Of a DNA stretch of 35,645 nt, positions 1 to 35,645 are shown piece by piece. This DNA comes from a bacterium (GTDB lineage Bacteria > Patescibacteriota > Dojkabacteria > JAKAPS01 > JAJZLI01), in contig DAIDGT010000008.1 of NCBI GenBank assembly GCA_027459825.1, positions 1 to 35,645 on the forward strand, given 5' to 3'. How positions within the stretch are numbered: position 1 is the first letter of the stretch; the number at the start of each line of letters is the position of its first letter. A model generated the notes under the pieces. That model made no database searches. It saw nothing but the letters and a program-made list of their open reading frames with translations, and was not told the origin of the DNA. The position numbers were made by a program, and so were the translations under genes.

Positions 1-2
1 AT

Positions 3-3000
3 GGTTTAGGGTTATCAAAAGACGATAGAAAATTTTCTATTTATGAATCTAGATTCTTAAATAGAATTATTCATGATTCTACTAGAGATGCTCTTTCTGC
101 ACTTGGTAGTACTGTTTCTTCTAAAAATATTCTAAAATTTGCAGGTAGAGAATATTCTTCTTATCTGTTTGATGATTCTGTTGTATCTCTTCCTGTCTTT
201 GTTAATAATTTTCAGAACAGAACTGCGCAAGAAAATATATCTAATGCAAGGCCACAAGGTTCAGGATTATGGAATTTTTTAAGGGGAAGGAAAAAAAATC
301 TATTTTCTTCACATCTTAAGAAGATAAAACCCCCTAGTCGTTTTAAGAAAAAGAAAACTATATTTAAGTTACTAGATCTCTTTGCTGCTTCACCTGCACT
401 TATTGCATATGCATTTAGGTTTTTGTTAGGAAAGGCAGTTCAATTTATTGATGTTAAGCTGTTTAAAGGTGAATTTTTAAAATCTGCTCTTGTAAAAATG
501 AATAGTGGTGGGTCTATTGCAGATAGATTTCTTATGGGTGTTGATAGCTTTAAGTTTGGAATGAATGGACTCAAGCTTATTTTAAAGGATGGAATTGAAG
601 CAGGTCTTCCTGCATTAGCATTGGGGATTGTTATGGGTAGTTCTCCATTAGGAATTATCGTTGGTAGCTCCCTTTTTGCAATTAAGTTTGTTCCTGAATT
701 TGTTGAAATGTTTAACTCTCAGGCTCCATTAACTGCAGATATTATAAGGAGGGTTATCTCTACAATCGCAGATAAGCCTTTTTCTGCAGGAGAGATTTTA
801 GCTAAAACAGGATTTTTTGGTGCTGAGATGGCTGTTCCTACAATACTTTTAGGGTCATTTTTAGGAGTAGGCACAGTTCCTATGCTCGCTATTATTGGAG
901 GAGGGATGGCAATAAGAGCAGTTGATCTTATGGGAGTAGGACGATCTCTTTTTTCATATGGTAAAGCAGTTGAGGATCTTGGTATGGCAAGATACTTATT
1001 TAAAATGCAACATACAATAGAATTTGGTTCTGCCAGCTTGCTTCCCTTTACTATTCTTGCTATTGCAACAGGAGGAATTGCTCCACTGAGTTTAATTATT
1101 CCTGGGGTGGCCCTTACTACTGGAGCAATATCAGATTTTTTTAAAAATAGCATATTTAATGAAACTGCAATAAATTCTGCAGCTGCAGGAGTTGATGCTT
1201 CTCGTTTTATTGCAGCCGGAGGAGGACTTGGACTTATAGGATTCTCCTTATTGGGGCCTGTGGGTGCAGCAATTGGTGCTGGGATAGGAGTTGCTTCTAG
1301 TGCAGTATTATCATATATACAACACGTTGGGGGCAGAATTATTGTCCCTCGTGTTCCTACTGCAGGGCTTACTTTTTCAAATTCTGAGGAATTTAATCAA
1401 TTGATTCACCATAATCTATCCATTTATATGTCATCTGTTTCTGATCCTCTTGCTCTAACTGCATCAGAACTTGAGAGAGTAAGATTTCTTCTGAACGAAG
1501 ATTTAATAAGGTTAAAGATTCCTGTTGTGGTTTCAGAAGATGCTGTAAGAGAATTCTTGAATGCACACTCTTTTATGGCAAATCCTGCATTGGACTCAAG
1601 AATTGAAGATTTAAGGTTACGTATTTTAGAAGGATATAGAAATGATGAATTTTTAAGAATTCAGGAACAAAGTTTATTTAGAATAGGAAAAATTATAGAT
1701 TTAAAAAAATTTGATCTTGCAAAATATATTGCAGGAGGAAGGTCTGTGGATGAAGTTAGTAATATTATTAGAGGTCTTGGATTCGATAGTAGTGTTTTGG
1801 CCACCTTAGTGCCAGATATACATAACCTAGTAACAGGAGCAATTTCTCCTGATGTGTTTAAAGATAGGGTTGCAACTGTATATGAAGATAGATTAAAAGA
1901 TTTTGGTTTTTCTTCCAATGAGATTGAAAGGTTTTTACGAGGGAATGTTAGTCCGTTTGAAATAAAAGGTGTGAACCTTGCATTAAGAAATTACCTAAGA
2001 CTGTCTGATTCAATAAAAAATGCTCTTGCTATAGATTTTACAGATATTACAAAGCTCAAAGATGCATTTGTTGCTCTTGGGATATCTGGCGAACCTGAAA
2101 CTTTAGAAGCTTTTAGACATAGTCTTTCTGTTTGGGGAATTGATATGTCAAAAACCTCAATAGATCGATTTGATATTGCTTTTCTTAAAGGTAATGGTAT
2201 AGACATTATTAGTAAGTTATCAAGGGATACTTTTTTGAAATTTCTTTCAGCTTCTGATGCAACAAAAATTTCTGAATTTCTGGATCCTAACTCTGTAAAT
2301 TTACTTGTTAATGAATTTGTTATTAATGGAGAAAAGATATTTAATTTATCCGATCTTACCGGGAGAGCATCCATAAGTATTAAAGATTTCATAGATAGGG
2401 TTGGTAGATATGTTTCCTCTGATAGTATCTCCGTTGATCTTGCCCATATAAATTTATTTGAAGGTTCTAAGATGTTTGATCTTCTTAAGCAACTGAATTC
2501 TGTTATTGGAGAAGAAGGTGCTTTAAATCTTAGAGAACTGATGAATATCGATTATGTTACAAAGAATGCAGTTGCCCTAAAAGAGCTATTTCTTTCTAGT
2601 GAAGATGTTTCTAATGTTACTGATATTGTTTCTCATTTTGGTAATTTGGGATTACCTAGTTTTATAGATACCATTTTAAAGAATCCAGAGATTTATGCAA
2701 GGATAGATTTAGGTGATCTTTTGGGTATTACTTCAGAACAAGGTAGACTTTTATTTGCAGAAAAATTATCTACATTAGCTGCTGATAGAGGTGTGGATAT
2801 AGGATTTTTAAATAAGTTTGGAAATTACTTTAGAAATTTAAGACCCGATGGTATTGTTCCTTTTTCTGCTATAAAGGATATGCCAATGACAGCTGTATGG
2901 GGTATGGTGATAGGTAAAATTCTTGGTTTATCTCTCCCACTTGCAGGTCTTGTTGGACTTGGAACCTTTGGTGCAAGATATGCTCTGGAATGGTGGGGAA

Positions 3001-3956
3001 GACAAATTGGTGGTGCTGTCGAAAAAACTATTCCTCACGCTATTGGCGCTTCTATGGATTGGGGATTAGCAGGGTTTGCTATTGGTAGTATTTTAGGAGG
3101 TCCTCTTGTAGGTCTTGCTGTGGGTGGTGCAACTTTGTTTACTGCTTCCCTTATTCGTTACTATTTTAAGATTTTTCCTGATTGGATATCTAAGTCGTGG
3201 GCTGTAATAGGTAAAGCAGGTCAGGATGTTTTTGAAGTAGGATCACTTATACAGGAGACAAGTGAATCCCCAAAGTTGTTAGCGCAGACATTATTATTCA
3301 AAAATGGTATTCTTCAAGGAATTTTTGCATGGATTAATACTGCATTTGCTGCTGCAGGAGCATATACAATTGCAGGGCTTATAAGTGCAGGACTAGTAGC
3401 CGCAGGAATTGTAGCAAGTGTACCTACATTGATTGTTGTTGGTATAGCAGCTGCAGTTGCATCTGCCTTAGTTGTTATTAACAGAATCTTTCATATAAAT
3501 CTTTGGCAGTGGTTAGTAGTTAAGCCTGCACATGCTCTTCTTGGATGGATTGGAAGAACATTTTTGCACTCTCTGGCTAGTGTGGGATTTGATATTATTA
3601 TTGGGATGATGATGCTATTTTTTAGGTTTGACTTTGATATTGAGCAATTCTTAAAAACAATTTTTATTTATGTATTTTCCTGGTCTGTAATTGCTGGTGG
3701 TATATTTGGGGCCGGTCTTTTTAGTGGGGGAAATAATAGTAATGTTTCTGATACTACAAATTCTGGAGGAAATGCTTCTGCTGCAGTTGGAATGGTGACT
3801 TCTTCTGTAAATGGGAGTATTTTAAATCTCACTTCAGATAATATTACCGTGAAAACACAAGGAGGAAGTATTGTTGTTATAAATAAAGTGAATAATCCTT
3901 ATTTGTATGTAGGAGAGACTATATATAAAGGTGAAATTATTTCTACGTCAAAATGA
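3..3956 (+). CDS. Giant multi-TM glycine-zipper protein, 5'-partial; possible VirB6-like or tape-measure-like channel component
   Basis: The frame is open from nt 3 (GLGLSKDDRKFSIYESRFLNRIIHDSTRDALSALG...) with no stop before the tracked TTG start at 423, so the real start lies outside the window. Several hydrophobic Gly-rich segments (e.g. GLGLIGFSLLGPVGAAIGAGIGVASSAV, GLAGFAIGSILGGPLVGLAVGG) and a C-terminal lipoyl-like motif (YVGETIYKGEIIS). Confidence 0.85.
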   Translation, partial: GLGLSKDDRKFSIYESRFLNRIIHDSTRDALSALGSTVSSKNILKFAGREYSSYLFDDSVVSLPVFVNNFQNRTAQENISNARPQGSGLWNFLRGRKKNLFSSHLKKIKPPSRFKKKKTIFKLLDLFAASPALIAYAFRFLLGKAVQFIDVKLFKGEFLKSALVKMNSGGSIADRFLMGVDSFKFGMNGLKLILKDGIEAGLPALALGIVMGSSPLGIIVGSSLFAIKFVPEFVEMFNSQAPLTADIIRRVISTIADKPFSAGEILAKTGFFGAEMAVPTILLGSFLGVGTVPMLAIIGGGMAIRAVDLMGVGRSLFSYGKAVEDLGMARYLFKMQHTIEFGSASLLPFTILAIATGGIAPLSLIIPGVALTTGAISDFFKNSIFNETAINSAAAGVDASRFIAAGGGLGLIGFSLLGPVGAAIGAGIGVASSAVLSYIQHVGGRIIVPRVPTAGLTFSNSEEFNQLIHHNLSIYMSSVSDPLALTASELERVRFLLNEDLIRLKIPVVVSEDAVREFLNAHSFMANPALDSRIEDLRLRILEGYRNDEFLRIQEQSLFRIGKIIDLKKFDLAKYIAGGRSVDEVSNIIRGLGFDSSVLATLVPDIHNLVTGAISPDVFKDRVATVYEDRLKDFGFSSNEIERFLRGNVSPFEIKGVNLALRNYLRLSDSIKNALAIDFTDITKLKDAFVALGISGEPETLEAFRHSLSVWGIDMSKTSIDRFDIAFLKGNGIDIISKLSRDTFLKFLSASDATKISEFLDPNSVNLLVNEFVINGEKIFNLSDLTGRASISIKDFIDRVGRYVSSDSISVDLAHINLFEGSKMFDLLKQLNSVIGEEGALNLRELMNIDYVTKNAVALKELFLSSEDVSNVTDIVSHFGNLGLPSFIDTILKNPEIYARIDLGDLLGITSEQGRLLFAEKLSTLAADRGVDIGFLNKFGNYFRNLRPDGIVPFSAIKDMPMTAVWGMVIGKILGLSLPLAGLVGLGTFGARYALEWWGRQIGGAVEKTIPHAIGASMDWGLAGFAIGSILGGPLVGLAVGGATLFTASLIRYYFKIFPDWISKSWAVIGKAGQDVFEVGSLIQETSESPKLLAQTLLFKNGILQGIFAWINTAFAAAGAYTIAGLISAGLVAAGIVASVPTLIVVGIAAAVASALVVINRIFHINLWQWLVVKPAHALLGWIGRTFLHSLASVGFDIIIGMMMLFFRFDFDIEQFLKTIFIYVFSWSVIAGGIFGAGLFSGGNNSNVSDTTNSGGNASAAVGMVTSSVNGSILNLTSDNITVKTQGGSIVVINKVNNPYLYVGETIYKGEIISTSK

Positions 3957-4810
3957 AAATATTGAAGTTTGTTCTCCCTATAATACTATTTATATTGATA
4001 CTTTTTTTATATTTAGATAAATCAAATTTATTTAAATTTCAATCTAGTACTATACATAAAAATATCTCAGTGTATACTCCAAAGATAACTTTTATTGATC
4101 ATATTGGCAGTATTGTTAGCATAAGTAACTTTCAAGAATTATTTCCTCAATTTTCTAATAATGATATTTACCTTAGTAGTTCCTATATCTCTCCATACAC
4201 TATTGCTAATGATTTGGGATTTTCTTCCCCGCCTATTGTTTCAAATAGTAATTCTGTTGCGTGGAGTAGTGGTAGTGTTAACTTTTCCTACTCTAATAAC
4301 ACTTACTTTTATAATTCAGGAAAGGATTATATCTCTTCTTCTGTAAACCCCTACATTTTTTTAAAAAATATATTGATTCAGGACTTTGGAATGATATCTG
4401 TGAAATTTAAATACTCAGAAAATATTAGTAATTCCTTTATTGAAATAAAAGCATTTCCTGTAATTAATGGAAATTACATTTATGATTCTTCTGGTAGATA
4501 TTATGAAGATTTCTCCTTTTACTCAAATGGAGAAATAAAAAGCTTTACTATAGAACCTTTATATTTAACGACGAAGTATGGGAAACTAGTAAATGTTAAA
4601 TTAAATACTTCAAATGTTACTAAATTTGGTTCCTCCGTGAATCTTTCTTTCGTAAATGTGCTCTCTTTATTGAATGTTTCTTCTGTATACTATATTGATT
4701 CTACAGATTCTGTTGTGTTTCCTATATACCTGATTTCTGCGAATGCTGATATAATAAATCAGGGCTTAGTTCCTATTTCTTTATATGTACCAGAAGTTAA
4801 GTTTAGATAA
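3953..4810 (+). CDS. Bitopic extracytoplasmic protein of unknown function
   Basis: ATGA overlap with upstream gene; N-terminal hydrophobic helix then Ser/Asn/Tyr-rich soluble domain. Confidence 0.8.
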   Translation: MKILKFVLPIILFILILFLYLDKSNLFKFQSSTIHKNISVYTPKITFIDHIGSIVSISNFQELFPQFSNNDIYLSSSYISPYTIANDLGFSSPPIVSNSNSVAWSSGSVNFSYSNNTYFYNSGKDYISSSVNPYIFLKNILIQDFGMISVKFKYSENISNSFIEIKAFPVINGNYIYDSSGRYYEDFSFYSNGEIKSFTIEPLYLTTKYGKLVNVKLNTSNVTKFGSSVNLSFVNVLSLLNVSSVYYIDSTDSVVFPIYLISANADIINQGLVPISLYVPEVKFR

Positions 4811-7118
4811 AATCTTAATAATATTTGCAATCATTGTATTGATGTATTGCTTTCCGTACAAAGTCTTTGCCGCAGAACAGGCAAGTTTGTGTGCATTCTC
4901 TCCTTCTAGTATTCCTGCTCAAATGGCGACTTCATGTAATCAGATTCCTTTAGGTACTATTACTGTAAATGTTCCAATAAGTGGTAGTAAGACTAGTATT
5001 TCAGGTTCTTCTAGTCTAGATTTAAATATAGAACTTGGCAAAATTCCACTTTTAAACTATTTTAATAGTGTGGGTTCTTCTGGAGATAGTAGTAATCCAT
5101 ATACTCCATATGGTTACTATGTAGAAAAAACTTCTTATAATCCATATATTAACTATAATGCATCTTCTTCTTCATTACCTGGGGTTGGTGCTCTTTCTCT
5201 TCCTTCAAATTGTGGAAGTGGGGAATATATTGGTTGTTCTATCTCTTCTGGTAATCAAACTCAGAATATATACTTTCAGGTTCCAGAATTAGGAAAAGCT
5301 GCTGATCTTTTCACTATTGGAAGTTTTATGCAAATTGATAATTCTCAAGGAACAACTTTGCCTAACCCTAGTATAGAAAGTTCCTCTCCTGTTTCATTGA
5401 CAAGTAATCTAAATTGTTATCAGTCTAACGGAGAATATAATTTGAATAATAGTACCCAGGAAGCATGTGCACTAATTGGTGCTTATGGTAATCCATATAA
5501 TCCCGCTTCTACGGCTCTTCAATATGTTGACTCAACTTTGTATTCATATTTTCAGAATATTATAAGTAAATTAATTGGATATGTATTAAACTTTTTAAAT
5601 CTTGGTCCGATAGAGCAAGTTTATAATCTTGGGGGTTATTGTTCTAATACTATTACTTCAATAAATACAACAGATTCTGCTAGTTTATCTTATTCTCGCA
5701 CGAATCCTTCTTCTTCCTCTGGGTTTACTGTCAATGTCTCTGCTTCCTGTCCATCTTCATATACTATACAGAACAAACTTTCTGTTCGAAATTGTTGGGG
5801 AACTTTGGAATCTGATCTTCAGAAAGGTTCTGTTAGTGTATCTATTCCTTTGTCCAGTAATCTTTATCTTCAAGGGTTAAATAGTGTTCTTGCTGATGAA
5901 TGGTACACAGAAGCCTCTCTTGATGGAAGCTCTCCTATAGGACATACCTCTATTACTGCATGGAAAAAATATGTTGATTCTCAAACTGGACAGTTAAATT
6001 CATATGCTAAGCATGTATTAAATGCTGGACCATCTGATCCAAATTATAATAAAGTATATAATGCGCTTTTTGCGGGTATTGGAATTAAAGTTCCACTGAC
6101 TTCTATTAATCCCTATTTTGTAAATACTGCTCCTGCATGTACTGTTGCTGGTGGAAATACAGTAACTCAAGGTGTTAATAAGCCAACATTTACTCCGTCT
6201 ACTTCTTCAACTGAGTTTTACTTTCCATGGATAGGAGATGCTATCATTATGGAACAGAATCTTTCAAGTCACAACTTTCAACCTTACTACAACCAAAATA
6301 ATAGTTCTGTTAATTCTGGTATAAATCCTTTACCTCCTGGAGAATACTACATATCAAATCCTAATTATCCTGATCCGTTACTTTTATATCTTATATATAC
6401 AGGAACCCTATCTCTTCAAGATCCTATTGTTATAAATGCCCTTCAAGGATATAACCCATATGCATGCTTAGGAAATAACCTATCTTCTGGGTCAAATATC
6501 TCAAATCAATTTAGCTTATTTAATTCTAGTGCTTGTATTGGTGCGTTAGATCAGACAGTTCCTACAACGATAAACCTTTCGGCTTCATACCTATTAAACA
6601 ATGCAAGTGCTTTTATTGGTGATCAGTATTTGCAGATATCTTCAAATGATGCAAAATCAACACCTGCTTGTACTCAAGGTGTAGATTGTTCTGGACTGGC
6701 TCAGATTGTTTATGCTGATAGTGGTATTGGTATCCCTAGAACAACAGAAACTCAATATTCGTATACCGCTTCAAATTTGGATACATTTACTGATCCCTCT
6801 CAGGTTGCTCCTGGGGATTTAATATTTTTCTTTGTACAAGCAGATATGACTTCTCCTTGCCTTACTTCGGGTTCATATTCTATATATAATTCATCTTGTA
6901 CTCCTCAACATGTTGCAATTATAGATACATGGAACAGTATTAATGAATTCTCTGTTATTGAGGCAGCAGACCCATCATTAGGTGTAATTGAAGAACCATT
7001 CAGTAACTTTCCAACTTGTTTTGCCTCTCCTTCTGAGCTTCAAAGTGGGACATTTAAACCAAGTGCCGGTATGTGTATTGTTGGTTTTGCAAAACCTTCG
7101 GCAGGGCAATTTTATTAA
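4785..7118 (+). CDS. Secreted protein with C-terminal NlpC/P60-type peptidase domain
   Basis: Signal peptide-like N-terminus (ILIIFAIIVLMYCFPYKVFAAEQ); C-terminal GVDCSGLAQIVYADSGIGIPRTTETQY and QHVAIIDTW fit the Cys and His motifs of NlpC/P60; overlaps upstream gene. Confidence 0.85.
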   Translation: MYQKLSLDKILIIFAIIVLMYCFPYKVFAAEQASLCAFSPSSIPAQMATSCNQIPLGTITVNVPISGSKTSISGSSSLDLNIELGKIPLLNYFNSVGSSGDSSNPYTPYGYYVEKTSYNPYINYNASSSSLPGVGALSLPSNCGSGEYIGCSISSGNQTQNIYFQVPELGKAADLFTIGSFMQIDNSQGTTLPNPSIESSSPVSLTSNLNCYQSNGEYNLNNSTQEACALIGAYGNPYNPASTALQYVDSTLYSYFQNIISKLIGYVLNFLNLGPIEQVYNLGGYCSNTITSINTTDSASLSYSRTNPSSSSGFTVNVSASCPSSYTIQNKLSVRNCWGTLESDLQKGSVSVSIPLSSNLYLQGLNSVLADEWYTEASLDGSSPIGHTSITAWKKYVDSQTGQLNSYAKHVLNAGPSDPNYNKVYNALFAGIGIKVPLTSINPYFVNTAPACTVAGGNTVTQGVNKPTFTPSTSSTEFYFPWIGDAIIMEQNLSSHNFQPYYNQNNSSVNSGINPLPPGEYYISNPNYPDPLLLYLIYTGTLSLQDPIVINALQGYNPYACLGNNLSSGSNISNQFSLFNSSACIGALDQTVPTTINLSASYLLNNASAFIGDQYLQISSNDAKSTPACTQGVDCSGLAQIVYADSGIGIPRTTETQYSYTASNLDTFTDPSQVAPGDLIFFFVQADMTSPCLTSGSYSIYNSSCTPQHVAIIDTWNSINEFSVIEAADPSLGVIEEPFSNFPTCFASPSELQSGTFKPSAGMCIVGFAKPSAGQFY

Positions 7119-7140
7119 TTAAGGAATATAATATAAAGAT

Positions 7141-7854
7141 ATGTTGAATTTAAGTAAGGTATCAGAAATAGTAAGACATTATTTTGCATTTATTCTTGGA
7201 GGATTAATTTTAATAGTACTTATTGTTAGTTTAATAATTGGTTTTAATTCCTCATATACTCCTTATTTTTCTAGTAGTTCTGTTTTCTCTGCTATTGGTC
7301 CAAGGAATGGTAAATACACCCCCCTTTCAAATGAAGGTTATTCCTTGTTCCAATTTAGAGGATATAATATATACATAAAGTCAGATCCTTCTAATGGTAA
7401 CATCACTTACTTTCTCGATGATATTAGTAATAATAAATTTTATGGTTATCATATGTTAAATTCTTCTAATTTTTCTTCTTATGAAAATAATCCAGTTTAT
7501 CTGGCATATTTTATATCAAGTTATATTTATAGTATTCCTTATCCAGGAAGTACAAATGATCTTATTAACTACGATTCTTATTTAAAAAATTATTTTAACC
7601 TTATGCCTTCGTTTTTAAACAACTCTAATATTTCTAGCTACCTAGATCAAAATTTAGTGTATTTCTCATCAGTAACTTCTGAGGTGAGTAATATAAAAAT
7701 AATTAATTATTCTACATCTGGTGCATCATTTATTTTTAATTATAATGTAACTGCTAGGGGAGGGCAGTCTCAGTCTAGTACTTCTGTAAGTATGCAAGTA
7801 AACCTCTCTGTTTCTTCTGGAAAATGGACAGTTTCTAGTATAAAAATATTATGA
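7141..7854 (+). CDS. Small bitopic membrane protein, possible VirB8/TcpC-like (NTF2-like) domain
   Basis: Single N-terminal TM (FAFILGGLILIVLIVSLIIGF), C-terminal beta-rich segment; position in operon. Family assignment is inference. Confidence 0.7.
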   Translation: MLNLSKVSEIVRHYFAFILGGLILIVLIVSLIIGFNSSYTPYFSSSSVFSAIGPRNGKYTPLSNEGYSLFQFRGYNIYIKSDPSNGNITYFLDDISNNKFYGYHMLNSSNFSSYENNPVYLAYFISSYIYSIPYPGSTNDLINYDSYLKNYFNLMPSFLNNSNISSYLDQNLVYFSSVTSEVSNIKIINYSTSGASFIFNYNVTARGGQSQSSTSVSMQVNLSVSSGKWTVSSIKIL

Positions 7855-8639
7855 ATATTTTTTCTAACATAAAAGAAATTATCATATCTTCTCTTATCCT
7901 TTCTTGTGCTATATTAATTGCCAGTATAATTTATTTCCATAACTCAGTGTCTGCTCAAGAAGTTTCTCCTTGGTGTGCAAATCCTAATGCAAATTTGTAT
8001 AATGCTCCTTTTTTATCAAGTAGTCTTAGTTATGTTGGTCCAGTTGCTCCTTCTTCATGTTCAAATAATTTAGGAACTAATTCCTCTCAAGGCGGATATT
8101 GTCCTTTATCTCCAAATCTAGTAACTCTATTTAATCAAGTAGGACAATCTACAGGGACACCTCCTGCATTGCTTGCTGCTGAAAAACAAGTTGAATCTGG
8201 TAATCCCTGTAATTTTAACGAAACTTCTTCTGGAGATACTTCAATATCTGCAATATCTTTACTTACAGATAATGTAGTTTCTTCTACTGGAGCTATAGGC
8301 CCTTATCAATTTGAACCAAGTACTTGGTCAGGATATATAACAGCTGTTTCTAATATAATTAATTCTTCGTATCAATTTGCTATATCAGTTGGTGTTCATG
8401 TAAATGTTTTTATTGATTCCATGATTGGCGCAGGGTTGAAACTGTCTGATAATTCTAATCACCCACAAGTATGGACGGAGCAGGATATTATTAATAGTGC
8501 AGCATCTTATTATTGTGGCGCAGGATACCTTTCTGATACTGGTTCTTTATTACAGTCTTGCTATAACTATGCAAATTCTGTCTATGCTTATTATCAAGGA
8601 TTTTTAGCAAATTGTTTTTATCAATCAGCTAGTTTATGA
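7851..8639 (+). CDS. Secreted lytic transglycosylase-like (SLT/lysozyme-like) protein
   Basis: ATGA coupling; N-terminal hydrophobic segment; PALLAAEKQVESGNPC (catalytic Glu context) and GAIGPYQFEPSTWSGY typical of SLT domains. Confidence 0.82.
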   Translation: MNIFSNIKEIIISSLILSCAILIASIIYFHNSVSAQEVSPWCANPNANLYNAPFLSSSLSYVGPVAPSSCSNNLGTNSSQGGYCPLSPNLVTLFNQVGQSTGTPPALLAAEKQVESGNPCNFNETSSGDTSISAISLLTDNVVSSTGAIGPYQFEPSTWSGYITAVSNIINSSYQFAISVGVHVNVFIDSMIGAGLKLSDNSNHPQVWTEQDIINSAASYYCGAGYLSDTGSLLQSCYNYANSVYAYYQGFLANCFYQSASL

Positions 8640-9007
8640 ATTTTAACTTAAATTTTGTAAAAGGAAATTTTAGAAATATATTACTAGTTAGTTCTGTAAT
8701 TATTGCGATTTTTGTAATTTTATTCACATTGATATTTACCCGTAGTGCGCCTCCTTCTGCTCAAAAACCTCCTATTGTAAATTCAATAATGAATAATGGT
8801 CCAATTATAAATGGAGGATATAGTATTGATTACATAGGGCAAGATATTTATGTCATGATAAAAAAGACTCCCTGTATGTATTATAGAAATTTAGCTATAA
8901 ATAAAATAAAATCTGAAACTACTTCAAAAATAAATGTGATCTTTACTCTTGGGATTGGAGCTCTAAACTCTCCTGTTTCCTGTACTAAAAGTTTGACTAT
9001 TAATTAG
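8636..9007 (+). CDS. Small single-TM hypothetical protein
   Basis: ATGA overlap with upstream gene; one TM helix; last gene of operon, 1 nt from convergent bL25 stop. Confidence 0.7.
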   Translation: MNFNLNFVKGNFRNILLVSSVIIAIFVILFTLIFTRSAPPSAQKPPIVNSIMNNGPIINGGYSIDYIGQDIYVMIKKTPCMYYRNLAINKIKSETTSKINVIFTLGIGALNSPVSCTKSLTIN

Positions 9008-9008
9008 C

Positions 9009-9707
9009 TTATTCTGATTTTTCCTTATTCTTAGAATTTGGTTCAGTTGATCCTTCTCCTCCTTCTTCGTTTACTTCAGGCTTTTCGTTAATGACTTCTA
9101 CATCTTCAGGAGAAACTTCTTCTTCTGTCTCTTCTACTTCTTCTGCTGCAGGGGGAGCAATTGTTACTATTGCTGTTTCTAAGTCTTCTTCCTCTTCCGC
9201 AGTAAATTCAACTCCATGAGGTAACTTTATATCTTTTAGAAGAACATTATCTCCTATCTCGTTTAAATTTGAAATATCTATTTCTATATTTTTTGGTATA
9301 TGTGTTGGTAAACATTCAACTTCAATTTCATGTAGATTTTCTAAGACAACTCCTTGGTAAGTTTTTACTGCTGGTGCTTCTCCTACAAATTCAAAAGGAA
9401 CTTCAGCTTTTACTTTTTGTGTTAATGAAATTTCATGAAAGGATACATTTAATATTTCATCTGTAACTGGGTGCTTTTGTATTTCTTGTACTAATACATT
9501 ATGTTCCTTGCCTTCTATATCAATCTTTATGACTCCAGTATATTTTGCTTCTTTAAAGGTTTTTACAAAAACTTTCTTATTCAATGTAATCGAAAAATTT
9601 CCATTAAGTCCATATATACTTGCAGGGACATTTCCTTCATCCCTAATAGATTGAGTCTTTTTCTTAAAAATTTTTCTTTCTTCACCCTTTAATTCAATAT
9701 TTTGCAT
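9009..9707 (-). CDS. rplY: Large ribosomal subunit protein bL25 (CTC-like two-domain form)
   Basis: LKGEERKIFKKKTQSIRDEGNVPASIYG, VLVQEIQKHPVTDEILNVSFHEI, VKAEVPFEFVGEAPAVKTYQGVVLENLHEIEVECLPTHIPKNIEIDIS; acidic C-terminal tail. Confidence 0.95.
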   Translation of the reverse strand: MQNIELKGEERKIFKKKTQSIRDEGNVPASIYGLNGNFSITLNKKVFVKTFKEAKYTGVIKIDIEGKEHNVLVQEIQKHPVTDEILNVSFHEISLTQKVKAEVPFEFVGEAPAVKTYQGVVLENLHEIEVECLPTHIPKNIEIDISNLNEIGDNVLLKDIKLPHGVEFTAEEEEDLETAIVTIAPPAAEEVEETEEEVSPEDVEVINEKPEVNEEGGEGSTEPNSKNKEKSE

Positions 9708-9755
9708 AAGGTGAATGGTATCATATTATGCATATCTGATGCAAATAGTTCTTGT

Positions 9756-10982
9756 TTATGCCCTTTGTGAAATACCTTGATTTCGCAGAGCTTTCCATTG
9801 TATATATTTATGTATTTGGTGTAAATTTAAAGTAGGGAATAGTGCAATTGCCATTCTTAGTTCTTGTTTAAGGCCATTCTTTTTAGCAATATCAATGATT
9901 TCCATTAATTTATTTCTGTACCTTTGTGTATTTTGGTCAGCTCTTATTCTCATTGACCAGTAAAACTGTGTAAGGTCATGATCTTTATCTTCCTTTGCTT
10001 TTAAATATTGATTTCTTAATAACAGTGATAGTCGTATTTGTTCATACCTTTCTGTTTTTTCTTCCCCCGTGTTATATAGTGATTCAAAATTTGCTAAAAC
10101 TTCTGCTTTTAGTCCTAAATTAAATAATCTCACTCCTCTTCTTATTGTTCTTCTCGTATTGCCAGTTACAATTCTTGCTCCATGTTCAATTAATATTGAT
10201 AACACATTAACATGTTCCTTTATTGCTTCAAATGTTAATACTTTATTTTCAATCTCGAAATCAAAAGCTTCTTCATACTTATGTACTCCTTCATGCCTTG
10301 CAGTCTCCTTTGTTCTTTCTGGCTGATTAGGTCTTACTACTACTACATTTATTGGCAAATATCTAAGGCTTTCTCCTTTCTCTCCTGAGGCTATGTCCAT
10401 TCCTATAATTTGAGCAACTTCTCTTGGCACAAATACTGTAAAGTAAAAATGACTTTCTTTTACAGAAAATGGTAACTCTTGTAATGTTTGTTTAGATATC
10501 CTTTGCTTATCTCCTGCCTTGCGAAGATATTTGTAGACTAGAGGTAGTGTAATTCCTTCTCTTTTTAGCTCTTGCATTTGCGCAATATTCCTCCTTAGCA
10601 TTTCTATCCCTGCTTTTATTGTCGCTATAAACCTTACTTCAGGATCTTCCAATAGTTGCCTCATAATACTTGCTTCATGAGTAGATATGCTTTTTACACC
10701 TTGTAATTTCTTTGATTTTCCTCCTATGATCTCATCTTTTCTTTTACTTTTTATAAGGAGGGTTGTTAGTGTCTCTGCTTCGTTTTTTCTTTCTTGATCA
10801 ATATTTTGTTCTAGTACCCATTGTTGTATTAATGCCTTAGCTAATAGAAGTTTGTCCTCAGGCGTACCCCCTTCTTCTTCTAATACAGAAGCCATTGTTA
10901 TAAGGAAAGATACCTTGTTGTCTATTTCCTCATTCCCTTTATTAGTTTCGTATTGTTGTGATAATATTCCTTCACATTCCAT
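9756..10982 (-). CDS. Uncharacterised protein with HExxH (HEGVH) motif, putative zincin-like
   Basis: TARHEGVHKYEEAF motif at about 10281-10295, followed by LKAEVLANFES, a candidate third-ligand helix; no recognised family. Confidence 0.75.
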   Translation of the reverse strand: MECEGILSQQYETNKGNEEIDNKVSFLITMASVLEEEGGTPEDKLLLAKALIQQWVLEQNIDQERKNEAETLTTLLIKSKRKDEIIGGKSKKLQGVKSISTHEASIMRQLLEDPEVRFIATIKAGIEMLRRNIAQMQELKREGITLPLVYKYLRKAGDKQRISKQTLQELPFSVKESHFYFTVFVPREVAQIIGMDIASGEKGESLRYLPINVVVVRPNQPERTKETARHEGVHKYEEAFDFEIENKVLTFEAIKEHVNVLSILIEHGARIVTGNTRRTIRRGVRLFNLGLKAEVLANFESLYNTGEEKTERYEQIRLSLLLRNQYLKAKEDKDHDLTQFYWSMRIRADQNTQRYRNKLMEIIDIAKKNGLKQELRMAIALFPTLNLHQIHKYIQWKALRNQGISQRA

Positions 10983-11029
10983 ACGAAAGGCATTATATCA
11001 TGAGTTATTTAACATTTATTAATTTTTGT

Positions 11030-11983
11030 TTATGGATTTCTTTGTTTTAATACAAAATACATGTAAGTGATGGCGAGATATGTCATTGGTATTGTTACAA
11101 CTAACCCAACTAATAGGCATAAAATCCCTGCTGTATTAATAAGTCCAAGAAGGAATATTAACCAGAATACATTTCCTACATTTCCCTTTGTTACTTTAAA
11201 GCTTTCCTTAAAAGATCTTATTATTGTTGATTTATGAGCTATTATGGGTAGTGGCCATAAATAATATGCGCATATTAGGTATATCCCTACAAAAACTACA
11301 GCTATGAATACTGGAATCAGTAATATTAATAGTAAGAGTTGGTGATATACCACAAAAATTAATGACATAACTACAATTGAGATAAACAATGCTATGTATA
11401 ATAATCCAACGCATATTAATGCAACTATCTCTCCTCCAATAAATCGTAGTATTATATTTTTAATGTTAAAAAATATTTTAAATGAAGCTTTTCCTCCGTT
11501 ATATATTTCAATAGATACCCTGTACATTCCAATGGTGAATACTGTTCCTATACATAAAATTATGACCTCTAATATTATCTTTTTTGTAATGTAATATGTG
11601 CTAAATGTATTTACAGGCAATCCATGTGTAGGTGTTGTTCCTAAAATAAGGTTTATTATTATTATCGCAATTGCAAATGCAGCTATTATTAAAAAGAAAT
11701 TTCCTAAATTCCCGAGGGATTCTTTCCATGCAAATTTTATTGCATCTGACACTCTAAATTTTACTGATAGTATCTTATTTGTTGAATTAGATTTTCTGTC
11801 TTTTGTATTAGGGTTATCTGATTCGTCTGCAATATTTGGATTCCTCCATATGGTATTTATAGATGATTTTCTATTTTCATTATCATCCATTTTAGATGTA
11901 TTTTCTATTTGAGTGTCTTGTGGTGGTATACTCTGTGTATTTGTATCTTCTAAGGGATTATTGTCTGTATTGGTATTATCCAT
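11030..11983 (-). CDS. Multi-TM membrane protein (DUF975/GPDPase-membrane-domain-like)
   Basis: Hydrophilic N-tail then about six TM segments; AIKFAWKESLGNLGNFFLI and SFKVTKGNVGNVFWLIFLLGLINTAGILCLLVGLVVTIPMTYLAITYMYF pattern. Confidence 0.75.
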   Translation of the reverse strand: MDNTNTDNNPLEDTNTQSIPPQDTQIENTSKMDDNENRKSSINTIWRNPNIADESDNPNTKDRKSNSTNKILSVKFRVSDAIKFAWKESLGNLGNFFLIIAAFAIAIIIINLILGTTPTHGLPVNTFSTYYITKKIILEVIILCIGTVFTIGMYRVSIEIYNGGKASFKIFFNIKNIILRFIGGEIVALICVGLLYIALFISIVVMSLIFVVYHQLLLLILLIPVFIAVVFVGIYLICAYYLWPLPIIAHKSTIIRSFKESFKVTKGNVGNVFWLIFLLGLINTAGILCLLVGLVVTIPMTYLAITYMYFVLKQRNP

Positions 11984-12023
11984 ACTTTAAACTATAATAC
12001 TCTCTCTGGTTAAAAAATCAATA

Positions 12024-14201
12024 TTAAGTAACAATAGGATATTTACAGTACATTAATACTTCCTCTTGATTTTCTAATACATTTAATTCCTTGAGTTTTA
12101 TATATATTAACTCTGTTATAAATGGAATAAATGGATGCATTAATTTTAAGTTTTGGTAAAGTGTAAATACTAACTCTGCTTTTATTTCCAAATTTGATAT
12201 TTCTTTTGTTTTTTCAATATAAATATCACAATAATAGTGGTGATAAAATTGCTCTATATTAAATGCTGCTTTTCCAAATTCAAAATTATTCATTTTTTTT
12301 GAAATATCTTCTATGTGTTTATTGATTTTTGTTTTAATAATTGATTTTTGTGTAAACTTCAGATTTTCCCTTATATATTTTTTATCTTTCTCATCTAATT
12401 CTTCTAACTGTAGTATTATATATCTTGAACTGTTATATACTTTATTAATAAAATTTCTAAACCCTCTTACTTTTTCATCAAAAAGCTTAAAATCCTGGTC
12501 AGGTGCATTTCCTGATATTAATGATAGTCTTAGCGCATCTGTTCCATATTTATGTATTATCTCCTGTGGATCTATGCCATTTCCTTTAGATTTAGATTGT
12601 TTTTTACCTTCCTTATCTAATGCAAGTCCGTGTAAATAGACTTCTTGGAAAGGTACTTTCCCTGTTTTGTATATACCCATCATTACCATTCGTGCTACCC
12701 AGAAAAGTAGAATATCTCTCCCTGTTTCCATTACACTTGTTGGATAAAATTCTTTAAAATCTTCTGACTTTATCCCTCCCATACAAGAGTATGGCCACTG
12801 TGAAGATGAAAACCATGTATCCAGTATATCTGTGTCCTGTATAACATTTCTTCCACATTTTGGACATTTTGTAATTTTTTTAGTACTTACAGTAATCTCT
12901 CCGCATCCAAGAATTTTTTCAGTTATATCTCCATTTTTATCTATTTTTGTAACTTTACCTTCACAATAATATACAGGTATTGATTGTCCCCACCATAGTT
13001 GTCTGGAGATACACCAGTCTTCCAAGTTTTCTAACCATCTTATGTAGTTTTTCTCTTGTCTTTTGGGATATATTGAAAATTTCTTTTGTTCTAATGCCTC
13101 TATTGCTTTTCTTGCAAGGTCCTGTGTTTTTATAAACCACTGATATGATATTAATGGTTCAATAATGGAGTTACATCTTTCACAGATTTGAGTGTTGTGA
13201 ACAATTTCTTCTATCTTTATTATAAGTCCTGCTTCTTGTAGATCTTTAGCTACAGCATCTCTTGCCTCTTTTACTTTCATCCCTTTATATTTCCCGTATG
13301 TTATTCTGCCATGTTCATCTATGATTGATATAATTGGGAGGTTATTCTCTGTAGCTATTTCAAAGTCGTCCTTTGAATGCCCTGGAGTTACTTTTAATAC
13401 TCCTGTTCCAAATTTTATATCTACCTTTGTTGAAGATACTACAGGTAGAATTTTTTTCCCTCCAATAGATTCTATTTCTATTGTTTTTCCTATTAGATGT
13501 TTGTATCTTTTGTCTTTTGGGTTTACTGCAATTGCAGTATCTGCCATCACTGTTTCTGGTCTTGTTGTAGCTATAACTAAATCTCCATATTTGATGTAAT
13601 ATAACGAGGATATTTCTTCTTTATATTCAGTATCTATATCTGCAAGGGCTGTATGACACCTTGGACAGTAGTTTATTATTCTCTTTCCTCTGTATATTAA
13701 ATTATCATTATACATTTGTATAAAGGTTTCATAGACCGTTTTTGTCAGTTGAGGGTCAAGTGTAAATTTTTCTCTACTAAAATCTGCAGAAAGCCCAATA
13801 CTCTTCTCTTGGTTTCTTGCATTATTTGCATTGTCTATTGTAAATTCCATGCATCTTTTATAAAATTCTTCTCTTCCCAGATCTCTCTTTTTGATGCCCT
13901 GTTTTTCAAGGAATTTTTCAAAGACAACTTCTGTTTGTATACTTGCATGGTCTTTTCCTGGGATAAGTAATACTTTATCTCCTATCATTCTATGATATCT
14001 GCCCATAATATCTTGGTATGTGTATCCTGTCATGTGTCCTACATGTAAATTAGCATTTGCATTAGGAGGTGGTAGGGTAATAGTGAATGTTTTCTCTCTC
14101 CCTTTTTTGTATTCTGGTTTAAAGTAAGGTTTACTCTCCCAAAATTTTAGAATTTCTTTTTCGTATTTTTGAGGATCATACGATGTGTTTTTTATGTCCA
14201 T
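12024..14201 (-). CDS. valS: Valine--tRNA ligase
   Basis: Class I aaRS motifs HVGHM (HIGH) and KQSKSKGN (KMSKS); ATTRPETVMADTAIAVNP editing-domain motif; EDWCISRQLWWGQSIPVYYC; zinc-like CxxC pairs. Confidence 0.95.
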   Translation of the reverse strand: MDIKNTSYDPQKYEKEILKFWESKPYFKPEYKKGREKTFTITLPPPNANANLHVGHMTGYTYQDIMGRYHRMIGDKVLLIPGKDHASIQTEVVFEKFLEKQGIKKRDLGREEFYKRCMEFTIDNANNARNQEKSIGLSADFSREKFTLDPQLTKTVYETFIQMYNDNLIYRGKRIINYCPRCHTALADIDTEYKEEISSLYYIKYGDLVIATTRPETVMADTAIAVNPKDKRYKHLIGKTIEIESIGGKKILPVVSSTKVDIKFGTGVLKVTPGHSKDDFEIATENNLPIISIIDEHGRITYGKYKGMKVKEARDAVAKDLQEAGLIIKIEEIVHNTQICERCNSIIEPLISYQWFIKTQDLARKAIEALEQKKFSIYPKRQEKNYIRWLENLEDWCISRQLWWGQSIPVYYCEGKVTKIDKNGDITEKILGCGEITVSTKKITKCPKCGRNVIQDTDILDTWFSSSQWPYSCMGGIKSEDFKEFYPTSVMETGRDILLFWVARMVMMGIYKTGKVPFQEVYLHGLALDKEGKKQSKSKGNGIDPQEIIHKYGTDALRLSLISGNAPDQDFKLFDEKVRGFRNFINKVYNSSRYIILQLEELDEKDKKYIRENLKFTQKSIIKTKINKHIEDISKKMNNFEFGKAAFNIEQFYHHYYCDIYIEKTKEISNLEIKAELVFTLYQNLKLMHPFIPFITELIYIKLKELNVLENQEEVLMYCKYPIVT

Positions 14202-14317
14202 ATAAATTGGAATTATACATTAAACTTTATATTTATTGAACAAGAGAGTGTTAATATAATACTGGTATCCATACTACTTGTATTTTTACAAAAAGTGATA
14301 TCTTTAGGATTCATTTT

Positions 14318-14346
14318 TTGACAAATTTGAGTAGATGTGATATCTT
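14318..14346 (+). promoter_or_regulatory. Predicted promoter for the ATPase gene
   Basis: TTGACA (14318-14323), 17-nt spacer, TATCTT (14341-14346); ATG 11 nt downstream. Confidence 0.55.
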
Positions 14347-14357
14347 GTAGTTTATAT

Positions 14358-15503
14358 ATGATAAAAAGATTTTATGACAACAAGATAGAAAATCTTATAG
14401 CACCTAATAAGGTTTTAGTAGTATTTGGCCCCAGAAGAGTAGGAAAGACAACCCTTCTGGAATCCTTTATTAATAGAACAAAACTAAAATTTCGTTATGA
14501 TAATGGAGGAAATTTGGATATCCAGGATGTCCTTTCTTCCAGAAGATTATCTTTAATTACAGAATATGTAGGAGATAACGAGCTTCTTATTATTGATGAA
14601 GCACAAAAAATTCCATATATAGGAGAAGCGTTAAAATTAATTGTAGATTCTTTTGATAACATTAGGGTAGTTGTTACAGGGTCATCTTCTTTTGACCTTT
14701 TAGGGCAAGTTGGAGAACCTCTTGTTGGCAGGAGAAACGTTATTACATTATATCCTATTGCTGCAAAAGAATTATTAGAATTATATGGATCAAATAAATT
14801 TGATTTTAATCAACATTTAGAAGATCTTTTAGTTTTTGGAAGTTATCCTGAGGTTATTATATCAAGATATTCGTCTGAAAAAATTGAAATTTTGAAAGAT
14901 TTGGTTAATTCTTATTTATTAAAGGATATTTTATCGCTTGATAATATTAAGGATTCTCGTTTTATTAGGGATTTGTTAATGCTACTTGCATATCAAATCG
15001 GAAACGAAGTTTCATTTTCAGAATTGGCAGGAGAGCTTAGTGTAAATGTCAAAACGATACAAAGATATCTGGATCTTTTAGAAAAAACTTTTGTTATATA
15101 TCACCTAAGTGGTTATAGTAAAAATTTACGTACTGCTATTACAAGTAAAAATAAATATTATTTTTTCGATAATGGTGTGAGAAATGCTATTATAGATCAA
15201 TTCAATAATGTAAAATTGAGAGATAATAAAGATGTAGGTCGGCTTTGGGAGAATTATTTAATGATGGAACGAATGAAAAACAGGAGTTATTCAAAAGAGT
15301 TTTATGGAGCTAGTTACTTTTTGAGAACATATAATCAAGAAGAAATTGATCTTATAGAAGACAAAGATGGTATTTTACATGGATTTGAATTTAAGTGGTC
15401 CGAAAAAAAACGCCAGAGAGCTCCTTATATATGGAAAAGTACATATGCAAATTCTACGTATAAAGTTATTAATAGGAAGAATTATTTATCTTTTATTACT
15501 TAA
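14358..15503 (+). CDS. AAA ATPase with C-terminal DUF4143-type domain
   Basis: Walker A FGPRRVGKTTL, Walker B ELLIIDEAQK, VVVTGSSSFDLL; C-terminal winged-helix/nuclease-like region. Start set to ATG 14358 because the tracked GTG 14337 lies inside a predicted promoter. Confidence 0.88.
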   Translation: MIKRFYDNKIENLIAPNKVLVVFGPRRVGKTTLLESFINRTKLKFRYDNGGNLDIQDVLSSRRLSLITEYVGDNELLIIDEAQKIPYIGEALKLIVDSFDNIRVVVTGSSSFDLLGQVGEPLVGRRNVITLYPIAAKELLELYGSNKFDFNQHLEDLLVFGSYPEVIISRYSSEKIEILKDLVNSYLLKDILSLDNIKDSRFIRDLLMLLAYQIGNEVSFSELAGELSVNVKTIQRYLDLLEKTFVIYHLSGYSKNLRTAITSKNKYYFFDNGVRNAIIDQFNNVKLRDNKDVGRLWENYLMMERMKNRSYSKEFYGASYFLRTYNQEEIDLIEDKDGILHGFEFKWSEKKRQRAPYIWKSTYANSTYKVINRKNYLSFIT

Positions 15504-15616
15504 TCAATAGAAGATACTTATTCTTACCAAGATACACAAGTATGCCATTTAATGTTTTATGAGAAGAAAATTAGGAATATCTACACATACAAAGTTTCTA
15601 TTCTATGGCATAAAAA

Positions 15617-15936
15617 GATAATGGGTTGGAATTTAGAGGATATTTTGATAAATCTCTAAAAGATAAAGGCTACATTCATTTATTTATTTATCCAAGATGT
15701 CCTAAGATTAATGCATATGTGGAAAGATCAAACAGAACATTGCAAGAAGAGTTTATTAAACACCATCTAAGTTCATTGCATATATCCCTGGATCAATTTA
15801 ACAGGGAATTAATAGATTATCTAGTGTGGCACAATACTAAGAGGGACATATGTCTTTGGGAAATTTATCACCTATGCAATATTGTTTAAAATTCATCCCT
15901 TCCTCCCATATGTTATGGACTCATACACTTAATTGA
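15617..15936 (+). pseudogene. IS481-like transposase (rve integrase core) remnant, 5'-truncated and frameshifted
   Basis: DNGLEFRGYFDKSLKDKGYIHLFIYPRCPKINAYVERSNRTLQEEFIKHH...IDYLVWHNTKR, then continuation in another frame: HMSLGNLSPMQYCLKFIPSSHMLWTHTLN*. One-nt loss near 15845. Confidence 0.88.
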
Positions 15937-15967
15937 CAAAATTATGTTTTTATGGCAATATGGTTTT

Positions 15968-16192
15968 ATGGATAAAAAAGAAAAAATTACAATTAAGATT
16001 CATAAAGATATTATGGATTTTATTCGTTATAAGGCTTTTGAAAGTAAAGATTCTATCCAGAATATAGTTAATAATTTAATTATTTCGGGTTGGTATAATG
16101 AGGGGTTTGATAAAATATTGGAAATTCGTAAAAGAAGTAAAATTGGCAAAAATTCTATATTAATAGATGAAAATAGGAGGATGATGAAATGA
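15968..16192 (+). CDS. Putative antitoxin (VapB-like) of type II TA pair
   Basis: Small ORF directly upstream of and overlapping (ATGA) a PIN-domain gene; MDKKEKITIKIHKDIMDFIRYKAFES suggests a DNA-binding N-terminus. Start set to 15968 rather than 15944. Confidence 0.7.
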   Translation: MDKKEKITIKIHKDIMDFIRYKAFESKDSIQNIVNNLIISGWYNEGFDKILEIRKRSKIGKNSILIDENRRMMK

Positions 16193-16632
16193 GAAGGATT
16201 ATTTTAGATACTTCTGTTGTTATAAAATGGTTTTTGAGAGATGAAGATGATGTTGACGTTTCTGACATGTTGTTTGAAGATTTTAGAAATAAAAAAATTT
16301 TAGTTTCTGAACCTTATTTAATTGATTATGAGTTGAGTAATGTTATTTCCCTAGCCGTTAAAAGAAATAGAATCTCCTTAGATGATGGTGCTGAGCTTAT
16401 AGATAAGTTTCACTCACTTCCTATCATAAAACATACTTTTACTATAGAGAATACTATTCAGGTTTTCCATAATTCCTTAAATTTAAATATAAGTTCATAT
16501 GATTCATATTATGTAACTCTTTCTGAATATTTTAATGCTCCTTTTTATACTGCAGATATTTCATTAGTCAAAAAATGCTTTGGTGTTATAAAAAATATCA
16601 AAGAATTAAGTAGTTATAAAAAAGATAGGTAA
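16189..16632 (+). CDS. PIN-domain toxin, VapC-like
   Basis: ILDTSVVIKWFLRDED, EPYLIDYELSNVISLAVKRNRIS, SSYDSYYVTLSEYFNAPFYTADISLVKK: conserved acidic PIN residues; strong SD (AGGAGG). Confidence 0.88.
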   Translation: MRRIILDTSVVIKWFLRDEDDVDVSDMLFEDFRNKKILVSEPYLIDYELSNVISLAVKRNRISLDDGAELIDKFHSLPIIKHTFTIENTIQVFHNSLNLNISSYDSYYVTLSEYFNAPFYTADISLVKKCFGVIKNIKELSSYKKDR

Positions 16633-16717
16633 TACATTATTAGTATGTTTATTTTTATATTCATGTTACTTATATATAACCTCCCAAACCTGCACTCTTG
16701 TTTCTATATTTATTAAT

Positions 16718-16746
16718 TTTACAAAACTTGATAAAAGTGTAATAAT
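16718..16746 (+). promoter_or_regulatory. Predicted promoter for rmlACD
   Basis: TTTACA (16718-16723), 16-nt spacer, TAATAAT (16740-16746); ATG at 16758. Confidence 0.4.
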
Positions 16747-16757
16747 CCTTTTATCTT

Positions 16758-17840
16758 ATGAAAGGTCTAATTACTGCAGGTGGCAGGGGTACTAGACTCA
16801 GGCCGATTACTCATACTAAAAATAAGCATCTTATTCCGATAGCAGGTAAGCCTCTTATTGTTTATGCTATTGAGGCTTTAAAAGACGCTGGTATTACTGA
16901 TATTGGTATAACATATAATCATGACTTGGAGTCCTTAGTTAATACTCTTGGTGATGGAAAGGAACTTGGGGTCTCTATTACATATATTCACCAGCCTAGT
17001 CCAATTGGATTAGCTGATTGTGTTCGTGTTGCAAAAGATTTTATTAAGGAGGACTCTTTTGTTTTCTTCCTTGGAGATAATATGGTTGCTGGTGGTATTA
17101 GTAATTTTGTTAAAGAATTTCAAAAATCAAAATCTAATTTCCTATTGCTTCTTGCTCAAGTTCCTGATCCTCAGAGATTTGGAGTGCCTGTATTTGATAA
17201 AAAAGGAAACCTTATTGGGGTAGAGGAGAAACCTCAAAACCCTAAGAGTAATATGGCTGTAACAGGAATATACATTTATGATAAAAATGTATTTAAAGCT
17301 TTTGAAGGGGTTGATGCTATAAAGCCGTCGGCAAGAGGAGAACTTGAAATTTCTGATGTTCATCAATATCTTATTGATCATGGTTTTAGTGTGAAAGCTG
17401 TTAATGCAACAGGTTGGTGGAAAGATACTGGACAGGGACGTGATTTACTCCTTGCAAATAGACTTATACTCGAAAAGCATATTGATTTTAAAATTAGTAA
17501 AACTTCTTTTATATCGGCGGATTCTGATATACAAGGGAATATTTCTCTCGGTAATAACTCCAAGATTATTAATAGTACTCTCAGAGGCCCAATATATATA
17601 GGAGATAATACAGTAATAGAAAATTCTTATATAGGTCCATTTACATCTATTGAAAATAACAATATCATTCTTAATAGCGAGATAGAACATTCAATAATTT
17701 TTAATGATAGTAAAATATTTCACATTGAGAATAGAATAGATAATTCTGTTATTGCAAATAATGTTATTATTCAGAAGAGAGTAAAGAAACCTAAAGTTTT
17801 AAATATGATGTTAGGAGATCACTCTAGTATAGAAATTTAA
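16758..17840 (+). CDS. rmlA: Glucose-1-phosphate thymidylyltransferase, long form with left-handed beta-helix C-terminus
   Basis: MKGLITAGGRGTRLRPITHTKNKHLIPIAGKPLIVYAIE, FFLGDNM, GVEEKPQNPKSN, TGWWKDTGQ; hexapeptide-like C-terminal repeats. Confidence 0.93.
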   Translation: MKGLITAGGRGTRLRPITHTKNKHLIPIAGKPLIVYAIEALKDAGITDIGITYNHDLESLVNTLGDGKELGVSITYIHQPSPIGLADCVRVAKDFIKEDSFVFFLGDNMVAGGISNFVKEFQKSKSNFLLLLAQVPDPQRFGVPVFDKKGNLIGVEEKPQNPKSNMAVTGIYIYDKNVFKAFEGVDAIKPSARGELEISDVHQYLIDHGFSVKAVNATGWWKDTGQGRDLLLANRLILEKHIDFKISKTSFISADSDIQGNISLGNNSKIINSTLRGPIYIGDNTVIENSYIGPFTSIENNNIILNSEIEHSIIFNDSKIFHIENRIDNSVIANNVIIQKRVKKPKVLNMMLGDHSSIEI

Positions 17841-17842
17841 TT

Positions 17843-18439
17843 ATGGATGGACTTACTATTTTTAAAGAAACTGAAGAATATAAAATATACAAGACTAAGA
17901 TTGATGGTCTCTTAGTATTTGAAAGACCATTATTTAAAGATAATAGAGGTTTTTATCAAGAATTTGCTAGAACTCCTCCATTAGAAGAGGTTTTGGGTAG
18001 GAAAATTGATATTAAACAGTGGGCACTTTCATACAATAACCCTGGTGTTCTTAGAGGTTTACATGCTGAACCTCAGGATAAGGTTATTACTCCAATTACA
18101 GGCAATGTATTTATTGCTGTTGCAGATATTCGAAAAGATTCTAGTACATTTGGTGAATATCAGTCATTTAATGTAAATCTAGAAGATGTATATACCCCAA
18201 GAAAAACATTTTTCTTATCTGAAGGTTTAGCTAATTCCTTCATGACCTTGGGTACAGTTCCAGTAGAATATTTTTATGCAGTAACTGAAGTATATAAGAC
18301 TTCTGAAGGTAAAAGAGCTATCAGATGGAATGATCCTGATATTAATATAAAATGGCCAGAAGAACCAAAGATAATATCGGATGCAGATGCTAATGTACAT
18401 CCATTTTTGCGAGATGTTTTTCCCGATAAATTTAAATAA
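17843..18439 (+). CDS. rmlC: dTDP-4-dehydrorhamnose 3,5-epimerase-like
   Basis: FKDNRGFYQEFAR, NNPGVLRGLHAEPQDKVITPITGNVFIAVADIRKDSSTFGEY, RAIRWNDPDINIKWP; located between rmlA and rmlD. Confidence 0.88.
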   Translation: MDGLTIFKETEEYKIYKTKIDGLLVFERPLFKDNRGFYQEFARTPPLEEVLGRKIDIKQWALSYNNPGVLRGLHAEPQDKVITPITGNVFIAVADIRKDSSTFGEYQSFNVNLEDVYTPRKTFFLSEGLANSFMTLGTVPVEYFYAVTEVYKTSEGKRAIRWNDPDINIKWPEEPKIISDADANVHPFLRDVFPDKFK

Positions 18440-18446
18440 ATAATAT

Positions 18447-19286
18447 ATGGCAAAAAAAGAGGATATTTTATATACAGGGGCATCTCCTACATCCTTGGTT
18501 GGAAGTAGAGTAGTAGAGTTACTTGGAGGAATTGCTCCATCTCATGAAGAACTAGATATTTTAAAACCAGAGACTTTTACAAAATTTAATCCAAAGGTCT
18601 TAGTTCATTTTGCGGCATTAACTAATGTTAATGGGTGCGAAACTGATCCTGAAAATGCTCATCTTATAAATGTGGTTGGAACAGAGAACCTTGTTCAATA
18701 CTTTGGAAGTAGGGGTGTTAAAATAATATATATATCTACAGACTATGTGTTTGATGGTAAGGAGGGACCTTATGACGAAGATGCTACTCCAAACCCTATA
18801 AATATTTATGGAAAAACAAAATTAGAGGGAGAGAAGATTGTAACTTCTACATCTGGAGCAAATACTATTATTAGGATTGCATTTCCATACAGATTATCTG
18901 GAACAAAATCTGATACTCTAAGATGGATTATTGGATCAATAATGGACAAAAAAGAAGTTTCTGTATTTGATAATCTTAAGGCGAATTTTACATTTATAGA
19001 TGATATTGCAAATGCATTAACTCAAGCTATAGAGAAAGATTTTAAGGGTATTCTACATGTTACTGGAAATGAAATTAGTACTGTATATGAAATTGCAAAT
19101 ATGGTAGTTGATACTTTAGGTAAGGAATATTCTCAATATGTTAAGCCTAAGCATTTTGAGGTAAGTGATGGAGTTGCTGATCGTCCGTTAAATGGAGGTC
19201 TAATTTCTCAATATAAAGAAACTTTAGGTATAAAAATGACCCCTCTTATAGATAATATAAGAAAAATCATTAATTCTAGGAAGTAA
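18447..19286 (+). CDS. rmlD: dTDP-4-dehydrorhamnose reductase-like
   Basis: VLVHFAALTNVNGCETDPENAHLINVVGTENL, IYISTDYVFDGKEGPYDEDATPNPINIYGKTKLEGE (SDR Ser/Thr, YxxxK). Confidence 0.9.
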   Translation: MAKKEDILYTGASPTSLVGSRVVELLGGIAPSHEELDILKPETFTKFNPKVLVHFAALTNVNGCETDPENAHLINVVGTENLVQYFGSRGVKIIYISTDYVFDGKEGPYDEDATPNPINIYGKTKLEGEKIVTSTSGANTIIRIAFPYRLSGTKSDTLRWIIGSIMDKKEVSVFDNLKANFTFIDDIANALTQAIEKDFKGILHVTGNEISTVYEIANMVVDTLGKEYSQYVKPKHFEVSDGVADRPLNGGLISQYKETLGIKMTPLIDNIRKIINSRK

Positions 19287-19312
19287 CTTTATTTATTGAT
19301 TATTTTTTTCGC

Positions 19313-20617
19313 TTATCCCTGTGCAATCATCCCTATTCCAGATACTTGAGTGGAGTTCCAATCTTCTCCTTGAGGTATTCCAGATGCAGTTCCTGTTACT
19401 GTAAAAGTAGCTCCATTTTGTGATTGCCCATTGGTATTTGTTGCCTGTAATCCATAAGTATTAAATCCTGAATTTGTTGTATTCCATGAACCTGTGAGTC
19501 CATTTGTTACTTGTATATTAACAGGACCAAATGTATCATTGACTGTATCTCCATTTGCCTTGACATTACCCTCTACATTGAAATATAGCCTTGGAGTAAA
19601 TGTCATTGGAATTTCAGCTATAGCTGTTCCATTTTCATAAAATATTGCAGTGTTAGATCCTTGCCACCATGCAAGTTCTATAGTTGTTGCATTATTAGAT
19701 GCTGGTTCTATATATTGGTAAGTAAATGTTCCGTTTTGAACTCTCTCCCATACAAATTGAGGAGTTCCATTTGATTCTACATCTCCTGTATCGCTTTGTA
19801 TCCCAACTGATAGTGCATCGTTACTTCCATCATGCATATTAATATATGCACTGTTTCCTGATCCTGTTCCATTCTCTGTAATAGTATCTGTATATGTTGC
19901 GTATGGGCTACCTGAAGGAATTGTTATCTGTGGTAAATTTACCGATCCATTAGAGAAATTTATATTTTCAAATGTTGTATCACATATATCTCCAGTATCT
20001 CTACCTGCTGCCAAAAATGAAATTGACGGATTATTTTCTACGACTGGGTAAACCCCTAATGTCTTTGTACTGTCTATTGTTACAGATATTCCGGTTGCAG
20101 TCCATGTGAATTCAAAATGATGTGCATATCCTGTAACTGCATTATCTGGCCAATATCCACCAACTGGTACTCCGTTTGCTGCTCCTTCTATCATAAGAGT
20201 TGTTCCTGTAGGAGATACTCCTGGATCATGTATAAGTCCAAATGCTATATAGTTTTTAGGATCATTCCAAAATTGTACAAAACCTTTGTATCCTGTTCCT
20301 GAACCATAACTACATGATCCTCCGGGACAGTATGTTCCAATAAGATCTACATTCAATGTTCCTGAGGAATTTCCTCTATATGATAATGTTGCTCCACTTT
20401 CATAATTAACAGGTCCTGTGCCCCATGCCCCTTGTGTTTGCCTTTGTCCCCACGCATGTACTGTCTCAAGAGAAGTACTAACAGTTGAGTGTAATCCAGA
20501 ATCTAAAGATATTGGGGTTGCATTTGCAACCATAGCATAAGATTTATGCGTAAGAAAAAAGGATAATATGAATATTATAGGTAGAGAAAATAAAATTTTC
20601 TTTGTTAATAATTGCAT
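19313..20617 (-). CDS. Secreted protein with probable concanavalin A/LamG-like beta-sandwich domains
   Basis: Signal peptide (ILFSLPIIFILSFFLTHKSYAM); Gly/Ser/Thr-rich beta-strand pattern in two segments. Tracked start is 20623; the second ATG (20617) fits the predicted promoter better. Confidence 0.7.
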   Translation of the reverse strand: MQLLTKKILFSLPIIFILSFFLTHKSYAMVANATPISLDSGLHSTVSTSLETVHAWGQRQTQGAWGTGPVNYESGATLSYRGNSSGTLNVDLIGTYCPGGSCSYGSGTGYKGFVQFWNDPKNYIAFGLIHDPGVSPTGTTLMIEGAANGVPVGGYWPDNAVTGYAHHFEFTWTATGISVTIDSTKTLGVYPVVENNPSISFLAAGRDTGDICDTTFENINFSNGSVNLPQITIPSGSPYATYTDTITENGTGSGNSAYINMHDGSNDALSVGIQSDTGDVESNGTPQFVWERVQNGTFTYQYIEPASNNATTIELAWWQGSNTAIFYENGTAIAEIPMTFTPRLYFNVEGNVKANGDTVNDTFGPVNIQVTNGLTGSWNTTNSGFNTYGLQATNTNGQSQNGATFTVTGTASGIPQGEDWNSTQVSGIGMIAQG

Positions 20618-20626
20618 GATCATACA

Positions 20627-20655
20627 ATATTAAATAATAAGAAAATAAATGTCAA
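20627..20655 (-). promoter_or_regulatory. Predicted promoter for the secreted protein
   Basis: On minus strand: TTGACA, 17-nt spacer, TAATAT, 9 nt before ATG at 20617. Confidence 0.6.
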
Positions 20656-20657
20656 CC

Positions 20658-21548
20658 TTAACGTATAGATATATATTTTATTATGTATAGTAACTTCATT
20701 GTGTAGTAAACTATAATGTTTGTGATAATACTGTGCTTATTTTTGTAATATTTTTTATAGAAAAGTATCATTGAATCGGAGTATGCTTTTGCCCATCTTC
20801 GTTTAATGTTTATATCTGCTTTAGAAAACTTTTTGCTTGACTTCTTTAGTCCTCCGGATGCTCCTTTGTAATGCATAGTGTTTGTTTTGGGATAATATTT
20901 TATTTGCCATCCTGCAAGTTTTGTTCTATAGCATAAATCAATATCTTCTCCCATTGCCCAGAAATCTTCATCAAAGAAACCAATTCCTTCCTTTTTTTTG
21001 TTTCCAAATAAAACTTCTCTTCTTATAAACATGAATGCTCCTGTACATACATCTATATGCGCTTCTTTATCATCAGGTATGTCATTCATGTTATATCCTG
21101 AAAATGTTTTTGATATTTTATCCATGTGAAATATTTTACCGATGCTATTTTTGATAGTAGGGAATCTTCTTTTGCACGCAAGATCTAGCTTCCCATTTGG
21201 TAGGAGTATCTTGCATGTAGCAATACCGACTTTAGGTTTTTTTTCCATGTATGTATATAAGATTCCAAGAGTGTCTTTTTCTAGCTTTGTATCAGGATTT
21301 AATATAAGTATATATTTACCTTTTGCTATTTTTAACCCCTGATTATTACCTTTAGAAAATCCAACATTTTCTTTGTTTTTAATATATTTAATTTTATTTT
21401 TTTCCTTAAATAATTTGTAAGTATCGTCATTTCCATTATCAATGACAATAATTTCTATATTTTTATTACTTTTTAATGATGCAATACATTCTTTAAGTAA
21501 ATTTTTTACATTGTAAGTTAAAATTATAATGGATATATCTATTTTCAT
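20658..21548 (-). CDS. GT2 family glycosyltransferase (rhamnosyltransferase-like)
   Basis: DISIIILTYNVKNLLKECIASLKSN, VIDNGNDD, GFSKGNNQGLKIAKGKYILILNPDT, FMFIRREVL, FFDEDFWAMGEDIDLCYRTKLAGW. Confidence 0.9.
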   Translation of the reverse strand: MKIDISIIILTYNVKNLLKECIASLKSNKNIEIIVIDNGNDDTYKLFKEKNKIKYIKNKENVGFSKGNNQGLKIAKGKYILILNPDTKLEKDTLGILYTYMEKKPKVGIATCKILLPNGKLDLACKRRFPTIKNSIGKIFHMDKISKTFSGYNMNDIPDDKEAHIDVCTGAFMFIRREVLFGNKKKEGIGFFDEDFWAMGEDIDLCYRTKLAGWQIKYYPKTNTMHYKGASGGLKKSSKKFSKADINIKRRWAKAYSDSMILFYKKYYKNKHSIITNIIVYYTMKLLYIIKYISIR

Positions 21549-21641
21549 ATTTTTGAATTATATTACATTTTATTACTTTTGTTGACTATACTTTATAAAT
21601 TTTATGTTTAGGGATATTTAATATATAATTCTTTATAAATT

Positions 21642-22403
21642 ATGACTAAGAACGATAAAGATTTATTATTTGAGTTTGTAAAAACTGATTTCACTTTGAG
21701 ATATAACAATTCTATACTTGGATTTCTTTGGGCAGTATTAAAACCATTACTTATGTTTTCTGTCATGTATTTTGTATTTTCTTTTTTCATGGGAAATACA
21801 ATTAAGTATTATTCTCTTTACCTTTTAATTGGTATATTTATGTACAATTTCTTTCAAGAGGTGACAACAAATGGGTTAAATTCTTTACTGCAGAAGAAAG
21901 ATATTATCTTGAAAGTAAATTTCAAAAGATATCTTGCAGTAATTGGATCTACTTTGATTGCTGGTATCAATTTAGGGTTTAATCTTCTTGTTTCTGTGAT
22001 ATTTTTTGCATTTAATCATTTACTTCCGACTCCTCAGGGAATACTTTTTTTTCTTGTATCTATAATAATATTATATATTCTCGCATTGGGAATAGCTTTT
22101 TTCATTAGCATTCTCCATGTTAAGTTTAGGGATTTGCAACATATATGGGAAATATTAATGCTTATATTTTTCTACCTTACTCCAATTGTATATCCTATAT
22201 CCATTATCAAGGGGAAGTTTTCCCTTATAATATATGCAAATCCATTAACACATATTTTAACTTTTGGTAGGAATGTTCTAATATATGGGAAATTCTCTTC
22301 TGTCCTTTCTACTTTTATAATTTTAATTTCATCTCTTCTGTTGTTGTTGCTCGGTGTTCTGTTTTTTCAAAAGAATATTAAAAAAATTGCAGAGGAGTTT
22401 TAA
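21642..22403 (+). CDS. ABC-2 type polysaccharide export permease (Wzm/TagG-like)
   Basis: DFTLRYNNSILGFLWAVLKPLLMFSVMYFVFSFFMG and LTPIVYPISIIKGKFSLIIYANPLTHILTFGRNVLIYG signatures; six TM pattern; next to ATPase. Confidence 0.9.
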   Translation: MTKNDKDLLFEFVKTDFTLRYNNSILGFLWAVLKPLLMFSVMYFVFSFFMGNTIKYYSLYLLIGIFMYNFFQEVTTNGLNSLLQKKDIILKVNFKRYLAVIGSTLIAGINLGFNLLVSVIFFAFNHLLPTPQGILFFLVSIIILYILALGIAFFISILHVKFRDLQHIWEILMLIFFYLTPIVYPISIIKGKFSLIIYANPLTHILTFGRNVLIYGKFSSVLSTFIILISSLLLLLLGVLFFQKNIKKIAEEF

Positions 22404-22409
22404 TTATAT

Positions 22410-23585
22410 ATGGCAGTAATTGAAGTATCTAATATAACAAAAACATTTAGAATTCCTCAGGAAAGAAAAACTCAATTAAAGGAATATTTTGTAAATCCAT
22501 TTAAAAAAAATACTTATAAGGAATTTAAAGCATTAGATGATGTCTCTTTTTCTATAGAAAAGGGAGAGTTTGTAGGTATTATCGGGCGTAATGGATCTGG
22601 TAAAAGTACCCTTTTAAAAATCATTTCTGGTATTTTCCTTCCAAATAAGGGATATGTGAAAACTGATGGGAATGTAATCCCGTTTTTAGAGCTTGGTGTA
22701 GGTTTTAATATGGAGCTTACCGCAAAAGAAAATATATTCTTAAATGGAGTAATTTTGGGTATGTCTAGATCTTCTCTGCAGTCTAAATATAAAGACATTA
22801 TTAATTTTGCGGAACTTGAAGGTTTTGAAAATACTCAATTAAAGAACTTTTCTTCTGGTATGCAGGTTAGATTAGCATTTTCAATTGCTATGCAAGCGAA
22901 AGGAGATATTTATATTTTAGATGAAGTTTTAGCTGTTGGGGATATGAATTTTCAACAAAAGTGTTTTAATACCTTTAGAAAATTAAAGAAAGAAGGGAAG
23001 ACAATAGTCTTCGTTTCTCATTCGATGGGTGCTGTAGAAGAATTTTGTGATAGAGTAATTTTACTTGATCATGGAAAAATTCAGGATGAAGGAGATGCTT
23101 TTGATGTGGTTAGGTATTATAGTGAAATGTCTCTTAAGAATGGAGAGAATACTTCCATTAACAAGGTAAGTAAAGGTGAAGGAATAGTTTCTGTAAAAGC
23201 TTTGAATCTAAAATTAGAAGAATCTTCTTCTTTCAATATGGGAGATTACATAAAACTACGTATAAATTATAGTTTTAAGGGTAATATTAAAAATCCTATT
23301 TTTGAAGTTAATTTATATAGAAATGATGGGTTATGTGTTGCATCTTTAAATACTCAAGATTCCGAAGTTGAGATTAATCAAATAAATGGAAATTCTTTTA
23401 TTGATTTAAATATTGATAATATAAATTTTTTTGCTGGATCATATAATGTTTCTGTAATTCTTTTCAGTGAAGACTTTTCTACTGAAATTTCATTTTTAGA
23501 AAACGCATGTTCTTTTGAAATTTTTTCTCAAAAAGAAAGACAGTCAGGTGTTGTAGAGATATTAGGAAAGTGGGAAGAAAAATAG
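22410..23585 (+). CDS. ABC transporter ATPase with C-terminal Wzt-like domain
   Basis: Walker A GIIGRNGSGKSTLLK, LSSG-type signature KNFSSGMQVRLAFSIAM, Walker B IYILDEVLAVGD, H-loop VFVSHSMG; about 150 aa extra C-terminal beta domain. Confidence 0.93.
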   Translation: MAVIEVSNITKTFRIPQERKTQLKEYFVNPFKKNTYKEFKALDDVSFSIEKGEFVGIIGRNGSGKSTLLKIISGIFLPNKGYVKTDGNVIPFLELGVGFNMELTAKENIFLNGVILGMSRSSLQSKYKDIINFAELEGFENTQLKNFSSGMQVRLAFSIAMQAKGDIYILDEVLAVGDMNFQQKCFNTFRKLKKEGKTIVFVSHSMGAVEEFCDRVILLDHGKIQDEGDAFDVVRYYSEMSLKNGENTSINKVSKGEGIVSVKALNLKLEESSSFNMGDYIKLRINYSFKGNIKNPIFEVNLYRNDGLCVASLNTQDSEVEINQINGNSFIDLNIDNINFFAGSYNVSVILFSEDFSTEISFLENACSFEIFSQKERQSGVVEILGKWEEK

Positions 23586-23645
23586 GTCTTGAATTATGTA
23601 AGCCATATATCCATTAATCTTTGTGTAATTTGTTAATAATATCTT

Positions 23646-24122
23646 TTAGCCTGAATTCTTGTAAGTTTTTCTTATGATGTTTTCAATTCTCTTCAAAATT
23701 GTAGATCTCTTAATAGGATTGGATTCTGCAATAAGTTTGGAAATTTCATATAACTTTTCTGTAGGTATTGATAGCCAGTATCCATTTATTGCAAGGTTAG
23801 TTAATAAACACACGCATGCTATTCTTTTATTTCCATTAATAAATGGATGTTGTTTTATAATTTTATAAAATAGTATGCTTGATTATTTTTCTAGTGTTGG
23901 ATATAGAGTAGTATTATAGTATCTTTGTTTAGGTATATTTAATATTCCTTCTATTTTGTTAATAGTACTTTGATCTAGGGGATCTATAGGTTCGTCATAA
24001 ATATAATTAATTTTTGTATATTCATAGACAACAAATTTAAATTCGTCAATATTTAAAAACTTATTCTTTTGATAATTTCTTGAATGTTTCCCCATATTCA
24101 TTAAGTGCTTTTTGTACAGCAT
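23646..24122 (-). pseudogene. Fic/Doc-family toxin gene interrupted by in-frame TAA
   Basis: Minus frame of the 23883..24122 ORF continues past TAA (23883-23885): LEK*SSILFYKIIKQHPFINGNKRIACVCLLTNLAINGYWLSIPTEKLYEISKLIAESNPIKRSTILKRIENIIRKTYKNSG*. HPFINGNKR is the Fic/Doc motif (23823-23849). Confidence 0.82.
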
Positions 24123-24204
24123 ATCTTAAGACTTCCTTTTTTTTCTTAGGGATTTTATTGTTTAATATATCTATATTTTTCTGAATGTCTGTAAGACTCA
24201 ACAT
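24061..24204 (-). CDS. Short putative antitoxin upstream of the Doc-like gene
   Basis: 47-aa minus-strand ORF MLSLTDIQKNIDILNNKIPKKKKEVLRYAVQKALNEYGETFKKLSKE*, absent from the ORF track because of length; overlaps the start of the doc frame. Confidence 0.55.
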   Translation of the reverse strand: MLSLTDIQKNIDILNNKIPKKKKEVLRYAVQKALNEYGETFKKLSKE

Positions 24205-24292
24205 AAGATATTTCTCTTATAATATATACCAATATAATTATATCATAATGGTGAATTGTATTTAAATCTTAGTAATTTATAATAATTAAAAG

Positions 24293-24308
24293 ACATACAT
24301 ATGTATGT
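24293..24308. terminator. 16-bp perfect palindrome, possible weak terminator for the minus-strand rmlB-GH18-S8-GT2 unit or a binding site
   Basis: acatacatatgtatgt immediately past the GT2 stop (24311); minus-strand continuation is cTTTTaattatt. Confidence 0.35.
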
Positions 24309-24310
24309 AG

Positions 24311-25117
24311 TCATAAATTCTTTAAATACTTTACATACTTTTTTGCAAATTCCCTATTTAAGTACATATATATGGGAAATTTTAATATATCATATACTTT
24401 TGCAATAATTATTTTCCTTTTTTTATATTTTCTTAATACTTTATATTTATTTTTTAAAGATAGTGTGAGGTTATTAATATTTTGTGTACTTCCTCTATAA
24501 TGTACAGCTTTTGCACTTGGTATACAGTAATTTTTATATCCAGCAATATTTATGCGTATTCCTAAATCTATATCTTCGTAATAAGATATAAATGTTGGGT
24601 CAAAAAAACCTACTTTGTCTATAACCTGTTTTTTATATATTGTTGCTGCAGCACAACATGCAAGTATTTCTTTATTCTTTTTAGGAAATTTTTTTATATC
24701 TTTTGCACTTCCACCTATATTTAGATATATTCCGCAACTATCTACTTTTGTTTTACTTGTATTTCTATATAGTGCCCCTTGTGCTGATGCTATTAATTTT
24801 TTCGTTTTGAGAATATTTATTATCTTTTTTATATATGTTTTTTCCAATATAACATCATGATTTAATGTTAATATATATTCTCCATTGGAAATTTTATATC
24901 CTTGGTTATTTGCCTCTGCGAAACCTGTATTATTTTTATTTTCTATAACTTTTATTTTTGCGTAATTTTTTAGTATTGTTTTTGTATTATCAGTTGAGTT
25001 ATTGTCTATAACTATAACCTCTATATTTTTATAACTTTGGTTAAAAACAGAATCAATGCACTCCTTTATGTAGTGTTCACTATTATATGTTACCAATATT
25101 ATACTTACCATTGACAT
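24311..25117 (-). CDS. GT2 family glycosyltransferase (rhamnosyltransferase-like)
   Basis: VSIILVTYNSEHYIKECIDSVFNQSYKNIEVIVIDNNSTD, GFAEANNQGYKISNGEYILTLNHDV, GFFDPTFISYYEDIDLGIRINIAGY. Confidence 0.9.
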   Translation of the reverse strand: MSMVSIILVTYNSEHYIKECIDSVFNQSYKNIEVIVIDNNSTDNTKTILKNYAKIKVIENKNNTGFAEANNQGYKISNGEYILTLNHDVILEKTYIKKIINILKTKKLIASAQGALYRNTSKTKVDSCGIYLNIGGSAKDIKKFPKKNKEILACCAAATIYKKQVIDKVGFFDPTFISYYEDIDLGIRINIAGYKNYCIPSAKAVHYRGSTQNINNLTLSLKNKYKVLRKYKKRKIIIAKVYDILKFPIYMYLNREFAKKYVKYLKNL

Positions 25118-25142
25118 ATTATGGAGGATTTTACTATAGATA

Positions 25143-27236
25143 TTAGTTTAATGTAACAGGAGGATAACTCTTATCGTATATTGACCCGAAAAACTGTGCA
25201 TTACCAAATGTGTATATAGCACCATCTTTTGTGAGTATGTAATATCCTCCATTGACCACTTTAAGTCCAATTGGTATATACGATGGAGCTCCTTTTATAT
25301 TGTACATTGACCCGAAAAACTGTGCATTGCCAAATGTGTATACAGCCCCGTCATTTGTTAGTAAATAATACCCTCCATTTGTTTGATAAAGTCCAATTGT
25401 TGTTGTGCTGATAGGGTTTGAAATATTATACATAGACCCATAGAAAGATGCATTGCCGAATGTATATACTGCTCCATTTAGAGTTAATATATAGTATCCA
25501 TTTCCATCTGCTGTTGTGTATATACCTATAGGAGTATTGCTTGCAGTCTCTTTATATCCAGAAATATTATACATAGACCCGAAAAATTTAGCACTGCCAA
25601 AAGTATACACTGCTCCATCTGTAGTCAAGATATAATATCCTTTTCCATCGGGAGTACTGGAGATTGAGATTGAGTTCATTACAAGAGGGTTTAATATGTT
25701 ATACATAGATCCAAAAAATTTGGCATTACCAAAAGTATAAACGGCCCCATTTGATGTTAGTATATAATAACCATTACTTGTTGTGACAAGATCTACAGGC
25801 TTATATACAACGTTAGAAAGATTTCCATAGTTTAGGTTATTCCCAAAAGATTCAACATTTCCATTTATTCCAAGTATGTCATAGCCTTGTGTTGGGGATT
25901 GAATTTGTAGCAGTGCATTAATATTCAACATCCCATAGCCGTAGGTGGTATTTATTCCTCCAATTGGAGAGGAGCTTTCTTTTAGGAGTAATCTTATATT
26001 TCCTGGTGACTGAATTCCATATTCTGATTCATATAGAGCAATTGCAGCAGAAACTTGTGGAGCAGAGAATGATGTTCCTTCTAGTGATTCATTAGAAAAT
26101 TCAGTATATGATGTTACATTTCCCGTATCATATCCTGTGTATGTTTGTTGAAAAAGTAATGGAGTTGTATCACCAACAGGCGCAACTATAGTCTGGCAGT
26201 TATTATCACTACTACAACCATAAGCAGAGTAGCTTGCAAGAGTTCCTTGTGCATTTGTTGCTCCTACTGCTATGACATTTGGGTACCCTGCGGGATATGA
26301 TAATGTTGATGCACCTGTATTCCCTGATGATGCAACTACTGAAATCCCATTATTTATTGCATCTTCAATTTCAGTTTCTTCAATGGATGATGGAGAGCTA
26401 GATTCAATACTTAAATTTATGATATTAGCATTATGATCTATTGCCCATTGTATTCCTAGAATTTCTGCTCCAAGAGGAATCCCATTTGCATCTCCAATTT
26501 CTATAGGCATAATTGATGTATTAAATGCTATACCTGCTGTTCCATATAGATTGGATCCACTACTATCTTGATTTGCGCTACTGGCGATAATTCCTGAGAC
26601 ATAAGTTCCGTGTCCTACAGTATCAATAGGTAAGTATTCATTCTGATTTTGTCCTTCATATGCTGCTAGTGCGTTATATGGATCTACAAAATTTGTATAT
26701 GATAACCCTGGTGCCTGCGCATACTGTGTTCCTGTAGAAGGATCAGTATAATTTTCATATGCCACACCACTATCTTCTACAGCAACTACAATATTTGATG
26801 TTCCCCCTAGTGAAGAGTTAAACCCTGAATTCTCTACAATTGGTGCATGAATAATGGGTAAGTTCTGCTGTTTTGTTATATCTATATTATTAGGTAATGA
26901 TGAAAATTTTCTTATATAATTAGGAGATATGTTATTAATATTATTATCTTCTTCAAGTCCTGCTAAAAAGTTAATGTAATTTTCTGTTTGAGGTTTTTTT
27001 ATTATATAAATATTATTATTTATTTTTGTTGCATCATTAGGATTTATTTGTTTTGGTGGTGTTGTATATTCAACTAACGCTTCATTAGTATCATAGCTTT
27101 TTCCATTAGTAAGTGAATATGCTTTATTTAGATCTGTTGGTATTCCTTGCGCGTATGTTGGCGTTTTATGTCTTCCAATTAATATACACAATATTATCCC
27201 TAGAGAGAAAATTATTAATACACTATATTTTTTCAT
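25143..27236 (-). CDS. Secreted subtilisin-like (S8) serine protease with C-terminal six-copy repeat domain
   Basis: Signal peptide; triad motifs VVAVEDSGVAYEN (Asp), GHGTYVSGIIAS (His), GTSFSAPQVSAAIALYES (Ser); C-terminal GYYILTxxGAVYTFGNAxFFGSMYNI repeats. Confidence 0.92.
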   Translation of the reverse strand: MKKYSVLIIFSLGIILCILIGRHKTPTYAQGIPTDLNKAYSLTNGKSYDTNEALVEYTTPPKQINPNDATKINNNIYIIKKPQTENYINFLAGLEEDNNINNISPNYIRKFSSLPNNIDITKQQNLPIIHAPIVENSGFNSSLGGTSNIVVAVEDSGVAYENYTDPSTGTQYAQAPGLSYTNFVDPYNALAAYEGQNQNEYLPIDTVGHGTYVSGIIASSANQDSSGSNLYGTAGIAFNTSIMPIEIGDANGIPLGAEILGIQWAIDHNANIINLSIESSSPSSIEETEIEDAINNGISVVASSGNTGASTLSYPAGYPNVIAVGATNAQGTLASYSAYGCSSDNNCQTIVAPVGDTTPLLFQQTYTGYDTGNVTSYTEFSNESLEGTSFSAPQVSAAIALYESEYGIQSPGNIRLLLKESSSPIGGINTTYGYGMLNINALLQIQSPTQGYDILGINGNVESFGNNLNYGNLSNVVYKPVDLVTTSNGYYILTSNGAVYTFGNAKFFGSMYNILNPLVMNSISISSTPDGKGYYILTTDGAVYTFGSAKFFGSMYNISGYKETASNTPIGIYTTADGNGYYILTLNGAVYTFGNASFYGSMYNISNPISTTTIGLYQTNGGYYLLTNDGAVYTFGNAQFFGSMYNIKGAPSYIPIGLKVVNGGYYILTKDGAIYTFGNAQFFGSIYDKSYPPVTLN
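25146..25886 (-). repeat. Six tandem 34-47 aa protein repeats in the S8 protease C-terminus
   Basis: Units start GYDILGINGNVESFG, GYYILTSNGAVYTFG, GYYILTTDGAVYTFG, GYYILTLNGAVYTFG, GYYLLTNDGAVYTFG, GYYILTKDGAIYTFG; the first unit is the most divergent. Confidence 0.92.
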
Positions 27237-27239
27237 ATT

Positions 27240-29342
27240 TTAAAGAAGACTAAAGTCTGATGTAGAGTTAAATGTTGAAATACCTGTCCCATCATATACC
27301 GCATCCCCAAAAGTATAAACACCACCATCTTTTGTAATAAGGTAATACCCTCCTTTATCTTCAGTTTGCTCAAATGCAATAGGTGTTGTGACTGGAGCAT
27401 TCTTAATGTTGTACATGGATCCATAGAAAGATGCGTCTCCAAAAGTATAAACACCTCCATCTGTTGTAATTAAATAATATCCACATCCATCCGCAGTAAG
27501 TGACATTATTACAGTATTTTTTATGGGTGCGTTTGGTATATTAAATACTGACCCATAGAAATATGCATCTCCAAAAGTGTATACTGACCCATTTGATGTC
27601 GTTATGTAATATCCTTTTCCATCTTTAGTTAAAGTTAGTGATACTGGAGTTTTGTCTGGTAATGCAGATGCTGGAATGTTGAATAGAGATCCATAAAACT
27701 GAGCGTCTCCAAAGGTATATACCCCTCCATCAGCTGTAAGCACATAATATCCTTTTCCATCAGGTGTTACTTTTATATCTATTGGTGTTTTTATAGGTGC
27801 ATTTGGAATGTCATATACCGATCCATAAAATTTTGCACTACCGAAAGTATATATACCTCCATCTGTTGTTAGTATGTAGTACCCGCTATCATCTGGTAGT
27901 GGAGCAATTTTTAATGAGTTATAGTCTGGCGCATTTGGTATATATGTCATATCTCCGTAGTACTCAGCATTTCCAAATGTAAGTACCTTTCCATGGCCAG
28001 AGAGTAGGTAGTAGGCACTATTTATGCTAGAGAATGTACTGTTGTTAATAAAGTAGTTTGCTTCTGTTTGCCACAGCTCAGTTGCTGGTTCTTGGTCTCC
28101 TAGTGTCCAGAATCCAACACCTCTTAAATTATAATCTAGAATTTCATTATATATTTGCGATAGATACTCTGGACTAGAATAATATCCTTCCCTCATTTGG
28201 TCTGTAGATGCACAGTTTGGAGGTGTATTATTTGAAGGGTAACAGTATCCATACCATGGAGCAGATGCAGTACTATCCCAATGCATAGTACTGGCATTTT
28301 TATATTGGTCATTTGTTTGTCCATAAGGCTCTGTAATTGCTGTACCTGATATTGTTTGCGCATTTTGATTTAAACTTGTCGTTGCATAGTCATAACTATA
28401 GTATGGTACCAATATTACAATCTTATTTGGACTTGTAACACTTGTGAAATCTTTTATAGTTTGTTTGACATCGTACCATAATGGCCCTGTCCCATTATTG
28501 TATCCTGAAAATGGAGCAGTAGGTTCTGATATAGAAGATTTTGAAGAGTAATAATCATATGCCATTACATCTATTGCATCAGATGCATTTGCAAGTGCGG
28601 GTATATCATATAGTGACCCTGACCATTTTGCTGCTCCTGCTACAACATCAACACTTATATAAGATCCAGGAATGCTACTGTGCATTGTGCTTGTCATATT
28701 CTGCATAAAAGTTGTGAAATTATTTATTGTTGTTGTATTAGGGACTCCGTCTGTTGTTGGGTTATATTCAAAATCTATATTTACCCCTTGAAGGTTATAT
28801 TGTTTGACTAAATTAATTGTATTATTTATTAAATTTTGGGAGTTTGTAGTTGAGTCTACAACACTTTCAATATCTTGTAGGTTAAATATTTTTATAGTTA
28901 AAACTACTCTTACATTATTTTCATGTGCTAGGTTTACCATATCTGTAAACTGTTGTGATTGAAGTCCTGACCACCCCGCGTCATTTGTTGTTATAAAATT
29001 ACCATTTCCATCTGAGGTTACTCCGAAGTATGCAATAGTCTTAAGGTCAGAGTATACGTAACTTGTATATGCTCCACTTGATAAGTCCCAGTAAGGGGCA
29101 AATCCCATAACTTCCTTTTCCATGCCAGTAGGACCATAACTTGAAAATGTTTTTAAGGGTTGAGGTTTTGAAGTTGCAGGTAGAAATTTATACTGAATAT
29201 TTTTATGTAAATTATTAGTAAGTATATTACCTATCTCTGTATTAGGTGGATTAGGTATTTGAGCTAATACCCCAGTTGTTAGTATGCAGTTTAATACTAT
29301 TAAAGTTAGTATATATATTATTACATTGTAGGCAGTTTTCAT
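27240..29342 (-). CDS. Secreted GH18-family glycoside hydrolase (YaaH/SleL-like) with C-terminal six-copy repeat domain
   Basis: Signal peptide; VMGFAPYWDL, LQGVNIDFEYN (catalytic DxE; E codon about 28767-28769), DAIDVMAYDYYSS, RGVGFWTLGDQEPATELW; C-terminal repeats. Confidence 0.9.
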   Translation of the reverse strand: MKTAYNVIIYILTLIVLNCILTTGVLAQIPNPPNTEIGNILTNNLHKNIQYKFLPATSKPQPLKTFSSYGPTGMEKEVMGFAPYWDLSSGAYTSYVYSDLKTIAYFGVTSDGNGNFITTNDAGWSGLQSQQFTDMVNLAHENNVRVVLTIKIFNLQDIESVVDSTTNSQNLINNTINLVKQYNLQGVNIDFEYNPTTDGVPNTTTINNFTTFMQNMTSTMHSSIPGSYISVDVVAGAAKWSGSLYDIPALANASDAIDVMAYDYYSSKSSISEPTAPFSGYNNGTGPLWYDVKQTIKDFTSVTSPNKIVILVPYYSYDYATTSLNQNAQTISGTAITEPYGQTNDQYKNASTMHWDSTASAPWYGYCYPSNNTPPNCASTDQMREGYYSSPEYLSQIYNEILDYNLRGVGFWTLGDQEPATELWQTEANYFINNSTFSSINSAYYLLSGHGKVLTFGNAEYYGDMTYIPNAPDYNSLKIAPLPDDSGYYILTTDGGIYTFGSAKFYGSVYDIPNAPIKTPIDIKVTPDGKGYYVLTADGGVYTFGDAQFYGSLFNIPASALPDKTPVSLTLTKDGKGYYITTSNGSVYTFGDAYFYGSVFNIPNAPIKNTVIMSLTADGCGYYLITTDGGVYTFGDASFYGSMYNIKNAPVTTPIAFEQTEDKGGYYLITKDGGVYTFGDAVYDGTGISTFNSTSDFSLL
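27243..28016 (-). repeat. Six tandem 36-46 aa protein repeats in the GH18 protein C-terminus
   Basis: Units start AYYLLSGHGKVLTFG, GYYILTTDGGIYTFG, GYYVLTADGGVYTFG, GYYITTSNGSVYTFG, GYYLITTDGGVYTFG, GYYLITKDGGVYTFG; same family as the repeats in the adjacent S8 gene. Confidence 0.92.
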
Positions 29343-30343
29343 TTTCTTTGGAGGTATTGTTTTTTATAATACTCCATATACTCCCCAGATTTCAATTTTG
29401 ACCACCATTCTTTATTATTTATATACCAGTCTATTGTGTCTTTAATACCACTTTGAAATTGTTTAGTATGTTTCCATCCTAGCTCACTCCTTATTTTTGA
29501 TGAATTTACTGCATATCTGAAATCATGCCCCTCTCTGTCTTTAACATATTCAATTTCTTCTTCTCCTTTTCCCATATGAGATAATATTGTTTTTACAACT
29601 TCTATATTCTGGAGTCTTTGGGCACTACCTATATTATATACTTCTCCTCCCATTCCTTCCTTTAGTGTAAGTTCTATTGCTGATGCAAAGTCTTCTACAT
29701 AAATCCATTCTCTTATTTGGTGTCCCTTTCCATATACAGGAACTTTCTTTCCTTCTATTAGATTTGTTATGACTAGTGGTATCAATTTTTCAGGATACTG
29801 ATTTGGTCCATATACATTACATGAATGCATTACTATAGTATTTAGTCCATATGTCGAGTGAAAAGCTCTACACATTAGATCTGCAGATGCTTTTGAAGCT
29901 GAGTATGGTGAATTTGGAAGGAATGGACTATATTCACTGAAAGTTTCTGAATCGGTTGATCCATAAACTTCATCTGTAGATATTTGTATGTACTTATCTA
30001 TATTATTATCTAATGCGGATTTTAGTAGAGTATATGTGCCAAGTACAGATGTTTCTATAAATGCCTTTGGGTTGGCAATAGATCTATCAACATGGGTTTC
30101 TGCTGCAAAATTAATTATTACATTAACCTCTTTTACTATTTTATTTATTAATTTTTCGTCACCAATATCTCCTTGTATAAATTTGTAATTTTTATTATCG
30201 TTAAGATCTTTTAAATTTTCTAAATTTCCTGCGTAGGTTAATTTATCTAGGTTAATAATTTTATAATCTGGATTATTACGTATTAAATATTTAATAAAAT
30301 TTGATCCAATAAATCCTGCTCCTCCTGTTACTAGTATTTTCAT
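29339..30343 (-). CDS. rmlB: dTDP-glucose 4,6-dehydratase
   Basis: MKILVTGGAGFIGSNFIKYLI, NLDKLTYAGNLENL, FAAETHVDRSI, STDEVYGS, YSASKASADLMCRAFHSTYGLN, NVYGPNQYPEKLIPL; ATGA overlap with downstream GH18 gene. Confidence 0.95.
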   Translation of the reverse strand: MKILVTGGAGFIGSNFIKYLIRNNPDYKIINLDKLTYAGNLENLKDLNDNKNYKFIQGDIGDEKLINKIVKEVNVIINFAAETHVDRSIANPKAFIETSVLGTYTLLKSALDNNIDKYIQISTDEVYGSTDSETFSEYSPFLPNSPYSASKASADLMCRAFHSTYGLNTIVMHSCNVYGPNQYPEKLIPLVITNLIEGKKVPVYGKGHQIREWIYVEDFASAIELTLKEGMGGEVYNIGSAQRLQNIEVVKTILSHMGKGEEEIEYVKDREGHDFRYAVNSSKIRSELGWKHTKQFQSGIKDTIDWYINNKEWWSKLKSGEYMEYYKKQYLQRK

Positions 30344-30408
30344 GGTGATCTGAATTTAAATTTAATGGGCATATTCTACAGTATAATAAATTAAAATGGA
30401 ATAATCTT

Positions 30409-30438
30409 TTGCCTATAATATACAATATGTATTATAAT
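30409..30438 (+). promoter_or_regulatory. Predicted promoter for the glycosyltransferase operon
   Basis: TTGCCT (30409-30414), 18-nt spacer, TATAAT (30433-30438); ATG 12 nt downstream. Confidence 0.45.
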
Positions 30439-30450
30439 CCGTAATATCTT

Positions 30451-32238
30451 ATGAATATAAGGAGTTTTCCTGTTTTAGGACAAAAAAGTATTATATACCT
30501 TAGAAAATTTGGGTTCAGGTCTTTTGTATCTAAAGTTTATATATATACCAAAAATAGATTTCAGAGGTCTCGAGATAACATTAGTTATGCTAAATTTTTA
30601 AAACTTGAAAGAGTTAATGTAAAAAAAATTGAGAAAGAAATTTCTGGTTTTAAGTATACTCCTTTAATATCTTTTGTTATTCCAACATACAATACTCCAT
30701 TAAATTTTCTCTTTGAAGCTATTGATTCTATAAAATCTCAAGTATATTCAAACTGGGAAGTTATTATTTATGATGATGGTTCATCATCTAAAGCTACTAT
30801 TGATGCTCTACGCAACCTTAATGAAGAAAATATAAAAGTATATTTTTCAAATAAAAATGGAGGTATATCTAAAGCAACAAATTTAGCTGTATTAAAAGCG
30901 AAGGGGGAATTTATTGCTTTCTTGGATCATGACGATACTATTTCTTCCGATGCACTCTTTGAAGTTGTTAAAGCATTAAATAAGGATAGAAATATTGATT
31001 ATATATATAGTGATGAGGATAAATTAAATGAAAGAGGGGAGAGGGTTGACCCATTTTTTAAACCTGATTTTTCTCTATATCTGTTACTTACTTGTATGTA
31101 CATTACTCATTTTCGTGTAGTGAGAAAAAGTTTATTTAAAAAAATAGGTGGATATAAATCTATATATGATGGCGCCCAAGATTGGGACTTTGCTCTTCGT
31201 CTATACTCCATGGGTGGGAATATTTTCCATATACCCAAAGTTCTATATCATTGGAGAATGTCTCCTTCCTCGACAGCACAAAGTAACTCTGGTGCAAAAA
31301 ATTATGCACTTGTAAGGCAGAAAAATTTAATAATTGATTTTCTTAAAAGAAGTAATATAAAAGGTGCTGTTAGTGATGGGTTTTGGAAGGGTTCATGGAA
31401 AGTATTTTTTAGTATTATGAGGAATCCTTCTGTCGAAATAATTATACCTATTAAAGATAATGTCGCTTATTTAAAAAAATGTATATCATCAATAATAAAG
31501 AAAAGTACATATACAAACTATCATATTACTATAGTAAATAATAACAGTGAAAAGGGTGAAACTTTTAAATACTTAAAAAAAATATCACAAGATCCTAAGG
31601 TTAAAGTAGTAGATTACAATAAGAAATTTAATTATTCTCGAGTTAACAATATTGGGGCTAAATTTTCAAATAGCGATTATTTACTATTTTTAAACAGTGA
31701 TACTGAAGTAATTACTCCTGGATGGATTGAGGAAATGCTTTCTCTTGCACAAAGAAAAGATGTTGGTGCTGTAGGTCCACTACTTTTATACAAAGATGAG
31801 ATAGTGCAGCATGCTGGGGTTATTGTTGGGCTTGGTGGTGTAGCGGGACACTCTCATAGAGGATTTTTATACCCTTCAAATGGTCATGGGGGTGCAATTA
31901 CTTCAATTAGAAATTATTCCGCTGTCACTGCTGCATGTCTTTTAGTAGCTCGTAATAAATTTCAAAAAGTAGGTGGTTTTGATGAAGAATATGATGTAGT
32001 TTATTCTGATGTTGATATTTGCCTAAAATTGAATGAGAAAGGTTTGGGTACAGTATATACTCCATATGCAAGATTGTTTCATTATGAATCAAAAACAAGA
32101 GGAAAACAAAAGTATGAAAATAATCATGATATTGATATTTTTGTTAAAAGATGGAAAAATTTGATCGAAAATGGAGACCCTTACTATAATAGTAACTTAA
32201 CTTTGTCAAAGGAAGATTTTTCTTTTAGGAAGGTTTAA
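30451..32238 (+). CDS. Two-domain GT2 glycosyltransferase
   Basis: Two GT-A domains: ISFVIPTYNTPLNFLFEAIDSIKSQVYSNWEVIIYDDGSS with FLDHDD, and VEIIIPIKDNVAYLKKCISSIIKKSTYTNYHITIVNNNS with FLNSDTEV. Confidence 0.92.
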   Translation: MNIRSFPVLGQKSIIYLRKFGFRSFVSKVYIYTKNRFQRSRDNISYAKFLKLERVNVKKIEKEISGFKYTPLISFVIPTYNTPLNFLFEAIDSIKSQVYSNWEVIIYDDGSSSKATIDALRNLNEENIKVYFSNKNGGISKATNLAVLKAKGEFIAFLDHDDTISSDALFEVVKALNKDRNIDYIYSDEDKLNERGERVDPFFKPDFSLYLLLTCMYITHFRVVRKSLFKKIGGYKSIYDGAQDWDFALRLYSMGGNIFHIPKVLYHWRMSPSSTAQSNSGAKNYALVRQKNLIIDFLKRSNIKGAVSDGFWKGSWKVFFSIMRNPSVEIIIPIKDNVAYLKKCISSIIKKSTYTNYHITIVNNNSEKGETFKYLKKISQDPKVKVVDYNKKFNYSRVNNIGAKFSNSDYLLFLNSDTEVITPGWIEEMLSLAQRKDVGAVGPLLLYKDEIVQHAGVIVGLGGVAGHSHRGFLYPSNGHGGAITSIRNYSAVTAACLLVARNKFQKVGGFDEEYDVVYSDVDICLKLNEKGLGTVYTPYARLFHYESKTRGKQKYENNHDIDIFVKRWKNLIENGDPYYNSNLTLSKEDFSFRKV

Positions 32239-32243
32239 GCTTT

Positions 32244-33539
32244 ATGAGAAAAAAAGTTGCAATTGTTATCCTGAACTATAATGGTTTAAAATATTTAGAT
32301 AATCTTTTCAATTCCTTAAAAAAACAATCTTTGAAAATTTTTAATGATTTTGATGTTTACTTTTCTGATAATTGTTCATACGATGAATCTCTTGATTTTG
32401 TCAGAATCTTTTATCCAAAGGTTAATATCTATAAGAACAATAAGAACTTATGGTTTGCAGGAGGAAACAATATAGTATTTCGGGATATTTATAAAAAGTA
32501 TGAATATGTTGTTATGCTGAATAATGATGTATATGTTGATAGTAAATGGCTTGAAGAATTGGTTAAAGTTGCGGATTCAGATAAGTCCATAGGTGTTGTT
32601 GGTTCTAAGCTTTTATTTTTCTATCCATATCTTAGGGTAAATCTAAAATCTACACTAATTGATTCAAATCTTGTAAATGATTCCAGAAAACTTTCTTTTA
32701 AAATTAATTATATTCAGGCCAACTATAACACTTATGACAAAATTATTTACAGATCAGGCTATTATCCTAAAGAATATGAAGATGGAGACGCTTTCATGTG
32801 GTTAGGGGATAACCCTGTTATAGATATTCCTTTTAAAAAGAAGAAAAATAATTTTTTGCATCTTTCTCTGAAAGGCAATGAGTATATAAAAAAACAAAAA
32901 GTTTCTGTTTTTATAGGGCAGGATCATGTTTCTGATATAGTTTTAAATCCTAATAATTTTAAAGATTTTAGGATAAAATTATCTGAAGATACAATATTGA
33001 AAAACAGTTTTTGGATTATTAACAATGCAGGGTCTAATTATAATGAGCTTAATGGAGTAGGTGAAGATATTGGTTTTAAGATGCCAGACGCTCCAGTATA
33101 TAATAAAACAAAACAGGTAAAGAGTGTTTGTGGTGCCTCTATGCTTATACGTTCCAAGGTTTTTGATGACATAGGTTTTCTAGATGATTATTTTAATATG
33201 TATTACGAAGATACTGATTTCTGCTGGAGGGTCAATAGTACTCGTAAATGGAAAATTTTTTACGCTCCAAAATCTGTTGTAAGACATATTCATACAGGAA
33301 GTAGTAAGGAATGGTCTCCACTTTTTATATTTTATGTTGAAAGAAATAGACTATTAATGCTTTGTAAGAACGCTCCAATTTCAGTATCATGGAATAACCT
33401 TATAATATATTTAAAAGATTCTTTAAAGTTTATATTTTCAAATGAAAATCCAATCCTTCAGAAATTATTAAAATTGAAAATACTTGCTTCATTACTGGTT
33501 AATGTTTCTAGGATTTATTTAGGTAAGTTATTTATATGA
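32244..33539 (+). CDS. GT2 glycosyltransferase with internal beta-rich insertion
   Basis: VAIVILNYNGLKYLDNLFNSLKKQ, VVMLNNDVYVDSKWLEELV, then about 155-aa insert, then VCGASMLIRSKVFDDIGFLDDYFNMYYEDTDFCWR. Confidence 0.88.
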   Translation: MRKKVAIVILNYNGLKYLDNLFNSLKKQSLKIFNDFDVYFSDNCSYDESLDFVRIFYPKVNIYKNNKNLWFAGGNNIVFRDIYKKYEYVVMLNNDVYVDSKWLEELVKVADSDKSIGVVGSKLLFFYPYLRVNLKSTLIDSNLVNDSRKLSFKINYIQANYNTYDKIIYRSGYYPKEYEDGDAFMWLGDNPVIDIPFKKKKNNFLHLSLKGNEYIKKQKVSVFIGQDHVSDIVLNPNNFKDFRIKLSEDTILKNSFWIINNAGSNYNELNGVGEDIGFKMPDAPVYNKTKQVKSVCGASMLIRSKVFDDIGFLDDYFNMYYEDTDFCWRVNSTRKWKIFYAPKSVVRHIHTGSSKEWSPLFIFYVERNRLLMLCKNAPISVSWNNLIIYLKDSLKFIFSNENPILQKLLKLKILASLLVNVSRIYLGKLFI

Positions 33540-35110
33540 AAATATTGATATATAACAAATATATGTCAACAATGGGTGGAGGAGAGAAGCATATTGGTGC
33601 TGTTGCTGAGCATCTATCATATAAGCATGAAGTAACTATTCTTACTGATAATGCTTTTGATTTAGATATGTTTAAGAATAGATTAAATATTGATCTTTCA
33701 AGAACTCATGTGATTATTGATAATATTAAACGTAATATTGATGTTAGCAGACTTTCTTATAAGTTTGATTTATTTATAAATTCTACATATCAATCGACTG
33801 TGCATGGTTTTGCTAAAAGAAATATACTGTTTATGTTTTTCCCAATAAATATTCATTCAAGGTTACCAATAGGTATAAAGAATTTTATTAGGAGATTTAT
33901 AGAAAATAATTTGTTCTTGGGTTATAAATTTATTTCTCCGTATTACCCTCAGGAAAAATATAAAACTAATGTGGGAAATTGGACTGATAATGATATTTGT
34001 ATTTTTATAAATAGAAAATTTAAGGCGTCAAAAATTATATTTACATACATTCCTGTTTCTGGTTTTGACCTTAAATCTCGCATAAAATATATTGAAGTAG
34101 ATAACTTTCCTGTAGAATATGAAGTATCTGACACAAAGTTAATTGTGAATATACCTGCAATTATAGGGAAGAAAACAGATCTGCGTTTAAAGATAAGCCT
34201 TGATCCTATAGATAAAAAAATAAGTAAGCATAAATTTGCATCTAATCTAGGTATATTTGTTACCAATACGGCTCTTGTGTATAAAAATAAAAAAAGGGAT
34301 ATTATTGCAAAATCAATTCGTCTCCTTATTAAGCATCAATGGTTGAATAGATTATATGCATTCTATGGAGACACAGATAATATAGACTTTGTATCCTCGT
34401 ATGATGATTTTGTTTCAAATTCTTTATATACAAAACATTGGGCAATGAAACTTTTAGGTGTAAGATCAAAAATGCTTCCTCCTCCGATAGATACTGATAT
34501 TTTTAAATCATCGGAGAATAAGAAGGATTATATAATTAGCGTTGGGCGTTTTTTTGTGGGATCTCACAATAAGAAACATATTGAACTTATTAAGTCTTTT
34601 AAAAAAATGTACATTGAAAATAAGGATCTACTTAAAAATTGGCAATACCACACTTGTGGGGGAACAACTAAAGGTAGAGCAAATAAAATATATATGAGTA
34701 TGGTGAAAAAAGAAGCGGAAGGTTATCCTATCTTCATTCATGAGAATATAAGTTTAAAAGATTTGATTAAATTGTATGCTGAGTCCAAGATTTTTTGGCA
34801 TGCTTCAGGGTATAACGAAGATGAAAGAATTGCCCCTGAAAAATTTGAACATTTTGGCATAACTACTGTTGAGGCAATGTCATCTGGATGTGTTCCTGTA
34901 GTCATTAACAAAGCAGGGCAACGACAAATTGTGCAAAGTAATATCGAGGGGTATCTTTGGAATAGTACTGATGATTTGATTAGATATACTCTGGATTTAA
35001 TAAAACACCCTCGTAGTATTATTACTTTTTCAAAAAGAGCAATTCGTGGAAGTAGAGAATTTTCTCGAGGGGTGTTTAATAGAAATGTTAATAGAATTTT
35101 TAATGTTTGA
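33536..35110 (+). CDS. GT4-like glycosyltransferase with internal beta-rich insertion
   Basis: MKILIYNKYMSTMGGGEKHIGAVAEHL (GT-B N-term), DYIISVGRFFVGSHNKKHIELIKSFKKM, EKFEHFGITTVEAMSSGCVPVVINKAGQ; about 118-aa insert between; ATGA coupling to upstream GT. Confidence 0.88.
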   Translation: MKILIYNKYMSTMGGGEKHIGAVAEHLSYKHEVTILTDNAFDLDMFKNRLNIDLSRTHVIIDNIKRNIDVSRLSYKFDLFINSTYQSTVHGFAKRNILFMFFPINIHSRLPIGIKNFIRRFIENNLFLGYKFISPYYPQEKYKTNVGNWTDNDICIFINRKFKASKIIFTYIPVSGFDLKSRIKYIEVDNFPVEYEVSDTKLIVNIPAIIGKKTDLRLKISLDPIDKKISKHKFASNLGIFVTNTALVYKNKKRDIIAKSIRLLIKHQWLNRLYAFYGDTDNIDFVSSYDDFVSNSLYTKHWAMKLLGVRSKMLPPPIDTDIFKSSENKKDYIISVGRFFVGSHNKKHIELIKSFKKMYIENKDLLKNWQYHTCGGTTKGRANKIYMSMVKKEAEGYPIFIHENISLKDLIKLYAESKIFWHASGYNEDERIAPEKFEHFGITTVEAMSSGCVPVVINKAGQRQIVQSNIEGYLWNSTDDLIRYTLDLIKHPRSIITFSKRAIRGSREFSRGVFNRNVNRIFNV

Positions 35111-35200
35111 TGATTTTAATCTTTCCCCAAATTATGTATTATAAGTTCAGCCACAAATCTGAGGTGGTTTAGTATCAATTAGACGTATTTATAAAATTAC

Positions 35201-35530
35201 ATGAATGCAGTTATTACATCAATTCTACAGTTTTGTATTTTTTCTATAAAAGCTTTTGTTATCGGTTTTCCTATTTTGTATTTTATTCGTAAAGATTTAT
35301 TAAAAAGATTTCCATATACTGTTTTTATATTTGGACTTGTATTTTTAATAATCCCTTTATATCTCTTTTCAGTTTTGAATATTCCTTTTATGATTTGGAA
35401 TATATTCTTTGTATTGGGGTTATTTTTTTCTATATACCTTTTTATAAAGGATTCCTCTCTCAAATCAATTTTTATTAATAAAAATTTTTTTATTCCCTAT
35501 ATTATATTTTTTATAATTTTCCAAGAATAA
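35201..35530 (+). CDS. Hydrophobic multi-TM protein, possibly truncated
   Basis: Three to four TM helices (e.g. FCIFSIKAFVIGFPILYFI, VFIFGLVFLIIPLYLFSVL); ends abruptly in a hydrophobic segment before the window end. Confidence 0.45.
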   Translation: MNAVITSILQFCIFSIKAFVIGFPILYFIRKDLLKRFPYTVFIFGLVFLIIPLYLFSVLNIPFMIWNIFFVLGLFFSIYLFIKDSSLKSIFINKNFFIPYIIFFIIFQE

Positions 35531-35645
35531 AAGATCTGCTTGCCAATTTCCAATATTTCCATTAATTGGGATCCATTCTTTTATTAATTTCTTCTTGGGA
35601 TTTTTAAATACATCAAGCTTTGGATTTTTATTTTTTGTAAGAAAA

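Follow-up and report, generated by a model that had tools for sequence, protein, structure and literature searches.

Results

A subtilase and a GH18 hydrolase share a six-unit tail

The window analyzed here, the whole 35,645-nt stretch of DNA from a bacterium with a 764 kb genome, contains two neighboring genes on the minus strand with 3 nt between them. The first (25143..27236) encodes a 697-aa S8 subtilase (Pfam Peptidase_S8, E = 1.5e-37) with subtilisins among its PDB matches. The D/H/S catalytic motifs and the oxyanion N motif are all present (VEDSGV, GHGTYV, SSGN, GTSFSAP), placing the Asp/His/Ser triad of Peptidase S8 within the subtilase domain. The second (27240..29342) encodes a 700-aa chitinase-like secreted protein of family GH18 (Pfam Glyco_hydro_18, E = 3.3e-27), whose catalytic head spans about residues 75-440 and matches chitinases in the PDB. 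By motif reading, YNLQGVNIDFEY retains D-x-E, and the MAYDYY motif is retained as well. In the active-site motif QGVNIDFE, the catalytic Glu is kept, as is the Asp two residues before it, and the first two Asp residues of the DxxDxDxE-like motif are replaced; the Pfam match and the catalytic Glu together place the protein in GH18. SleL and YaaH are NIDFE-type GH18 enzymes. The window protein shares the GVNIDFE active-site motif with enzymes of this type such as YdhD (PDB 3cz8), but its head is nearer to chitinases in the PDB, and it bears the tail described below. Both proteins begin with a hydrophobic, signal-peptide-like N-terminus, as read from the sequence, which suggests that both are secreted.

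A family 2 glycosyltransferase gene (24311..25117, minus strand; Glycos_transf_2, E = 4.4e-34) lies directly downstream of the S8 gene, and in each of the six further family loci examined an orthologue lies close to the GH18-S8 pair; the gene belongs to a stretch of glycosyltransferase and polysaccharide-export-like genes (20658-25117). Upstream, a dTDP-glucose 4,6-dehydratase-like gene (29339..30343, minus strand) overlaps the GH18 gene by 4 nt and had no counterpart in the six other family loci compared. The window also encodes a secreted 436-aa protein without a Pfam family match (19313-20623, minus strand). Several family genomes have orthologues of it, at ∼65% identity, next to the GH18-S8 pair, and it could be part of the same surface system.

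Splitting the sequences at the anchor [TSA]FG[NDS] delimits exactly six units in each tail. Those of the S8 protein (residues 450-697; 25146..25889, minus strand) start at residues 450, 488, 532, 579, 621, and 663, a spacing of 38/44/47/42/42, and those of the GH18 protein (residues 442-700; 27243..28019, minus strand) start at 442, 486, 530, 576, 620, and 664, a spacing of 44/44/46/44/44. In both tails unit 1 is degenerate and the last unit is short. The unit consists of GY[WY]xLxxDGGV[YF]xFGDAxFYGS plus one linking strand, ∼44 residues in all, with three predicted strands. Each unit of the window proteins scores 45-81 bits against the unit HMM, which rules out a chance or low-complexity repeat. 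The initial annotation had described two adjacent enzymes that each end in six such units, and the reading-frame coordinates, anchor split, and HMM all bear this out. The source genome encodes a third secreted protein with six units (L010:3800-5350, minus strand, on G000:C3). In this protein the units lie near the N-terminus and the C-terminal half reads as Ig-like, without Pfam support; relatives are found in genomes G005 and G006 (L023 and L022).

The tail is predicted to form a six-bladed propeller

An AlphaFold model of the GH18 tail, built on a six-row alignment, is of moderate confidence (pLDDT 71.6, pTM 0.73), with a weak first blade. A wider, eight-row alignment that included phage six-unit chains was used for the S8 tail and gave a better model (pLDDT 81.8, pTM 0.84). 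Three strands recur in each unit of the models. For both tails the top Foldseek matches in the PDB are propellers (WD40, RCC1-like, and designed Ika8), with E-values from about 5e-8 to 1e-5 and TM-scores of about 0.5-0.65 for most, the best being ∼0.6. Many of these top matches are seven-bladed, and the majority of templates contain at least seven blades, so that the blade number of six rests on the unit count, not on a template. Six units, three predicted strands per unit, and propeller matches make a six-bladed beta-propeller, as first proposed from unit length and strand pattern, a well-supported model, in which the units would close into a ring. A choline-binding-type solenoid, hinted at by a weak PspA match (E = 0.019), was ruled out by the propeller strands of the models and by the exclusively propeller-like top Foldseek matches.

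By sequence, the closest described folds are RCC1-like propellers (RPGR, HERC1/2; RCC1_2, WD40_RLD), which give the best PDB and Pfam matches and have the GxVYxFG core in common with the tails. A profile of the tails matches the RCC1-like domains of RPGR and HERC at E = 1.8e-10. Both proteins score above the cut-off for RCC1_2 (34.0 and 32.9 versus 22 bits), but the best stretch covers just 13-17 residues of one unit, and WD40_RLD falls far below its own (29 versus 150 bits). While RCC1 propellers have seven blades of about 50-60 residues, the tails have six units of 38-47 residues and occur in a different context.

Six units are invariant in one bacterial family

A tail profile search found two to five tail proteins per genome in 8/8 genomes of the family. 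The tail was absent at E ≤ 1e-10 from 50 other genomes of the order and class, and at E ≤ 1e-6 it was confined to this one family among 380 genomes of the phylum; no tail was found in the plasmid sequences searched. When counted with a single-unit HMM, all 26 complete family tails contain exactly six units. Free variation in unit number had been named at the outset as an observation that would count against a propeller, and within the family it does not occur. These 26 tails are joined to at least five kinds of head: GH18 (8), S8 (8), kelch-like (4), Ig-like (3), fiber-like (2), and Cys-rich repeats (1). The tail is C-terminal on the GH18, S8, and kelch heads and N-terminal, after a signal-like peptide, in the Ig-like and fiber-like proteins. 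In a tree, tails cluster by head type with four changes, the minimum possible, and in 251 of 259 cross-head pairs unit i best matches unit i (shift 0). Because tails group by head and align without a shift, we conclude that six-unit tails were copied as wholes from one head to another before the family diverged, with the number fixed thereafter.

Some of these proteins have unusual architectures. The large fiber-like proteins L037 and L038 carry the six-unit module N-terminally, unlike its C-terminal place in the enzymes, and L037 contains repeats such as YNSFxGQxAGYxNT. In L036:1099-2151 (minus strand), the six units are accompanied by a C-terminal array of 19-residue Cys repeats (YNCDTFGSITDCSGTSGxY).

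Sister lineages keep the gene pair with a different propeller tail

The GH18 gene is directly upstream of the S8 gene in 8/8 family genomes. Relatives of the GH18 protein in other families of the class share 33-42% identity with it, and in four genomes of another family (G056, G055, G049, and G052) GH18 again lies directly upstream of S8, with neither protein bearing the GYY tail. The pair, kept there without the tail, is the older of the two. The existence of orthologous heads that lack the GYY tail also supports the earlier suggestion that the tail is separable from catalysis.

The sister-lineage S8 proteins instead carry ∼300 residues of BNR-like repeats (Pfam BNR_2) homologous to the Photorhabdus lectin PLL, a propeller lectin (E = 5.9e-22). 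This PLL-type tail is absent from 8/8 genomes of the window's family, so that two unrelated propeller tails are found at the same position of orthologous partners. PLL/PHL lectins are seven-bladed. They resemble the window tails in being repeat propellers, but the window tails have another repeat (GYYxLTxDGxVYTFG) and six units, and PLL was not among their sequence matches in the PDB.

The sister-lineage GH18 proteins have a short C-terminal extension. In a GH18 relative from genome G406 (L201:4601-6364, minus strand) the isolated end resembles a subtilase prodomain (Fervidolysin_NPro-like, E = 0.0016) and could bind an S8 partner. The sister-lineage pair lies near genes read from the sequence as prfB, ftsE/ftsX, phosphoglycerate mutase, and uppP. 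At loci L202-L205 the pair, its S8 member with PLL-lectin-like repeats, adjoins prfB-ftsE-ftsX and uppP, a setting in which a link to the control of wall hydrolases is possible.

Phage endolysins carry the unit in restricted numbers

Outside the family, the unit has its nearest relatives at the C-terminus of phage endolysins. Phage loci were collected from IMG/VR by DNA patterns for GYW..DGG.F.FG, and those with the unit have a median G+C of 0.66. In a PHROGs scan of five example chains, four heads were endolysins or amidases and the fifth chain, with 12 units, had no match; the remaining heads, read from sequence, are mostly of amidase and GH25 types. The units are at the extreme C-terminus in nearly all of these proteins. 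As in the window, the unit serves as a C-terminal module, but the phage arrays are mostly short (1-3 units). Among annotated phages, one record (MK557849, phage GX15bay, L011) contains a pair of arrays, each read as six units, and an endolysin-type query gave no match. The 12-unit chains of L011, L040, and L068 belong to phage tail-type proteins, in which two sets of six are placed between other domains.

Whole cores were counted and chains cut by contig ends were left out, which gave 65 chains with two units, 32 with three, 7 with one, 3 with six, and 2 with 12. On re-reading, L043, L091, L111, and L123 were moved from two to three because of degenerate end units, and L134, which was undecidable, was dropped. 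The final 108 chains comprise 7 with one unit, 60 with two, 36 with three, 3 with six, and 2 with 12. None has 4, 5, or 7-11 units, and the one apparent five runs off its contig. A hidden fourth unit is excluded in the three-unit chains because the linker of the catalytic domain leads straight into the first unit. Unit number does vary among the phage homologues, but over 1, 2, 3, 6, and 12 only. Parsimony on a tree built from 66 related heads requires no fewer than 12 changes of unit number, all of them between 2, 3, and 6, although this tree is quick with long branches, and well-supported branches alone force fewer changes. Geometric or Poisson count models, which are simple and were picked after the data were seen, put the chance of the 1/2/3/6/12-only pattern at 1e-5 to 2e-5 when heads are grouped at 60% identity (45 incidences) and at 5e-3 to 7e-3 under the coarsest grouping (21).

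A six-bladed ring closed by monomers, dimers of three-unit chains, trimers of two-unit chains, or hexamers of single units would explain the phage counts; if short chains close the ring as oligomers, these numbers are the ones that such a ring requires. Fucose lectins offer a precedent, as RSL forms trimers of two-blade chains and AAL has six blades in one chain. The GY[WY] units would work alike, with one six-bladed ring assembled from chains of either two or six units, although no sequence relation to RSL or AAL was found in PDB searches of the window tails.

Discussion

We consider it probable, though well short of assured, that the tail represents an undescribed family of six-bladed propellers, attached as a complete domain to exported proteins, and that it serves as a non-catalytic module for surface binding, most likely a lectin-like one, by which the protease and the GH18 enzyme are kept on one cell surface to act together. 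Because phages attach the same type of repeat to wall-cutting enzymes, the tail is probably a sugar-binding anchor. It would bind a surface polymer, a glycan, and the bound tail would hold both enzymes on one kind of cell surface, where they could act side by side on protein and glycan (or peptidoglycan). Sugar binding, the identity of the surface, and the cooperation of the two enzymes are the parts of this scheme that we infer. The wall or host-surface targeting put forward in the initial annotation thereby gains converging but indirect support from the endolysin heads and from the PLL-lectin tail of the sister S8 proteins; each of these speaks for binding to carbohydrate or to the wall, and neither is proof of it. 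The surface bound may be that of a host or the bacterium's own; the glycosyltransferase and polysaccharide-export-like genes nearby make a glycan of the bacterium itself a reasonable candidate beside a host glycan. The presence of the tail on kelch-like, Ig-like, and fiber-like proteins fits a general surface module and says nothing about sugar.

The propeller could equally bind protein. A docking module that ties the enzymes to a shared surface protein, or to each other in a cell-bound complex, has in its favor that many propellers are protein scaffolds, that several secreted proteins of one genome carry the tail, as expected with one receptor, and that the GH18 and S8 genes are always adjacent. 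The same unit is used by phage endolysins, enzymes that have to locate the wall of a lysing cell, and a PLL-lectin tail sits in the same place on the sister-lineage S8; both observations argue against docking and leave it an unlikely but credible reading. Less plausible still is a sorting role, in which the tail would be a C-terminal signal read by an export or surface-attachment system: its C-terminal place on the GH18, S8, and kelch heads and its restriction to one lineage would suit such a signal, but the units directly follow a signal-like peptide in the Ig-like and fiber-like proteins, and in phages they lie inside or at the end of lysins made in the cytoplasm, so that we give this reading very little weight.

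That no single closed six-bladed ring forms in all contexts, with chains of two or three acting as small independent binding units, strikes us as improbable. Chains of one, two, or three units do exist, and engineered WD40 fragments form rings whose blade number differs from that of the parent, while NHL and tachylectin fragments rebuild the parental ring (PMC6805158). Against independent units stand the missing chain lengths among the 108 phage proteins, with the low chance estimated above from simple count models, and the invariance of six in the bacterial family. Returning to closed rings, a more specific proposal sees in the GY[WY] units a hitherto undescribed lectin module with six blades that is built in two ways, as one chain of six (in the bacterial family and some phages, 12 units being two rings) or as homo-oligomers of one-, two-, or three-unit chains (in phage endolysins). 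The bacterium would use it to fix a protease and a glycan hydrolase on a host surface or its own, where sister lineages use a PLL-type lectin. We offer this fuller proposal tentatively, as somewhat short of an even chance. If true, it would give a series from nature in which propellers are amplified by way of oligomeric intermediates.

Propeller lectins and targeting modules, and endolysin wall-binding domains as a kind, are already known. The unit is unnamed in the Pfam, NCBIfam, and PHROG entries searched, and no account of it turned up in the open-licence literature when searched by motif or by the combination of endolysin and propeller, though an earlier one may exist elsewhere. What appears to be new is this propeller family, the constancy of six units in a single bacterial family, the restriction of phage chains to 1/2/3/6/12 units, and the occurrence of two alternative propeller tails on one conserved pair. 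Growth of propellers by oligomeric steps has so far been studied with engineered fragments (PMC6805158), and the phage counts make a natural test case; for endolysins, the unit would add a type of wall-binding module. Few surface proteins have, to our knowledge, been assigned experimentally in Patescibacteria-like bacteria of this size class. A protease-GH18 pair that is conserved across families with unrelated propeller tails points to a testable unit of surface attack or surface remodeling.
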